A DNA stretch of 64,000 nucleotides. It comes from Streptomyces bauhiniae (GTDB lineage Bacteria > Actinomycetota > Actinomycetes > Streptomycetales > Streptomycetaceae). Within the stretch, counting starts at the first letter, position 1. Each line of letters begins with the position of its first letter. A program made the position numbers and the translations under genes. Shown here in pieces: positions 1 through 64,000 of the stretch. The stretch is taken from positions 1,054,001-1,118,000 of the forward strand of contig NZ_SRRT01000001.1 of the NCBI RefSeq assembly GCF_004784475.1. Reading direction: 5' to 3'. The notes below the pieces were generated by a model that was given only the letters and a program-made list of their open reading frames with translations, had not been told where the DNA came from and did not search any database.

Positions 1-533
1 AGGCGCTGAGCTGGATCGGCCTGATGCCGTCCGCCGAGGAGAAGGACCTCATCAAGCGCGTGATCGGCGTCGGCGGGGACACGGTCGAGTGCGAGGGCAG
101 CGCCCCGCTGAAGGTCAACGGCAAGGCGCTGGACGAGCCGTACGTCTACCCAGGCAACACGCCGTGCAGCGTGGACGACCAGGGCGGCCAGTTCAAGGTC
201 AAGGTGCCCAAGGGCTACATCTGGGTGATGGGCGACCACCGCCAGAACTCGCGGGACTCCCGGTACAACCAGACCGACGAGAACCACGGCATGGTCCCGG
301 TCAAGGACGTCGTCGGACGCGCGATCGTGAAGGCGTGGCCGATCAACCGCTGGGGCACCCTGCCGATCCCGGACACCTTCGACCAGCCGGGCCTGGACAA
401 GCAGAGCTCGGCCGCCGCTTCGCTGCCGTACGCGCCGGGCGCCGGTGCGGTCGCGCTTGTGGTGCCGGTGGCGGTGTGGCGTCGCCGTAAGGCGGCTCGT
501 CCCGCTGGCGCGGAGGCCGCGCGCGAGGTGTGA
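1..533 (+). CDS. sipY: type I signal peptidase, 5' end outside window
   Basis: Membrane serine protease that removes Sec and Tat signal peptides on the outer face of the cytoplasmic membrane. The reading frame is open from base 3, so the N-terminal membrane anchor and the catalytic Ser-Met-Pro box lie upstream of the window. The general-base lysine is visible in LIKRVIGVGGDTV, and the conserved C-terminal box is visible in GDHRQNSRDSR. A second hydrophobic segment (VALVVPVAV) followed by arginines is the C-terminal anchor typical of Streptomyces signal peptidases. A second signal peptidase gene follows. S. lividans has four clustered sip genes (W, X, Y, Z); position suggests this is the third, so the symbol is by order, not by sequence proof. 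Confidence 0.85.
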   Translation, partial: ALSWIGLMPSAEEKDLIKRVIGVGGDTVECEGSAPLKVNGKALDEPYVYPGNTPCSVDDQGGQFKVKVPKGYIWVMGDHRQNSRDSRYNQTDENHGMVPVKDVVGRAIVKAWPINRWGTLPIPDTFDQPGLDKQSSAAASLPYAPGAGAVALVVPVAVWRRRKAARPAGAEAAREV

Positions 534-706
534 GCCGCGCTTTCGCGCGCGAGGTACGCACGCTGCCGAGGGCGGTGTTTCCCGAAAGACCTGGTGAAGA
601 ACCGGTCACCGGGGGACACCGCCCTCGCGGCTTTCCGGCCCGGTGTGCTACCAAAGGCGGATCGTGGCAGGCCGGGCGACCCCGGCGGAGGGGACCGGGA
701 GACGAC

Positions 707-1459
707 ATGGCAAGTGCCCAAGGCGCGGAGTCCGCGGGGCCCAACGGGGGCCTCGGCGGGAAACTGTCGGGCGTGGCGGTGGCCGTCGGCCTGCTGCTCT
801 TCCTGGCCGGCTTCGGCTGGGCCGCGGTGACCTACCGGCCCTACACCGTGCCGACCAGCTCGATGACCCCGACCATCGACGCCGGTGACCGGGTGCTGGC
901 CCAGCGGGTCGACGGCGCGGACGTGCGCCGGGGTGACGTGGTGGTGTTCAGCGACAAGACCTGGGTGACCGGTGCCGACGTGGTCAAGCGGGTCGTCGCG
1001 GTCGGCGGGGACACCGTCGCCTGCTGCACCGACGGCAAGCTGAGCGTCAACGGCAAGCCGGTCGACGAGCCCTATCTGCCCAAGGGCACCCCGGCCGAGG
1101 TCAAGGGCTTTCCGACGGTGACCGTGCCCAAGGGCCGCCTCTTCCTGCTCGGCGACGAACGCCAGGGCTCGCTGGACTCCACCGCCCACCTCACCGACGC
1201 GGCCGAGGGCACGGTGAGCCGCGGTGCGGTGCACGCCCGCGTGGACTCCGTGGTCTGGCCGATGCGGGGCATGCTGGCCCGGCCGACCGGGTTCGAGGCG
1301 CTGGGCACGGTGTCGGAGCCGGGTCCGCTGCGGCTGATCGAGGTGATGATCGTCGCCGGTGCGGTGCTGGTCCTGGGCGGCGCCGCCTACGGCCCGGTCG
1401 CGGCGCGCGTGGGCCGTTCCCGCGCCCGGAGCAGCGCGGAGCCCGTCCATGCCGGCTGA
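707..1459 (+). CDS. sipZ: type I signal peptidase
   Basis: Leader peptidase of 250 residues. An N-terminal membrane anchor lies at about residues 21-41. The catalytic serine is Ser52 in TSSMTPT and the general-base lysine is Lys94 in VVKRVVAVGGDTV. Box E is changed to GDERQGSLDS, where the preceding gene has GDHRQNSRDS. A C-terminal hydrophobic segment (MIVAGAVLVLGGAAY) gives a second anchor. I chose ATG 707 because GGGA lies just upstream and the protein then begins with a normal short cytoplasmic tail; the same frame is open back to base 530. Its 3' end overlaps the Nudix gene by 11 bases, so it probably heads a short operon, as reported for sipZ in S. lividans. Confidence 0.88.
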   Translation: MASAQGAESAGPNGGLGGKLSGVAVAVGLLLFLAGFGWAAVTYRPYTVPTSSMTPTIDAGDRVLAQRVDGADVRRGDVVVFSDKTWVTGADVVKRVVAVGGDTVACCTDGKLSVNGKPVDEPYLPKGTPAEVKGFPTVTVPKGRLFLLGDERQGSLDSTAHLTDAAEGTVSRGAVHARVDSVVWPMRGMLARPTGFEALGTVSEPGPLRLIEVMIVAGAVLVLGGAAYGPVAARVGRSRARSSAEPVHAG

Positions 1460-1955
1460 GGACACCTACGCGGGCGGGCTGCGCAAGGTCGCCCGTGTGG
1501 TGCTGCTCGACCCCGCCGACCGCGTCCTGCTGCTGCACGGGCACGAACCGGACGATCCGGCCGACGACTGGTGGTTCACCCCCGGCGGCGGCGTGGAGGG
1601 AGCCGAGACCCGCGAGCAGGCCGCGCTGAGGGAACTGGTCGAGGAGACCGGCATCACCGAGGTCGACCTGGGCCCGGTGCTGTGGCGCCGCCGGTGCTCC
1701 TTCCCGTTCGCCGGGCGCCGCTGGGACCAGGACGAGTGGTACTACCTCGCCCGTACGACCCAGACGGTGACGGCCGCCCTCGGGCTGACCGAGCTGGAGC
1801 GGCGCAGCGTGTCCGGAGCGCGCTGGTGGACGTGCCGGGAACTCGAGCGGGCGCATGAGACGGTGTATCCGACCAGGCTCGCCGGGCTGCTGCGCACGCT
1901 GCTCGACGAGGGTCCCCCGGCCACGCCCGTGACCCTCGACACGGAAATCGTCTGA
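1449..1955 (+). CDS. Nudix hydrolase
   Basis: Protein of 168 residues with a complete Nudix box at about residues 47-69 (G-x5-E-x7-REL-x-EE-x-G-I), the metal-binding loop that cleaves nucleoside diphosphates linked to another group. The substrate cannot be read from the sequence. The box is preceded by WWFTPGGG, as in MutT/ADP-ribose-type members. The start at ATG 1449 lies inside the end of the signal peptidase gene in another frame, which indicates translational coupling. Housekeeping detoxification or nucleotide turnover is the likely role; a protein-secretion role is not implied by the neighbourhood. Confidence 0.85.
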   Translation: MPAEDTYAGGLRKVARVVLLDPADRVLLLHGHEPDDPADDWWFTPGGGVEGAETREQAALRELVEETGITEVDLGPVLWRRRCSFPFAGRRWDQDEWYYLARTTQTVTAALGLTELERRSVSGARWWTCRELERAHETVYPTRLAGLLRTLLDEGPPATPVTLDTEIV

Positions 1956-2011
1956 GGGTTCGCCGGACTGGCGCACAATGGGGGGATCGCACGGCTGAAG
2001 GGGAAGCTGCC

Positions 2012-2320
2012 ATGAGCGCCGAGGACCTCGAGAAGTACGAGACCGAGATGGAGCTGAAGCTCTACCGGGAGTACCGAGACGTCGTCGGTCTGTTCAAATA
2101 CGTGATCGAGACGGAACGGCGCTTCTACCTCACCAACGACTACGAGATGCAGGTGCACTCGGTCCAGGGTGAGGTGTTCTTCGAGGTGTCGATGGCCGAC
2201 GCCTGGGTGTGGGACATGTACCGCCCGGCGCGGTTCGTCAAGCAGGTCCGGGTGTTGACGTTCAAGGACGTGAACATTGAGGAGCTGAACAAGAGTGATC
2301 TGGAGTTGCCGAGCGGGTGA
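2012..2320 (+). CDS. DUF2469 family protein
   Basis: A 102-residue, highly charged protein beginning MSAEDLEKYETEMELKLYR. It matches the DUF2469 family, which is conserved in length and sequence across actinobacteria and normally sits beside yraN, as it does here. No catalytic motif, signal peptide or membrane segment is visible. A GGGGAAG ribosome-binding site lies upstream of the ATG. Function unknown; conservation suggests a core role. Confidence 0.85.
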   Translation: MSAEDLEKYETEMELKLYREYRDVVGLFKYVIETERRFYLTNDYEMQVHSVQGEVFFEVSMADAWVWDMYRPARFVKQVRVLTFKDVNIEELNKSDLELPSG

Positions 2321-2464
2321 GGTCGTTCTGAGGCCGCTCGGGTAGGGCCGACGCTGGTCGTCACTCACACGGGTGGCGGAGATATCCACAAGTGAGGCTC
2401 CGTCCACCAAGATCCACTTCTTTCGGCGTGCCCCGTCACGGTGGGTGCCGGAGGTGGTGCCGAC

Positions 2465-2830
2465 ATGAACAAGGCACGCAGTGGACTGGGCAGGTACGGC
2501 GAGGATCTGGCCGCGCGGCGGCTGACCGAGGCCGGGATGAGCATCCTGGAGCGCAACTGGCGCTGCGGACGCTCGGGAGAGATCGACATCGTGGCGCGGG
2601 ACGGCGGCACGCTGGTCGTCTGCGAGGTGAAGACCCGGCGGGGCGGGGAGTTCCAGCACCCGATGGCCGCCGTGACGCCCGAGAAGGCGCGACGGCTGCT
2701 GGACCTGGCCGAGCGATGGGTGCATACGCACGGCGGAGCACCGCCGGGAGGGGTCCGGGTCGATCTGGTCGGGGTGCTGCTGCCCCGGCGCGGGGCGCCC
2801 GCCGTGGAGCATGCGCGGGGGGTGGCCTAG
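2465..2830 (+). CDS. YraN/UPF0102 endonuclease-like protein
   Basis: A 121-residue protein with the restriction-endonuclease-like fold of the YraN family. The ordered motif E ([19 protein letters not shown]) ... VCEVKTR ... [11 protein letters not shown] contains the acidic and lysine residues (D and E-V-K) typical of the PD-(D/E)XK active site. I chose ATG 2465 because GGAGG lies 10 bases upstream; a GTG at 2441 is in frame but lacks a site. The stop codon directly abuts the comM start, so yraN, comM and dprA look cotranscribed. Families of this kind are linked to DNA processing, but a biochemical role is not settled. Confidence 0.87.
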
Positions 2831-4456
2831 ATGGGATTCGCCCGCACCTGCTCGGTGGCCCTGGTCGGGGTCGAGGGTGTCCTCGTCGAGGTCCAGGCCG
2901 ACCTGGAGCCCGGAGTGGCCGCCTTCACCCTGGTGGGGCTGCCGGACAAGAGCCTGACGGAGAGCCGGGACCGGGTCCGCGCCGCCGTGGTGAACTCCGG
3001 TGGCGAGTGGCCGCAGAAGAAACTCACCGTGGGGCTGAGCCCGGCCTCGGTGCCCAAAGCCGGCTCGGGATTCGATCTCGCCGTGGCGAGTGCTGTGCTC
3101 GGTGCCGCCGAGCGCATCGACCCCAGGGTGCTCGCCGACATCGTCATGATCGGCGAACTCGGTCTTGACGGCCGGGTCCGGCCGGTCCGGGGCATCCTTC
3201 CCGCCGTGCTGGCCGCCGCAGACGCCGGGTACACCCAGGTCGTCGTCCCGGAGTGCGCCGCCGCCGAGGCCGCGCTGGTGCCCGGAGTGTCCGTGCTCGG
3301 CGTACGCAGCCTGCGCCAGCTCATCGCCGTCCTCGCGGACGAACCGGTGCCCGAGGAGGAGCCGGACGCGCCCGGGCGCCCCGATCCACTCCTCGCCGGG
3401 CTTCGGATGCCCGGTACCGGCTCGGCCACCGGTATGCACAGCGCCGGAGCGGCCCAGCACGACCAGGGCCACGACCTGGCCGACGTGGTGGGCCAGACCT
3501 CGGCGCGTTCGGCGGTGGAAGTGGCGGCCGCCGGCGGTCACCATCTCTTCCTCGAAGGCCCACCTGGCGCGGGCAAGACGATGCTCGCCGAACGGCTCCC
3601 CGCCGTACTGCCCCGGCTGACCCGGCAGGACTCCCTGGAGGTCACGGCCGTGCACTCGGTGGCCGGGCTGCTGCCACCGGGCAAACCGCTCATCGACGTG
3701 GCGCCCTACTGCGCCCCGCACCACTCGGCCACCATGCAGTCACTGGTCGGCGGCGGCCCCGGCATCGCCCGGCCCGGCGCCGTCTCCCTGGCCCACCGGG
3801 GCGTGCTCTTTTTGGACGAGGCGCCCGAGTTCCACAGTCAGACGCTGGACGCGCTGCGACAGCCGCTGGAGTCCGGGCATGTGGTGATCGCGCGGAGTGC
3901 GGGCGTGGTGCGGTTCCCGGCGCGGTTCCTGATGGTGCTCGCGGCCAACCCCTGCCCGTGCGGGCGTTTCTCGCAGCGCGATTCCCTGTGCGACTGCCCG
4001 CCCTCCGCGATCCGGCGTTACCAGTCCCGGCTCTCCGGCCCGCTGCTGGACCGGGTGGACCTGCGGGTCGAGGTCGATCCGGTGACCCGCGCCCAGTTGA
4101 CCGACCCCGGTGCGCGCGGCGAGTCCACCGCGACCGTGGCCGACCGGGTGCGCGAGGCCCGGCAGCGGGCGGCGGCCCGGCTGGCCGGGACCCCGTGGGG
4201 CACCAACAGCGAGGTGCCCGGCCGGGAACTGCGCAGCCGCTTCCATGCCGTCACGGGTGCGATGGACGAGGCCGAGCGCAATCTGGAGCGGGGCGTGCTC
4301 ACCGCACGCGGCATCGACCGGGTGCTGCGGGTGGCGTGGACCGTCGCCGACCTGGTCGGACACGACCGCCCGGACGCCGGGGACGTGGCCCTCGCCCTGC
4401 AACTGCGCACCGGCGTCCCCCGTGGCGTCCCCATGGCCATCGGAGCCCTGGCATGA
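2831..4456 (+). CDS. comM: YifB/ComM family AAA+ ATPase (Mg-chelatase-like)
   Basis: A 541-residue protein of the ComM/YifB family. An N-terminal Lon-protease-like domain (about 1-180) is followed by a Mg-chelatase AAA+ core with Walker A GPPGAGKT near residue 244 and Walker B VLFLDEAPEF near residue 325. The cysteine-containing CPCGRF segment follows, and the C-terminal helical domain closes the protein. In naturally competent bacteria ComM is a hexameric helicase that promotes branch migration during recombination of incoming DNA. Streptomyces are not classically competent, so a general recombination role is more likely. It starts right after yraN and overlaps dprA by four bases. Confidence 0.9.
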   Translation: MGFARTCSVALVGVEGVLVEVQADLEPGVAAFTLVGLPDKSLTESRDRVRAAVVNSGGEWPQKKLTVGLSPASVPKAGSGFDLAVASAVLGAAERIDPRVLADIVMIGELGLDGRVRPVRGILPAVLAAADAGYTQVVVPECAAAEAALVPGVSVLGVRSLRQLIAVLADEPVPEEEPDAPGRPDPLLAGLRMPGTGSATGMHSAGAAQHDQGHDLADVVGQTSARSAVEVAAAGGHHLFLEGPPGAGKTMLAERLPAVLPRLTRQDSLEVTAVHSVAGLLPPGKPLIDVAPYCAPHHSATMQSLVGGGPGIARPGAVSLAHRGVLFLDEAPEFHSQTLDALRQPLESGHVVIARSAGVVRFPARFLMVLAANPCPCGRFSQRDSLCDCPPSAIRRYQSRLSGPLLDRVDLRVEVDPVTRAQLTDPGARGESTATVADRVREARQRAAARLAGTPWGTNSEVPGRELRSRFHAVTGAMDEAERNLERGVLTARGIDRVLRVAWTVADLVGHDRPDAGDVALALQLRTGVPRGVPMAIGALA

Positions 4457-5610
4457 CGGCGGACCGGGCGGCGGAGGAGCGGACCGGGCGGGTGTTCCTC
4501 ACCCGCGTGATCGAGCCCGGCGACGACATCGGCGGACGGTGGCTGCGGCTGTTCGGGGTGCCGGAGGTGGTGCGGCGGCTGCGGGAGGGCGGCGACCCTC
4601 TGCCGGGGGTGAGCGGCACCCGCTGGCGCGGGCTGCTGGCACGGGCGGTGCGGGCCGAGCCGGAGGCGGACCTGGCGGCCGCGCGGGAGGCCGGGGCACG
4701 GTTCGTGTGTCCGGGGGACGCCGAGTGGCCCGCCCAGCTCGACGACCTGGGCGACGGGCGCCCGGTGGGTCTGTGGGTGCGTGGCCGGCCGGGGCTGCGG
4801 ATGTGGGCGCTGCGTTCCGTGGCCGTCGTGGGCGCCCGCGCCTGCACCGAGTACGGCTCCCATGTGGCCGCCACCCTCGCCGCCGGGCTGGCCGAGCGGG
4901 GCTGGGTGGTCGTCTCCGGCGGGGCGTACGGGGTCGACGGCGCCGCACACCGGGGTGCCCTCGCGGCCGACGGGGCGACCGTGGCCGTGCTGGCCTCGGG
5001 GGTGGACCAGGCGTACCCGCGCGGGCATGCCGCGCTGATCGACCGGATCGCTCAACAAGGTCTCGTCATCGGGGAGTTGCCACCGGGGGACCATCCGACG
5101 CCCAGCCGTTTCATCGTCCGCAACCGGGTGATCGCCGCGCTCACCCGGGGCACGGTCGTCGTGGAAGCCGCCTGCCGCAGCGGGTCCCTGGTCACGGCCC
5201 GCGCCGCCCAGCGGCTCGGCAGATTCACCATGGGAGTGCCCGGCCCGGTGACCAGCGGACGCTCCGCAGGGGTGCACGAGCTGCTGCGCGGGGAGGCGGT
5301 GCTCGTCACCGACGCGGCGGACGTGATCGAACTCGTCGGCGGGATCGGCGAACTGGCCCCGCCCCGGCGCGGCCCGGTGCTCCCGCGCGACCTGCTCGAC
5401 CCCGACGCGGCCACCGTCCTCGCCGCCCTGCCCGCCGCCCGCCCGGCCGGCCCGGAGGAGATCGCCCGCGAGGCGCGCACCACCCGCGAGGAGGCGGTCG
5501 CCCGGCTGTACGAGCTTCGAGCGCTTGGCTACGTCGAACGACACGACGACGGCTGGAAGTTGACACGCCAGGCGATGCTGTCGGTCGGGAAAGACCCGCA
5601 CCCGCCCTGA
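4453..5610 (+). CDS. dprA: DNA-processing protein DprA
   Basis: A 385-residue DprA/Smf protein, which loads RecA on single-stranded DNA. The Rossmann-like core carries VAVVGAR, then VSGGAYGVDGAAHRGAL, then GELPPGDHPTPSRFIVRNRVIAALT, the family signature. A C-terminal winged-helix segment (EEIAREARTTREEAVARLYEL) completes it. The start codon at 4453 forms an ATGA overlap with the comM stop, so translation is coupled. The same frame is open far upstream, but those codons are a shadow of comM. Confidence 0.9.
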   Translation: MTADRAAEERTGRVFLTRVIEPGDDIGGRWLRLFGVPEVVRRLREGGDPLPGVSGTRWRGLLARAVRAEPEADLAAAREAGARFVCPGDAEWPAQLDDLGDGRPVGLWVRGRPGLRMWALRSVAVVGARACTEYGSHVAATLAAGLAERGWVVVSGGAYGVDGAAHRGALAADGATVAVLASGVDQAYPRGHAALIDRIAQQGLVIGELPPGDHPTPSRFIVRNRVIAALTRGTVVVEAACRSGSLVTARAAQRLGRFTMGVPGPVTSGRSAGVHELLRGEAVLVTDAADVIELVGGIGELAPPRRGPVLPRDLLDPDAATVLAALPAARPAGPEEIAREARTTREEAVARLYELRALGYVERHDDGWKLTRQAMLSVGKDPHPP

Positions 5611-5938
5611 CCGAGGGTGTTCGGCCGTCCGGGGGAATCCTCTACGCCCTTGGGATTTACCGGAGTTGACGCCCGTAACCGGTCACGCTGAGCGAACCGG
5701 GTGACGCGGGGGAGCGGCGTCGCACAGGGGTGCGCGCACGGGTGGTGCCCCACTGTTCGCACACCGCGACTCCTCAGTCACGCTACGCTCACGAAAGTTC
5801 GGGCGCGGACGGGCCGGCCCGCACCCTCTTGCGCGGCCCGCGCCCAGCGACGACCCGGTATCCAGCCCCTACCCCGCATCCCCCGCTCACGGCACGGCAG
5901 TTCACAGCACTTCACGGCAGAACGGCACTAGGCGACGA
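5611..5938 (+). other. intergenic region upstream of whiG
   Basis: A 328-base stretch between dprA and whiG. I see no convincing gene in it. It must contain the whiG promoter, but no clear consensus -35/-10 pair stands out, and no strong terminator hairpin follows dprA. Confidence 0.4.
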
Positions 5939-6781
5939 ATGCCCCAGCACACCTCCGGCTCCGACCGGGCGGCGGCCCCCCCAGCCGCCCGCGACGGCGG
6001 CAGCGTGCGACCGCCCGCTCCTTCGACGCTCGACGAGCTGTGGCGGTCGTACAAGGCGACGGGGGACGAGCGCCTCCGGGAGCAGCTCATCCTGCACTAC
6101 TCGCCGCTCGTGAAGTACGTCGCGGGACGGGTGAGCGTCGGGCTGCCGCCCAACGTGGAGCAGGCCGACTTCGTCTCCTCCGGGGTGTTCGGGCTGATCG
6201 ACGCGATCGAGAAGTTCGACATCGAGCGCGAGATCAAGTTCGAGACGTACGCGATCACCCGGATTCGCGGCGCCATGATCGACGAACTGCGGGCGCTGGA
6301 CTGGATTCCCCGTTCGGTCCGGCAGAAGGCGCGCAACTACGAGCGGGCCTATGCGGCGCTGGAGGCGAAGCTGCGGCGGACCCCGAGCGAGCAGGAGGTC
6401 GCCACCGAGCTGGGCGTGGAGGTCGAGGAGCTGCACGCGGTCTTCAGCCAGTTGTCCCTGGCCAACGTGGTCGCGCTGGAGGAGTTGCTGCACGTCGGCG
6501 GCGAGGGCGGCGACCGGCTCAGCCTCATGGACACCCTGGAGGACACCGCCGCCGACAACCCCGTCGAGGTGGCCGAGGACCGGGAGCTGCGCCGCTTCCT
6601 GGCGCGGGCCATCAACACCCTGCCCGACCGGGAGAAGACCGTGGTCACGCTCTACTACTACGAGGGTCTGACCCTGGCCGAGATCGGCAACGTCCTCGGG
6701 GTCACCGAGAGCCGGGTCAGCCAGATCCACACCAAGTCGGTGCTCCAGCTCCGGGCCAAGCTGGCGAGCTTCGGACGCTGA
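5939..6781 (+). CDS. whiG: sporulation sigma factor WhiG
   Basis: A 280-residue sigma factor of the FliA/WhiG class, which commits aerial hyphae to sporulation in Streptomyces. Region 2 is seen in [15 protein letters not shown] and [11 protein letters not shown], followed by the strongly conserved [20 protein letters not shown] and DWIPRSVR. Region 4 has the helix-turn-helix [20 protein letters not shown]. The N-terminus is alanine- and proline-rich. Activity in known Streptomyces is held back by the anti-sigma factor RsiG with c-di-GMP; that regulator is not in this window. Confidence 0.95.
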
Positions 6782-6821
6782 CTCCTGCCGTGTTCCCCGG
6801 CCGGTCCGTAAAGTGGGGGGC

Positions 6822-7403
6822 GTGCCAAGGATTCGAGCGGCCTCCGTGGCCGAGCACCGGTCGATGCAGCGAGCCGCCCTGCTGGACGCGGCCCGCTCCC
6901 TGCTGTCCGAGGGCGGGACGGACGCGCTGACCTTCCCCGCGCTCGCGGAGCGCACCGGTCTTGCCAGGTCGTCGGTGTACGAGTACTTCCGCTCGCGGGC
7001 CGCCGTGGTCGAGGAGCTGTGCGCGGTCGACTTCCCCGTCTGGGCGGCGGAGGTCGAGGCCGCGATGGCGGACGCGCCCACCGCCGAGGGCAAGGTCGAG
7101 GCGTATGTGCGCCGGCAGCTCGCCCTGGTCGGGGACCGGCGGCACCGGGCCGTCGTGGCGATCTCCGCGAGCGAACTCGACGCCGGGGCGCGGGAGAAGA
7201 TCCGCGCCGCGCACGGCGGGCTGGTGGCGATGATCGTCGAGGCGCTGGCCGGCCTCGGGCACGAGCAGCCCCGGCTGGCCGCGATGCTGCTCCAGGGCGT
7301 CGTGGACGCGGCCGTGCGCCGTATCGAACTCGGTGCGGCCGAACACCCCGAGGCGATCACCGAGGCGGCGGTCGCCATGGCCCTGCGGGGCGTCCGGGGC
7401 TGA
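6822..7403 (+). CDS. TetR family transcriptional regulator
   Basis: A 193-residue regulator. The N-terminal TetR helix-turn-helix is clear (RAALLDAARSLLSEGG ... ALAERTGLARSSVYEYF), and the remaining helices form the ligand or dimer domain. It sits 40 bases after whiG in the same direction. Two GTG codons (6813, 6822) are possible starts; neither has a well-spaced ribosome-binding site, so a leaderless message is possible. Target and ligand are unknown. Confidence 0.85.
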   Translation: MPRIRAASVAEHRSMQRAALLDAARSLLSEGGTDALTFPALAERTGLARSSVYEYFRSRAAVVEELCAVDFPVWAAEVEAAMADAPTAEGKVEAYVRRQLALVGDRRHRAVVAISASELDAGAREKIRAAHGGLVAMIVEALAGLGHEQPRLAAMLLQGVVDAAVRRIELGAAEHPEAITEAAVAMALRGVRG

Positions 7404-7423
7404 GTTTTCGGGGCTGACACCGT

Positions 7424-8002
7424 TCAGCCCGGCGGCACCGGAACCCCCAGCACCGGCAGCAGCCGGGACGGACCACGGCCGAGCAGCCAAGGCGGCAGCA
7501 GGTCCAGCGGGTTCAGATAGGTCTCCCCGTCCAGCAGCCCCCAGTGCACACACGCCTCCGGGCAATGTGACCCGGCGCCCTCCACCGTCCCCACCACCTC
7601 CCCGGCCTCCACCTCCGCGCCCGTCTTCACCCCGGCGCGCACCGGCTCGTACGTCGTCCGCAGCGAGGTGCCCGCCAGGGCCACCGCGACCACGCCCCGG
7701 CCCGCCACCCGCCCCGCGTACGACACCCGGCCCGCCGCCACCGCCCGCACCGGGGCGCCCCGCGCCGCCGCCAGGTCCACGCCCCGGTGCCCGGCGGCGT
7801 ACACGGTGGCGGGCGGCTCCCAGCCCCGCAGCACCGCCGGACGCGTCCCCACCGGCCAGGTCCGGGCCAGCGCGGGCACCCGCTCACCAGGAGGTTTCTC
7901 CGGGGGCGGCGGGTCCGCCCACGCCAGGGGCGTGAGCACGGCGAAGGTCAACAGCAGGGGCACAAGCACCCAGTTCGTCACGTATCGCACCAGTGATCGC
8001 AT
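7424..8002 (-). CDS. secreted M23-family (LytM-like) peptidase
   Basis: A 192-residue exported protein with a signal peptide ([18 protein letters not shown]) and an M23 domain. The first zinc ligands are seen in GHRGVDL (His and Asp). The usual His-x-His motif near the C-terminus reads Cys-Val-His in EACVHWGLL, so the zinc ligand is kept but the catalytic His is replaced by Cys. M23 enzymes cut peptidoglycan cross-bridges, while degenerate members act as activators or binders of other hydrolases. It is divergent from rpsB. Confidence 0.85.
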
Positions 8003-8273
8003 GCGAGAACCCTGCCGTTCGCCGGCCGATCTTGGCGGGATCTGTGGACAACCTGCCGGTTGTGGACAGCGGCGTCACCCGGTGCCCTGGCCGTCCCGTA
8101 CACTTCTTCTGGCGATCCGGGTCACCGGGTCGACTTCGCACGCCCCGGTACGAAGCCCGTCACAGGGTTCGTACAAGCGCCCCTCGGTCCTTCGCGGCAC
8201 GGCGCACCGCGGGCGTCAGGCGCGACCGCCGTCCGGCGGACGCGGCACAACCGAGAATCTCAAGGAGATGGCC

Positions 8274-9179
8274 ATGGCCGTCGTCACGATGCGGGAGCTG
8301 CTGGAGAGCGGCGTCCACTTCGGTCACCAGACCCGTCGCTGGAACCCGAAGATGAAGCGCTTCATCTTCACCGAGCGCAACGGCATCTACATCATCGACC
8401 TGCTCCAGTCGCTGTCGTACATCGACCGCGCCTACGAGTTCGTCAAGGAGACCGTCGCCCACGGCGGCACGGTCATGTTCGTCGGCACGAAGAAGCAGGC
8501 GCAGGAGGCCATCGCCGAGCAGGCCACCCGCGTCGGCATGCCCTACGTCAACCAGCGCTGGCTGGGCGGCATGCTCACCAACTTCTCGACCGTCTACAAG
8601 CGTCTGCAGCGCCTCAAGGAGCTCGAGCAGATCGACTTCGAGGACGTCGCCGCCTCCGGTCTGACCAAGAAGGAGCTGCTGGTCCTCTCCCGCGAGAAGG
8701 CCAAGCTCGAGAAGACCCTCGGTGGTATCCGCGAGATGCAGAAGGTGCCCAGCGCCGTCTGGATCGTGGACACCAAGAAGGAGCACATCGCGGTCGGCGA
8801 GGCCCGGAAGCTCAACATCCCGGTCGTCGCCATCCTCGACACCAACTGCGACCCCGACGAGGTCGACTACAAGATCCCGGGCAACGACGACGCGATCCGC
8901 TCCGTCACCCTGCTCACCCGCGTGATCGCCGACGCCGTCGCCGAGGGCCTCATCTCCCGCTCGCGCGTCGCCACCGGTGACAAGGGCGAGAAGGCCGCGG
9001 CCGAGCCGCTGGCCGAGTGGGAGCGCGACCTGCTCGAGGGCGAGAAGAAGGCCGACGAGGCCGCCGAGGCCGTCGAGATCGCCGCCGAGGCCCCCGCGCC
9101 CGACGCCCCGGTCTCCGAGGCCGTCGAAGAGGCTGCCGCCGAGGTCGAGGCCGAGGCCCCCAAGGCCGAGCAGGCCTGA
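8274..9179 (+). CDS. rpsB: 30S ribosomal protein S2
   Basis: A 301-residue S2 protein, required for assembly of the small ribosomal subunit. The N-terminal signature [20 protein letters not shown] and the central [11 protein letters not shown] are unmistakable. The last 60 or so residues form an Ala/Glu-rich acidic tail that is a common extension in Streptomyces. I chose ATG 8274 because AAGGAG lies six bases upstream; the ATG at 8268 touches that site. The 271-base leader shared with the divergent M23 gene probably holds the promoter and any S2 autoregulatory structure. Confidence 0.96.
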
Positions 9180-9195
9180 CACCGGAGCTGACGGT

Positions 9196-9219
9196 GGGGG
9201 CGGCATGAACCCCGCCCCC
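9196..9219 (+). terminator. GC-rich hairpin after rpsB
   Basis: An 8-bp perfect stem (GGGGGCGG pairing with CCGCCCCC) with an 8-base loop, about 16 bases after the rpsB stop. There is no T-run, as is usual for Streptomyces terminators. It may end or attenuate the rpsB transcript ahead of tsf. Confidence 0.5.
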
Positions 9220-9246
9220 GCCCGTCATCCGTAGCCCGACACGACG

Positions 9247-9276
9247 CCCGCGACCCGGCCACCCGCCGGTCGCGGG
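9247..9276 (+). terminator. second hairpin between rpsB and tsf
   Basis: A 9-bp stem (CCCGCGACC pairing with GGTCGCGGG) with a 12-base loop, 50 bases before the tsf start. Paired with the hairpin just upstream it may set the rpsB to tsf expression ratio. Confidence 0.45.
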
Positions 9277-9326
9277 CCCGTGCGGATCTCCGATCTCCCA
9301 AGACTTCCAGAAAGACTCACTGACTC

Positions 9327-10163
9327 ATGGCGAACTACACCGCCGCCGACGTCAAGAAGCTCCGTGAGCTCACCGGCGCCGGCATGATGGACTGCAAGAA
9401 GGCGCTGGACGAGGCCGAGGGCAACGTCGAGAAGGCCGTCGAGGCGCTGCGCATCAAGGGCCAGAAGGGCGTCGCCAAGCGTGAGGGCCGCTCCGCCGAG
9501 AACGGCGCCGTGGTCTCCATCATCGCCGACGACAACTCCGAGGGTGTCCTCGTCGAGCTGAAGTGCGAGACGGACTTCGTCGCCAAGGGTGACAAGTTCC
9601 AGGCCGTGGCCAACGCCATCGCCGAGCACGTCGCCAAGACCTCCCCGGCCGACATCGAGGCGCTCCTCGCCTCCGAGATCGAGCCCGGCAAGACCGTCCA
9701 GGCGTTCGTGGACGAGGCCAACGCCAACCTCGGCGAGAAGATCGTCCTGGACCGCTTCGCGCAGTTCACCGACGGCTACGTCACCGCGTACATGCACCGC
9801 ACGATGCCCGACCTGCCCCCGCAGATCGGTGTCCTCGTCGAGCTGGACAAGCCCAACGCCGAGGTCGCCAAGGGCATCGCCCAGCACATCGCCGCCTTCG
9901 CGCCGAAGTACCTCTCCAAGGAGGACGTGCCGGCCGAGGTCGTCGAGTCCGAGCGTCGCATCGCCGAGGAGACCACCCGCGCCGAGGGCAAGCCCGAGGC
10001 CGCGATCGCCAAGATCGTCGAGGGTCGTCTCAACGGCTTCTTCAAGGACGCCACGGTGCTCGGCCAGCCGTACGCGCTGGACAACAAGAAGTCCGTCCAG
10101 AAGGTGCTGGACGAGGCCGGTGTCACCCTGAAGCGCTTCTCGCGCATCAAGGTCGGCATCTGA
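9327..10163 (+). CDS. tsf: translation elongation factor Ts
   Basis: A 278-residue EF-Ts, the nucleotide exchange factor for EF-Tu. The N-terminal signature [16 protein letters not shown] and the second signature ([14 protein letters not shown]) are present. Length is normal for actinobacteria. It lies downstream of rpsB in the classic rpsB-tsf arrangement, separated by 147 bases that contain two hairpins. Confidence 0.96.
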
Positions 10164-10264
10164 GTCCGTACCGCGATCGACGCGCGACCCCGATAGGGTC
10201 GACAGCAGTCGTCCGCGCAGACCGCCGCCCGTGGCTGTGCGGCGGACGGCAGCAGATCTGACGA

Positions 10265-10317
10265 GGAGGCCATTGCCGCGCAAGGGAGCGAGAAGCGACC
10301 CACCGGCAATGGCCTTC
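10265..10317 (+). terminator. strong hairpin (terminator or attenuator) upstream of pyrH
   Basis: A 14-bp stem with one G-T wobble, whose core GGCCATTGCCG pairs with CGGCAATGGCC. The loop is 25 bases, and the right arm runs into TTCTTC. It lies between tsf and pyrH and could terminate the rpsB-tsf transcript or attenuate pyrH. Confidence 0.7.
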
Positions 10318-10353
10318 TTCGTATGTGCAACACGTGAAAGAGGCGGGATCTCC

Positions 10354-11112
10354 ATGACCACCAAGGCCCAGAAGAGCGACGACGGCAAAGTAAGCGGCCG
10401 GTTTCTGCTGAAGCTGTCCGGAGAGGCCTTCTCCGGCGGCGGTGGCCTCGGCGTCGACCCGGACGTGGTGCACAAGATCGCCCGCGAGATCGCCGCCGTC
10501 GTGCGTGACGGCGCGGAGATCGCGGTCGTGATCGGCGGCGGCAACTTCTTCCGCGGCGCCGAGCTGCAGCAGCGCGGCATGGACCGGGCCCGCTCCGACT
10601 ACATGGGCATGCTCGGCACCGTGATGAACTGCCTCGCCCTCCAGGACTTCCTGGAGAAGGAGGGCATCGACAGCCGCGTGCAGACCGCCATCACCATGGG
10701 CCAGGTCGCCGAGCCGTACATCCCGCTGCGCGCCGTGCGCCACCTGGAGAAGGGCCGCGTGGTCATCTTCGGTGCCGGGATGGGCATGCCGTACTTCTCC
10801 ACCGACACCACCGCCGCCCAGCGCGCCCTGGAGATCGACGCCGAGGCGCTGCTCATGGGCAAGAACGGGGTGGACGGGGTCTACGACGCCGACCCCAAGA
10901 CCAACCCCGACGCCGTCAAGTTCGACGCGCTCGGCTACGGCGAGGTCATCACCCGTGACCTCAAGGTCGCCGACGCCACCGCCGTCACCCTGTGCCGCGA
11001 CAACAGCCTGCCGATCGTCGTCTTCGAGCTGCTGGCCGAGGGCAATATCGCGCGGGCCGTCAAGGGTGAGAAGATCGGCACGCTCGTGGGTGACGAGGGC
11101 AGCCGGGACTGA
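10354..11112 (+). CDS. pyrH: UMP kinase
   Basis: A 252-residue bacterial UMP kinase, which phosphorylates UMP to UDP with ATP and feeds pyrimidine nucleotide pools. Amino-acid-kinase motifs [24 protein letters not shown] and the nucleotide-binding [13 protein letters not shown] are visible. ATG 10354 is preceded by GGCGGGA; the frame is open further back through the leader hairpin, so a longer start is possible but unlikely. It is followed after 179 bases by frr, the usual order. Confidence 0.95.
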
Positions 11113-11291
11113 CCGGCGACCCCGCGCCACCGGCGCGACCCGTCCGGGGCAAGGACGGGACGCGCCCCGGCCGGGGGATGGACAATGTCCTGCCGGTCGG
11201 GAACCGTGCAGGAAGCAGACGCGACGCAGCCGGCCCGCCGCCCGAACGGGCATCGCGGCCGGGCCTTACTCAAGACACGCAGGAGCAAGTG

Positions 11292-11849
11292 GTGATCGAA
11301 GAGACCCTCCTCGAAGCCGAGGAGAAGATGGAGAAGGCCGTCGTGGTCGCCAAGGAGGACTTCGCCGCGATCCGCACCGGCCGTGCGCACCCCGCGATGT
11401 TCAACAAGATCGTGGCGGACTACTACGGTGCCCCGACGCCGATCAACCAGCTCGCCTCGTTCTCCGTGCCGGAGCCGCGCATGGCCGTGGTGACCCCGTT
11501 CGACAAGAGCGCGCTGCGCAACATCGAGCAGGCGATCCGGGACTCCGACCTGGGCGTCAACCCCAGCAACGACGGCAACATCATCCGTGTGGTGTTCCCC
11601 GAGCTGACCGAGGAGCGCCGCCGCGACTACATCAAGGTCGCCAAGCACAAGGCCGAGGACGCCAAGGTCTCGATCCGCTCCGTGCGCCGCAAGGCCAAGG
11701 ACGCCATCGACAAGCTGATCAAGGACGGCGAGGTCGGCGAGGACGAGGGCCGCCGCGCCGAGAAGGAGCTCGACGACCTGACCGCCAAGTACGTGGCGCA
11801 GGTGGACGAGCTCCTCAAGCACAAGGAAGCGGAGCTGCTCGAAGTCTGA
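11292..11849 (+). CDS. frr: ribosome recycling factor
   Basis: A 185-residue RRF, which with EF-G splits ribosomes after termination. The family signature is seen in [14 protein letters not shown] and [19 protein letters not shown] 11292 is the best start because AGGAG ends six bases before it; an adjacent GTG at 11289 is too close. The stop codon shares a base with the cdsA start (TGATG), indicating coupling. Confidence 0.95.
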
Positions 11850-12889
11850 TGAGCGACTCTTCCTGGGGGGCGCCGCCGCAGGCGGGGCAGGCCGGGTACT
11901 GGGGGCCCACCGCGGGTGGGCCACTCCAGGGGGCTGTCACGGCGGGTCCCGCATACGATGCGCCCGAGGCGCAGCAGACTCGCCCCATGCCCAGCGTGCC
12001 CGACGTACCCGCGTATGGCGGAGACCAGGACGACGACCCGATGCCCGACGCCCCTCAGCCGGTGCCCGTGCCGAAGAAGACCGCGGGCCGTGACCTGAGC
12101 GCGGCCATAGGCGTCGGCGTGGGGCTCGGCGTGGTCATCATCGCCTCGCTCTTCGTCGTCAAGGCTGTCTTCGTCGGTGTGGTCGCCGTCGCGGTGGTCG
12201 TCGGTCTGTGGGAGCTGACCAGCCGGCTCCAGGAGCGCAAGGGGATCAAGGCACCCCTGGTGCCGCTCGCGGTGGGCGGTGCGGCCATGGTCGTCGCCGG
12301 GTACGCGCGCGGCGCCGAGGGTGCCTGGGTCGCCATGGCGCTCACCGCGCTGGCGGTGTTGGTCTGGCGGATGACGCAGCCGCCGGAGGGCTACCTCAAG
12401 GACGTCACGGCCGGTGTCTTCGCCGCGTTCTACGTGCCGTTCCTGGCGACCTTCGTGGCGATGATGCTCACCGCCGGCGACGGTGCCTGGCGGGTGCTGA
12501 CGTTCCTGGTCCTCACCGTGGTCAGCGACACCGGCGCGTACGCGGTCGGCTGGCGCTTCGGCAAGCACAAGCTCGCTCCGCGCATCAGCCCCGGCAAGAC
12601 GCGCGAGGGCCTGATGGGCGCGGTCGCCTTCGCCATGGTCGCGGGCGCGCTGTGCATGCAGTTCCTCATCGACGACGGCGCCTGGTGGCAGGGCCTGATC
12701 CTCGGCCTCGCGGTCGCGTGCAGTGCCACGCTGGGCGACCTCGGCGAGTCCATGATCAAGCGCGACCTCGGCATCAAGGACATGGGCACCCTCCTCCCCG
12801 GCCACGGAGGAATCATGGACCGCCTGGACTCCTTGCTCCCTACGGCCCCGGTGGTGTGGCTGCTGCTGGTGGCGTTCGTGGGGTCCTGA
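11849..12889 (+). CDS. cdsA: phosphatidate cytidylyltransferase
   Basis: A 346-residue CDP-diacylglycerol synthase, which makes CDP-DAG for phospholipid synthesis in the cytoplasmic membrane. The first 75 residues are a proline-rich cytoplasmic extension common in Streptomyces. About seven membrane segments follow, and the family signature lies near the C-terminus (SMIKRDLGIKDMG followed by LPGHGGIMDRLD, with the essential acidic residues). It overlaps frr by one base. Confidence 0.94.
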   Translation: MSDSSWGAPPQAGQAGYWGPTAGGPLQGAVTAGPAYDAPEAQQTRPMPSVPDVPAYGGDQDDDPMPDAPQPVPVPKKTAGRDLSAAIGVGVGLGVVIIASLFVVKAVFVGVVAVAVVVGLWELTSRLQERKGIKAPLVPLAVGGAAMVVAGYARGAEGAWVAMALTALAVLVWRMTQPPEGYLKDVTAGVFAAFYVPFLATFVAMMLTAGDGAWRVLTFLVLTVVSDTGAYAVGWRFGKHKLAPRISPGKTREGLMGAVAFAMVAGALCMQFLIDDGAWWQGLILGLAVACSATLGDLGESMIKRDLGIKDMGTLLPGHGGIMDRLDSLLPTAPVVWLLLVAFVGS

Positions 12890-12906
12890 GCCCGTCTACG
12901 GTCTCT

Positions 12907-12937
12907 GGGCCCCGCTCTCTTTCCGAGAGCGGGGCCC
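12907..12937 (+). terminator. terminator after cdsA
   Basis: A perfect 13-bp stem (GGGCCCCGCTCTC pairing with GAGAGCGGGGCCC) with a 5-base loop, 18 bases after the cdsA stop. It stands between cdsA and a convergent small gene, so it can serve both strands. Confidence 0.85.
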
Positions 12938-13021
12938 ACTGCGTTGTCCGCTTACTCCGGCTGCCGCTTCTTGACGCTGCGCCGTTCGACAAACCGTCTT
13001 CCGCCCGCAGGAGACCGTTGA

Positions 13022-13249
13022 TCACGCGAACGGCGACAGGCCCCTGTCCTCCAGGTGGGCGAGCAATGATTCAAGGCATGCGTCTGCCGTGGCCAGGTCG
13101 GCACGGAAGAACGAATCCTCGCCGAACGGCCCACCGCTGACGATGACCATCCATGCGGTCCGCTGTTCAACCATGCGGTCACCGTCGGCCTTGAAGACCG
13201 TCGTGACTCCGCGCTCGGCCAGCCACTCCATCAGCTCCAGCAGGTCCAC
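13022..13249 (-). CDS. small hypothetical protein
   Basis: A 75-residue protein without recognised domain, signal or membrane segment. It begins MDLLELMEWLAERGV and contains a plausible beta-rich centre (TAWMVIVSGGPFGEDS). GTG 13249 has GGAGG seven bases upstream, better spaced than GTG 13255. It faces cdsA across a shared terminator and lies just outside the left repeat of the integrated element, so it belongs to the backbone. Confidence 0.6.
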   Translation of the reverse strand: MDLLELMEWLAERGVTTVFKADGDRMVEQRTAWMVIVSGGPFGEDSFFRADLATADACLESLLAHLEDRGLSPFA

Positions 13250-13376
13250 TCGCACCCCTCCGGAGAGATCGTCTCATCCCTGGAGCACGCGCCCCTGTGC
13301 TGCAAGGCTGATCAGAGCTGACGGCCGACACTTACGGGTGACCACCCCCACCCCGCTCCGGCCCGGGCACCCCAAG

Positions 13377-13420
13377 TCGATCTGAGACACTGGTACCACC
13401 ATGCCCAAGCCCGGAGAACT
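13377..13420 (+). repeat. left attachment repeat (attL) of the rlmN element
   Basis: A 44-bp sequence repeated exactly at 21086-21129, where it covers the rlmN start codon and its first codons. Here it is followed by unrelated bases, giving only a 13-codon stub (MPKPGELVLRAAR). A paired direct repeat flanking an integrase is the hallmark of site-specific integration. Confidence 0.85.
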
Positions 13421-13524
13421 GGTGTTGCGCGCAGCTCGCTGACGCTGTGACCGGCACTCTTGGGTGTGTAGAACATGGCCGTGTCGGGGCTCGGGCCGTG
13501 TCCGGGCCGTCGGAGCATGGCTAA

Positions 13525-13549
13525 GCCCGCCCCATCTTACGGAGCGGGC
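13525..13549 (-). terminator. possible terminator for the small membrane gene
   Basis: A short hairpin, GCCCGC pairing with GCGGGC around a 13-base loop, just beyond the stop of the minus-strand gene at 13558. Confidence 0.4.
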
Positions 13550-13557
13550 CGATGCCG

Positions 13558-13869
13558 TCAGATCCGGCGGCGGGTTGCCACCATGTAGCAGACCAGCGGC
13601 AGGATGGCCGCCAGGGAAAGAAGCGCGGCGGTCATCTGCCACGGCAGTCCGAGGCCGGCCACTTCGAGAGCCTTGGCCATGACCGGCGGTCCGATCACGG
13701 TTCCGCAGATGCCGAAGGCAAGGTGGCTCGTCTCCAGCATGCGCCCCGCTTCTCCACTCGGAACGGCCGCAGTGAAGGTCGGGCCACTACGAGTGGTCGT
13801 GATCTTGACGTAGGCGGCGGCGCTGGGTTCGTCGCTGCTGTTGAACGGGATCACTTCGTTAGAACTCAT
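13558..13869 (-). CDS. small hypothetical membrane protein
   Basis: A 103-residue protein starting MSSNEVIPFN. The first half is polar; the second half has two hydrophobic stretches (about residues 50-72 and 78-97, including TAALLSLAAILPLVCYMV) and ends in arginines, so it is likely a two-pass membrane protein. The minus-strand frame is open well upstream of this ATG, but the upstream part looks non-coding. Family not recognised. It lies between the left repeat and the integrase. Confidence 0.55.
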   Translation of the reverse strand: MSSNEVIPFNSSDEPSAAAYVKITTTRSGPTFTAAVPSGEAGRMLETSHLAFGICGTVIGPPVMAKALEVAGLGLPWQMTAALLSLAAILPLVCYMVATRRRI

Positions 13870-14302
13870 TGTGGGCTTTCTGAGGCCCGGTTCACGTTGG
13901 TCCAGGCGCTTTGCCTGGGTAGTAACCGTTCCTCCGCCCGGTACGTCATCTAGCACCCTGTAGCTAGATCGGGACCGGACGTAGCCACGCGGTGAGCTCC
14001 ATGGTGTACCCCCCCTTCGAGTCTCAGCAGGTGCTCGCACCTGCGCTAACTATCGAGGCAAGATCCCCCCGAGTTGGTGTTCTGTGTCTATCAACGGGCC
14101 CTCCTCTCGCATCGCATGGAGTTGGCTGACTGGGGCGCGGTCTGATGGACCGTCTCAGTCAGCTTGGGCACACCGTAACACCACCAGGTGCGTTATTGCA
14201 CCTGGATATGGCATGGTGGGTGTTAGAAGCTGGACCTGAGCGCGTCATCTAGGTGCGTACGCGCACTAAGATCAGCAAGGTTGAAGAGGAAGGGAGGTGT
14301 CT
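13870..14302. other. divergent intergenic region in the element
   Basis: 433 bases between two divergent genes, with lower GC than the backbone. No gene is apparent. It holds the inverted repeat listed separately and a weaker one around 14253-14266 (GTGCG ... CGCAC), close to the start of the ribbon-helix-helix gene. Confidence 0.4.
14184..14205. promoter_or_regulatory. perfect inverted repeat, candidate operator
   Basis: CCAGGTGC, six bases (GTTATT), then GCACCTGG: 8-bp perfect arms about 100 bases upstream of the ribbon-helix-helix gene. Its symmetry and location suit autoregulation by that small DNA-binding protein; this is inferred. Confidence 0.45.
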
Positions 14303-14533
14303 ATGGCTTCGGTGAAGAGTCGCCTGCCGGCGAACGAGAGGTACTCAGTCACGCTCGTGCCCCCGGCAGTGGAAGCCATCAATAAGCTCGTGGAGGCAAC
14401 AGGGCTGACCAAGACAGACGTGATCAACAGAGCGGTGCAGGTTTACGCCTTCTTGGAAGAGCGCATGGGTGAAGGTAACGATGTTGTGCTGCGCAGCCCT
14501 GACGGCGAGTACGAGCGTGTCCACATCGTGTAG
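14303..14533 (+). CDS. ribbon-helix-helix (CopG/Arc-like) protein
   Basis: A 76-residue protein with the pattern of a ribbon-helix-helix DNA-binding protein: a short beta strand (RYSVTLVPPAV) followed by two helices (EAINKLVEATG, KTDVINRAVQVYAFLEERM). The C-terminal tail is short. ATG 14303 has an excellent AGGGAGG site. It may regulate the element or be the antitoxin-like half of a pair, but no toxin partner is evident next to it. The candidate operator lies upstream. Confidence 0.7.
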   Translation: MASVKSRLPANERYSVTLVPPAVEAINKLVEATGLTKTDVINRAVQVYAFLEERMGEGNDVVLRSPDGEYERVHIV

Positions 14534-14623
14534 GAAGCGGAAGACCGGTTCCGCGCCAGCCAGATATGCATATGCCGGGTGGAGCGACACTTTGAGGTGT
14601 TGCCCCACCCAGCAGGTGCGATG

Positions 14624-15890
14624 CTATGTATTGGCCTTACGAAGCAGGATCGCGTCAACAGCCTTCCGAGTACGCTCCTGGCTCGACGGCATCAGATGCG
14701 CGTACACCCGCAGCGTCAGCCCAGGGTCGGCGTGTCCCAGGTACTCGCTCACGGCCTTGATGCTTTCGCCGGCGTCCAGAAGTGCCTCAGGGCGTGCATG
14801 CCGTGCTCATGGGCGGACGGGTTACTTGGCGTTCCCTCCGGCGTCCGAGATCAGACCGACCGACGCGAGGGCGGGCTTCCACTCCTGGATGTTGAAGTTG
14901 CTGCGCCAGACCAGCCCGCTTGCGGTGTTCGTGAACAGGAGACGGGCAGACACCTTCGGGCCGTCCGGCTTGCGCCAGGGCAACGTGATCTCGACCGGCT
15001 TGAAGGCGCCAAGGTGAGCCCGCAGGGCCTCAGCCACCGAGGGCGGTAACGGCACGTCCCGCTCCTTGTTGCACTTGGGCGGAGCGAACACCGCCTTGTT
15101 GCACTTGGGCGGAGCGAACACCGCCTTTTCTCGGATCAGCTTCACCTGCCGGACGACCCGGATGATGCCGCCGTCGAAGTCGAGCGCATCCTCCGCCAAC
15201 CTCACGATCTCGCCTTGACGAAGCCCGCACCCGGCGCCCACGTCCACGATGGGCCGGTAACGCTGGGGGAGCGCTGCACGAACTGCCTCAACCTGGGCAG
15301 GCAACCACGGCACAACACGGCGTTGCTCAACGGCCGGCGGACGGACGGACTTCGCGGAGCACGGGTTCCGGGGCAGCAGCCCGTCGTCGACGGCCGCACT
15401 GAGGACGGCCCGCACGCCGCCGTAGAGGTTCCTTGCGTAGCCGCCACTCACGGCCGGGTCGTTCTCCAGCGCGTTCACCAGGCCCCGGACGTGTTCCGGG
15501 CGGAACGAGTCCAGCGGCCGAGAGCCCGATCAGGCGAAACGCGTGCAGGCGTAACCGCTGATCGACGACCACCACACTGGCCGGGTCGATGCCGTGGGTC
15601 TTGAGCCACTTCTCGGCGTAGCTCTTGAAGGTGATCTGGGCTGCACGCGGGTCGATGTACCGACCGCGGGACATGTCCGAGGCGATCCCGGTGAGCCACT
15701 GCTCGGCGAGCCGCTTCTGGCGGTCCGGGAAGCTCTTGGACTTCTCGGTTCCGTCCGGGCCGACGTACCAAGCCCGGTAGCACAGGCCGGTGCCGTGCCG
15801 GTCGGTCTTGACCTTGCGGCTCTTACCGTCCGGGCCGGTCTGGCGAGGGCCGCGACATCGGCCTCAGGCCGATTTGCAGCTCGGCGCACA
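14624..15890 (-). pseudogene. tyrosine-recombinase integrase, multiply frameshifted
   Basis: Segments of one phage-type integrase are read in different frames. The N-terminal arm and core-binding part (DGTEKSKSFPDRQKRLAEQW, then ITFKSYAEKWLKTHGID) runs to LRLHAF. An extra G then shifts the frame, and it resumes as RPLDSFRPEHVRGLVNALEN. The catalytic first Arg is in GCGLRQGEIVRL. After GGNAK one extra A creates a stop, and the +1 frame continues SAHEHGMHALRHF. About 16 bases are then missing before LDAGESIKAVSEYLGHADPG and the catalytic Tyr in TLRVYAHLMP. A 30-bp in-frame tandem duplication adds further damage. The original enzyme presumably recombined the rlmN site. Confidence 0.85.
15064..15127 (-). 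repeat. 30-bp tandem duplication inside the integrase
   Basis: The period is exactly 30 over 64 bases, duplicating the ten residues AVFAPPKCNK without a frame change. It is not expected in the family and looks like slippage in a gene no longer under selection. Confidence 0.8.
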
Positions 15891-15897
15891 TCCATGA

Positions 15898-16074
15898 TCA
15901 ACGAGTACGAAGCCACCAGTCCAGGACGGCGATGGCGACGGCTCCGGTGGAGCCGGCGAAGCCGAGGACGGCGCGGCGGCCGGCTTCTCGCCACAGCGTC
16001 TGCGGGCGGGGCCGCGGGCCAGCGGGCGGGGTCGTGGAGCGGGTGGTGGCGGGCTTACGGCGGCGGTTGGCCAT
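15898..16074 (-). CDS. small basic protein with a hydrophobic C-terminus
   Basis: A 58-residue protein starting MANRRRKPATTRST. The basic, proline-rich first half is followed by a hydrophobic segment ending in VLDWWLRTR, so it may be a small tail-anchored membrane protein. AGGGGGA lies upstream of the ATG. Similar small genes accompany integrases in Streptomyces integrative elements, which is why I keep it despite its size; no function is known. A longer reading frame over the same bases (15864-16166) is judged to be a shadow. Confidence 0.5.
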   Translation of the reverse strand: MANRRRKPATTRSTTPPAGPRPRPQTLWREAGRRAVLGFAGSTGAVAIAVLDWWLRTR

Positions 16075-16303
16075 GGCGGGTCTTCCCCCTTGTGGCGGTG
16101 TGGATGGTGGTGCGCCGGGCCCGGCGTTGCTTCGAGATTGGCCTCGTGGGAGTGGTCTGGTCTCAAGGGCGGGGTGGGTGAGGCAGGTTGGGTACTAACC
16201 TGCTGGTCCGCACTGGTGCGGTACGGCTGCCCGATCCACCCGTTTCAGGCAGCCGGGGGCTGCCGGGTGGCGAGACAGGGTCGGCATCAGGGGGGAAGAA
16301 GCT

Positions 16304-19300
16304 GTGGGAGTTCACCGCGAGACGCTTTACCGGCGGCTGCGCACGCTGCGCACCGAGGCGGAGGCCGCGTACCGCGAGCGGCACGGGTCCGGTGGTCTTC
16401 AGGCGCCGCTGGAGCAGCAGGTCCGCAGGACTGGGCTGCCGGGTACATCGACGTTCGAGGGGAAGGTGGCCAGCCGGTGGGCTCCGAAGGGCATAGCGTC
16501 CTTCAACACTCCACAGCCGGACAGTTTCGAGCAGGTCCTGGCCCTGGTCGCGGTCTGGGAGTCCTGGACTGATGCCCGGACACTCGACTCGGACGGCCGG
16601 GTCCGCCCAGCCTGGCTCGCATCAGAGGCTCGCAGAGACTGGCAGCTGCTGCTGGACAGCGCCTGGCAGGAGACCGCCGACGGCCGGCGCCGTACTCCCA
16701 CCGCACCCGGTATGGAGGCCGAGGCGGATGCTGCTGTGGCCCGCTACTTCGAGCGCCTGGTCGTGACGTGCGGGCGGCTGAACCTCGATGTCCTGGGTGG
16801 GAGTGAGCGGGCGGGTGAGCAGCCCATGATCCGGCTGCGGCAGGTGTTCGAGGCCCCGCCGGCGTCGTGGGACCCGCCGAAGCCGGAATTGCCAGCGCGG
16901 CTCTGGCAGGAACTGGTGGAGCGCGGCGAGGTGCCGGCGGAGGAGTTGCCTCCGGGGCTGCGGGCGGAGCAGGTCAAGGAGTGGCGTAAGACACGGGTGG
17001 AGCGGCCGCCGGTGCCGGTCCTCGAGGCGGTTGCCTCAGCTCAGGGCCAGCGACTGGTGCTGCTGGGCGATCCGGGGGCAGGCAAGTCGACGCTGTCGCG
17101 GTTTCTGGCGCTGGCGATCGCCGGCGGGCTGGAGGAGGTGCCCGCCGAGCTGCGCGGTCTGGTGGAGGCGGGCACGGTGCCGGTGGTCGTGGAGCTGCGG
17201 CACCTCGCCGACGAGAGGTGGCGGGGCCGGACGGTGGAGGACTTCTGGGAAGAGTTCGACAACATCGAACGCATGTGCCTACCGCGGAACGTCTTCGAGT
17301 ACCTGTTGGAGCGCACGCACCGGCCGGTGCTGGTGGTCTTCGACGGCTTGGACGAGATCTTCGACCCCGGTCGGCGGGCTGCTGTCGCCCGGCAGGTGGC
17401 GGCATTCGCCGAAGTTCACGAGCACGTGCGGGTCATCGTCACCTCGCGCGTCATCGGCTTCACCCGCGAGGTGTTCGCCAACGCCGGGTTCGCCCAGGCC
17501 AAGCTGGAGGACCTTCCCCGGCGGCAGATCGAGTCGTTCATCCGGCGCTGGTATATCGCTGCCCACCGCGACGACCTCAACGAGGCCTCCCGCCTCAGCG
17601 AACGCCTCATCAACGCCGTGCGCGGATTCACGTCCGTGGCGGAGTTGGCGGGCAACCCCTTGCTGCTGACCATCTTGGCCTCCATCGGCCTGGGTACCAC
17701 CATCCCCCGCGACCGTCGCGAGGTCTACCGGCACGCGGTCGACGTCCTCACCAGCCGTTGGGACCGCGACGCCAAACATCTTCCCCTCCCCCGCCAAGAC
17801 CACCCCGATGTCGCCGCCGCCATCGATGAACTCGACATGGGCCTGCTCCAAGAGCTCCTCCAACGCCTCGCCCGCCGCCTGCAGGAGAGCGCGGGCAGCC
17901 CCGAGGGCAGCCCCCTCATCCCCCGCGGCGACCTCACAGACATGATCGCCGAGTATGTCGTCACCGACATGAACTACCCGCATCACGTCGGCCGCATCGT
18001 CGCCGGCGCCGTGGTCACCCGGCTACACGAGCGGGCCTTCCTCTTGCACCCCCACGGCGCCGGCATGTACGGCTTCGTGCACCGCACCTTTCTCGAATAT
18101 CTCGCCGCACGTGAACTCAACCGACGCTACGCGGGCCGCGAATGGTCCCCCGAAGAGCTCATCGACATGCTCGCCGACCGCGCCACCAACCCCGTCTGGC
18201 ACGAAGTCATCCTGCTATTCATCGGCGAGATCAGCAGCCAGGCGGAAGCCGAACACGCCACCTTCATCGCCCGCCTGCTCCACATGCACCGCCGGCGCAG
18301 CACCCCCGCCTACCGTCAAACAAACGGCAGTACAAAGTTTCTGGAGCTTGCCATCCGTGTGCTTGCCGAAGCCCACCGGATTCCCCGCGCACCCGCCAGA
18401 CCCGGGAAGCATCCCGAACGATCACTTGCCATCCAGAGCAACGCCGTGATCGACACCCTCACCGCCCACCTCTCGGACTTCCCATGGGCCACGCTGACTG
18501 GCGCTGTGCCTGCGATGATGTCCTTCCCCTGGTCATGGACCGGCCGCGAGCGCTACCAGCGCTGGCACCGTACAGAAATTCCCTCCGATTCGGGAGATGG
18601 GAAGGACGTCCTTGCAGCGTCGCTGTGCCGTACGCCTCAGGAGGCCGGCCGTCTGGCTCGAGTCCCATGGGGGTACTGGACGGGAAATGCCGCTGTACGG
18701 GTGCTGGGGGAGCGGTGGCCCGACAGGGACGACACCTACACCGCCATCCTTAACACCGCCCGCGACACCAACGCCAGCGGTTACGCCCGCAGCACGGCCC
18801 TGGAGGTGCTGGGGGAACGGTGGCCCGACCGGGACGACACCTACACCACAGCCCTCGATGCCGCCCGCGACACCAACGCCAGCAACACCACCCGCAGCAC
18901 CGCCCTGGAGGTGCTGGGGGAACGGTGGCCCGACCGGGACGACACCCATACCGCAGTCCTCAACACCGTTCACGACACCAACGCCAGCACACCTGACCGC
19001 GATGCCGCCCTGCGGGTGCTGGCCCAACGGTGGCCCAACCGGGGCGACACCTACACCACCGTCCTCGAGGCCGCCCGCGACCGCGACTCCAACTCACGCG
19101 ACGTCGCCGCGCAGGCGCTGGGGGAGCGGTGGCCCGACCGGGACGACACCTACACCACAGTCCTCGAGGTCGCCCGCGACACTAGCGACAACGCCAGCGA
19201 CTACGGCAGCGGCTATGCCCGCAGCACTGCCCTGGAGGCGCTGGGGGAGCGGTGGCCGGACCGGGACGACACCTACACCGCAGTCCTCGATGCCGCCCGC

Positions 19301-20425
19301 GACACCAACGAGAACGACGACGACTCCGTCACCCGGGGCACTGCCCTGCAGTTGCTGGGGGAGCGGTGGCCGGACCGGGACGACACCTACACCGCAGTCC
19401 TCGATGCCGCCCGCGACACCAACGCCAGCAACTACGCCCGGGGCATTGCCCTGCAGTTGCTGGGGGAGCGGTGGCCCGACCGGGACGACACCTACACCGC
19501 AGTCCTCGATGCCGTCCACGACACCAACGCCAGCAACTACGCCCGGGGCACTGCCCTGCAGTTGCTGGGGGAGCGGTGGCCGGACCGGGACGACACCTAC
19601 ACCACAGTCCTTGATGCCGCCCGCGACACTAGCGACAACGCCAGCGACAACGCCCGGGGCACTGCCCTGGAGGTGCTGGGGGAGCGGTGGCCGGACCGGG
19701 ACGACACCTACACCACAGTCCTTGATGCTGCCCGCGACACTAGCGACAACGCCAGCGACAACGCCCGGGGCACTGCCCTGGAGGTGCTGGGGGAGCGGTG
19801 GCCTGACCGGGACGACACCTACACCACAGTCCTTGATGTCGCCCGCGACCGCGACTCCAACTCACGCGCCGTCGCCGTGCGAGCGCTCGGGGAGCGGTGG
19901 CCCGACCGGGACGACACCTACACCACCATCCTCGAGGCCACCCGCGACACCAACGCCAGCAACACCACCCGCAGTACCGCCCTGCGGATGGTGGGGGAGC
20001 AGTGGCCCGACCGGGAGGATGCCTATGCCGCAGTCCTCGATGCCGCCCACGACACCAGCGACAACGACACCACCCGCAGCACCGCCCTGCTGGTGCTGGC
20101 CCAACGGTGGCCCGACCGGGACGACACCTATACCACAGTCCTCGAGGCCGCCCACAACACCAACGCCAGCAACACCACCCGCGACACCGCCCTGTGCATG
20201 CTGGCCCAACGGTGGCCAGAGCTCGAAGTTACATGGGACTGTGCAGCGATTCGCTTTACGGAAACAGGCAATGAGATAAGTGACGCCCTATTGCAAATCC
20301 TGACTCTGGTATGGCCAGAAAAATCAAGGACGGAAGAATTGCTGCTAAAGCTTGCGAAAGAACGGCCGAACAATACGGTAATAAATAGCTCGCTGTCTTA
20401 CCTTCGCTCAACAGCGCTTGAGTGA
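16304..20425 (+). CDS. NACHT-domain STAND NTPase with C-terminal tandem repeats
   Basis: A 1373-residue protein. Residues 1-250 are a helical N-terminal domain that starts like a helix-turn-helix protein ([10 protein letters not shown]) and may be the effector or adaptor. The NACHT core follows: Walker [10 protein letters not shown] (255-263), Walker [12 protein letters not shown] (342-352) and the sensor TSR (380-382). The winged-helix region ends with [14 protein letters not shown] at about 591-604, a motif common in NACHT proteins. Residues 796-1305 are about 14 repeats of roughly 35 residues built on [20 protein letters not shown], probably HEAT-like helical hairpins forming the sensor. 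GTG 16304 has AGGGGGGAAG upstream. Bacterial NACHT proteins are known antiphage ATPases; a defence role here is inferred. Confidence 0.9.
18689..20220 (+). repeat. array of about 105-bp tandem coding repeats in the NACHT gene
   Basis: About 14 units of 102-120 bp plus a degenerate fifteenth. Each encodes [11 protein letters not shown] followed by a variable spacer such as [10 protein letters not shown] or [12 protein letters not shown]. Neighbouring units near 19570-19800 are almost identical at DNA level, differing in a few silent bases. This points to recent expansion or gene conversion and to copy-number variation among relatives. It is coding, not CRISPR. Confidence 0.9.
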
Positions 20426-20497
20426 GATCTGAATGATCACCGCCTCCAGGGTCTGTGCGCTTACCGGGGTAATTGATGATCACGGAAGAGGCATCAA

Positions 20498-20692
20498 GTG
20501 ACTGAGCTCTTTCAGCTGAACGAGCGCAGCCCCTACGGCTCTACTCTGGCCGAGGCAGTGCGCGAGAACGTCGCGGATACGGCGCGTGAGCTGGACGAAG
20601 CGGTGCGGGACGTGCGGGGGTACGAGTACGCCGTCATCATCGGACACGCGCTTTTTCCCTTCAAGTACGCCGACCGTCTCAAGCCCCTCTAA
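20498..20692 (+). CDS. small hypothetical protein downstream of the NACHT gene
   Basis: A 64-residue acidic, helical protein beginning MTELFQLNERSPYGS, with no recognised family. It starts 72 bases after the NACHT stop on the same strand and could share its transcript. The GTG start has only a weak GGAAGAG site. It may be a truncated gene, since the protein ends abruptly after HALFPFKYADRLKPL. Confidence 0.5.
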   Translation: MTELFQLNERSPYGSTLAEAVRENVADTARELDEAVRDVRGYEYAVIIGHALFPFKYADRLKPL

Positions 20693-20734
20693 CGTGCACG
20701 GTTGGCGGCCAACGCTTCCCCCACGCGCCGTCGG

Positions 20735-21063
20735 ATGCTGCTGAGCCATGGGCCGGAGTCGCAAAATGGCCTATTCCCCGTGGACGACGAGTTCACGACA
20801 GAGGAGTACGAAGAACTTCACGAGACGAGGCCCTGGGTGCCTACACGAAGCTCGTGTGTCTGCTCTTCACGGCCGACCCCGAGAACGGCGTCCACGTCAT
20901 CCACTGGGGGGACGCCCACCTCGAACGTGATCGCACCTTCACCTGGTTCCACAGTGAACAGCTGCGGGTGGCCCTAGCCTCTCGAGTGAACCCTGCCGTC
21001 TCTGGGCCGTCCGAGGCTGCTCAGCGCCGACCGGTGGCGACCACTACAGACAGTCGTAGCTAG
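20735..21063 (+). pseudogene. frameshifted small hypothetical gene
   Basis: Two protein-like segments lie in adjacent frames. The first is MLLSHGPESQNGLF and continues VDDEFTTEEYEELHE. Near 20815-20825 the better coding frame shifts to EALGAYTKLVCLLFTADPE, continuing VHVIHWGDAHLERDRTFTWF to a stop at 21063. I read this as one gene with a frameshift, next to the right repeat. Family unknown. Confidence 0.45.
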
Positions 21064-21085
21064 CCACACCCCCGGTTCACCCAAA

Positions 21086-21129
21086 TCGATCTGAGACACT
21101 GGTACCACCATGCCCAAGCCCGGAGAACT
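21086..21129 (+). repeat. right attachment repeat (attR) overlapping the rlmN start
   Basis: Exact 44-bp copy of the left repeat at 13377-13420. It begins 24 bases before the rlmN ATG and ends within codon 7, so insertion leaves the rlmN coding sequence whole but replaces everything upstream of it. Confidence 0.85.
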
Positions 21130-22216
21130 TACTTTCGTTGCCCCCCGCGGAGCCAAGAAGCCGCCGCGGCATCTCGCTGATCTTTCGCCTGCGGAGCGGA
21201 AGGATGCTGTCGCGGAGGCGGGGGAGAAGCCGTTTCGTGCCAAGCAGCTTTCGCAGCACTACTTCGCGCGGTTCGCGCACGATCCGGAGGAGTGGACCGA
21301 CATCCCCGCCGGTTCGCGTACCAAGCTCCAGGAGGCGCTGTTCCCGGAGCTGATGTCGGTGGTCCGGCATCTGGCCACGGACCAGGGCACCACCCGTAAG
21401 ACCCTGTGGCGGCTGTTCGACGGCACGCTGGTGGAGTCGGTGCTGATGCGGTACCCGGACCGGGTCACCATGTGCATCAGCAGCCAGGCCGGGTGTGGGA
21501 TGAACTGCCCGTTCTGCGCGACCGGGCAGGCGGGGCTGGACCGGAATCTGTCCACCGCCGAGATCGTGCACCAGATCGTGGACGGTATGCGGGCGCTCAG
21601 GGACGGGGAAGTGCCCGGCGGCCCCGCGCGGCTGTCCAACATCGTCTTCATGGGCATGGGCGAGCCGCTCGCCAACTACAAGCGGGTCGTCGGCGCCATC
21701 CGGGCCCTCACCGACCCCGCTCCCGACGGCCTCGGCCTGTCCCAGCGCGGCATCACCGTGTCGACCGTCGGCCTCGTCCCCGCCATCCACCGCTTCGCCG
21801 ACGAGGGCTTCAAGTGCCGGCTGGCGATCTCCCTGCACGCCCCCGACGACGAGCTGCGCGACACCCTCGTCCCCGTGAACACGCGGTGGAAGGTGCGCGA
21901 GGTGCTGGACGCCGGGTTCGAGTACGCGGCGAAGTCGGGCCGCCGGCTGTCCATCGAGTACGCGCTGATCCGGGACATCAACGACCAGGCGTGGCGCGGC
22001 GACCGGCTCGGCCGGATGCTCAAGGGCAGGCCCGTGCACGTCAACCTGATCCCGCTCAACCCCACCCCCGGCTCCAAGTGGACCGCCTCCCGTCCCGAGG
22101 ACGAGAAGGCGTTCGTGGAGGCCATCGCCGCGCACGGCGTGCCGGTGACCGTCCGGGACACCCGCGGTCAGGAGATCGACGGGGCGTGTGGCCAGCTCGC
22201 GGCCACCGAGCGGTAA
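21110..22216 (+). CDS. rlmN: dual-specificity RNA methyltransferase RlmN
   Basis: A 368-residue radical-SAM enzyme that makes 2-methyladenosine in 23S rRNA (A2503) and in tRNA. The 4Fe-4S cluster motif CxxxCxxC is at Cys129, Cys133 and Cys136 in [15 protein letters not shown]. The SAM-binding FMGMGEPL follows, and the mechanistic C-terminal cysteine is Cys360 in DGACGQL. The ATG lies inside the right attachment repeat, so its transcription must now depend on element sequences or read-through. Confidence 0.94.
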
Positions 22217-22261
22217 CCTGGGCCGGTCAGCACAACGTCATACCAGTCATACATCTGCATA

Positions 22262-22358
22262 TTCCGACAGGGGAGCGCCACAGCGCTGAGAGTGCGGCAA
22301 CCAGGCCGCAGACCCTCTGAACCTCGCCCAGGTCATTCTGGGTAGGAAGTTCGGTCAT
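22262..22358 (+). promoter_or_regulatory. TPP (thi-box) riboswitch
   Basis: Matches the conserved thiamine pyrophosphate aptamer: CAGGGGAGC, then GCTGAGAGTGCGG, GACCCTCTGAACCT, and the closing GGTCATTCTGGGTAGGAAG. It lies about 90 bases upstream of thiB, in the sense orientation, so the thiamine transporter operon is repressed when cells have enough TPP. Confidence 0.95.
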
Positions 22359-22373
22359 CACTCAAGCTGTTGC

Positions 22374-22410
22374 GCCCTGCCCGGCCTCCCGCGCGGAGTC
22401 CGGGCAGGGC
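22374..22410 (+). terminator. riboswitch expression-platform terminator
   Basis: An 11-bp perfect stem, GCCCTGCCCGG pairing with CCGGGCAGGGC around a 15-base loop, directly after the aptamer. A smaller hairpin at 22421-22435 (CCTGG/CCAGG) partly covers the thiB ribosome-binding site at 22433-22438. Control could therefore be by termination, translation or both. Confidence 0.75.
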
Positions 22411-22445
22411 CGCGTCTCTTCCTGGCCCACCCAGGAGGACCACCA

Positions 22446-23519
22446 GTGCACACCAAGACCTTCGTGGCCGCGGCGGTCGGCCTCGGCCTGCTCACGCTCT
22501 CCGCGTGCGGGTCCACCGACACCAAGGGCAGCGCGGACACCAAGACCGTGACCCTCGTCAGCCACGACTCGTGGGCCGCGTCCAAGAACGTGATCGCGGA
22601 CTTCGAGAAGCAGTCCGGCTACAAGGTGCGCGTCCTCAAGGACGGCGACGCCGGCCAGGCCGTCAACAAGGCGGTCCTCACCAAGGACAACCCCCAGGGC
22701 GACGTCTTCTTCGGCGTCGACAACACCCTGCTCTCCCGCGCCCTCGACAACGGCCTCTTCCAGCCGTACGCCGCCAAGGGCCTCGGCCAGGTCGACCCCG
22801 CCTTCCAGCTCGACGCGGCCAAGCACCGCGTCACCCCGGTCGACCACGGCGACATCTGCGTCAACTACGACAAGGGGTACTTCACCGAGCACAAGCTGAA
22901 GCCGCCGCGCACCTTCGCCGACCTCGCGGAACCGAAGTACAAGAACCTCCTGGTCACCGAGAACGCCGCCACCTCCTCGCCCGGCCTCGGCTTCCTGCTG
23001 GGCAGCGCCGCGAGTTACGGCGACAAGGGCTGGGAGGGGTACTGGAAGAAGCTGAAGGCCAACGGCGTCAAGGTCGTCGACGGCTGGGAGCAGGCGTACT
23101 ACCAGGAGTTCTCCGGCTCCTCCGAGGGCAAGAAGGCGGGCGGTGACCGGCCGCTCGTCGTGTCGTACGCCTCCTCGCCGCCCGCCGAGGTGATCTACGC
23201 CAAGAAGAAGCCGCAGACCGCCCCGACCGGCGTCGCGGACGGCACCTGCTTCCGGCAGGTCGAGTTCGCCGGCCTGCTGAACCACGCGAAGAACCCCGAG
23301 GGCGGCAAGGCGTTCCTCGACTTCCTGCTGTCGAAGCAGTTCCAGCAGGACATGCCGCTGAACATGTTCGTGTACCCGGTGATCAAGGACGCGAAGGTCC
23401 CCGCCGAGTTCACCGAGTACGGGCCCGCCGCCAGGGACCCGCAGACCATGGCGCCCGAGAAGATCGCCGCCAACCGCGACCAGTGGGTCAGCTCGTGGAC
23501 GTCGCTCGTACTGAAGTAG
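22446..23519 (+). CDS. thiB: thiamine ABC transporter, substrate-binding lipoprotein
   Basis: A 357-residue exported lipoprotein; the signal peptide ends at the lipobox LTLSAC. The mature part matches the ThiB/TbpA family (TVTLVSHDSW, DVFFGVDNTLLSRAL, PVDHGDICVNYDK). It captures thiamine outside the membrane for the ThiPQ transporter. GTG 22446 has AGGAGG seven bases upstream. The gene follows a TPP riboswitch and overlaps thiP. Confidence 0.93.
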   Translation: MHTKTFVAAAVGLGLLTLSACGSTDTKGSADTKTVTLVSHDSWAASKNVIADFEKQSGYKVRVLKDGDAGQAVNKAVLTKDNPQGDVFFGVDNTLLSRALDNGLFQPYAAKGLGQVDPAFQLDAAKHRVTPVDHGDICVNYDKGYFTEHKLKPPRTFADLAEPKYKNLLVTENAATSSPGLGFLLGSAASYGDKGWEGYWKKLKANGVKVVDGWEQAYYQEFSGSSEGKKAGGDRPLVVSYASSPPAEVIYAKKKPQTAPTGVADGTCFRQVEFAGLLNHAKNPEGGKAFLDFLLSKQFQQDMPLNMFVYPVIKDAKVPAEFTEYGPAARDPQTMAPEKIAANRDQWVSSWTSLVLK

Positions 23520-25180
23520 CCGGAGCAACTGAAGCGGCCGGACCGCGCGGCCGCGGGAGCGCGGCGCGGCTCGGGCTCATGGCCCTGCCCGTCGCGTTCT
23601 TCGCCCTGTTCTTCGCCTGGCCCGTCGCCGCGATCACGGCGCGCGGGCTCAAGGCCGACGGCACCTGGCACCTCGGGCGGTTCGCCGAGGTGCTGGGCCG
23701 CTCCGACATCCGGCACGTGCTCTGGTTCACCACCTGGCAGGCGCTCGCCTCCACCGCGCTCACCCTGGTGATCGCGCTGCCCGCCGCCTGGGTCTTCGCC
23801 CGGCTGGAGTTCCCCGGCAAACAGGTGCTGCGGGCCGTGGTCACCGTGCCGTTCGTGCTGCCCACGGTGGTCGTCGGCACCGCGTTCCTCGCGCTGGTCG
23901 GCCACGGCGGACTGCTGGACGAGCTGTGGGGCGTCCGCCTGGACACCACGGTGTGGGCGATCCTGATCGCGCACGTCTTCTTCAACTACGCCGTCGTCGT
24001 CCGCACCGTCGGCGGCCTCTGGGGCCAGCTCGACCCCCGGCAGGAGGAGGCCGCCCGGATGCTCGGCGCCTCCCCGCTGCGGGCCTGGCGCCAGGTGACC
24101 CTCCCCGCGCTGGCGCCCGCCGTGGCCGCCGCCGCGCTGATGGTCTTCCTGTTCACCTTCACCTCCTTCGGCGTGGTCCAGATCCTCGGCGGACCCACCT
24201 TCTCCACCCTGGAGGTGGAGATCTACCGCCAGACCTCCGAGGTCTTCGACCTGACCACGGCCGCCGTCCTCACCCTGGTCCAGTTCGCCGCGGTCGGTGC
24301 GATCCTCGCCGTGCACGCCTGGACGGTACGGCGCCGGGAGACCGCGCTGCGCCTGGTCGACGCCTCCGTCACCGCCCGCCGCCCGCGCGGCGCCGGCCAG
24401 TGGGCGCTGCTCGGCGGAGTGCTCGCCACCATCGCCGTCCTGCTGGTGCTGCCGCTCGGTGTGCTGGTACGCCGCTCGCTGGACGCGCCCGGCCTCGGCT
24501 ACTACCGGGCGCTGACCGACGCCGACGGCGGTACGTTCCTGGTGGCGCCGCTGCACGCGGTGTGGACCTCGCTGGAGTACGCGGTCGCCGCCACCGGTAT
24601 CGCCCTGGTGGTCGGCGCCCTGGCCGCGGCGGCGCTGGCCCGCCGGGACGCGGGCCGGCTGATGCGCGGGTTCGACGCGCTGCTGATGCTGCCGCTCGGT
24701 GTCTCCGCCGTGACGGTCGGCTTCGGCTTCCTGATCGCGCTGGACGAACCTCCGCTGGACCTGCGCCAGTCCTGGTTCCTGGTCCCGCTCGCCCAGGCGC
24801 TGGTCGGCGCCCCCTTCGTCGTACGGACCATGCTGCCGGTGCTGCGGGCGGTGGACGGCCGGCTCAGGGAGGCGGCGGCCGTGCTCGGGGCGTCGCCCTG
24901 GCGGGTGTGGCGGGAGGTCGATCTGCCGCTGGTGCGGCGGGCGTTGCTGATCGCGGCCGGGTTCGCGTTCGCGGTGTCGCTCGGTGAGTTCGGGGCGACC
25001 GTGTTCATCGCCCGGCCCGACAACCCCACGCTGCCGGTCGCGGTGGCCCGGCTGCTGAGCCGGCCCGGTGAGCTGAACTACGGCCAGGCAATGGCCCTTT
25101 CCACGATTCTCATGGTCGTCTGCGCGGCCGCGCTGCTCGTGCTGGAGCGGCTGCGCACCGACCGGACGGGGGAGTTCTGA
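23483..25180 (+). CDS. thiP: thiamine ABC transporter, fused permease
   Basis: A 565-residue integral membrane protein with two homologous permease halves, the ThiP architecture. EAA-type loops that contact the ATPase are visible in EEAARMLGASPLRAWRQV and again in REAAAVLGASPWRVWREV. The start lies within the end of thiB (GTG 23483, or GTG 23495 in the same frame), so translation is coupled. The stop overlaps the thiQ start (TGATG). Confidence 0.92.
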   Translation: MGQLVDVARTEVAGATEAAGPRGRGSAARLGLMALPVAFFALFFAWPVAAITARGLKADGTWHLGRFAEVLGRSDIRHVLWFTTWQALASTALTLVIALPAAWVFARLEFPGKQVLRAVVTVPFVLPTVVVGTAFLALVGHGGLLDELWGVRLDTTVWAILIAHVFFNYAVVVRTVGGLWGQLDPRQEEAARMLGASPLRAWRQVTLPALAPAVAAAALMVFLFTFTSFGVVQILGGPTFSTLEVEIYRQTSEVFDLTTAAVLTLVQFAAVGAILAVHAWTVRRRETALRLVDASVTARRPRGAGQWALLGGVLATIAVLLVLPLGVLVRRSLDAPGLGYYRALTDADGGTFLVAPLHAVWTSLEYAVAATGIALVVGALAAAALARRDAGRLMRGFDALLMLPLGVSAVTVGFGFLIALDEPPLDLRQSWFLVPLAQALVGAPFVVRTMLPVLRAVDGRLREAAAVLGASPWRVWREVDLPLVRRALLIAAGFAFAVSLGEFGATVFIARPDNPTLPVAVARLLSRPGELNYGQAMALSTILMVVCAAALLVLERLRTDRTGEF

Positions 25181-26202
25181 TGCTGCTGAGCCTTGAGGAG
25201 GCGACCGTCCGTCTCGGCGGGCGGCCGGTGCTGGACACGGTGGACCTCGGGGTCGCCGAGCACGAGGTGGTGTGCGTGCTCGGGCCCAGCGGCAGCGGCA
25301 AGTCGACCCTGCTGCGGAGCGTGGCCGGACTCCAACCCCTCGACAGTGGACGGGTGTTGCTCGACGGCCGTGACCAGGCGGGGGTGCCCGCGCACCGGCG
25401 GGGGGTCGGGCTGATGTTCCAGGACCATCAGCTCTTCCCGCAGCGGGACGTGGGCGGCAACGTCGCCTTCGGACTCCGTATGCACGGCATGCCCAAGGGG
25501 CAACGGGACGTCCAGGTAAGGGAATTGCTGGAGCTGGTCGGGCTGCCCGGTGCGGCCCGGCGGGCGGTGGCCGGTCTTTCGGGCGGGGAGCAGCAGCGGG
25601 TCGCCCTCGCGCGGGCGCTCGCGCCCCGGCCGAGGCTGCTGATGCTGGACGAGCCGCTCGGGCAGCTCGACCGCTCGCTGCGGGAGCGGCTGGTGGTCGA
25701 ACTCCGGGAACTCTTCAGCCGGTTGGGCACCACCGTACTCGCCGTCACCCACGACCAGGGCGAGGCGTTCGCGCTGGCCGACCGGGTGGTGGTGATGCGG
25801 GACGGGCGGATCGCGCAGTCCGGGACCCCGCTGGAGGTGTGGCGCAGGCCGGCCGACGCCTTCGTGGCCCGGTTCCTCGGCTTCGAGAACGTGGTCCCGG
25901 CGAGTGTGACCGGCACGGCCGCCGACACTCCGTGGGGCAAGCTGCCCGTGCCCGAGGGGTCGCCGCAGGGTGCCGTGGAGCTGCTGGTGCGGCCCGCCGG
26001 GGTGCGGCTCGTGGCCGCCGGTGAGGGGCTCGCCTGCACGGTGACCGCCCGTACCTTCAAGGGAACCCATGTGGCGCTGCGGCTCCAGCCCCGCGACGGC
26101 GGCCCGCACCTGGAGGCGGCCTGTCCGCTGCGCGAGGCACCGGAGACCGGGGCCGAGACGGGGGTGGAGTTCGACGCGGCGGAGACCGTCCTCCTCGGCT
26201 GA
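25180..26202 (+). CDS. thiQ: thiamine ABC transporter, ATP-binding protein
   Basis: A 340-residue ABC ATPase energising thiamine import. Walker A GPSGSGKST is at residues 35-43, the Q-loop in MFQDHQLFPQ, signature LSGGEQQRVALARAL, Walker B LLMLDEPLGQLD and the H-loop VTHDQ. A C-terminal accessory domain of about 120 residues (TOBE-like) is present. It is the last gene of the riboswitch-controlled operon. Confidence 0.92.
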   Translation: MLLSLEEATVRLGGRPVLDTVDLGVAEHEVVCVLGPSGSGKSTLLRSVAGLQPLDSGRVLLDGRDQAGVPAHRRGVGLMFQDHQLFPQRDVGGNVAFGLRMHGMPKGQRDVQVRELLELVGLPGAARRAVAGLSGGEQQRVALARALAPRPRLLMLDEPLGQLDRSLRERLVVELRELFSRLGTTVLAVTHDQGEAFALADRVVVMRDGRIAQSGTPLEVWRRPADAFVARFLGFENVVPASVTGTAADTPWGKLPVPEGSPQGAVELLVRPAGVRLVAAGEGLACTVTARTFKGTHVALRLQPRDGGPHLEAACPLREAPETGAETGVEFDAAETVLLG

Positions 26203-26215
26203 CCCGCGCGAAAGG

Positions 26216-26254
26216 CAGCGGCCCGCCCCCGTGCGAGACGGGGACGGGCCGCTG
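26216..26254. terminator. bidirectional terminator
   Basis: A long GC stem, with CAGCGGCCCG pairing with CGGGCCGCTG plus an inner CCCCG/CGGGG, between the convergent thiQ and surface-protein genes. Confidence 0.8.
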
Positions 26255-26271
26255 TCGGGTACGGCGGAGCG

Positions 26272-26976
26272 TCAGCTCCCGCTCTTCGCGCCACGGCGGC
26301 GCATGCCGAAGTACACCGCGCCACCGCCGACGATGACGAGGGCACCGGCGACACCGGCGATCAGGCCGGTGTTGGAGTTCGCACCGGTCTCGGCGAGGTT
26401 GGAGTCACCGATCGCCGCGGAGGGGGCGTTGCTCGGCGCCTCGGACACCGGGGCGGCCTCGCTGCTGCTCTCGCTCGCGGACGGGGTGGCGCTGTCCTCG
26501 GCGGGCACCGACGCGGACGGGGTCGGCGCCGGGGACTCGGAGGCGGGCGCGGTGGGGGAGGGGGACTCCTCCTTCTTGCACGCCGTGGCCGGGGCAATCA
26601 CGTTGGGCGTGATGCTCTTGTTGTTGATGAAGCGGGGCACGTTGACGTTGACGCGGTAGACCGCGCCGGGCGCCCAGTCCTCGTCGAAGACGATCGTGGC
26701 GCCTTCCTTGGTGCCGGTCACCACCTGCTCGCCGATCTTCTTCTCGTCGGCGCCGTTGTTCTCCAGGAACACCGAGACGGTGGCCTTCTGGCCGGAGAAG
26801 TCGCGGTCGGTGACGGTGATCTGGCCCTTCTCACCCTTGCACGTGGCCTCGGCCTTGAACTCGCTGATGTTGCACGCGAGAGCCTGACCGGAGACACCCA
26901 GGACCAGGGCGGCCGACGCGGAGGCCAGGCCCAGGATGCGCACGGAGCGGCGCGCGTTACGGCGGGATATGGACAA
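26272..26976 (-). CDS. LAETG-anchored cell-surface protein
   Basis: A 234-residue secreted protein. The signal peptide (ILGLASASAALVLGVSGQALA) is followed by a domain of about 110 residues with cysteines. A low-complexity Ser/Pro/Ala/Glu wall-spanning region follows, then the sorting signal LAETG, a hydrophobic helix and an RRR tail. LAxTG motifs are substrates of class E sortases in Streptomyces. The start is a TTG (26976) with AAAGGA six bases upstream; a longer frame upstream lacks a site. The ligand or role on the surface is unknown. Confidence 0.85.
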   Translation of the reverse strand: MSISRRNARRSVRILGLASASAALVLGVSGQALACNISEFKAEATCKGEKGQITVTDRDFSGQKATVSVFLENNGADEKKIGEQVVTGTKEGATIVFDEDWAPGAVYRVNVNVPRFINNKSITPNVIAPATACKKEESPSPTAPASESPAPTPSASVPAEDSATPSASESSSEAAPVSEAPSNAPSAAIGDSNLAETGANSNTGLIAGVAGALVIVGGGAVYFGMRRRGAKSGS

Positions 26977-27072
26977 GTCATGTCCTTTGCTGAGTGCAGA
27001 ACTGCGGGGGGCAGAAGGGGAGTTGGAGCGGCGGACGGAGCGGAGCCCCAGCTTCCCCACAAGACACACAGG

Positions 27073-27099
27073 TTTATAAGCGCGTCATAAGCATGTCAA
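27073..27099 (-). promoter_or_regulatory. promoter for the surface-protein gene
   Basis: On the minus strand TTGACA (27099-27094) and TATAAA (27078-27073) lie 15 bases apart, about 100 bases upstream of the TTG start. The boxes match vegetative consensus well for a Streptomyces, although the spacing is short. Confidence 0.5.
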
Positions 27100-27134
27100 T
27101 GCGCAGGCGCCCAACGGGCGTTGACTTTACCTTC

Positions 27135-28262
27135 TTATTGCTCGGCGAGACGTTTCAACGCGTCGGAAGCCAGCTCGATCCGGCCAACCAGGGCGATACG
27201 GGACTCCATCGGCCGTTCCCGTGCCAACGCCCGCAGCAGTGGCCAGGTGGGGAGCTTCTCGGTCCAGTGCTCCTCGTCCACCAGCACCATGGGCGTCGGA
27301 TTCCCGCGCGAGCCGTAGTAGTTGGGGGTCGCGTTGTCGAAGATCTCCTGTACGGTCCCGGCCGCGCCCGGCAGGAACACCACCCCGGCGTTGGAGCGGG
27401 CCAGCAGGCCGTCCTCCCGCGTGGCGTTGGCGAAGTACTTGCCGAGGTGGGAGGCGAACGCGTTGGGCGGCTCGTGCCCGTAGAACCAGGTCGGGATGCC
27501 CACCGACGCACCCCCGTCCGGCCAGCGTTCCCGTACCTCGAAGGCGGCCCGCGCCCAGTCCGTCACGGACGGGGTGAACGAGGGCGCCTTGGCCAGAATG
27601 CGCAGGGCCTCGGTCAGCATGCCGTCCTCGAACGGCGCCGCGTACGCGCCGAGGTTGGCCGCCTCCATCGCGCCCGGACCGCCCCCGGTCGCCACCGTGA
27701 AGCCCGCGCGGGCCAGTTGGCGGCCGAGCCGGGCCGCACCCGCGTACTCCTCGGTGCCGCGGGCCATCGCGTGGCCGCCCATGACGCCCACCACCCGTGC
27801 GCCGGTGAGGAGTTCGTCCAGCGCGTCGGAAATCGAGTCGTCGTGGACCGCGCGCAGCATCGAGGCCAGGATGTCGCCGTCGGACTTGGTCCGCTGGAAC
27901 CACGCGTACGCCAGCGCGTCCGGTGTCGCCTCGTACCCGTCGGCCAGCGAGGCGAACAACTCCTCGGGCGTGTAGGTGAATCCGCGGTACGGGTCGAAGG
28001 GCAGGCCCGGTACCGGCGGGAAGACCAGGGCGCCACCGGCGGCGACCTTGGCTGCCGCTTCGGCGTCCATCGGGCAGCCGAGGAAGACGGCGCCCTCGGT
28101 GTCCAGCCTCAGCAGGTCCTCCGTACGGCCGGTCAGGTCGACGGCCTGTACGCGGAACCCCGCGAGTGTGCCGTGCGCGGCGACGACGGCGTCGAACTCC
28201 GCCGGCGACTCGATCTCATGGTCCGGGGCGACCTCTTCGGGCCGGGCGGGTATCGGAGGCAT
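27135..28262 (-). CDS. LOG-family (lysine-decarboxylase-like Rossmann) protein
   Basis: A 375-residue protein. The second half has the LOG Rossmann fold with ATGGGPGAMEAANLGAY and, in place of the usual PGGxGTxxE, LPGAAGTVQEIF. Classical LOG enzymes release cytokinin-type bases from nucleotides (phosphoribohydrolases). This longer, divergent member has an extra N-terminal domain of about 130 residues and an altered catalytic motif, so the substrate is uncertain. ATG 28262 or GTG 28268 may be the start; no clear ribosome-binding site, possibly leaderless. Confidence 0.8.
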   Translation of the reverse strand: MPPIPARPEEVAPDHEIESPAEFDAVVAAHGTLAGFRVQAVDLTGRTEDLLRLDTEGAVFLGCPMDAEAAAKVAAGGALVFPPVPGLPFDPYRGFTYTPEELFASLADGYEATPDALAYAWFQRTKSDGDILASMLRAVHDDSISDALDELLTGARVVGVMGGHAMARGTEEYAGAARLGRQLARAGFTVATGGGPGAMEAANLGAYAAPFEDGMLTEALRILAKAPSFTPSVTDWARAAFEVRERWPDGGASVGIPTWFYGHEPPNAFASHLGKYFANATREDGLLARSNAGVVFLPGAAGTVQEIFDNATPNYYGSRGNPTPMVLVDEEHWTEKLPTWPLLRALARERPMESRIALVGRIELASDALKRLAEQ

Positions 28263-28288
28263 CCGCACATGCTAATGCTGCGCCCGCC

Positions 28289-28846
28289 TCACCCCTCGAT
28301 GGCGTACCGCGCCCGCAACCGGCTGAAGGCGGTCGGGGTCGGCCGGTGCGGGAGGAAGTCCCGGATGCGCTCGGCGCATTCGCGCGGGGACGCGGTGCCG
28401 GTGTCGCACTCCAGGTCATAGTCGCCGTGGGTGTGGACGAGGTCGTACTGCAGGGCGGCGAGGCCCGTCTCCCGGTCGCCGCGGACCCGCTCGCGCCGCT
28501 CCAGCTCCGGAAGCGGGCAGTGGACGCCGACGAAGAGCACGTCCTTCGGGCGCAGCACGGTCAGGCAGTCGGTCAGCCGCCACGGCTCACTGAGCACGTG
28601 GTCCACCACGAGATCGTTGCCCACCTCGGCCATGGCCGCGACCGAGCGGTGGAAGCCGAGCCGGGTCCGGCGCAGCGCGGCGTCGAACTCCTCCGGGGAC
28701 AGCTCCCGTTGGGCCCGCATGGCGTTGAAGGCGTCCACCGAGAGGTGGGAGTACACGCCGTCCAGGAGGCCGAGCAGCTCGCGCGCGATGCTCGACTTCC
28801 CGGAACTCGACGTGCCGTTGAGGAAGATGATCCGGCCGGGCGTCAT
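28289..28846 (-). CDS. chloramphenicol phosphotransferase-like kinase
   Basis: A 185-residue P-loop kinase of the CPT family: Walker A FLNGTSSSGKSS at the N-terminus, LSVDAFNAMRA, then LVVDHVLSE and FVGVHCPLPELERRE. The family prototype, from the chloramphenicol producer S. venezuelae, phosphorylates chloramphenicol. Many homologues are uncharacterised small-molecule kinases, so resistance should not be assumed. It lies between the VOC and LOG genes on the same strand. Confidence 0.82.
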   Translation of the reverse strand: MTPGRIIFLNGTSSSGKSSIARELLGLLDGVYSHLSVDAFNAMRAQRELSPEEFDAALRRTRLGFHRSVAAMAEVGNDLVVDHVLSEPWRLTDCLTVLRPKDVLFVGVHCPLPELERRERVRGDRETGLAALQYDLVHTHGDYDLECDTGTASPRECAERIRDFLPHRPTPTAFSRLRARYAIEG

Positions 28847-28856
28847 GCGGGCATGA

Positions 28857-29264
28857 TCACCCCTGGACGGCGGCGGGGTCCATCCACATGATTTCCCAGG
28901 TGTGGCCGTCGAGGTCGTCGAAGGCGCGGCCGTACATGAAGCCGTGGTCCTGGGTCCGGCCGTGCGAGGTGCCGCCGGCCGCGATGGCCTTCTCCACCAG
29001 CTCGTCCACCTTCTCCCGGCTCTCCGCGCTCAGACAGAGCAGGGTCTCGCTGGAGGTGCGGGAGTCCACGATCGTCTTCTGGGTGAACTGGGAGTAGTGC
29101 GCGGGCGCCAGGAACATCGCCACGATGGTGTCGCTGATCATCACGCTGACCACTTCGTCCGTGCTGAACTGCTCGTTGATGCCGTAACCCAGCTTGCTGT
29201 AGAACTTCCGGGTGGCGGGCACGTCGGCGGTGGCCAGGTTCACGAAGATCATCTGCTGGTACAC
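28857..29264 (-). CDS. VOC-family (glyoxalase-like) protein
   Basis: A 135-residue single-domain vicinal-oxygen-chelate protein: IFVNLATADVPATRKFYSKLG at the start (family pattern) and DDLDGHTWEIMWMDP at the end, where the final Glu is the usual metal ligand. It resembles PhnB/YaeR-type proteins. Substrate unknown. Confidence 0.82.
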   Translation of the reverse strand: MYQQMIFVNLATADVPATRKFYSKLGYGINEQFSTDEVVSVMISDTIVAMFLAPAHYSQFTQKTIVDSRTSSETLLCLSAESREKVDELVEKAIAAGGTSHGRTQDHGFMYGRAFDDLDGHTWEIMWMDPAAVQG

Positions 29265-29313
29265 GGTTTCTCCCCTGCGATAGGCGCGCGATACGCGTTC
29301 GCCGGTATAGACG

Positions 29314-29345
29314 ACGGGCCGCCGGAAAACTCATCGGCGGCCCGT
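29314..29345 (-). terminator. terminator after the permease gene
   Basis: A perfect 11-bp stem, ACGGGCCGCCG pairing with CGGCGGCCCGT around a 10-base loop, 14 bases beyond the minus-strand permease stop. Confidence 0.8.
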
Positions 29346-29358
29346 GAACTCGTCCCCG

Positions 29359-30615
29359 TCACTTCGCCGGCGGCAGCGCCGACAGGTAGGCGATCAGCAG
29401 GGTGAGCGGTACGAACAGGGCGATCAGCGCGGCGGCCCGCAGGGCGGCGGAGCCCCGCAGCATCGTGGCCGGGGCGCCGAGGCGGAGCAGCGCGGCCGTC
29501 GTGCCGGCGCGGGACTGGCGGGTCTCGACGGCGGCCGTCAGCAGGGTGGCCAGGGTGCAGCCGCCGACCACCAGGGTAGCCACGGTGGACAGCGGGCCGA
29601 AGGCGGCGGCCGGCTGGTCGTACATCGCGGTCGTGGCCAGCGCCGCCGACGTCACCGCGCAGACCACCCCCAGCGGGCGCCCGATCCGGGTGGCCTCGGA
29701 CATCAGCACCCGCCCCGCCAGCAGCCGCAGCGCGCCGGGCTGTGCCGACTGGAGGACCTTCCCGCACAGGTAGGTGAGGCCCGGCGCGGCCAGGACCAGT
29801 CCGAGCGCGGTGAGCAGCCAGCCGCCCAGCACCGCCGAGCCCTCCACGGGCAGCGCCAGCACGGACGCCGGGGCGGCCCGGTTCGCGTACGCCTGCACGG
29901 CGAGGCCCGCCGCCAGCGCGGCGACACCCCAGGGGAAGCCCGCCGGGGCCTCACGGGGCGGCGGCGCGACGGTCAGCACGTCCGACCAGCCCTCGGCCTC
30001 GGCGTCCACCGGGACTTCGGCCGAAGCGGGCGTCTCCGCCTTGTGGAGGACGGCGTGCCAGCGGGCGCCGAAGGACGCCGTGCCCTTCGCGGCGGGCCGG
30101 CGTGGGTCCCTGGGACGCAGGCTGAGCGCCACCGCGCCCGACGCGGCGAGCGGCAGCAGCGCCAGCAGCGTCAGCGCGGCCGGGACCGGGAGCGGCCGGT
30201 CGGCCGCGAGGAACTGCGCGCCCTTCCCGTCGATGGGCAGCCCCGACAGGTCGCCGCGCAGATGCAGGAAGAACAGCAGGGCGACCACCGAGCCCAGTGT
30301 GCAGGCGAGCAGCGTGGTCAGCGCGGAGACCGCCATCAGCCGGCCCGGCCCGAGCCCCACCGCCGACAGCCCCGGCCGGGGCCGGGTGCCGGGGTCGGTA
30401 CGGGCCACCGCCAGCGCCAGGTAGACCGTCGCCGCGAGCGGCACCACGCACCAGGCCAGCCGCAGCGCGGCCGCGCCCGGGGTCTGGGGGTGGTCCATCG
30501 CGTAGCCGAGGGAGCCGAGCAGGAGGAAGCCGGTGCCCGCCGAGGCGGCCGCCACCAGCAGGCGGCGCACCTGGACGGCGGGTCTGGCCGCGCGGGTCAG
30601 ACGGAGAGCGAGCAC
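29359..30615 (-). CDS. ABC transporter permease (FtsX/MacB-like)
   Basis: A 418-residue membrane protein with about eight to ten hydrophobic segments. Terminal segments such as LLTAAVETRQSRAGTTAALLRLGAP and the final LIALFVPLTLLIAYLSAL resemble the FtsX-type exporter fold. The GTG start at 30615 overlaps the end of the ATPase gene by 19 bases, so the two are coupled. The substrate is unknown; lipid, peptide or drug export are possible. Confidence 0.75.
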   Translation of the reverse strand: MLALRLTRAARPAVQVRRLLVAAASAGTGFLLLGSLGYAMDHPQTPGAAALRLAWCVVPLAATVYLALAVARTDPGTRPRPGLSAVGLGPGRLMAVSALTTLLACTLGSVVALLFFLHLRGDLSGLPIDGKGAQFLAADRPLPVPAALTLLALLPLAASGAVALSLRPRDPRRPAAKGTASFGARWHAVLHKAETPASAEVPVDAEAEGWSDVLTVAPPPREAPAGFPWGVAALAAGLAVQAYANRAAPASVLALPVEGSAVLGGWLLTALGLVLAAPGLTYLCGKVLQSAQPGALRLLAGRVLMSEATRIGRPLGVVCAVTSAALATTAMYDQPAAAFGPLSTVATLVVGGCTLATLLTAAVETRQSRAGTTAALLRLGAPATMLRGSAALRAAALIALFVPLTLLIAYLSALPPAK

Positions 30616-31337
30616 GCCGCCCGGCCTTCCGTGTCCGGGGCGTCCGGGAGGTGCACGGTCTTCACCCGGCGTCCGTCCAGCAGTGAGACCGAGCGGTCGG
30701 CGAGGGCCGCCGTCTCCGCGTCGTGGGTCGCGAGGACCACCGTGATGCCGTGCGAGCGGGCCGCCGTGGTGAGCGTGCGCAGCACGTGCCCCCGGTCGGC
30801 GCGGTGCAGCGGCGCGGTCGGCTCGTCGGCGAACAGCACCGTCGGCCCGGGGGCCAGCGCGCGGGCGATGGCGACGCGCTGCCGCTCCGCCTGGAGCAGT
30901 TCGTGCGGGCGCTTCTTCGACTTGTCCCCTACGTCCAGCCGCTCCAGCCACTCCATCGCGGCCACCTTGGCGCGGCGGCGGCTGGTGCCGCGCAGCATCA
31001 GCGGCAGCGCCGCGTTCTCCCAGACGTTCAGCTCCGGCACCAGCGCCGGGGCCGGGTCGATCCAGCCGAAGCGGTCGCGGCGCAGCTTCTCGCGGGCCAT
31101 CGGGCCCAGGGTGTGCACGGGGGAGCTGTTGAACCACACCTCGCCCCCGCCCACCCGGACCTGCCCGGACAGACAGCGCAGCAGGGTCGTCTTGCCGCTG
31201 CCGCGCGGGCCGCCGACCGCGAGGATCTCGCTCTCCCGGACGCCCAGCGAGATGCCGGCGATGCCGGGGGAGCCGTCGGGATGCTTGAAGTGCAGGGAGC
31301 GTGCCCACAGCACGTCGTTGTCCGGCGGAGCCTCCAT
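30597..31337 (-). CDS. ABC transporter ATP-binding protein with altered signature
   Basis: A 246-residue ABC ATPase. Walker A GPRGSGKTT and Walker B TVLFADEPTA are normal and the H-loop LATHDAETA is present. The ABC signature, normally LSGGQ, reads LLQAERQRVAIARAL, so the two glycines are missing. Start ATG 31337 has GAGGTG upstream. It pairs with the adjacent permease. The changed signature may mean a weak or regulatory ATPase. Confidence 0.82.
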   Translation of the reverse strand: MEAPPDNDVLWARSLHFKHPDGSPGIAGISLGVRESEILAVGGPRGSGKTTLLRCLSGQVRVGGGEVWFNSSPVHTLGPMAREKLRRDRFGWIDPAPALVPELNVWENAALPLMLRGTSRRRAKVAAMEWLERLDVGDKSKKRPHELLQAERQRVAIARALAPGPTVLFADEPTAPLHRADRGHVLRTLTTAARSHGITVVLATHDAETAALADRSVSLLDGRRVKTVHLPDAPDTEGRAACSLSV

Positions 31338-31460
31338 GGCGTACACCTCGGTTCTGATCCGTTTTCCCGTGTCCGTATGCCCTGTTCGGGGGAACGAAGA
31401 CCGGGCCGATCGGTCACTGGGCACGCTAGGCAGCACCGAGGGGGAGGCGGCACAGAACAC

Positions 31461-31504
31461 GGCCCCGGGCCGCCGTTCTCACTCGAACGGGCGGCGCCGG
31501 GGCC
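31461..31504 (-). terminator. terminator after the aminotransferase gene
   Basis: Nested GC hairpin: outer GGCCCCGG/CCGGGGCC and inner GCCGCC-GTTC/GAAC-GGGCGGC, just beyond the minus-strand aminotransferase stop. Confidence 0.65.
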
Positions 31505-31527
31505 GGGGGCGGGAGGGGACGGAGGGG

Positions 31528-32892
31528 TTACAGCTTCGCCCACGCCTCCGTCAGGGTCGCGCGCAGGATCTGCTCGATCTCGTCGAACGTCTCCTGGTTG
31601 GCGATCAGCGGCGGGGCGAGCTGGATCACCGGGTCACCGCGGTCGTCGGCGCGGCAGTACAGGCCGTTCTCGAACAGGGCCTTGGAGAGGAAGCCGTAGA
31701 GGACGCGCTCGATCTCGTCGGCGTCGAAGGACTCCTTGGTGTTCTTGTCCTTCACCAGCTCGATGCCGTAGAAGAAGCCGTTGCCGCGGACGTCGCCGAC
31801 GATCGGCAGGTCGTGCAGCTTCTGGAGGGTGCGCAGGAAGGCGCCCTCGTTGTCCAGGACGTGCTGGTTGAGGCCCTCGCGCTCGAACAGGTCGAGGTTG
31901 GCGAGGCCGACGGCGGCGGAGACCGGGTGGCCGCCGAAGGTGTAGCCGTGCAGGAAGACGTTGTCGCCCCGGTAGAACGGCTCGGCGATGCGGTCGGAGA
32001 CGATCGTCGCGCCGATCGGGGAGTAGCCCGAGGTCATGCCCTTGGCGCAGGTGATGATGTCGGGGACGTAGCCGAACTTGTCGCAGGCGAACATGGTGCC
32101 CAGGCGGCCGAAGGCACAGATGACCTCGTCGGAGACGAGCAGTACGTCGTACTGGTCGCAGATCTCGCGCACGCGCTGGAAGTAGCCGGGCGGCGGCGGG
32201 AAGCAGCCGCCGGCGTTCTGCACCGGCTCCACGAAGACCGCGGCGACCGTGTCCGGGCCCTCGAAGAGGATCTGCTGCTCGATCTGGTCGGCGGCCCAGC
32301 GGCCGAACGCCTCCGGGTCCTCACCGTGGATCGGGGCGCGGTAGATGTTGGTGTTCGCCACCTTGTGCGCGCCCGGCACCAGCGGCTCGAACGGCGCCTT
32401 CAGCGCGGGCAGGCCGGTGATGGACAGGGCGCCCTGCGGGGTGCCGTGGTAGGCCAGCGAGCGGGATATCACCTTGTGCTTGGCGGGCTTGCCGACCAGC
32501 TTGAAGTACTGCTTGGCCAGCTTCCACGCGGTCTCCACGGCCTCGCCGCCGCCGGTGGTGAAGAAGACCTTGTTGAGGTCGCCGGGGGCGTAGCCGGCCA
32601 GCCGCTCGGCCAGCTCGATCGCCTTCGGGTGGGCGTAGGACCACACCGGGAAGAAGGCCAGCTCCTGCGCCTGCTTCAGCGCGGTCTCGGCCAGCTCCAC
32701 CCGGCCGTGCCCGGCCTGGACCACGAACAGGCCCGCCAGGCCGTCGAGGTACCGCTTGCCCTTGTCGTCGAAGACATGGGTGCCCTCGCCCCGCACGATG
32801 GTGGGGACGGGCGAGTTCTCGTACGACGACATGCGGGTGAAGTGCATCCACAGGTGGTCGTAGGCGGTGCGGCTGAGGTCCTTCTGGGTCAT
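31528..32892 (-). CDS. class III PLP aminotransferase (diamine/omega-amino type)
   Basis: A 454-residue fold-type I aminotransferase. The active-site lysine is in ITCAKGMTSGYSPIGA, the cofactor Asp in LLVSDEVICAFGRLG and FTTGGGEAVETAWKLAK is typical of the class. Related enzymes move amino groups from putrescine or beta-alanine-like donors to pyruvate. Context favours putrescine to 4-aminobutyraldehyde, since an aldehyde dehydrogenase and a PotD protein lie on the other side of the shared promoter region. Its ATG overlaps the stop of the Lrp gene (ATGA). Confidence 0.85.
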   Translation of the reverse strand: MTQKDLSRTAYDHLWMHFTRMSSYENSPVPTIVRGEGTHVFDDKGKRYLDGLAGLFVVQAGHGRVELAETALKQAQELAFFPVWSYAHPKAIELAERLAGYAPGDLNKVFFTTGGGEAVETAWKLAKQYFKLVGKPAKHKVISRSLAYHGTPQGALSITGLPALKAPFEPLVPGAHKVANTNIYRAPIHGEDPEAFGRWAADQIEQQILFEGPDTVAAVFVEPVQNAGGCFPPPPGYFQRVREICDQYDVLLVSDEVICAFGRLGTMFACDKFGYVPDIITCAKGMTSGYSPIGATIVSDRIAEPFYRGDNVFLHGYTFGGHPVSAAVGLANLDLFEREGLNQHVLDNEGAFLRTLQKLHDLPIVGDVRGNGFFYGIELVKDKNTKESFDADEIERVLYGFLSKALFENGLYCRADDRGDPVIQLAPPLIANQETFDEIEQILRATLTEAWAKL

Positions 32893-33404
32893 CGCGTTCC
32901 CCACATATAGGTCTGCTTCTTGAGCTTGAGATAGACGAAGCTCTCGGTGGAGCGGACGCCGGGCAGGGCCCGGATGCGCCGGTTGATCACGTCCAGCAGG
33001 TGGTCGTCGTCCTCGCAGACGATCTCGGCGAGGACGTCGAAGGAGCCCGCGGTCATCACCACGTACTCGACCTCCGACATGGCGCTCAGCGCGTCCGCGA
33101 CGCCGTCCACGTCGCCCTCCACGTGCACCCCGACCATCGCCTGGCGGCGGAAGCCCACGGTGAGCGGGTCGGTGACCGCCACGATCTGCATCACGCCCTG
33201 GTCGAGCAGCTTCTGCACCCGCTGCCGCACCGCCGCCTCGGAGAGGCCGACCGCCTTGCCGATCGCGGCGTAGGGCCTGCGGCCGTCCTCCTGGAGCTGC
33301 TCGATGATGGCGAGGGAGACGGCGTCCAACTGCGGGGTCGCCCCCCTGGACTCGCTCCTGGACTCGCGGGCGGAGTCCCTGTGTTCTGTGCTTCGACTGG
33401 CCAC
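32889..33404 (-). CDS. Lrp/AsnC family transcriptional regulator
   Basis: A 171-residue regulator: an N-terminal winged helix (LDAVSLAIIEQLQEDGR ... IGKAVGLSEAAVRQRVQKL) and a C-terminal RAM ligand-binding domain (MVGVHVEGDVDGVADAL, MTAGSFDVLAEIVCEDDDH). It is translationally coupled to the aminotransferase and divergent from the aldehyde dehydrogenase, so it probably controls both in response to an amino acid or amine. GTG 33404, next to GAGGG, is the chosen start. Confidence 0.87.
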   Translation of the reverse strand: MASRSTEHRDSARESRSESRGATPQLDAVSLAIIEQLQEDGRRPYAAIGKAVGLSEAAVRQRVQKLLDQGVMQIVAVTDPLTVGFRRQAMVGVHVEGDVDGVADALSAMSEVEYVVMTAGSFDVLAEIVCEDDDHLLDVINRRIRALPGVRSTESFVYLKLKKQTYMWGTR

Positions 33405-33626
33405 GCCCTCACTGTGCACGACACCTCGACAGTTTCGCAAGGCTCGATCGATGAAATTCGTTGTTTACGAGCGTGCAGTGTGCGGATTTCGCAGGACGGG
33501 TGGCGGCGGGGGTGTTGAAAACGCGGTTGTCCCGACTAGGGTTGGGTTGTCTCAGCCACCGGACAGCCGTGCGGCCTTCCGGGGCGGGGACAGCTCGAAC
33601 CCTCGAACCAGATCAGGAGGCCGGCA
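33405..33626. promoter_or_regulatory. divergent promoter region of the first polyamine module
   Basis: 222 bases between lrp and the aldehyde dehydrogenase gene. A patch with lower GC around 33445-33490 (CGATGAAATTCGTTGTTTACG) suits an Lrp-type binding region. AGGAGG serves the dehydrogenase start. Exact promoters are not assigned. Confidence 0.4.
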
Positions 33627-35075
33627 GTGAGCACCGAGCCGCGTGGGCTGCGCAAACTCCGGAACTATGTCGCCGGTGAGTTCCGGGACGCCGCCGACGG
33701 ACGGACCACCGAGGTGGTCAACCCCGCCACCGGTGAGGTGTACGCGACCGCGCCGCTGTCCGGGCAGGCGGACGTGGACGCCGCCATGGACGCGGCCGCC
33801 AAGGCGTTCCCGGCCTGGCGCGACACCACCCCCGCCGAGCGGCAGAAGGCCCTGCTGAAGATCGCCGACGCGTTCGAGGAGCGGGCCGAGGAACTCATCG
33901 CGGCCGAGGTGGAGAACACGGGCAAGCCCGTCGGGCTCACCCGCTCCGAGGAGATCCCGCCGATGGTCGACCAGATCCGCTTCTTCGCGGGCGCGGCGCG
34001 GATGCTCGAAGGCCGCTCGGCCGGCGAGTACATGGACGGCCTGACCTCGATCATCCGCCGTGAGCCGATCGGCGTCTGCGCGCAGGTCGCGCCGTGGAAC
34101 TACCCGATGATGATGGCCGTGTGGAAGTTCGCCCCGGCGCTCGCCGCGGGCAACACGGTCGTCCTCAAGCCCTCGGACACCACCCCCGCCTCCACCGTCC
34201 TCATCGCCGAGATCATCGGCTCGGTCCTCCCGGCCGGCGTCTTCAACGTCATCTGCGGCGACCGCGACACCGGCCGCATGATGGTCGAGCATCCCACCCC
34301 GGCGATGGCCTCCATCACCGGCTCGGTGCGCGCGGGCATGTCGGTGGCCGAGTCGGCGTCCAAGGACCTCAAGCGGGTCCACCTGGAGCTGGGCGGCAAG
34401 GCGCCGGTCGTCGTCTTCGAGGACACCGACATCCCCAAGGCCGTCGAGGACATCTCGGTGGCGGGCTTCTTCAACGCCGGCCAGGACTGTACGGCCGCGA
34501 CGCGTGTCCTCGTCCAGGAGTCCATCCACGACGAGTTCGTGGCCGCGCTCGCCAAGGCCGCGTCCGAGACGAAGACCGGGCAGCCGGACGACGAGGACGT
34601 GCTGTACGGCCCGCTGAACAACCCCAACCAGCTCAAGCAGGTCGCCGGCTTCATCGAGCGGCTGCCCGCGCACGCCAAGGTCGAGTCCGGCGGCCACCAG
34701 GTCGGGGACAAGGGGTACTTCTACGCCCCGACCGTGGTCTCCGGCCTTCAGCAGGACGACGAGATCATCCAGAACGAGGTGTTCGGGCCGGTCATCACCG
34801 TCCAGTCCTTCACCGACGAGGACCAGGCCGTCGAGTGGGCCAACGGCGTCGACTACGCGCTGGCCTCCTCGGTGTGGACCAAGGACCACGGGCGCGCCAT
34901 GCGCATGTCCAAGAAGCTGGACTTCGGCTGCGTGTGGATCAACACCCACATCCCGCTGGTCGCGGAGATGCCGCACGGCGGCTTCAAGAAGTCGGGCTAC
35001 GGCAAGGACCTGTCGGCGTACGGGTTCGACGACTACACGCGGATCAAGCACGTGATGACTTCTTTGGACGCGTGA
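33627..35075 (+). CDS. gamma-aminobutyraldehyde-type dehydrogenase
   Basis: A 482-residue NAD(P)-dependent aldehyde dehydrogenase. General base Glu254 is in LELGGKAP and catalytic Cys288 in NAGQDCTAATR. The QDC context and VAPWNYPMMMAVWK are typical of the aminobutyraldehyde/betaine-aldehyde branch. It would oxidise 4-aminobutyraldehyde to GABA. GTG 33627 follows an AGGAGG site. A paralogue lies at 51319. Confidence 0.88.
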   Translation: MSTEPRGLRKLRNYVAGEFRDAADGRTTEVVNPATGEVYATAPLSGQADVDAAMDAAAKAFPAWRDTTPAERQKALLKIADAFEERAEELIAAEVENTGKPVGLTRSEEIPPMVDQIRFFAGAARMLEGRSAGEYMDGLTSIIRREPIGVCAQVAPWNYPMMMAVWKFAPALAAGNTVVLKPSDTTPASTVLIAEIIGSVLPAGVFNVICGDRDTGRMMVEHPTPAMASITGSVRAGMSVAESASKDLKRVHLELGGKAPVVVFEDTDIPKAVEDISVAGFFNAGQDCTAATRVLVQESIHDEFVAALAKAASETKTGQPDDEDVLYGPLNNPNQLKQVAGFIERLPAHAKVESGGHQVGDKGYFYAPTVVSGLQQDDEIIQNEVFGPVITVQSFTDEDQAVEWANGVDYALASSVWTKDHGRAMRMSKKLDFGCVWINTHIPLVAEMPHGGFKKSGYGKDLSAYGFDDYTRIKHVMTSLDA

Positions 35076-35198
35076 GGCCCTGCCGGGTCCCGCCGGATGT
35101 CGACCACGGGCGCGTGGGGGGCTGGTCGCGCAGTTCCCCGCGCCCCTGGGTCGGCAGCCGGATTGTTCCTTCAAGGGCTCGGGCGGCACACTTTCCGG

Positions 35199-36392
35199 GT
35201 GCTTCACACCTCTGTTCGTGGTTCCGCCCCCTCCCGCCGGTCCGTGCTGCGGGCGCTGGGGGGCACCGCCGCGCTCGGCGCGCTCGCCGGGTGCGGGGTG
35301 CCGTCGGCGTACGTGCGTCCCGGCGACCGCTCCGCCCCCGACCGGTCCGCCACCGACCACCGGCTGACCTGGTCGAACTGGCCGCTGTACATCGACACCG
35401 ATGACGACGACGCGAACAAGCGGCCCACGCTCGACGCCTTCGAGAAGCGCACCGGGATCTCCGTCGACTACGTGGAGGAGATCAACGACAACGACGAGTT
35501 CTTCGGCAAGATCAGCCCCGCCCTGATGAACCACCGGCCCACCGGCCGGGACCTGATCGTCATCAGCGACTGGATGTGCGCGCGGTACGTCCGCCTCGGC
35601 TGGGTCCAGCGGATGGACCGGGCCGGGCAGCCGAACGTCGAGAAGTACCTGGACCCCCTGCTGCGCCGCCCCGCCTTCGACCCGGGCCGCCTGTTCACCG
35701 TCCCCTGGCAGTCCGGCATCACCGGCATCGCGTACGACCGCCGCCGGCTCGGCCGGGAGATCCGGCACGTGAAGGACCTCTGGGCGAGCGACCTCAAGGG
35801 CCGGGTGACGCTGCTGTCGGGGCTCGACGAGGCGTTCGCGCTGCTGATGCAGGGCAACGGCGTGGACATCACCCGCTGGACGGCCGCCGACTTCCACACC
35901 ATGTGCGACGAGGTCGAACGCGAGGTCCGCCGGGGCCAGATCCGCCGCTTCACCGGCAACGACTACACCAAGGACCTGGTCAGCGGCGACGTCCTCGCCT
36001 GCCAGGCGTACTCCGGCGACGTCATCCAACTCCAGGCCGACAACCCGCACATCCGCTTCGTCGTCCCCGAGGAGGGCGCCGAACTCTGGTCGGACTCCCT
36101 GATGATCCCCGACCGCGCCACCCACAAGGCCAACGCCGAGCGCCTGATCGACTACTACTACACCCCCTCGGTAGCCGCCGAACTCGCCACCTGGGTCAAC
36201 TACGTCTGCCCGGTCCCGGCAGCCCAGCACATCCTCGCCAACAGCCCCGACCCCGCCACCGCCGCCCTCGCCGCGAACCCCCTGATCTTCCCCAACGGCC
36301 CCATGCGCAAGCGCCTCGCCATAGCCCGAGACATCAAGCCGACGGAACGACCGGAGTTCACACGCCGCTGGAACGCGATCGTGGGGTTGTAG
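35199..36392 (+). CDS. PotD-like polyamine-binding lipoprotein (first copy)
   Basis: A 397-residue extracellular solute-binding protein of the PotD/PotF class. The signal SRRSVLRALGG is a twin-arginine type leading to the lipobox LAGC. The mature part has LTWSNWPLYID, FFGKISPAL and RRFTGNDYTKDLVSGD. No permease or ATPase follows it, so it may feed the PotABC transporter encoded at 54-57 kb. The GTG start at 35199 is weakly supported; the frame is open upstream. Confidence 0.85.
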   Translation: MLHTSVRGSAPSRRSVLRALGGTAALGALAGCGVPSAYVRPGDRSAPDRSATDHRLTWSNWPLYIDTDDDDANKRPTLDAFEKRTGISVDYVEEINDNDEFFGKISPALMNHRPTGRDLIVISDWMCARYVRLGWVQRMDRAGQPNVEKYLDPLLRRPAFDPGRLFTVPWQSGITGIAYDRRRLGREIRHVKDLWASDLKGRVTLLSGLDEAFALLMQGNGVDITRWTAADFHTMCDEVEREVRRGQIRRFTGNDYTKDLVSGDVLACQAYSGDVIQLQADNPHIRFVVPEEGAELWSDSLMIPDRATHKANAERLIDYYYTPSVAAELATWVNYVCPVPAAQHILANSPDPATAALAANPLIFPNGPMRKRLAIARDIKPTERPEFTRRWNAIVGL

Positions 36393-36427
36393 GGGGCCGA
36401 CGCCCCCTCCCGTGGCACGATTTCAGG

Positions 36428-36871
36428 ATGACCAGCTCACCCGGTGACCCGCACCGTCTGCGGGAGCTAAGGCTGTTGCGGCGGGTGCGGGATCGGATTG
36501 ATCGGGAGTATGCGCGGCCGTTGGATGTGGAGGCGTTGGCTCGGGGGGTGAACATGTCGGCGGGGCATCTGAGTCGGCAGTTTCGGGCGGCGTACGGGGA
36601 GTCGCCGTACAGCTATCTGATGACGCGGCGGATCGAGCGGGCGATGGCGTTGCTGCGGCGGGGGGATCTGAGTGTGACCGAGGTGTGTTTCGAGGTGGGG
36701 TGCTCGTCGCTCGGGACGTTCAGTACGCGGTTCAGTGAGCTGGTCGGGATGGCGCCGAGCGTGTACCGGATCGAGGCGGCGCGGGCGACGGAAGGGCTGC
36801 CGACCTGCGTGGTCAAGGTGGTGACCAGACCGGTCAGGAATCGAGAAGCGCGGGGTCCGGGCCACGGCTAG
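36428..36871 (+). CDS. AraC-family transcriptional regulator (DNA-binding domain only)
   Basis: A 147-residue protein consisting essentially of the two AraC helix-turn-helices: LDVEALARGVNMSAGHLSRQF and LSVTEVCFEVGCSSLGTFSTR followed by MAPSVYR. There is no separate sensor domain. It is followed 10 bases later by a VOC gene, and such pairs (regulator plus glyoxalase-like enzyme) are common in Streptomyces. Confidence 0.87.
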   Translation: MTSSPGDPHRLRELRLLRRVRDRIDREYARPLDVEALARGVNMSAGHLSRQFRAAYGESPYSYLMTRRIERAMALLRRGDLSVTEVCFEVGCSSLGTFSTRFSELVGMAPSVYRIEAARATEGLPTCVVKVVTRPVRNREARGPGHG

Positions 36872-36881
36872 CGTGACGGCC

Positions 36882-37292
36882 ATGGACATCAGCATTCACG
36901 CCAGCTTCCTCCCGCAGGACGACCCGGAGGCGGCCCTCGCCTTCTACCGGGACACCCTCGGCTTCGAGCTGCGCAACGACGTCGGCCACAACAACCTGCG
37001 CTGGCTCACCGTGGGCCCCAAGGGCCAGCCGGACACGAACATCGTGCTGAGCCCGCCCGCCATGGACCCCGGCATCACCGACGACGAACGGCGCGTCATC
37101 ACCGAGATGATGGCCAAGGGCACGTACGCCAGCCTCGTCCTGGCCACCCCCGACCTGGACGGCACCTTCGACCGGCTGGTGGCCGCCGGTGCCGACATCG
37201 TCCAGGAGCCCGCCGACCAGCCGTACGGCCTCCGGGACTGCGCGGTACGGGACCCCGCGGGCAACATGCTCCGCATCCAGGAACACCGCTGA
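36882..37292 (+). CDS. VOC-family (glyoxalase-like) protein
   Basis: A 136-residue single VOC domain: EAALAFYRDTLGFELRND at the start, LRDCAVRDPAGNMLRIQE at the end with the terminal Glu as probable metal ligand. A GTG at 36873 is an alternative start. It sits between an AraC regulator and a UvrA-like gene in the same direction, a context suggesting response to a toxic small molecule. Confidence 0.85.
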   Translation: MDISIHASFLPQDDPEAALAFYRDTLGFELRNDVGHNNLRWLTVGPKGQPDTNIVLSPPAMDPGITDDERRVITEMMAKGTYASLVLATPDLDGTFDRLVAAGADIVQEPADQPYGLRDCAVRDPAGNMLRIQEHR

Positions 37293-37332
37293 GCGGTACG
37301 ACGAGGGGCCGGTACGTGAAGAGGGAGACAGC

Positions 37333-39699
<2,367 letters not shown>

Positions 39700-39735
39700 G
39701 GGTTCCGGCCAGGGCGGTCAGGTCGGCCGCCTTGG

Positions 39736-40383
39736 TCAGAGCATGTCGCGCATCCGGACGATCTCGCTGGTCTGCTGGGCGATCACGTCGTCCGCCATCT
39801 CCTCGATCTGGATGTTGTTGCCCTGTGCCTTCACGTCGGTGGCCATGGTGATGGCGCCCTCGTGGTGGGCGATCATCAGCTTGAGGAAGAGCTGGTCGAA
39901 CGCCTTGCCCCGGGCGGCGCGCAGTTCGGTGAGCTGAGCTTCGGTGGCCATGCCGGGCATGGTGCCGTGGTCGTGAGCGGTGCCGCCCTTTGCATTCGTG
40001 GTCAACCAGCCCTTCATGGCGCTGATTTCGGGACCCTGGGCGGCGGAGATGCGCTCCGCGATGCGCTTGACCTGTGTGGACTCGGCTCTCTTCGGGGCGA
40101 GTTCGGTCATCGTCAGGGCCTGGGTGTGGTGGACGATCATCATGCGGGCGTAGGAACGGTCCGCCGCGTTGGGGGAGTTGTCGTCCTCGCGCTGCTCGGC
40201 GGCGTCCTCGGCGGACATGGTCCGGTTCGCCTCGCCGGGCTTGCCGGGGGCGATGACCGAAGGGCCGCTGTGCGGGGCGGAGTTGGCGCCGGAGTCGCCT
40301 GCGTTTCCGGAGCAGCCCCCGGCCGTGAGTATGGCCGCGGCCGTCAGGAGGGCCGTGGTGAGGGAGGCGCGGCGGTGAGGCAC
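39736..40383 (-). CDS. DUF305 lipoprotein
   Basis: A 215-residue exported lipoprotein (lipobox TAGGC) with the two DUF305 motifs, ARMMIVHHTQALTM and LKLMIAHHEGAITMA, which form a ferritin-like helical bundle. A His/Met-rich loop (HDHGTMPGM) could bind metal; copper involvement has been proposed for some family members. It is divergent from an LVIVD-repeat gene, possibly a functional pair. Confidence 0.88.
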   Translation of the reverse strand: MPHRRASLTTALLTAAAILTAGGCSGNAGDSGANSAPHSGPSVIAPGKPGEANRTMSAEDAAEQREDDNSPNAADRSYARMMIVHHTQALTMTELAPKRAESTQVKRIAERISAAQGPEISAMKGWLTTNAKGGTAHDHGTMPGMATEAQLTELRAARGKAFDQLFLKLMIAHHEGAITMATDVKAQGNNIQIEEMADDVIAQQTSEIVRMRDML

Positions 40384-40585
40384 GGGGGTCTCCTGCGTTC
40401 GTGGGGGTGCTGCTACGGCTGCGTTCGTGGGGGTGCGGCTACGACCGTCCTAGCACTCTTCCGCCCGCGAATGACCGAGAACCTTCGGACGCGACTCATT
40501 GCGCACTGTTGACCTGTCCATGACGCGGACGATACTGCGGGGGAGTGTGAGCCGCGCCCCCACGTCCGGCACCAGGGAGGAAGCA

Positions 40586-42088
40586 GTGACCCTGTCCCAC
40601 GATCCCCGAACCCGTCGCAGACGCCTGGGAGTTGCCGCCGCCGCGGCAGGTCTCCTGGCCGCGCTGCTCACCACCGCACCGGCCTCCGCCACCCCCGATC
40701 CAGGCGACAGCCCCGTCGCAGGGAAGCGCGTCTCTCAGAGCGAGGCGGCCGAGGTGCGGGGCGCGATCGCGGACGGCGAGATACCGGGGCAGGACGAGAT
40801 CGTCCACTCCGCCAACATCGAGCACCTCACCAACGTCCCCAAAGACGCCCTCCCCGGCTACAACACCGACCTCGCCTTCCAGGGCCGGTACGCCTACGCC
40901 GGCAACTACGACGGCTTCCGCATCTTCGACATCAGCAACCCGAAGGCGCCGAGAACGGTCGCCCAGGTGCTGTGCCCCGGCTCGCAGAACGACATCTCCG
41001 TCAGCGGCAACCTGCTGTTCCTCTCCACCGACTCCTCGCGCAGCGACAACTCCTGCGCGAGCACGACCCAGCCCGCGACCGAGAAGTCGTCGTGGGAGGG
41101 CATGAAGATCTTCGACATCAGCGACAAGGCGAACCCGAAGTACGTCGCCGCCGTGGAGACCGCCTGCGGCTCCCACACCCACACGCTGGTGCCCGAGCGG
41201 AAGAACGTCTACATCTACGTCTCCTCGTACTCGCCCAGCGCCACCTTCCCCGACTGCCAGCCGCCGCACGACGGCATCTCGGTCATCAAGGTGCCGCGCA
41301 AGGCGCCCGAGAAGGCGGCCGTGGTCGGCTTCCCCGTCCTCTTCCCCGGTGAGGGCCCGGACGGCGGCGGCAACCCCGGCGCGCCCACCAACCCCGGCGT
41401 CTCCAAGACCACCGGCTGCCACGACCTGACCGTGCTGCCCTCCAAGGACCTCGCGGCGGGCGCCTGCATGGGCGACGGCATCCTGTTCTCCATCAAGGAC
41501 CCCGAGCACCCGAAGGTCATCGACCGGGTCCAGGACAACGTGAACTTCGCCTTCTGGCACTCCGCGACGTTCAACCAGCGCGCGGACAAGGTCGTCTTCA
41601 CCGACGAGCTGGGCGGCGGCGGGGCGGCCACCTGCAACGCGGCCATCGGGCCCAACCGCGGTGCCGACGGCATCTACGACATCACCGGCCGCGGCGACCA
41701 CCGCAAGCTGGTCTTCCGCAACTACTACAAGATCCCCCGCCACCAGGCCGACACCGAGAACTGCGTCGCCCACAACGGCTCCCTCATCCCCGTCAAGGGC
41801 CGCGACCTCATGGTCCAAGCCTGGTACCAGGGCGGCATCTCCGTCTGGGACTTCACCAACTCCGCCCACCCCCACGAGATCGCCTACTTCGAACGCGGCC
41901 CCCTCACCACCGACACCCTCCAAATAGCCGGCTCGTGGTCCGCGTACTACTACAACGGCTACATCTACTCCAACGACATCATGAAGGGCTTCGACGTCCT
42001 GAAGCTGAGCGATCGTCGTACGGACTCGGCTCGGCGGGTGCATCTGCCGGAGCTGAATGTGCAGACGCAGCCGGAGTATTTCGACTGA
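40586..42088 (+). CDS. secreted LVIVD-repeat beta-propeller protein
   Basis: A 500-residue exported protein with signal peptide LGVAAAAAGLLAALLTTAPASA. Repeats of the form GFRIFDISNPKAPRTV, GMKIFDISDKANPKYV, ILFSIKDPEHPKVI and GISVWDFTNSAHPHEI are LVIVD-type blades of a beta-propeller. Several His residues cluster near CGSHTHTLV and CVAHNGSL. No enzyme activity can be assigned. GTG 40586 has GGGAGG five bases upstream. Confidence 0.85.
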   Translation: MTLSHDPRTRRRRLGVAAAAAGLLAALLTTAPASATPDPGDSPVAGKRVSQSEAAEVRGAIADGEIPGQDEIVHSANIEHLTNVPKDALPGYNTDLAFQGRYAYAGNYDGFRIFDISNPKAPRTVAQVLCPGSQNDISVSGNLLFLSTDSSRSDNSCASTTQPATEKSSWEGMKIFDISDKANPKYVAAVETACGSHTHTLVPERKNVYIYVSSYSPSATFPDCQPPHDGISVIKVPRKAPEKAAVVGFPVLFPGEGPDGGGNPGAPTNPGVSKTTGCHDLTVLPSKDLAAGACMGDGILFSIKDPEHPKVIDRVQDNVNFAFWHSATFNQRADKVVFTDELGGGGAATCNAAIGPNRGADGIYDITGRGDHRKLVFRNYYKIPRHQADTENCVAHNGSLIPVKGRDLMVQAWYQGGISVWDFTNSAHPHEIAYFERGPLTTDTLQIAGSWSAYYYNGYIYSNDIMKGFDVLKLSDRRTDSARRVHLPELNVQTQPEYFD

Positions 42089-42103
42089 GTGGGCCTGATA
42101 GGC

Positions 42104-42139
42104 ACCGGCGGCTTCCCTCACAGCGGGGGAGCCGCCGGT
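42104..42139 (+). terminator. terminator after the LVIVD gene
   Basis: A perfect 10-bp stem, ACCGGCGGCT pairing with AGCCGCCGGT, 15 bases after the stop codon. Confidence 0.8.
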
Positions 42140-42255
42140 TCGCGTCCGCCGAGGGCGTCGTGAGGGATTGGGGAACTCGTCGGTGCTCCGGAGGGGGAGG
42201 TCGACGACCTGACGGTCCGGGAGCACCGGCGTCTGCTCGAGCAACGCTCGCGTGC

Positions 42256-43113
42256 TCAGCCTGCCTGAAGTTCCTCGATGACCTGATCAGCCGTGCGCCG
42301 CGCGGGCTCCCGCCGGGGGTCCTGCGGGTGGGCGTGCGGGCCGAGGATCTTCGAGCACACGAAGAGCGTCATCAGTTTGCCGTCCCTGCTCTCGAAGTCG
42401 TGGTGCCGTTCCTGGCGCACGCGCTCGGCGAGGGCGGGGACGGCCAGCGATGCCGCCCACAGGGAGGCGGCGTCCAGTCCCTGCGGTGCGTTGCCCCAGT
42501 CCTCCCAGTCGAAGAGGCTGAACACCGGTGCCGTCACGTTCGCCCAGTTCAGGTCGGCGTGGGCCGGGACCCAGCGACGGACGGTCGTATCGAAGCCCTC
42601 GGAGAACACGGTTCGAATGGACGTGGTGACCAGGTCCTGCGTGATGACTTCGGTGTCGGGGGTCGCCACTCGCCCAGTCGCATGGGCTGCCAGTGCGTCC
42701 AGAGATGCGTTCAAGCCGGTCCACCACTCCGCCGGAAGCTCAGGAGCGTTGCTCAGGACGGCACTTCCCACGGGCGCGGCAGGCAGAAGGCTCGTTTCGT
42801 CGGCGCGCCATCCCACCGGACCGTCTTCGTCCTGCCAGACGACACACTGCCGCCACACCGGCATGGCGACGCCCTTCAGCCGGACAGCGACTTCCGTGCC
42901 GTTCCACCCCTGGTCGGTGATTTTGGCGAGCGGACGCCGCTCGACCCGAACCCAGGTGTCACGCTCCGTACGAGCCCCCACGGACCGCCGCTTGCGGACC
43001 ACCGTGTCCCTGAGGAAACGCGTCTGGAGAGCGGGTGCGACGCGGTCCAACACCTCGTCGACCGGCTGCACTCGTAGATCAACGTCCTGAATGGTGGAGT
43101 ACGAGAGGGCCAT
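42256..43113 (-). CDS. aminoglycoside-phosphotransferase-like kinase
   Basis: A 285-residue protein of the APH/choline-kinase superfamily. The catalytic loop VPAHADLNWANV matches H-x-D-L-x-x-x-N, and the metal-binding Asp is in SLFDWEDWGNA. The N-terminal nucleotide-binding lobe is divergent. No substrate can be inferred; many such Streptomyces genes are not resistance genes. ATG 43113 is chosen; upstream codons run into the integration-site remnant. Confidence 0.7.
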   Translation of the reverse strand: MALSYSTIQDVDLRVQPVDEVLDRVAPALQTRFLRDTVVRKRRSVGARTERDTWVRVERRPLAKITDQGWNGTEVAVRLKGVAMPVWRQCVVWQDEDGPVGWRADETSLLPAAPVGSAVLSNAPELPAEWWTGLNASLDALAAHATGRVATPDTEVITQDLVTTSIRTVFSEGFDTTVRRWVPAHADLNWANVTAPVFSLFDWEDWGNAPQGLDAASLWAASLAVPALAERVRQERHHDFESRDGKLMTLFVCSKILGPHAHPQDPRREPARRTADQVIEELQAG

Positions 43114-43192
43114 GGACGGGACCGTAGCAGCGGGGTAGGTTTCGGTACTCCCGGCTCGGCGAGAACGCGTTGGGTCCCCTGCGGGATTCAGG

Positions 43193-43211
43193 CCTGCGAC
43201 ACCCGCTTTAG
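43193..43211. repeat. left tRNA-Arg-derived repeat of the second island
   Basis: 19 bp (CCTGCGACACCCGCTTTAG) identical to 47739-47757, where the same bases are the T-arm to anticodon part of a tRNA-Arg(CCT) on the minus strand. Flanking bases (AACGCGTTG on one side) are also similar. A second shared 16-mer, CGAGGCCGATCAGGAG, is at 43240-43255 and 47661-47676. Confidence 0.65.
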
Positions 43212-43248
43212 CCCTCCGCTCACGCATCACCCGCGCAGGCGAGGCCGA

Positions 43249-43653
43249 TCAGGAGTTCAGACTCTTGCGACGCACGCGCATGTAGGTTCCTGATGTGGTA
43301 CTTCCGCCCCACCCGCCAGTCGTGGCGATGTCCCATCCTTGCTGGGCGCGCATCTGCTTGGCGAACGCGTCTAGGTCATTGATGGCGCACCCGCAGTCCA
43401 GATGGACGCGGACAGTGATGTAGCTGCCCATCGGCTTCTTCTCACTGGGGTCCAGCGTCCAGCGGACGGCGTGCTCGTGGTCGGCGAGTCCCGTGCGCTC
43501 CTGGTCGTGAAGGAGTCCGTGCGCCCGGGCGTACTCGTCGAGGGCGTCGATGACGAACAGGTCGCTTCGCCAGGAGCCCGGCCATACGGCGAACAGGCGG
43601 GACTCCTTGTCGCGAGCCCGCTCGTAAGTGCCGTCATCAACGCCGTGGGACAC
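43249..43653 (-). CDS. hypothetical protein of the second island
   Basis: A 134-residue soluble protein beginning MSHGVDDGTYERARD, with SDLFVIDALDEYARAHGL in the middle and a C-terminal part rich in Gly and Thr (GGWGGSTTSGTYMRV). No known domain. GTG start with AAGGACGG upstream. It lies next to the left repeat. Confidence 0.55.
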   Translation of the reverse strand: MSHGVDDGTYERARDKESRLFAVWPGSWRSDLFVIDALDEYARAHGLLHDQERTGLADHEHAVRWTLDPSEKKPMGSYITVRVHLDCGCAINDLDAFAKQMRAQQGWDIATTGGWGGSTTSGTYMRVRRKSLNS

Positions 43654-44079
43654 CGTTCCGTCCTTGGCTACTTCGATCTAGCACAGCGTCTTCGCGGTAT
43701 ACGGGAAGTCCCTGCCAACAGCCGCCGCGCTGCGAGGTTCCATGCTGCTCCTCTGGGCTGGTGGCTCAGACCGACTGGCCGTCAAGTATTAGGGCCTCCA
43801 GGTGATCCTGACATGAGACGCAACTCGATGGAGGGGATTTCTGAACCGCGATCACGCAGCGAGGAGGAGTCCGCATGACAGTGGCTCATCGGCGCTGCCG
43901 CATACCTGCGTCGAGGACGCCTTCGCACTGACTGCGCCTACTTCACGACTTTATCCATGATTGCCACCAGGCCAGCGCCCGGGTAGCCTGCCGCCAGCCA
44001 TGCGGACTCGGGCTGAGGTGCCGGGTCTGACAGCAACCCGCCTCGGCCATGCGAATGAGCATGTAGCTCAAACGACACG
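43654..44079. other. gene-free stretch in the second island
   Basis: 426 bases with no convincing gene on either strand; short frames here are broken. No clear promoter or terminator seen. Confidence 0.4.
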
Positions 44080-44883
44080 TTGTTCGGAAGGGTTTCCCCT
44101 TACCTGTGGCGGTATCGCGTGGGTTCGCTGGTGCCGCTTCTGAGACCTGATGTGAGACAGGAAATGATTCATTCGTTCATCGCGCACACGAGTCCGGGGC
44201 GGAGCAGAGTATTCGCCATTGCCAAAGGCCCTCGCGACGAGTTGGAGGCGGTCACCACACTGGGAGCGGGAGATCTCCATCTGACCGGGGAACTCGTCGA
44301 TGCACTCAACTGCTTCCTGGCTGACCGAGACGAGGCTTCTCTCGGAGTGGTGCTGGATCGAGTCCCGAAGCCGGTGCGTATGGCCGCGCAGCAATATCTA
44401 AAGAACAAGTGCACACCAATGCTGGGAGCTTTCACTAGCTTTGGGCCGATTGACCTGGTGCGCCCCGCCGTCTATTTCGGTGATATCGATGGCGAACTCG
44501 AGGAGTACCTTGAGGGCGCTTACATGATCGGGCTCGGCATTCGCATGTCGAACGAGCGCGGCAGCGATGGAGATGTCGACTGGGTTGTGCAACTGCTCAG
44601 CGACGAGGTCTCCGTGCCTGCCAGCGCCGAGCCGCGTACATGGGCGCTCCCTGTGGAAGCGAAGCTCTTGCAAACCTGGACGAGTAAGCAACTGACTGGC
44701 GGTATCGGCCCCGTTCGTAGCGCGCTCAATGTGGCGGAAGATGCGAGTGCCGAGGGGCATTGGGTAAGGATTCATACGTTGCTTCACAGTGACCGTGATG
44801 TGGACTTCGAGGGCAACGGGTCCTCGGAGTTCGTCGTCGACGTCTTCGGTGCGCCCATCCCACTACAGCACTTGGACGAGTAG
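44080..44883 (+). CDS. hypothetical protein, lower-GC cargo gene
   Basis: A protein of up to 267 residues with no family I recognise. It is soluble, with an acidic centre (FGDIDGELEEYLEGAYMIG) and a plausible beta-rich C-terminus (SSEFVVDVFGAPI). Codon use is much less GC-biased than in the backbone, consistent with transfer. The start is uncertain: TTG 44080 gives the full frame, but ATG 44164, after a GACAGGA site, would give about 239 residues. Confidence 0.6.
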   Translation: MFGRVSPYLWRYRVGSLVPLLRPDVRQEMIHSFIAHTSPGRSRVFAIAKGPRDELEAVTTLGAGDLHLTGELVDALNCFLADRDEASLGVVLDRVPKPVRMAAQQYLKNKCTPMLGAFTSFGPIDLVRPAVYFGDIDGELEEYLEGAYMIGLGIRMSNERGSDGDVDWVVQLLSDEVSVPASAEPRTWALPVEAKLLQTWTSKQLTGGIGPVRSALNVAEDASAEGHWVRIHTLLHSDRDVDFEGNGSSEFVVDVFGAPIPLQHLDE

Positions 44884-45100
44884 GCCGGCCGTGCTGCCGC
44901 AGTTCAGCGAGCAGGTCCTGCGGGCTGCCACCGGGCGGCGACTGCGCATAGTGCACGAGGTTGGCCTCCATCGAGGTCAGTAGTCGGTGAGGGTAGTGCT
45001 CCAGTCCATGGGCGCGCCGAGTTGGGGCGCCCATGGACTGCCTTGTGGTTCGCGCACGGCCACGCTGAGCCATCCGGCTGAAGGTCTCCTGGGGGCTTGG

Positions 45101-47146
45101 TCACCCGTCAGTTCGGACGAAGCGGCAGAAATGCGCCTCAAGTCTCAGAGAGGCGGATTCCTTGGACTGCTTACCTCCGACCTTCAAAGCTCGCACAGTG
45201 GCTGAGTTGGCGTCGGGCAGGTTGGTCCAGTACACCCCGTCGCGATGCAGTTCAACGATGGTGTTGGCGCCGCGTGCGATAGGCGTCGGGACATGTCGAA
45301 GTTCGAGCGGCTCGTCAGGCCCTTCGCTCAACGCACGAGCTGTGATCAGAACCGCGAGGTTGTATTCCTCCGCAATGCGGCGTGCGACGTCCATGCTCAA
45401 TGCCAGACCCTCCTCGTCCAGCTCGCTGTAGCTCTGGATCGTGTCGACCACCCACAGGGCAAGGCGACCGCGCTGCGGTGGCATGACCGTAGTTGCGGCT
45501 TCCCGGAACACCTGTTCAAGCGGGAGCCCGATGGTCGGGGTGTGCCAGCCTGGCACTCTGACTGAGGAACTTGATGCGTGGCGACGCACGGAGTCGAAGT
45601 CCACCGTATCTGCGGGGTATCGCAGATCTGCTCCGCGGGCGGCGGTGACGAGCTTCCGCTCGATCGCCTCGGAGTTGATCTCGCAGGTGCTGAAGACTGT
45701 GAGTCGATCGGCTGTGGCATTGTGCAGCGCGATGTTCAGCGCCATTGTCGAACGGCCGGCAGTCGGCACGGACACGATCGCAGTGACCGTCCCAGGCTCC
45801 AGTTTCAGGAAGTCGTTGACGTCCGGCCACGGAGTGGCACCAGGAATCTTGCCGAGGTCGATCCAGGTGCCTTCCTCATCAGTGCCAGGCACCGGCTGCG
45901 GTACTTCATCGGGTTCCTCGTTCTCTGTGCCCTCGGCGGCGTTTTCAGCGGGCCATGCGTGCAAGGGGATCTGCGCGGCGTGGGATGCCACCTGCATCAT
46001 GTCCGGCTGCCACATCACCTTGCTGAAAAACGTCTCCCCCATGGCCGAGAGAGGGAGATTCCATGGCCTCCCGAAGGACTTGACGTCCCAGCCGTTGGCG
46101 CGGGCCCTGTCGGCGCTGGCGCTGATCCGTCCGATGGTGCTGTTGGCGGCTTGCCGCTTGTTCACTCCGCCACGCTGGTAGTAGGCGGCGGAGTCCTTGG
46201 CCGCCCGATAGATGAAGTTGAAGACCTGCCCCAGGCTGAAGGTGCTCAGGGCGTCCTGGAGGGCGGTGCGGGTCCCCTCGCCCTGGTTCATTTCAAGATG
46301 GTGCTCACCGAGCTTCATCGCGAGGTAGTCCTGTGCGTCCACCAGCACCAACTCGTCCCATAGGTCGCGCCACTGGCCCGCCCAGGCGGTGGGCCACGGG
46401 CCTTCCCGGAAGGTGCGATTCAGAGCCTGGAGGAGGCGGGGGTGCCGATCAGTGAGCTTGTCGGCCTGGCCCATGAGGTAATAGCTGACGCGGCCGAGGT
46501 AGAAGGAATCGCTGAGTTCCCCGTTGTCGTCCAGGGCGAAGGCGTCGAGGTGCGAGTCCGGATGCACTTTGATCAGGCGCGTCGCAGCCTTCAGGAGCCC
46601 ACGCTCGAAGTCGTACCGAAGCTGCTCGGGAGCCCAGCGGCGCTCCTTGGGCCAGATGTTGGTGGGAGACGTCAGCCCGGCGTCTTCAACTGCCGGGTCG
46701 CTTAAGAGGGCATGCAGCGCGATGGCCTCGAGAAGCGTGAGGTCGGCGGGCTTCAAGTCAGGACCGTTGAGGACGGGGTACTTCTCGTAGACCTCGGCCC
46801 GGCGCCGCGCCTTCTGTTCCTTGACCCGCGCGGCCTGCTCTTCCACTTCCCGTTCGTGGCAGCTCGGGCACTTCCAGCTTTCGAAACGGAGGGCTTGAGC
46901 GAGGTCACTGCGGCTGGACACGGGGTAGGGGTCCTCGCAGGACTTGCACAACAGGTCGGCCAGGTAGGCCGTGCCGGCCTGCTGGGCGATGCGGGTCATC
47001 TGCTGCGGCTTCAGCCCGTACTCCGCGCGGATGGCGGTGACGGTCTGGGCCCACGTCTCACCGTCTTGGTTGAGTCGCCAGTACGCCTCGAAGGCGGCTG
47101 CCTCGGGCGCATCGTTCGTGAGCACCTTGAGTTCGAGCTGAGCCAC
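45101..47146 (-). CDS. DnaB-like RecA-fold ATPase with zinc motif and altered P-loop
   Basis: A 681-residue protein. The N-terminal domain has two CxxC pairs (Cys67/Cys70, Cys93/Cys96), a probable zinc ribbon. A helical middle follows. Residues 430-681 resemble the DnaB/RecA-like core: the P-loop position reads VPTAGRSTMALNIAL (about 460-474), with Arg where Walker A has Lys, and Walker B is LALWVVDTIQSYS. FSTCEINSEAI and VLITARALSEG also match DnaB-type motifs. It may be a replicative-helicase-like element protein with weakened ATPase, or a sensor. GTG 47146 follows AGGGGGGA. Confidence 0.75.
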   Translation of the reverse strand: MAQLELKVLTNDAPEAAAFEAYWRLNQDGETWAQTVTAIRAEYGLKPQQMTRIAQQAGTAYLADLLCKSCEDPYPVSSRSDLAQALRFESWKCPSCHEREVEEQAARVKEQKARRRAEVYEKYPVLNGPDLKPADLTLLEAIALHALLSDPAVEDAGLTSPTNIWPKERRWAPEQLRYDFERGLLKAATRLIKVHPDSHLDAFALDDNGELSDSFYLGRVSYYLMGQADKLTDRHPRLLQALNRTFREGPWPTAWAGQWRDLWDELVLVDAQDYLAMKLGEHHLEMNQGEGTRTALQDALSTFSLGQVFNFIYRAAKDSAAYYQRGGVNKRQAANSTIGRISASADRARANGWDVKSFGRPWNLPLSAMGETFFSKVMWQPDMMQVASHAAQIPLHAWPAENAAEGTENEEPDEVPQPVPGTDEEGTWIDLGKIPGATPWPDVNDFLKLEPGTVTAIVSVPTAGRSTMALNIALHNATADRLTVFSTCEINSEAIERKLVTAARGADLRYPADTVDFDSVRRHASSSSVRVPGWHTPTIGLPLEQVFREAATTVMPPQRGRLALWVVDTIQSYSELDEEGLALSMDVARRIAEEYNLAVLITARALSEGPDEPLELRHVPTPIARGANTIVELHRDGVYWTNLPDANSATVRALKVGGKQSKESASLRLEAHFCRFVRTDG

Positions 47147-47280
47147 GTTCCCCCCTAGGTATTGTCGTCAGGTGCCAATTATTCCGAGTTTGCGGACTCG
47201 GGAGGGGCGTTTTAGCTGCGCTGACCTGCTCTGAAGAACGATGCTCCGTCTTCCGCCGCCGCGAAAAGGCGTTGTTGCGG

Positions 47281-47640
47281 CTACGGGGGCCGCGTCTTCG
47301 CCAAGAAGAGTGGTGAGATGCTCCGCCCCGCCAACGTCACGCGGCGGTTCATGGAGCTGTAGGAGGAGATCGATCTCCTGCCGGTCCGGCTCCAGGCCTC
47401 CGTGATGAAGCTGCGATCGTCGCCTGCGCAGCTGGGGCCGACCTGAAGGACGTCCAGGAGATGCTCGGCCACTCCTCGATCACCATCACGGCCGACACGC
47501 ACACAAGCCTGCTCCCCGAAGCGGAGGCCGAGCCCGCCGACGCGAAGCATCCCGGCCCGGAGTCCGTGCCGGATGATGCTGATCCGGTGGGATGCCATTC
47601 GGAGATTAACTCGCCGTCCGCTCGCGCACCGCTCACGTAA
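47281..47640 (+). pseudogene. C-terminal remnant of a tyrosine integrase
   Basis: GRVFAKKSGEMLRPANVTRR runs into an in-frame TAG after FMEL (where a Tyr codon is expected), then EEIDLLPVRL. In another frame the C-terminal catalytic part follows: ADLKDVQEMLGHSSITITAD. The nucleophile position, TYTSLLPE in relatives, reads THTSLLPE, so Tyr is replaced by His. The HxLRH block is missing. It points towards the tRNA-derived repeat at 47.7 kb, as an integrase normally does. Confidence 0.7.
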
Positions 47641-47719
47641 ACGGCCCCGGACGGGACGTCCGAGGCCGATCAGGAGCCTCCTTGGGGAAGAAGGCCCAGG
47701 TCAGAGCGGTAACGCGTTG

Positions 47720-47777
47720 TGGCCCGGCAGGATTCGAACCTGCGACACCCGCTTTAGGAGAGCGGGGCTCTATCCCC
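47720..47777 (-). other. tRNA-Arg(CCT) 3' fragment, attachment-site remnant
   Basis: On the minus strand: D-arm remnant GGGGATAGAGC, anticodon stem-loop CCGCT-CTCCTAA-AGCGG (anticodon CCT), T-arm GCAGG-TTCGAAT-CCTGC and part of the acceptor (CGGGCCA). The 5' acceptor strand and left D-arm are absent, replaced by the end of the GDPD gene, so this is not a functional tRNA. Integrases often use the 3' half of tRNA genes. Confidence 0.75.
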
Positions 47778-48468
47778 GCTGCTTTCGCAGGGCGGTCAGG
47801 GTGTCGATTCTGTTCGTTGTGATCGAGTCCGCGCCCAGGGTCAGCAGCTTGCGCATGGAGTGGGTCGTGTCTGGGGTCCAGACTGAGAGGAGGTAGCCCT
47901 CTTTGTGGACTCGGTGGGACAGGTCTCGGTCGACCAGGGAGAAGCGGTAGTTGAGGTAGTGGGGGCGTAGGGCTGTTAGGAGGGCGGGGCGGGGGCGGGC
48001 CTTGGAGGTCCAGGTGAGGGCCAGTTCGGCGGCGGGGGCGGCTGCGCGGAGGGTTAGGAGGGATTGGGGGCCTGAGGAGTAGTAGACGCGGTCTTCTGCG
48101 CCCGCCTGGCGGACTGTGTCGAGGACTCGGTCCGCCGCCCGGGGGGTTACTCCGCCGCACAGGTCCGCCATGATTCGCGTGCCCTCTGTTGCCGACAGGG
48201 CTTCCGCCAAGGTCGGGATGCCGCCTGCCGTCAGTTCTGTTACCTGGGAGGCCGTCAGCGTGGACAGGGGGCGGTCGACCTCCCACAGGCGCTTCAGGGT
48301 GTCGTCGTGCAGGAGGACGGGGACGCCGTCGCGGGTGAGGCGTACGTCGATCTCGACCGCGTCCGCGCCCCGGTCGAGCGCGGAGCGCAGGGAGGCGAGG
48401 GTGTTCTCGCGGAAGCGGTAGGGGTCGCCCCGGTGTGCGACGGCGGTCCAGGTCTGCATGGTCGTCAT
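47770..48468 (-). CDS. glycerophosphodiester phosphodiesterase
   Basis: A 232-residue GDPD-family enzyme releasing glycerol-3-phosphate from glycerophosphodiesters. Catalytic and metal residues are in AHRGDPYRFRENTLAS, DAVEIDVRLTRDGVPVLLHDDTL. No signal peptide, so cytoplasmic. Its last codons (KQRG-stop) lie in the tRNA fragment, so the gene end was probably shaped by the integration event. ATG 48468 or 48459 may be the start. Confidence 0.88.
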   Translation of the reverse strand: MTTMQTWTAVAHRGDPYRFRENTLASLRSALDRGADAVEIDVRLTRDGVPVLLHDDTLKRLWEVDRPLSTLTASQVTELTAGGIPTLAEALSATEGTRIMADLCGGVTPRAADRVLDTVRQAGAEDRVYYSSGPQSLLTLRAAAPAAELALTWTSKARPRPALLTALRPHYLNYRFSLVDRDLSHRVHKEGYLLSVWTPDTTHSMRKLLTLGADSITTNRIDTLTALRKQRG

Positions 48469-48575
48469 TCTGGCAGTCGGCGCGGTGTCCGCGGGCGAAG
48501 CCCCGCAGGCGAGGGCCGGTCGTGGGGCGCCGGACCGGGCCGTCAACAGTCCGGCCAGGGCCCCGCCGTCCCGCC

Positions 48576-49625
48576 TCAGCCCGCCAGCCACGCCTCCGTG
48601 TACGCGTCGATCTCCGACGAGATCCGCTCCTTGCCCGCCGCGTCCAGGAACGACGCCGCCACCGCGTTCTTCGCCAGCGCCGCGAGACCCCGCTCGTCCA
48701 GGTCCAACAGGCGGGCCGCGATCGCGTACTCCTTGTTGAGGTCCGTGCCGAACATCGGGGGGTCGTCGGAGTTGATGGTGACGAGGACGCCCGCGTCCAC
48801 GAACTGCTTCAGCGGGTGTTCGTCCAGGGTGCGGACCGCGCGGGTGGCGATGTTGGAGGTGGGGCAGACCTCGAGGGCGATGCGGTGCTCGGCCAGGTGG
48901 GCGAGGAGCTTCGGGTCCTGGGCCGAGCTGGTGCCGTGGCCGATGCGTTCCGCGCCGAGGAAGGTGAGCGCGTCCCAGACCGTCTGCGGGCCCGTGGTCT
49001 CGCCGGCGTGCGGGACCGAGTGGAGGCCGGCGGCCCGCGCGCGGTCGAAGTACGGCTTGAACTGCGGGCGGGAGACGCCGATTTCGGGGCCGCCGAGGCC
49101 GAAGGAGACCAGGCCCTCGGGGCGGACGCGGTCGTCCGTCGCCATCCGGGCCGTCTCCTCCGCCGACACCAGCCCGGCCTCGCCGGGGATGTCGAAGCAC
49201 CAGCGCAGTACGGTCCCGAAGTCGGCCTCCGCGGACTTGCGGGCGTCCTCGATCGCGTCCATGAAGGCCCGGTCCTCTATGCCGCGCCGCACCGAGGAGA
49301 ACGGGGTGACGGTCAGCTCGGCGTACCGCACCTGCTGCCGGGACATGTCACGCGCGATCTCGTACGTCAGCAGCCGGACGTCCTCCGGGGTGCGGACCAG
49401 GTCCACGACCGACAGGTACACCTGGATGAAGTGCGCGAAGTCGGTGAAGGAGAAGTAGTCCGCCAGCGCCTCGGGGTCGGTCGGGACCTTGGAGTCGCGG
49501 TGCCGTGCGGCCAGTTCGGAGACGATGCGGGGGGAGGCGGAGCCCACGTGGTGGACGTGGAGTTCGGCCTTGGGCAGGCCGGCGATGAAGTCGTGCGGAT
49601 CGCGGGCGGCGCTGCGCTCGGTCAA
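48576..49625 (-). CDS. adenosine-deaminase-family enzyme, probable aminofutalosine deaminase
   Basis: A 349-residue amidohydrolase of the ADA family. Metal ligands are in ELHVHHVGSAS (first strand), the histidine of VPHAGE with catalytic Glu, RIGHGTS and the Asp pair in TINSDDPPMFG. The first motif has His where classical ADA has Leu (HxHLxG). The S. coelicolor homologue at the same chromosomal position, SCO5662, is reported to deaminate 6-aminodeoxyfutalosine in menaquinone synthesis, so that is the more likely role than adenosine salvage; this rests on recalled synteny. Confidence 0.85.
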   Translation of the reverse strand: MTERSAARDPHDFIAGLPKAELHVHHVGSASPRIVSELAARHRDSKVPTDPEALADYFSFTDFAHFIQVYLSVVDLVRTPEDVRLLTYEIARDMSRQQVRYAELTVTPFSSVRRGIEDRAFMDAIEDARKSAEADFGTVLRWCFDIPGEAGLVSAEETARMATDDRVRPEGLVSFGLGGPEIGVSRPQFKPYFDRARAAGLHSVPHAGETTGPQTVWDALTFLGAERIGHGTSSAQDPKLLAHLAEHRIALEVCPTSNIATRAVRTLDEHPLKQFVDAGVLVTINSDDPPMFGTDLNKEYAIAARLLDLDERGLAALAKNAVAASFLDAAGKERISSEIDAYTEAWLAG

Positions 49626-49766
49626 GGGAGCCTCCCCAGGCTGGTCGGACGGTGCGCAGACATCCTAGGACGGGGCCCAAGACGTTCCGGTCGGCCAGGG
49701 GCAGCTCCGTACGGCCCATCGGGCGCCTCTAACATGGGCTGACAAGCTACGTGGGGGGATGAGGAC

Positions 49767-50528
49767 GTGACGGAGCAGACGCAGCCCGACGGCGGACGAG
49801 GGACGAACGGTCAGGACCCGTGGGCACCGCCCCAGGGCCCCTCCCTCCACAAGCAGGACCAGACCCCGCCCTCGGTCCACGACCAGGCGACCATGGCCGC
49901 CATGCCCGCCGCCGGCTTCGGCCCCCAGCCCGGCCAGCCCGGCCAGCCCGGCCAGCCCGGCCAGCCCGGCCCCACCGTGCCCCCGCAGCACACCGGCCCC
50001 ACCGTCCCGCCCCCGCCCATCGGCCCGAACGGCCCCGGCGTCCCGCCCTACACCCCCGCGCCCCCGCCCGGCTACGGCTACCCGAGCCACCCCGGTCCGC
50101 AGGGCTACCCCGGCCCGCAGAACTACGGCCCCCAGGGCTACCCCCAGCCCCCGGCCTACGGCTGGGGCGCCCCCATGGGCCCCGCCCCGCAGAACAACGC
50201 CGGCACCGCCGCCCTGGTGCTCGGCATCCTCTCCATCGTCCTGTTCTGCCTCTACGGCGTCGCCTCCCTGATCCTCGGCGTCATCGCCGTGATCCTCGGC
50301 GTCCAGGGCCGCAGGCGTGCCGACCGCGGAGAGGCGACCAACCGCGGGCAGGCCCAGGCGGGCTTCGTGCTGGGCATCATCGGCATCATCGTGGGCGTGG
50401 TGACGCTGGCCCTCTTCATCGGCCTCATCGTGTTCGCCGCGAACCACGAGGACAGCCGGCAGGACGACGACCCCTTCGGCTCCTCCTACAACTCCGCGCC
50501 CCAGCTCCCCGGCGCACCCCGCATCTGA
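49767..50528 (+). CDS. DUF4190 membrane protein with proline-rich N-terminus
   Basis: A 253-residue protein. Residues 1-145 are Pro/Gly/Gln-rich and disordered; two membrane helices then form the DUF4190 hairpin (ALVLGILSIVLFCLYGVASL and FVLGIIGIIVGVVTLALF) and the tail is acidic. Function unknown; such proteins are abundant in Streptomyces and often near signalling genes. GTG start 49767. Confidence 0.85.
   Translation: MTEQTQPDGGRGTNGQDPWAPPQGPSLHKQDQTPPSVHDQATMAAMPAAGFGPQPGQPGQPGQPGQPGPTVPPQHTGPTVPPPPIGPNGPGVPPYTPAPPPGYGYPSHPGPQGYPGPQNYGPQGYPQPPAYGWGAPMGPAPQNNAGTAALVLGILSIVLFCLYGVASLILGVIAVILGVQGRRRADRGEATNRGQAQAGFVLGIIGIIVGVVTLALFIGLIVFAANHEDSRQDDDPFGSSYNSAPQLPGAPRI
49926..49970 (+). repeat. 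five perfect 9-bp coding repeats
   Basis: CAGCCCGGC repeated five times, encoding Gln-Pro-Gly units in the disordered part of the DUF4190 protein. Perfect 9-bp units are prone to slippage, so length may vary between strains. Confidence 0.9.
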
Positions 50529-50547
50529 AAGCAGCCGCCCCCCAGCC

Positions 50548-51111
50548 TCACCCCGCCTCTGACCGCAGCCGCTCCCGCGCCTCCATCAGCGCGAACCCCA
50601 GCAAGTTCGCCCCCTTCCAGCGAGCCGGGTCCCACGCCGCCTCGTCCTGAACGCTGAGCCCGATCCCCCACACCCGGTCCACCGGGCTCGCCTCCACCAG
50701 CACCCGCTCACCCGTGCCCAGCAGATACGCCCGCAGCCCGGGGTCGGCGGCGAACTTGTGCACGCTGCCCTCGACGACGATCCGGAACCGCTCCCGGCGC
50801 CATATCTCCTCGTCGAACCCCCGGACCAGCCGCCCCGCCTTCTTCGCCCCGGCCGGATGCCCCGCGGCCAGCACCAGCCGCTCGGCGTCCGGGTCGGCGA
50901 AGAGGCGCGCCTTGGCCGCCATCATCCAGTGCTCGGCCGTCGCGTACGCGACCCCGTCCACCGTGAACGGCGCCGGCCACCACTGGCTCAGGCACCCCGC
51001 GCCCACGCTCCCGTCCGACTGCGGGCGATGCCCCCAGAAGTGCAGGTACTTCACGGGCACCCCGGCCCGGACCGCGCCGGTCAGCGCTTCCACCCCGTCG
51101 ATCTTCCCCAT
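50548..51111 (-). CDS. NADAR-family (YbiA-like) protein
   Basis: A 187-residue NADAR domain protein: LHFWGHRP near the start, FTVDGVAYATAEHWMMAAKARLF in the middle and LLGTGERVLVEASPVDRVWGIG at the end. Family members act on ADP-ribose or on damaged riboflavin precursors as N-glycosidases. No partner gene suggests NAD-based defence here, so a housekeeping clean-up role is more likely. ATG 51111 chosen. Confidence 0.85.
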   Translation of the reverse strand: MGKIDGVEALTGAVRAGVPVKYLHFWGHRPQSDGSVGAGCLSQWWPAPFTVDGVAYATAEHWMMAAKARLFADPDAERLVLAAGHPAGAKKAGRLVRGFDEEIWRRERFRIVVEGSVHKFAADPGLRAYLLGTGERVLVEASPVDRVWGIGLSVQDEAAWDPARWKGANLLGFALMEARERLRSEAG

Positions 51112-51318
51112 GCACCGAAGTGTGGCAGCCGCCACTGACATTCCGTCCGGACCTGAAAGCCCTGAGTAGACAGCCCGCCGACAGATTCCGTCGCGTAACC
51201 AAAAGGCAACAACGGAATCCCTTGTTGCACTCCCACTCCTCTGTCAGGATCGGCACTCAAATCGAGCTGGAGCCACGCCACCCGGCCCCCGAAGGGGTGT
51301 CCGGCGGAGGAGAGCGAC

Positions 51319-52857
51319 ATGCACAAGCCGGGCACCGACACCCCGGAACGATTTCCCGCCCGCGACCGCTTCGCCGAGGGCGCGCAGTTCGTCGCGGGCC
51401 GCCCCGTGCCGGGCACCTCGGGCCGTACCCACGCGGTGACGGACCCGGCAACCGGCGAGGAGGTGTACCGCTACGAACTCGCCGGGGAGAGCGACGTAGA
51501 CGCGGCCGTGGCCGCCGCGCGCGCCGCCTTCCCCGGCTGGGCCGCCGCCACGCCGGGCGAGCGCTCCGACGCGCTGAACCGTTTCGCCGCCGTGCTCGCG
51601 GACCGCGCCGAGGACTTCGCCCGTGCCGAGTCGCTGCAGTGCGGCAAGCCGCTGAAGCTGACCCGCGAGTTCGACGTCCCCGGCACCATCGACAACACCG
51701 CCTTCTTCGCGGGCGCCGCCCGGCAGCTCCAGGGCCAGTCGGCGGGGGAGTACTCCGGCGACCACACCTCGTACGTCCGGCGCGAGCCCATCGGCGTGGT
51801 CGGGTCGATCGCGCCCTGGAACTACCCGCTCCAGATGGCCGCGTGGAAGGTGCTCCCGGCCGTCGCTGCGGGCAACACCATCGTGCTCAAGCCCGCCGAG
51901 CTGACCCCGCTCACCTCGCTGCTGTTCGCCCGGGCGGCTGTCGACGCGGGCATCCCGGACGGCGTGATCAACATCGTCAACGGGACCGGGCCCGTTGCGG
52001 GGGAGCGGCTGGTCGGGCACGGGGACGTGGCGATGACGTCGTTCACCGGGTCCACCGCCGTCGGCCGCAGGGTGGCGGAGATCGCCACGGCCACCGTGAA
52101 GCGGCTGCACCTGGAGCTGGGCGGCAAGGCGCCCTTCGTGGTGTTCGACGACGCCGACCTGGAGGCCGCCGCGAACGGCGCGGTCGCGGGCGCGCTGATC
52201 AACACCGGCCAGGACTGCACGGCCGCGACCCGCGCCTATGTGCAGCGCCCGCTGTACGAGGCGTTCGTGGAGCGGACCGCCGCGCTGATGGAGACCGTGC
52301 GACTCGGCGACCCCTTCGCGCCCGGCACCGACCTCGGCCCGCTGGTCTCGCACGCCCACCGCGACCGCGTCGCCGGCTTCGTGGACCGGGCCCGCGCCTA
52401 CGCGACCGTGGTCACCGGCGGCGAGGCCCCCGGCGGCGACCTGAAGAGCGGCGCCTACTACCGGCCCACCCTCATCACCGGCGCCGCCCAGGACAGCGAG
52501 ATCGTCCAGTCGGAGATCTTCGGTCCGGTCCTCGTCGTCCTCCCCTTCGACACCGACGACGAGGGTCTGCGGCTGGCCAACGACACCCCGTACGGCCTCG
52601 CCGCCTCCGCGTGGACCGGCAATGTCTACCGCGCCCAGCGGGCCACCCGCGAGCTGCGCGCCGGGTGCGTGTGGATCAACGACCACATTCCGATCATCAG
52701 CGAGATGCCGCACGGCGGATATAAGGCGTCCGGCTTCGGCAAGGACATGTCGGCGTACTCCTTCGAGGAGTACACGCAGGTCAAGCACGTCATGTTCGAC
52801 AACACGGCGGCCGTCCGCAAGGACTGGCACCGCACGGTCTTCGGGGACCGCCCCTAA
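51319..52857 (+). CDS. gamma-aminobutyraldehyde-type dehydrogenase (second copy)
   Basis: A 512-residue aldehyde dehydrogenase with Glu266 in LELGGKAPF and Cys300 in NTGQDCTAATR, closely related to the protein at 33627 but with a longer N-terminus. It heads a tight polyamine operon (potDABC and an FAD oxidoreductase), so its substrate is likely 4-aminobutyraldehyde or the gamma-glutamylated form. GGAGGAGAG lies just before ATG 51319. Confidence 0.88.
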   Translation: MHKPGTDTPERFPARDRFAEGAQFVAGRPVPGTSGRTHAVTDPATGEEVYRYELAGESDVDAAVAAARAAFPGWAAATPGERSDALNRFAAVLADRAEDFARAESLQCGKPLKLTREFDVPGTIDNTAFFAGAARQLQGQSAGEYSGDHTSYVRREPIGVVGSIAPWNYPLQMAAWKVLPAVAAGNTIVLKPAELTPLTSLLFARAAVDAGIPDGVINIVNGTGPVAGERLVGHGDVAMTSFTGSTAVGRRVAEIATATVKRLHLELGGKAPFVVFDDADLEAAANGAVAGALINTGQDCTAATRAYVQRPLYEAFVERTAALMETVRLGDPFAPGTDLGPLVSHAHRDRVAGFVDRARAYATVVTGGEAPGGDLKSGAYYRPTLITGAAQDSEIVQSEIFGPVLVVLPFDTDDEGLRLANDTPYGLAASAWTGNVYRAQRATRELRAGCVWINDHIPIISEMPHGGYKASGFGKDMSAYSFEEYTQVKHVMFDNTAAVRKDWHRTVFGDRP

Positions 52858-52888
52858 GCGTCCCGTTCTCCGAAAGGGCACCACGCGT

Positions 52889-54136
52889 ATGGATCAGTAC
52901 GAGCCCGACCGCCTCACCCCTCCCCAGATTGCCGCCGTGCGGCGCAGTCTGCGGAGCGGGCGGGCGGCCCTGACCCGCCGGTCGCTGCTGCGGGCGTCGG
53001 CCGGAGGCGTGCTCACGGCCGGTGGCCTCGGCGCGCTGAGCGCCTGTGGCATCCCGGCGGCCGGACGGACACCGGGCGGCACCTCGGCGGACGACCGCTC
53101 GGCCAAGGAGAAGACGGTGAACTTCTCCAACTGGACCGAGTACATCGACGTGGACGACAGCGGCAAACGCCACCCCACGCTCGCCGCGTTCCAGCAGCAG
53201 ACCGGGATCAGCGTCCGGTACACCGAGGACATCAACGACAACAACGAGTTCTTCGGCAAGATCAAGCCGCAGCTCGCCGCGGGCCAGGAGACCGGCCGTG
53301 ACCTGATCGTCCTCACCGACTGGCTGGCCGCCCGGCTGATCCGGCTCGGCTGGGTGCAGAAGCTGGACCCGGCGAACCTCCCGCACGCCTTCGCCAATCT
53401 CTCGCCGCAGTTCCGCACCCCCGACTGGGACCCCGGCCGCGCCTACTCCTACCCCTGGCAGGGCATCTCCACGGTCATCGCCTACAACAAGAAGGCGCTG
53501 GACGGCATCGAGGTGAGATCCGTCTCCGACCTGCTCGACAACCCCAAGCTCAAGGGCCGGGTCGGCTTCCTCTCCGAGATGCGGGACAGCGTCGGGATGA
53601 CCCTGCTCGACATGGGCAAGGACCCGGCCGATTTCACCGACGACGACTACGACGCGGCGATAGCCCGGCTGCAGAAGGGCGTCGACAAGGGCCAGATACG
53701 CCGCTTCACCGGCAACGACTACACGTCCGACCTCGCCAAGGGCGACTTCGCGGCCTGTGTCGCCTGGGCCGGTGACGTGGTCCAGCTCAAGGCGGACAGC
53801 CCCGATGTGGACTTCATCATTCCGGACAGCGGTTATGTCACGTCGACGGACAATATGCTGATCCCCAACAAGGCACGTCACAAGACGAACGCCGAGCGGC
53901 TGATCGACTTCTTCTACGAACCCGAGCAGGCCGCCGCGCTCGCCGCCTACATCAACTACGTCACTCCGGTCGAGAACGTGAAGCCCTGGCTTGCGAAGAT
54001 CGACCGGGACGCGGCGGACAATCCGCTGATCGTCCCCGACAAGGCCATGCAGGCGAAGTCCCACGCCTTCCGCTCCCTGAGCCAGAAGGAAGAGACGGCC
54101 TACGAAGAGAAGTTCGCGAAGCTCACAGGGGCGTGA
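52889..54136 (+). CDS. potD: polyamine ABC transporter, substrate-binding lipoprotein
   Basis: A 415-residue PotD/PotF-like protein. A twin-arginine signal (LTRRSLLRASAGG) ends at lipobox LSAC, so it is folded before export and lipid-anchored. The mature part (VNFSNWTEYIDVDD, FFGKIKPQL, RRFTGNDYTSDLAKGD) parallels the copy at 35199. It binds putrescine or spermidine. It overlaps potA by four bases (GTGA). Confidence 0.9.
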   Translation: MDQYEPDRLTPPQIAAVRRSLRSGRAALTRRSLLRASAGGVLTAGGLGALSACGIPAAGRTPGGTSADDRSAKEKTVNFSNWTEYIDVDDSGKRHPTLAAFQQQTGISVRYTEDINDNNEFFGKIKPQLAAGQETGRDLIVLTDWLAARLIRLGWVQKLDPANLPHAFANLSPQFRTPDWDPGRAYSYPWQGISTVIAYNKKALDGIEVRSVSDLLDNPKLKGRVGFLSEMRDSVGMTLLDMGKDPADFTDDDYDAAIARLQKGVDKGQIRRFTGNDYTSDLAKGDFAACVAWAGDVVQLKADSPDVDFIIPDSGYVTSTDNMLIPNKARHKTNAERLIDFFYEPEQAAALAAYINYVTPVENVKPWLAKIDRDAADNPLIVPDKAMQAKSHAFRSLSQKEETAYEEKFAKLTGA

Positions 54137-55293
54137 CGAGGATGAAGACGACGACAGACGGCAGCGGCGACGTCCGCCTCGCCGGCATCGGCAAGACGTA
54201 CGGCTCCTTCACCGCCGTGCACCCGCTGGACCTCACCGTGCCCCAGGGCTCGTTCTTCGCGCTGCTCGGTGCCTCCGGCTGCGGCAAGACCACCACCCTG
54301 CGCATGATCGCCGGGCTGGAGGAGCCGACCTGCGGGACCGTGCACCTCGGTGACCTCGACGTCACCGGGCTGCCCCCGTACAAGCGGCCGGTCAACACGG
54401 TGTTCCAGTCCTACGCGCTCTTCCCGCACCTCGACATCTTCGAGAACGTCGCCTTCGGCCTGCGCCGGCGCGGCATCAAGAGCGTCAAGAAGCAGGTCGA
54501 GGAGATGCTGGAGCTGGTCCAGCTCGGCGAGCAGGCGCGCAAGAAGCCGCACCAGCTCTCCGGCGGCCAGCAGCAGCGCGTCGCGGTCGCCCGCGCCCTG
54601 ATCAACCACCCCAAGGTGCTGCTGCTGGACGAGCCCCTCGGCGCCCTCGACCTCAAACTGCGCCGCCAGATGCAGCTTGAGCTGAAGCGCATCCAGACCG
54701 AGGTCGGCATCACCTTCGTCCATGTCACGCACGACCAGGAGGAGGCCATGACCATGGCCGACACGGTCGCCGTGATGAACGCGGGCCGCGTCGAGCAGCT
54801 CGGCTCGCCCACCGAGCTGTACGAGAACCCGGGCACCACCTTCGTCGCCAACTTCCTCGGCACCTCCAACCTGATCGAGGCGGAGGTCGACTCCCGCAGC
54901 GGCGGTGACATCGTGCTGCGTGCCGGGGACGGCAAGCTGCTGCTGCCCGAGGCGCGATGTCCGGCGCCCGCCCCGGCCGGCGGCAAGCTGCTGGTCGGCA
55001 TCCGCCCCGAGAAGATCGCGCTCACCCACGCCGACGACGCGGGCTCGGTCCCCGAGGGTCGCAACCGCCTCACCGGCACCGTCGCGGACGCCAGCTTCAT
55101 CGGCGTCTCCACCCAGTACGTGATCGACAGCCCCGTGGCGGGCGCGCTCGCGGTGTACGCGCAGAACGTCGAGCGGGACACCCGGCTGGTGCCCGGCGCC
55201 GAGGTCGTCCTGCACTGGAACCCGGCGCACACCTTCGCCCTCGACGCGGCCCAGGACATCGACGCCGGCACCGAGGAAGAGGCGGCCGTCTGA
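54133..55293 (+). CDS. potA: polyamine ABC transporter, ATP-binding protein
   Basis: A 386-residue ABC ATPase: Walker [10 protein letters not shown] at residues 46-54, signature [15 protein letters not shown], Walker [14 protein letters not shown]-loop VTHDQEEA and a C-terminal TOBE domain. GTG 54133 overlaps the potD stop; ATG 54142 in the same frame is an alternative start. It overlaps potB by one base. Confidence 0.92.
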
Positions 55294-56219
55294 TGTCCAC
55301 CCTCGCCGAGGCGCCCCCGCCGCTCGCCCCGCCGGAGCCCGCGAAGCCGCCCCGCAAGCGCGGCCGGTTCACCCCGTACTGGCTGCTGCTGCCCGGCATC
55401 CTCTGGCTGGTCGTGTTCTTCGCGCTACCGCTGGTCTACCAGGCGTCGACCTCGGTGCAGACCGGGTCGCTGGAGCAGGGCTACAAGGTCACCTGGCACT
55501 TCGCCACCTACTGGCACGCGCTCGCCGAGTACTGGCCGCAGTTCGTCCGCTCGGTGCTCTACGCGGCCGCCGCGACCGTGCTCTGCCTGCTGCTGGGCTA
55601 CCCGCTGGCGTATCTGATCGCGTTCCGCGCCGGGCGCTGGCGGAACCTGATCATGATCCTGGTGATCGCGCCGTTCTTCACCAGCTTCCTGATCCGCACC
55701 CTCGCCTGGAAGACGATCCTCGCGGACAACGGGCCCGTGGTGCACGCGCTGAACACCCTGCACGTGCTGGACGTGACCGGCTGGCTCGGCTGGACCGCGG
55801 GCGACCGGGTGCTGGCCACCCCGCTGGCGGTGGTGTGCGGGCTGACGTACAACTTCCTGCCGTTCATGATCCTGCCGCTGTACAGCTCGCTGGAGCGGAT
55901 CGACGGACGGCTGCACGAGGCGGCCGGGGACCTGTACGCCCGGCCCTGGACCACCTTCCGCAAGGTGACCTTCCCGCTGTCGATGCCCGGCGTGGTCTCC
56001 GGCACCCTGCTCACCTTCATCCCGGCGGCCGGTGACTACGTCAACGCCGAGCTGCTCGGCTCCACCGACACTCGCATGATCGGCAACGTCATCCAGACCC
56101 AGTTCCTGCGGGTGCTGGACTATCCGACGGCCGCCGCGCTCTCCTTCATCCTCATGGCCGCGATCCTGGCCATGGTCACGTTCTACATCCGCCGGGCCGG
56201 GACGGAGGACCTCGTCTGA
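55293..56219 (+). CDS. potB: polyamine ABC transporter permease
   Basis: A 308-residue membrane protein with six helices and the ATPase-contact loop [18 protein letters not shown]. The cytoplasmic N-terminus is proline- and lysine-rich. It forms the import channel with PotC. Starts by TGATG overlap with potA. Confidence 0.91.
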
Positions 56220-56220
56220 C

Positions 56221-57021
56221 ATGGCCGTCTTCACCTGGCTCAAGCGCCGTCTCGTGGTCGTCGCGGGACTGCTGACGCTCGCCTATCTGCTGCTGCCGAA
56301 CATCGTCGTGACGGTGTTCTCCTTCAACAAGCCCAAGGGCCGCTTCAACTACGAGTGGCAGCACTTCTCCACCGACGCCTGGACGGACCCGTGCGGGGTC
56401 GCCGACATGTGCGGCTCGCTCGGGCTCAGCCTGCAGATCGCCCTGTGGGCCACCATCGGCGCCACCGCGCTCGGCACGATGATCGCCTTCGCGCTGGTCC
56501 GGTACCGGTTCCGGGCGCGCGGCGCGGTCAACTCGCTGATCTTCCTGCCGATGGCGATGCCCGAGGTCGTCATGGCCGCCTCGCTGCTCACCCTGTTCCT
56601 CAACATGGGCGCGCAGCTCGGCTTCTGGACGATCCTGATCGCCCACATCATGTTCTGTCTGAGCTTCGTCGTCACCGCGGTCAAGGCGCGTGTGATGTCG
56701 ATGGACCCGCGCCTGGAGGAGGCCGCCCGCGATCTCTACGCGGGACCGGTGCAGACCTTCTGGCGGGTCACCCTGCCCATCGCGGCACCCGGAATCGCCG
56801 CGGGCGCGCTGCTGTCCTTCGCGCTCTCCTTCGACGATTTCATCATCACGAATTTCAACGCGGGCTCGACCGTCACCTTCCCCATGTTCGTCTGGGGCTC
56901 GGCACAGCGCGGAACGCCCGTTCAGATCAATGTCATCGGGACGGCGATGTTCCTGATCGCCGTACTGTTCGTGCTGGTCTCGATGCTCGTCACCCGTAGA
57001 CGCGGTCACCAGAAGGCGTAA
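56221..57021 (+). CDS. potC: polyamine ABC transporter permease
   Basis: A 266-residue membrane protein with six helices and the contact loop EEAARDLYAGPVQTFWRV. It begins one base after the potB stop. It is the second half of the polyamine channel; the oxidoreductase follows after 22 bases. Confidence 0.91.
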   Translation: MAVFTWLKRRLVVVAGLLTLAYLLLPNIVVTVFSFNKPKGRFNYEWQHFSTDAWTDPCGVADMCGSLGLSLQIALWATIGATALGTMIAFALVRYRFRARGAVNSLIFLPMAMPEVVMAASLLTLFLNMGAQLGFWTILIAHIMFCLSFVVTAVKARVMSMDPRLEEAARDLYAGPVQTFWRVTLPIAAPGIAAGALLSFALSFDDFIITNFNAGSTVTFPMFVWGSAQRGTPVQINVIGTAMFLIAVLFVLVSMLVTRRRGHQKA

Positions 57022-57043
57022 AGCCCCGTAGGGAGTTGAAATC

Positions 57044-58474
57044 ATGGCCCCTAGCGCCATGAGCCGTGGAAAAGACAACTGGGTCGCTTCCCTCTCCGAA
57101 GCCCAGCCGGTCCCCTACTGGCTGGAGGACCCCGGCAAGCCGCACCCCGAGCCCGCCCTCACCGGCACCGAGACCTGCGACCTCCTCGTGGTCGGCGGCG
57201 GCTACAGCGGACTGTGGACCGCGCTCAACGCCAAGGAGCGCGACCCCGGCCGGGACGTGGTGCTGCTGGAGGGGCGCGAGGTGGGCTGGGCCGCCTCGGG
57301 CCGCAACGGCGGGTTCTGCGCCGCCTCCCTCACCCACGGCCTCGCCAACGGCCTGGCCCGCTGGCCGGACGAGATCGGCACGCTGCACGACCTCGGCGCC
57401 CGCAACCTGGACGGGATCGAGGACGCGCTCGCCCGGCACGGCATCGACTGCGACTTCGAGCGCACCGGCGAGATCGACGTGGCCACCGAGACCTACCAGG
57501 CGTGGGAACTGCGCGACTGGCACCGGGAACTGCGGGACAAGGGCCTCGCGGACGGCATGGAGTTCCTTGACCGGGACGCCCTGCGCGCCGAGGTCGGCTC
57601 GCCCACCTTCGAGGCCGGCCTGTGGGACCGCCGGGGCGTGGCCCTGCTGCACCCCGCCAAGCTGGCCTGGGGCCTGAAGCGGGCCTGCCTCGCCCTCGGG
57701 GTCCGGGTCTACGAGCACACCCCGGCCCTGACCCTGAAGCAGTACGGCGCCGGGATGGAGGCCGGCACCCCGTACGGCACGGTCCGCGCCCGCAAGGTCG
57801 CGCTCGGCACCAACATCTTCCCCAGCCTGCTGCGCCGGGTCCGCTCCTACACGGTGCCGGTCTACGACTACGCGCTGACCACCGAGCCGCTCAGCGCCGA
57901 GCAGCTCGACTCGCTCGGCTGGAAGAACCGCCAGGGCCTCGGGGACGCGGCCAACCAGTTCCACTACTTCCGGCTCACCCCGGACAACCGGGTGCTGTGG
58001 GGCGGCTACGACGCGATCTACCCCTACGGGGGCCGGGTGCGCGCGGAGTACGACGACCGGCCGGAGACGTACGCGAAGCTGGCCGGGCACTTCTTCACCT
58101 GCTTCCCGCAGTTGGAGGGCGTCCGCTTCACCCACGCCTGGGGCGGCGCGATCGACACCTGCTCCCGCTTCTCGGCGTTCTTCGGCACCGGCCATCAGGG
58201 CCGGGTCGCCTACGCGGCGGGCTATACGGGACTCGGTGTCGGGGCCACCCGCTTCGGCGCCGATGTGATGCTGGACCTGCTGGACGGCGCGGACACCGAG
58301 CGCACCCGGCTGGAGATGGTCCGCAAGAAGCCGCTGCCGTTCCCGCCCGAGCCGTTCGCCTGGACCGGGATCGCGCTGACCCGCTGGTCGCTGGCGCGGG
58401 CCGACGCGCAGGGCGGGCGGCGCAATCTGTGGCTGCGGGCCATGGACCGGCTGGGGCTCGGGTTCGACAGCTAA
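57044..58474 (+). CDS. FAD-dependent amine oxidoreductase (PuuB-like)
   Basis: A 476-residue DAO-type flavoprotein with the FAD motif LLVVGGGYSGLWTALNAKE near residues 46-64, AASGRNGGFC and the C-terminal AYAAGYTGLGVGATRFG. It resembles gamma-glutamylputrescine oxidase and related amine oxidases. Its position after potDABC and an aldehyde dehydrogenase indicates it oxidises the imported polyamine, directly or after glutamylation, to an aminoaldehyde. GlnA3-type glutamylation enzymes are not in this window. Confidence 0.87.
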   Translation: MAPSAMSRGKDNWVASLSEAQPVPYWLEDPGKPHPEPALTGTETCDLLVVGGGYSGLWTALNAKERDPGRDVVLLEGREVGWAASGRNGGFCAASLTHGLANGLARWPDEIGTLHDLGARNLDGIEDALARHGIDCDFERTGEIDVATETYQAWELRDWHRELRDKGLADGMEFLDRDALRAEVGSPTFEAGLWDRRGVALLHPAKLAWGLKRACLALGVRVYEHTPALTLKQYGAGMEAGTPYGTVRARKVALGTNIFPSLLRRVRSYTVPVYDYALTTEPLSAEQLDSLGWKNRQGLGDAANQFHYFRLTPDNRVLWGGYDAIYPYGGRVRAEYDDRPETYAKLAGHFFTCFPQLEGVRFTHAWGGAIDTCSRFSAFFGTGHQGRVAYAAGYTGLGVGATRFGADVMLDLLDGADTERTRLEMVRKKPLPFPPEPFAWTGIALTRWSLARADAQGGRRNLWLRAMDRLGLGFDS

Positions 58475-58541
58475 CGCAGGCCCATGTGATTCAGGTCACA
58501 TTAAAGAGGCCGGTGAACCCGCGTAATGCGGACGGCCCGAA

Positions 58542-58585
58542 CTCCCTCTCATTCGCAGACGCGCGTGTCCGCGAACGAGAGGGAG
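58542..58585 (+). terminator. hairpin ending the polyamine operon and covering the next ribosome-binding site
   Basis: A 15-position stem with one mismatch, CTCCCTCTC-A-TTCGC against GCGAA-C-GAGAGGGAG, followed by GTCTTTT. The right arm contains the GGGAG that would serve the ATG at 58594. It can act as a terminator for the operon and may hide the start site of the next gene. Confidence 0.7.
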
Positions 58586-58593
58586 GTCTTTTC

Positions 58594-59055
58594 ATGACAG
58601 GGGCGAAGACTGCGGTGGAGTGGCTGGCGTCCGTCGCGCCGGACCCGGAAGCCTGCCGCTGGGAGTGGGAGCGCAGCCCGCTGGGGGTCGCGCTGCTGCC
58701 CGCCGGTAAAGCCTGGGACGTGCTCGTCCTGCCGGGAGAGCTGGGCTATCCGACGCTGGACGTGCTCACCCGCGTCCTCGATCAACTGGGGCCCGTGCTG
58801 GTCGACTTCGGGGACAACCGGGTGGGCTTCTTCGTACCGCCCGGCACCGCCGCCCGCTGGCTGGGCACCGGCATCCGCACGGCCGGGTCCGGCACCTGGA
58901 TCGTCGTGCCGCACCCCGGCCGGGCGACCCAGGGGGTGCGCTGGCTGGTGCCGCCGGACGGGTCCGGCACGCTCACCGACCCGGCGTTGCTGGAACTGGC
59001 GATGCACGAGGCGGCCGCCGCGCTGGCGACCGAGGAGGACGGGCGCCGCTCCTGA
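58594..59055 (+). CDS. conserved hypothetical protein
   Basis: A 153-residue soluble protein beginning MTGAKTAVEWLASVAPDPEA. The sequence CRWEWERSPLGVALLPAGKAWDV with a later VDFGDNRVGFFVPPGTA is reminiscent of small primase/polymerase-like (bifunctional) domain proteins in Streptomyces, but no catalytic residues can be assigned. It starts just after a stable hairpin and is transcribed towards the chitinase gene. Confidence 0.65.
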   Translation: MTGAKTAVEWLASVAPDPEACRWEWERSPLGVALLPAGKAWDVLVLPGELGYPTLDVLTRVLDQLGPVLVDFGDNRVGFFVPPGTAARWLGTGIRTAGSGTWIVVPHPGRATQGVRWLVPPDGSGTLTDPALLELAMHEAAAALATEEDGRRS

Positions 59056-59111
59056 CTCCTTGACGGGAACCCCTGGCCGGGGCCGTCCGGCGGGGACTCC
59101 TTGACGGGAAC
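59054..59111 (+). repeat. 17-bp direct repeat upstream of the chitinase promoter
   Basis: GACTCCTTGACGGGAAC occurs at 59054-59070 and again at 59095-59111, 41 bases apart, just before the -35 region. It may be a regulatory repeat or a simple duplication. Confidence 0.7.
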
Positions 59112-59114
59112 TTC

Positions 59115-59140
59115 TTGACAACAGAATTGGTCTGGACCAA
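59115..59140 (+). promoter_or_regulatory. chitinase promoter with DasR-type operator (dre)
   Basis: A consensus -35 box TTGACA (59115-59120) is followed by the near-palindrome TTGGTCTGGACCAA (59127-59140). This matches the dre consensus (around TGGTCTAGACCA) bound by DasR, the GlcNAc-responsive repressor of chitin genes, and lies where it would block the -10 region. Confidence 0.8.
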
Positions 59141-59187
59141 GTTGGGTGCACCCTCGACCTCCAACTCCCCCATGCCTGGAGGCATTT

Positions 59188-60990
59188 GTGGACCGTTCCC
59201 GACCCCTGGTCGCATTCCTCACGGTCATGGCTCTCGCCGTGCCCGGCAGTGCCGCGCTCTCGTCGGCCGCCCGTGCGGCCGACGCGGACGCCGCGGTCAA
59301 CGGCGGCTTCGAATCCGGGCTCTCCCCCTGGACCTGCACCGCCGGCACCACCGTCACCTCCCCGGTGCACAGCGGCGCCTCGGCGCTGCAAGCCACCCCG
59401 CAGGGCAGCGACAACGCCCAGTGCGCCCAGACGGTGTCCGTCAGACCCAACTCCCAGTACACGCTGGCCGGATGGGTACGCGGCTCCTACGTCTACCTCG
59501 GCGCGAGCGGCACCGGCACCACCGACGTCTCCACCTGGACCCAGTCCGCGCCCGACTGGCAGAAGCTCGCCACCACCTTCACCACCGGCGCCAACACGAC
59601 CAAGGTCACGATCTACACCCACGGCTGGTACGGCACCGGCGCCTACTACGCCGACGACGTCTCCCTCGTAGGCCCCGGCGGCGGCACCACCACCCAGCCG
59701 CCCACCGTGCCGACCGGTCTGAAGACGGGCACGGTCACCGCCACCTCCGTCGCCCTGTCCTGGACCCCGGTGACCGGCGCGACCGGGTACGCGGTCTACC
59801 GGGACGGCGTCAAAGTCGCTTCCACGACCGGCACTTCGGCCACCGTGAGCGGCCTGAACCCCTCGACCGCGTACGCCTTCCAGGTCACCGCCACCAATGA
59901 CGCGGGGGAGTCCGCCCGGTCCGCCACGGTGACCGCGACCACCCCGGCCCGCAGCGACGGCGGGGGCTCGACGGAACTGCCCGCCCACGCCCTGGTCGGC
60001 TACCTGCACGCGAGCTTCGCCAACGGCTCCGGGTACACGCGCATGGCCGACGTGCCCGACAGTTGGGACGTCATCGACCTGGCCTTCGGCGAGCCGACCT
60101 CGGTCACCTCGGGGGACATCCGCTTCGACCGCTGTCCCGTCTCCGAGTGCCCGAACGTGGAGAGCGACGCCGACTTCAAGGCCGCCATCAAGGCCAAGCA
60201 GGCCGCCGGCAAGAAGGTGCTGATCTCCATCGGCGGCCAGAACGGCCAGGTCCAGCTCACCACCACGGCCGCCCGTGACGCCTTCGTCTCCTCCGTTTCG
60301 AAGATCATCGACCAGTACGGTCTCGACGGCCTCGACATCGACTTCGAGGGCCACTCGCTCTCGCTGAACACCGGCGACACCGACTTCAAGAACCCGACCA
60401 CCCCGGTGATCGTCAACCTGATCTCCGCGCTGAAGACCCTCAAGGCCAAGTACGGAGCCAAGTTCGTGCTCACCATGGCCCCGGAGACGTTCTTCGTGCA
60501 GAACGGCTACCAGTTCTACGGCAGCGGCAAGTGGGGCGGGCAGGACCCGCGCTGCGGTGCCTACCTCCCGGTCATCCACGCCCTGCGCGACGACCTCACC
60601 CTGCTGCACGTCCAGGACTACAACTCGGGCCCGATCATGGGTCTGGACAACCAGTACCACTCCATGGGCGGCGCCGACTTCCACATCGCCATGACCGACA
60701 TGCTGCTCACCGGCTTCCCGGTCGCGGGGGACGCGAACAACGTCTTCCCGCCGCTGCGTCCCGACCAGGTCGCCATCGGCATGCCCGCCTCGGTCAACGC
60801 GGGCAACGGCTACGTCGCCCCGGCCGAGGTCACCAAGACCCTGGACTGCCTCACGAAGAAGACGAACTGCGGCTCCTACCCGACCCACGGAACCTGGCCC
60901 GCGCTACGGGGTCTGATGACCTGGTCGGTGAACTGGGACCGGTTCGCGGGCTGGGAGTTCCAGCGGACCTTCGACTCCTACTTCGGCTGA
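59188..60990 (+). CDS. secreted GH18 chitinase with CBM and FnIII domains
   Basis: A 600-residue exported enzyme. Signal peptide (LVAFLTVMALAVPGSAALSS), then a carbohydrate-binding module (NGGFESGLSPWTC), a fibronectin type III domain at about 165-255 (VPTGLKTGTVTATSVALSW) and a GH18 catalytic domain at about 268-600. The DxxDxDxE active site is Asp380, Asp383, Asp385 and Glu387 in DGLDIDFE. Subfamily A-like LMTWSVNWDRF closes the barrel. GTG 59188 has GGAGG six bases upstream. Control by the dre site fits chitin and GlcNAc response. Confidence 0.94.
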   Translation: MDRSRPLVAFLTVMALAVPGSAALSSAARAADADAAVNGGFESGLSPWTCTAGTTVTSPVHSGASALQATPQGSDNAQCAQTVSVRPNSQYTLAGWVRGSYVYLGASGTGTTDVSTWTQSAPDWQKLATTFTTGANTTKVTIYTHGWYGTGAYYADDVSLVGPGGGTTTQPPTVPTGLKTGTVTATSVALSWTPVTGATGYAVYRDGVKVASTTGTSATVSGLNPSTAYAFQVTATNDAGESARSATVTATTPARSDGGGSTELPAHALVGYLHASFANGSGYTRMADVPDSWDVIDLAFGEPTSVTSGDIRFDRCPVSECPNVESDADFKAAIKAKQAAGKKVLISIGGQNGQVQLTTTAARDAFVSSVSKIIDQYGLDGLDIDFEGHSLSLNTGDTDFKNPTTPVIVNLISALKTLKAKYGAKFVLTMAPETFFVQNGYQFYGSGKWGGQDPRCGAYLPVIHALRDDLTLLHVQDYNSGPIMGLDNQYHSMGGADFHIAMTDMLLTGFPVAGDANNVFPPLRPDQVAIGMPASVNAGNGYVAPAEVTKTLDCLTKKTNCGSYPTHGTWPALRGLMTWSVNWDRFAGWEFQRTFDSYFG

Positions 60991-61603
60991 GCACCAGGGC
61001 CAGGCAGGTCAGCAGCACCGCGCCCAGGCACCAGGACGCCAGCACGTCCAGCGGCCAGTGGAAGCCCCGCCGCACCAGCCCGTACGACACCGCGAGCACC
61101 AGCGCGGCCGGGGCACCGACCGCCGCGAGGCGTGCGGCGCGGGTGCGGCACCAGGGCAGGAGGAGCAGCGCCGAGGCGCCGTACGCCACGGCCGCCGTCG
61201 CGGTGTGGCCGGAGGGGAAGTAGCCGGTGGCCGGGGGCACCACGGGGGTCCCCGGCCGCGCGGTCCACAGCTTCAGCGGGACCACGATCGCCGGGAGCAC
61301 CGCCATCAGCAGCGCGGCCGCGACGGGTGGCAGCCACCAGCGGGGCATGCCCGCGCTCCGGCCCCGCCAGGCCGCGTACGCGAGGGCGAGCACCAGCAGC
61401 GGGACGGCCACCGTGATGTTGCCGAGGTCGGAGAGGAGTTCGGAGAAGCGGTCCGGGTGGACCAGGTCCCGGCTGAGCCGGGCGTCCAGCGCGAGCAGCG
61501 GGCCGTGGGCCAGCACCTGCCAGGTGAGCCAGGCGAACAGCAGCGCCGGGAGGCCGGTCAGCAGGGCGGCGGCGAGGGCGAGGCGGCGGGCGGGAGTGGA
61601 CAC
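60851..61603 (-). CDS. PAP2-family membrane phosphatase
   Basis: A 250-residue membrane protein with about six helices and the lipid-phosphatase triad: KLWTARP, YFPSGHT and VRRGFHWPLD. Family members dephosphorylate phosphatidate or undecaprenyl pyrophosphate. The last 47 or so residues are an Arg/Ser-rich tail encoded antisense to the chitinase 3' end (140-bp overlap). GTG 61603 start. Confidence 0.85.
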   Translation of the reverse strand: MSTPARRLALAAALLTGLPALLFAWLTWQVLAHGPLLALDARLSRDLVHPDRFSELLSDLGNITVAVPLLVLALAYAAWRGRSAGMPRWWLPPVAAALLMAVLPAIVVPLKLWTARPGTPVVPPATGYFPSGHTATAAVAYGASALLLLPWCRTRAARLAAVGAPAALVLAVSYGLVRRGFHWPLDVLASWCLGAVLLTCLALVLSRSRSRRSAGTPSPRTGPSSPTRSSDPVARARFRGSGRSRSSSSS

Positions 61604-61994
61604 CGGGCCAGCTTCGCATGCGGCGAGAAGGAGGTCGGCCGCCCCGGAACAGGGGGGGTGGTTCCGGGGCGGCCGACCGGACCGGGATGTCGCACGCCCC
61701 GGGGGGTTTGGGGCGGCGACCGTCCGATCGGTGTGGAGATCCCGGAGCCCTCAGGCCCCGGTTGTGTGCGCGAGGGCACGACCAGGTCGAAGCTGGGGAG
61801 GCCCCGGCCTGAACTCGCCCGCAGTCCCCTGCGAGCGGGGTGTATCTCTCATCGGGACCGAACTTACGGCAGGCGGAGGCGGTCGGACAGACGCAATCGC
61901 GTCCTGTCATCCACCTCGCACACGTTCTTCACACGGCCTGCCGCAGTCGTCCGCCAGAGGTACGGACCACTCGACGCACGAGCGGCTCGGTCGC
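61604..61994. other. intergenic region between gabT and the PAP2 gene
   Basis: 391 bases without a convincing gene. It contains the strong hairpin listed separately. The PAP2 promoter must lie here, but no consensus boxes stand out. Confidence 0.45.
61633..61678. terminator. very strong hairpin downstream of gabT
   Basis: A perfect 18-bp stem, GGTCGGCCGCCCCGGAAC pairing with its complement around a 10-base loop. It lies about 320 bases beyond the gabT stop and 30 bases upstream of the PAP2 start, so it would stop gabT read-through. Confidence 0.75.
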
Positions 61995-63329
61995 TCAGAT
62001 GCGGGAGAACGCCTGCTCGATGATGTCCAGGCCCTCGTTCAGCAGGTCCTCGCCGATGACCAGCGGGGGCAGGAAGCGCAGCACGTTGCCGTAGGTGCCG
62101 CAGGTCAGGACCAGCAGGCCCTCCTGGTGGCACGCCTTGGCCAGCGCGCCGGCCGCCTCGGCGTTCGGCTCCTTGGTGTCGCGGTCCTTGACCAGCTCGA
62201 TGGCGATCATCGCGCCGCGGCCCCGGATGTCACCGATGATGTCGAACTTCTCGGCCATGGTGGCGAGGCGGCCCTTCATGACCTCCTCGATGTGCTTGGC
62301 CTTGCCGTTGAGGTCCTGCTCCTTCATCGTCTCGATCGCGCCGAGCGCGGCGGCGCAGGCCACCGGGTTGCCGCCGTAGGTGCCGCCGAGGCCGCCCGCG
62401 TGCGCGGCGTCCATGATCTCGGCACGGCCCGTCACGGCGGCGAGCGGCAGACCGCCCGCGATGCCCTTGGCGGTGGTGATCAGGTCCGGGACGATGCCCT
62501 CGTCCTCGCACGCGAACCACTGGCCGGTGCGGCAGAAGCCGGACTGGATTTCGTCGGCGACGAAGACGATGCCGTTGTCGTTGGCGAACTTCACGATCTC
62601 CGGCAGGAAGCCCTTGGCCGGCTCGATGAAGCCGCCCTCACCGAGCACCGGCTCGATGATGATCGCGGCCACGTTGTCCGCGCCGACCTGCTTGGTGATC
62701 TGGTCGATCGCCTGCTTGGCGGCCTCCGGACCCGCGTTCTCCGGACCGGTGGGCCAGCGGTAGCCGTAGGCCACCGGCACCCGGTAGACCTCGGGCGCGA
62801 ACGGGCCGAAGCCGTTCTTGTACGGCATGTTCTTCGCCGTCAGCGCCATCGTGAGGTTCGTACGGCCGTGGTAGCCGTGGTCGAACACCACGACCGCCTG
62901 GCGCTTGGTGTACGCGCGGGCGATCTTGACGGCGTTCTCGACGGCCTCGGCGCCGGAGTTGAACAGCGCGGACTTCTTGGCGTGGTCACCCGGGGTGAGC
63001 TCGGCCAGCGCCTCGGCGACGGCGACGTAGCCCTCGTAGGGGGTGACCATGAAACAGGTGTGGGTGAAGTCGGCGAGCTGGGCGCTCGCGCGGCGCACCA
63101 CGGCCTCGGCGGAGGCGCCCACCGAGGTCACGGCGATGCCGGAGCCGAAGTCGATCAGGCTGTTGCCGTCGACGTCCTCGATCACGCCGCCGCCCGCGCG
63201 CGTGACGAACACCGGCAGCGTGGACCCCACGCCCTGGGCGACGACCGCGGTGCGGCGGGCCTGAAGCTCCTGCGACTTCGGGCCGGGAATGGCGGTGACG
63301 ACGCGGCGCTCCTGCGGAAGTGCGGTCAT
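61995..63329 (-). CDS. gabT: 4-aminobutyrate aminotransferase
   Basis: A 444-residue class III aminotransferase converting GABA and 2-oxoglutarate to succinate semialdehyde and glutamate. The PLP lysine is in LITTAKGIAGGLPLAAV, cofactor Asp in VFVADEIQSGFCRTG, and FNSGAEAVENAVKIAR is the GabT pattern. It is the downstream step for both polyamine modules in this window. It is divergent from the partial membrane gene. Confidence 0.92.
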   Translation of the reverse strand: MTALPQERRVVTAIPGPKSQELQARRTAVVAQGVGSTLPVFVTRAGGGVIEDVDGNSLIDFGSGIAVTSVGASAEAVVRRASAQLADFTHTCFMVTPYEGYVAVAEALAELTPGDHAKKSALFNSGAEAVENAVKIARAYTKRQAVVVFDHGYHGRTNLTMALTAKNMPYKNGFGPFAPEVYRVPVAYGYRWPTGPENAGPEAAKQAIDQITKQVGADNVAAIIIEPVLGEGGFIEPAKGFLPEIVKFANDNGIVFVADEIQSGFCRTGQWFACEDEGIVPDLITTAKGIAGGLPLAAVTGRAEIMDAAHAGGLGGTYGGNPVACAAALGAIETMKEQDLNGKAKHIEEVMKGRLATMAEKFDIIGDIRGRGAMIAIELVKDRDTKEPNAEAAGALAKACHQEGLLVLTCGTYGNVLRFLPPLVIGEDLLNEGLDIIEQAFSRI

Positions 63330-63575
63330 GCGGGGCTCCTGGGGGTATTACGGACGCTTGCCTTGTTTTCCCGCAGGCTAAGACGGGTGCCGTGGGGTGG
63401 GCATGCTCCATGTGGGCGTTGTCGGCACGGCCCATTGTCCGTGGTGGACATGGCGGGCCGGGTCCCCGGCGCGGCCGGACATCGGACACCGGCCGCGTAA
63501 ACGGTGAACTCCCCTTGCGGGGGCGTTAGATTGACTCGCTGACGGTGACGGACCGGCTGGTCAGGGGGCAGGGCG

Positions 63576-64000
63576 ATGGACAGCGAAGGTACGCGGGACA
63601 CGCGGGCCACCCCTACGGGCCCGGTGCCGCGCCCGACGCGGCCCCCGGAAGGGTTCCCGCCGCCCCTGCCCACGATGCCACCCGGCGCCCCGCCCCGCCC
63701 GGACGGCTCGGCCTTCCTGGCCTGGCTGCGCGCCGCCCGGCCCGCCGCCGCGCCCGGTGTGTGGCGCCTCGGGCACCGGCCCCGGCCGGAGACCGAGCCC
63801 GAGCTGACCCCGGCCCGGCAGTTGCTCAGCGGGGCCGTGATCGCGTTCCTGGTCGGCTGGCTGGTGTGGTCGCTGCTGTGGAACGGCTACCTCGGCGGCT
63901 GGTGGGTGCTGCCACTGGATCTGTTCACCCCGGACTCCTGGCGCAAGAGCAACGACCCTGTCGGCCGCGCCGTCCTCTGGTACTCGTACTACACGCTCAT
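63576..64000 (+). CDS. membrane protein, 3' end outside window
   Basis: Open frame from ATG 63576 (AGGGGGCAGGG upstream) to the window edge, 141 codons so far. A proline-rich cytoplasmic N-terminus (PTRPPEGFPPPLPTMPPG) is followed at about residues 90-118 by one or two membrane helices (SGAVIAFLVGWLVWSLLW). Family cannot be set from this fragment. Confidence 0.65.
   Translation, partial: MDSEGTRDTRATPTGPVPRPTRPPEGFPPPLPTMPPGAPPRPDGSAFLAWLRAARPAAAPGVWRLGHRPRPETEPELTPARQLLSGAVIAFLVGWLVWSLLWNGYLGGWWVLPLDLFTPDSWRKSNDPVGRAVLWYSYYTL

Follow-up and report, generated by a model that had tools for sequence, protein, structure and literature searches.

Why would an intact gene encode a DnaB-like ATPase that has an arginine in place of the Walker A lysine, and why is this ATPase fused to an N-terminal part with a zinc site? 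The question is raised by gene A, located at positions 45101–47146 on the reverse strand of the window, i.e. the whole 64,000-nucleotide stretch of Streptomyces bauhiniae DNA analysed here. Gene A is one uninterrupted reading frame of 681 codons that begins with GTG, and upstream of it is a ribosome-binding site that reads AGGGGGG (47150–47156, reverse strand). Open reading frames, alignments and dN/dS ratios describe its 681-amino-acid product as a fusion of an undescribed domain with HTH-like, zinc-site and winged-helix-like parts to a DnaB-like RecA core with an arginine P-loop. Our literature search found no description of a protein like this one, although absence of reports is no proof.

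The P-loop arginine and selection on the fused gene

The DnaB-like RecA core (residues 430–681; 45104–45859, reverse strand) was assigned by profile searches and profile–profile comparison. The gene A product itself scores 12.1 bits against Pfam DnaB_C, below the cut-off of 27, and matches the PHROG DnaB-like helicase with an E-value of 7e-4. Its standalone plasmid relatives L038 and L039 exceed the DnaB_C cut-off (38.4 and 39.5 bits), the member on pSAM1 reaches 27.9 bits as a frame-wide score only, and a profile–profile comparison of the family with DnaB gives a probability of 99.2% (E = 1.2e-19; 226 columns). Judged by these comparisons, kinship with DnaB is weak from the gene A product alone but firm through its relatives. 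Like the DnaB replicative helicases, gene A encodes a RecA core with the catalytic glutamate and the Walker B aspartate. It differs from them in the arginine at the Walker position, in an unrecognisable finger motif, in an H3 glutamine that is mostly lost across the family, and in that no model of the DnaB N-terminal domain was found among the Pfam matches of the product at E-values up to 1.

The family stands apart in profile searches, where its members score about 300–400 bits and no other DnaB-like sequence exceeds about 78 bits. When matches of at least about 300 bits are counted, the overlapping genome samples yield 8 of 392 at genus level, 3 of 394 at family level and, at class level, 1 of 394, which is gene A's own genome. 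All members found are from Streptomyces. This genome holds gene A in one copy, together with a distant DnaB-like gene with a normal lysine P-loop (L031, E = 9e-4). Hence, gene A is not the sole DnaB-type gene of its genome, and L031 is presumably the replicative helicase.

A sequence-only reading of this DNA had pointed to a Walker A motif PTAGRST with arginine for lysine. Core alignment and codon reading confirm this: the motif covers residues 461–467 (45746–45766, reverse strand; wider context VPTAGRSTMA), and Arg465, encoded by CGT at 45752–45754 (reverse strand), occupies the position of the DnaB Walker lysine. The same reading had called for an alignment of homologues, and held that lysine in most of them would indicate a single-strain mutation in a dying gene. 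We aligned 72 distinct cores, comprising 17 family members (8 fused and 9 without a shown N-module fusion) and 55 background DnaB-like sequences. At the Walker position, the family has arginine in 16 members and lysine in one (G037, locus L010), whereas the background has lysine in 52 sequences and arginine, threonine and serine in one each. A single-strain mutation is therefore rejected. A single sequencing error is also an unlikely source, since it takes three base changes to get from CGT to AAA or AAG; the arginine codon in 13 other members that were read is CGC in 11, CGG in one and CGT in one. Seven other arginine members are only 32–39% identical to the gene A core, so the change is old and has been kept. 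The other fused cores are much closer relatives (85–91% identity for five, 92% for L043), and the eight fused genes therefore weigh as about one event. In a quick tree from which the Walker-Lys, H3 and finger columns had been removed, a branch with SH-aLRT 97 separates the family from the rest, and the lysine-type member L010 splits off first with support 92, on a long branch that leaves the order unsure.

The RecA core and Walker B had also been described as well formed, which holds for part of the catalytic residues. Glu489, in the place of the DnaB catalytic glutamate (45680–45682), and Asp568, the Walker B aspartate (45443–45445; both reverse strand), are kept in all 17 members of the core alignment, compared with 51 and 55 of the 55 background sequences, respectively. 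The description does not hold for the H3 glutamine and the arginine finger. Gene A has Arg604 (45335–45337, reverse strand) where DnaB has the H3 glutamine, a column that reads Q in 5, R in 10, C in one and H in one of the family members but Q in 49 of the 55 background sequences. The finger column contains G in 10 members, a gap in 4, and H, N and R in one each, the arginine belonging to the Walker-Arg member L038, versus R in 48, G in one and a gap in 6 of the background. The KHR.G-type finger motif (the KHRNGP stretch in DnaB) was recognised in 0 of 17 members and in 48 of 55 background sequences. The gene A product has a glycine at the finger column and no arginine within four columns, but the loop aligns with many gaps, and in 6 of the 17 members some arginine is no more than four columns away from the finger position; a shifted finger may therefore exist. 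Because the lysine-type member L010 also lacks the motif, with a glycine at the finger column and an arginine further on, the losses of the lysine and of the finger motif are not tied together. The predicted fold of the core is poor (pLDDT 50), too poor for a structure search.

The sequence-only reading had expected the change to cripple ATP hydrolysis. This is probable by analogy with RAD51, taken together with the absent finger motif. RAD51 K133R is described as binding but not hydrolysing ATP and as forming hyperstable filaments (PMC10681713), and a table in a review lists deficient hydrolysis and reduced DNA affinity for the Walker Lys-to-Arg change of RAD51 (PMC10137073). Gene A likewise has lysine replaced by arginine in the Walker A motif of a RecA-fold protein, but K133R is an engineered mutant and a distant proxy, whereas gene A belongs to an evolved family. 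By this analogy, the gene A product would bind ATP without hydrolysing it.

Selection was assessed with the eight fused genes (gene A itself, L043, L053–L057 and L170), all of which are free of stop codons. The dS exceeded 0.1 in 24 of the 28 pairs, and in these dN/dS was 0.13–0.30 for the whole gene and 0.09–0.33 for the C-terminal core. The other four pairs differ too little for a judgement, and one of them gives 1.41 for the core at a dS of 0.005. Gene A is under purifying selection in both halves and is functional rather than dying. With eight intact orthologues under such selection, the dying-gene alternative fails and a pseudogene is ruled out.

An N-terminal module of its own family

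The N-terminal module (residues 1–405; 45932–47146, reverse strand) was delimited by genome scan, alignment and a predicted fold with a pLDDT of 89, and its family occurs standalone elsewhere. It had been taken for a zinc ribbon. Four cysteines (C67, C70, C93 and C96; 46859–46948, reverse strand) that probably bind zinc are indeed invariant in 30 of 30 aligned relatives, but they do not form a small appended ribbon; they are part of a family of about 400 residues. The genome scan found 38 loci of this family. Eight are from Streptomyces, five of these with the fused core, and the other thirty are from Anaerolineae, gammaproteobacteria, Bacillota, Brachyspira and Bacteroidota, groups that were partly assigned from record titles. 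No convincing match to the module was found in Pfam or PHROGs, in PADLOC (gene A product) or in NCBIfam (gene A product and five relatives). The weak Pfam and PHROGs matches concern single members only and are mutually discordant.

Structure prediction of the zinc-bearing part, as had been suggested, gave a confident model (pLDDT 89.2, pTM 0.74) with HTH-like and winged-helix-like parts. Its order is an HTH-like pair of short helices, the zinc site, a long helix, a winged-helix-like part and a helical bundle. The predicted helices 36–43 and 47–56 (residues 36–56; 46979–47041, reverse strand) may correspond to an HTH. The winged-helix-like part (residues 132–250; 46397–46753, reverse strand) is named after weak VIA matches to MarR-type proteins with Z up to 5.0, and the bundle reached a best Z of 5.9; these values are low, and VIA grades the best of them as middling. 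Foldseek searches against the PDB and viral models gave no match with an E-value of 0.001 or less. As the best VIA score is middling, we claim no known fold as present or absent. TPR-like stretches were seen ahead of the module in two relatives. The predicted model suggests that the module probably binds DNA, and its family is an undescribed, widespread one of probable DNA-binding proteins.

RadA/Sms proteins have a zinc site before their RecA core. Gene A resembles them in having its zinc site ahead of the RecA core, but its 400-residue module is of a different make. A RadA/Sms identity is rejected, since NCBIfam gave the gene A product no RadA/Sms match and only PRK05973 and RadB, both far below the cut-off.

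Genomic setting of the fusion and of its halves

Gene A lies in a 4.5-kb island with genes B and C, between partial copies of tRNA-Arg(CCU) and beside a broken integrase. The att-like copies, recognised by repeat and tRNA comparison, measure 55 nt with 98% identity (47723–47777) and 36 nt with 86% identity (43176–43211; both reverse strand), while an intact tRNA-Arg(CCU) is found elsewhere in the same genome. The remnant of a tyrosine integrase, recognised by eye at about 47281–47530 (forward strand), has broken frames. Fuller relatives of it are present at L170:11922-12305 and L057:12882-13691, and L057 retains a Phage_integrase gene (E = 3.3e-25). From the tRNA pieces and the integrase remains and relatives, gene A is cargo of a site-specific element that is apparently immobile here. 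Together with the relatives of each half on phage-plasmids, these features bear out the mobile-element setting that had been supposed. In a tRNA scan of the eight fused loci, L053 and L054 had tRNA-Arg(CCU) in intact form upstream of gene A; in L170 the scan gave just one call, tRNA-Phe(aaa) of 64 nt close to gene C, and in the other five it gave none. No partition or transfer gene was recognised in the island.

Between genes A and B lies a palindrome with 17-nt arms of 94% identity (45002–45040), probably a terminator. Gene B (44164–44883, forward strand) is of unknown function, and no family match was found for it. It is next to gene A in six of the eight fused loci (not in L043 and L056). 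Gene B is also present in five further Streptomyces genomes in which no gene A was detected, which rules it out as an obligate partner of gene A; a sixth match is short. A relative with 40% identity is located on a Rhodococcus plasmid. Gene C (134 aa, also of unknown function; 43249–43653, reverse strand) is present at full length with A and B in five of the eight fused loci and is cut in L054. Neighbouring genes at the relatives' loci, including the DRT loci below, were called with a GC3 heuristic, and their starts and small genes may be wrong.

Apart from each other, both halves occur on plasmids and phage-plasmids, and each has relatives on phage-plasmids of Streptomyces. The next three plasmids all have genes of phage type. 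An arginine-type core is found on pSAM1 alongside bet, ParAB, dCTP deaminase, thyX and an amidase. The N-module is found on NBC_01590 unnamed2 with terminase and capsid genes, and on Rossellomorea p6 with terminase, portal and capsid genes; on p6, ParA adjoins it in the opposite direction and the sole annotated 'replication protein' sits among tail genes. None of eight N-module plasmids searched has a family-type core; an ordinary DnaB is present on the Virgibacillus plasmid among them. None of three core plasmids searched has an N-module. Scans of viral contigs gave no relative with three N-module alignments and only pSAM1 with the core, and tblastn against phage records gave nothing for the gene A product or the p6 N-module protein, so that the phage link rests solely on annotated plasmids. 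The neighbourhoods of standalone arginine-type cores vary between loci. Those at L039, L048, L049 and L050 are near a helicase-associated-domain protein (L039) or its relatives; L039 and L048 lie within 8 kb of a record or contig end. The mycobacteriophage proteins D29 Gp65 and Wildcat Gp80 are DnaB-related RecA-core proteins; Gp80 is reported to be a helicase and to have an N-terminal domain, Gp65 to be a nuclease consisting of the core only (PMC4523182). By this description, they are phage-borne and DnaB-related like the arginine-type cores.

The arrangement on p6 recalls RepA/parABS phage-plasmids, in which repA lies opposite parABS (PMC7157519). Unlike RepA, the N-module matches no known Rep, and on two Psychrobacter plasmids it coexists with an annotated Rep. 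On these plasmids, pA22P5 and pP62BP1, a replication initiator and parA are annotated in addition to the N-module relative, which matches 31% and 52% of the p6 protein with E-values of 1e-7 and 2e-9. At both loci (L175 and L176), the relative and a small HTH gene are divergent, and rep, parA and parG follow across the start of the record; the plasmids also have restriction and RT genes. A ParA match near the N-module gene was found in 3 of 44 loci (BLAST with four ParA queries), and 10 of 11 N-module plasmids have no MOB-suite replicon type, the exception being L092. No iterons were found at 44900–47850 of the window or at L053:7200-10450, and an iteron initiator at the gene A locus is rejected. 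Among eight N-module plasmid loci, only L040 has a many-copy repeat array. The repeats of this array, on a Halopseudomonas plasmid (L040:7450-9260), are imperfect, 25 nt long and of the form AATTAT...TCTCCC; next to the array are a KfrA-type gene and a truncated N-module.

A survey of neighbours for defence genes had also been proposed. Two of the eight fused loci have the DRT genes RT_UG23 and RTasNUDIX (E = 2e-196 and 6e-110) immediately upstream of gene A. These DRT genes form a two-gene unit of low GC3 in two species (L043:12484-14754 and L057:5186-7456). Ten large ORFs neighbouring N-module genes were checked singly: six match restriction or methylase models and four match nothing. The matches, in four loci, are type I and IIG restriction genes (L063, L067 and L077) and a mads-2-like methylase (L070). 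Other plasmid copies have BREX, Drt2, restriction genes and Abi proteins nearby; several N-module plasmid loci have no defence gene by annotation, and PADLOC gave 0 families for genes A, B and C at E-values up to 1. Defence genes thus do lie near several relatives, but these are raw associations, and we claim no enrichment.

Candidate roles of the gene A product

The reading that we tentatively favour, while giving it less than even chances, is that gene A encodes a DNA-tethered DnaB paralogue which binds but barely hydrolyses ATP, and which controls or blocks the replication of mobile DNA. The N-terminal HTH/zinc/winged-helix-like module would probably serve as the DNA tether. The core would probably bind ATP through its remaining P-loop, catalytic glutamate and Walker B aspartate, with poor turnover because the Walker lysine is an arginine and the finger motif and the H3 glutamine are gone. 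Held at its target on plasmid or phage DNA, such a protein could act as an ATP-gated scaffold or roadblock, and might engage, cap or exclude a working helicase and so set or block the replication of related mobile DNA. The sequence changes, their conservation, the selection on both halves and the island setting are consistent with a tethered pseudo-helicase; replication of mobile DNA as its target is our guess from the DnaB kinship and the plasmid and phage-plasmid setting. The separate occurrence of the halves and the lysine-type DnaB-like gene in the same genome also favour this reading. Weighing against it are the poor core fold, the gappy finger loop, the five members that retain the H3 glutamine, the absence of iterons around gene A, the varied neighbours of standalone cores and the failure to find the N-module in viral contigs or phage records. 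The sequence-only proposal of an ATP-sensing or dominant-interfering helicase homologue, which might meddle with phage or element replication, is thus plausible but just partly supported. In a more pointed and rather doubtful version, the fusion would be a natural interference device with halves taken from phage-plasmids, whose sequence-specific module would bring a DnaB paralogue that does not hydrolyse ATP to plasmid or phage-plasmid DNA entering the cell, where this paralogue would poison or block helicase loading.

Alternatively, the protein might be a replication initiator or helicase recruiter that serves its own plasmid or integrative element instead of opposing others. The divergent ParA on p6, where the annotated replication protein lies among tail genes, and the tRNA att pieces and integrase remains of the island would fit this role, as would, weakly, the missing MOB-suite types, given that the Psychrobacter pair is untyped despite its annotated initiator. 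Yet, this pair has a separate Rep, iterons are absent near gene A, and ParA is rare, which make a plain initiator less likely; the lack of a recognised partition or transfer gene in the island and of any Rep family among the Pfam, PHROGs and NCBIfam matches (the last with five N-module relatives included) also speaks against it. We consider this role doubtful, though worth weighing. The same holds for a role in defence or exclusion, in which the protein would detect foreign replication and halt it; this is suggested by the DRT genes upstream of gene A and by the restriction, mads-2-like methylase, BREX, RT and Abi genes near N-modules. However, association by itself shows no function, no PADLOC model matches, and the four unmatched large neighbours and the plasmid loci without annotated defence genes weaken the case.

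It is unlikely that the protein is a regulator or bridges DNA, with a DnaB core that oligomerises in its ATP-bound state and has no contact with replication. The HTH-like, zinc and weakly MarR-like parts and the lost catalytic residues agree with such a role, and nothing specific speaks against it, but a DnaB core would be an arbitrary choice. An ATPase still active with arginine in place of lysine seems very improbable: the glutamate and aspartate are kept throughout the family and some members have an arginine near the finger position, but the finger motif is absent from all 17 and the same substitution stops hydrolysis in RAD51. The truncated integrase and att pieces around gene A might suggest a degenerate relic in a dying gene. 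This is hardly tenable, being already contradicted by the eight intact orthologues, the purifying selection on both halves and the arginine conserved in divergent relatives.

A DnaB-family clade that has arginine for lysine, lacks a recognisable finger motif and is under selection offers a natural separation-of-function experiment on ring ATPases. With the fusion to a widespread family of probable DNA-binding proteins, the tethered DnaB paralogue becomes a directed, testable hypothesis on the control of phage-plasmid replication.

Altered P-loops were also observed in DnaB-like ORFs outside the family. Tandem DnaB-like ORFs with one degenerate copy occur in Actinobacteria (L143:1465-3682, L131:1-3468 and L136:1-3431); the P-loop of the degenerate copy reads PSAGTSA in L143, and the middle ORF of L131 and L136 has a histidine for the catalytic glutamate. 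Two short ORFs of 314 and 317 residues, L012 (G292) and L135 (G730), have the P-loops PAVGRTT and PGVGSST, yet keep the KHR finger motif.
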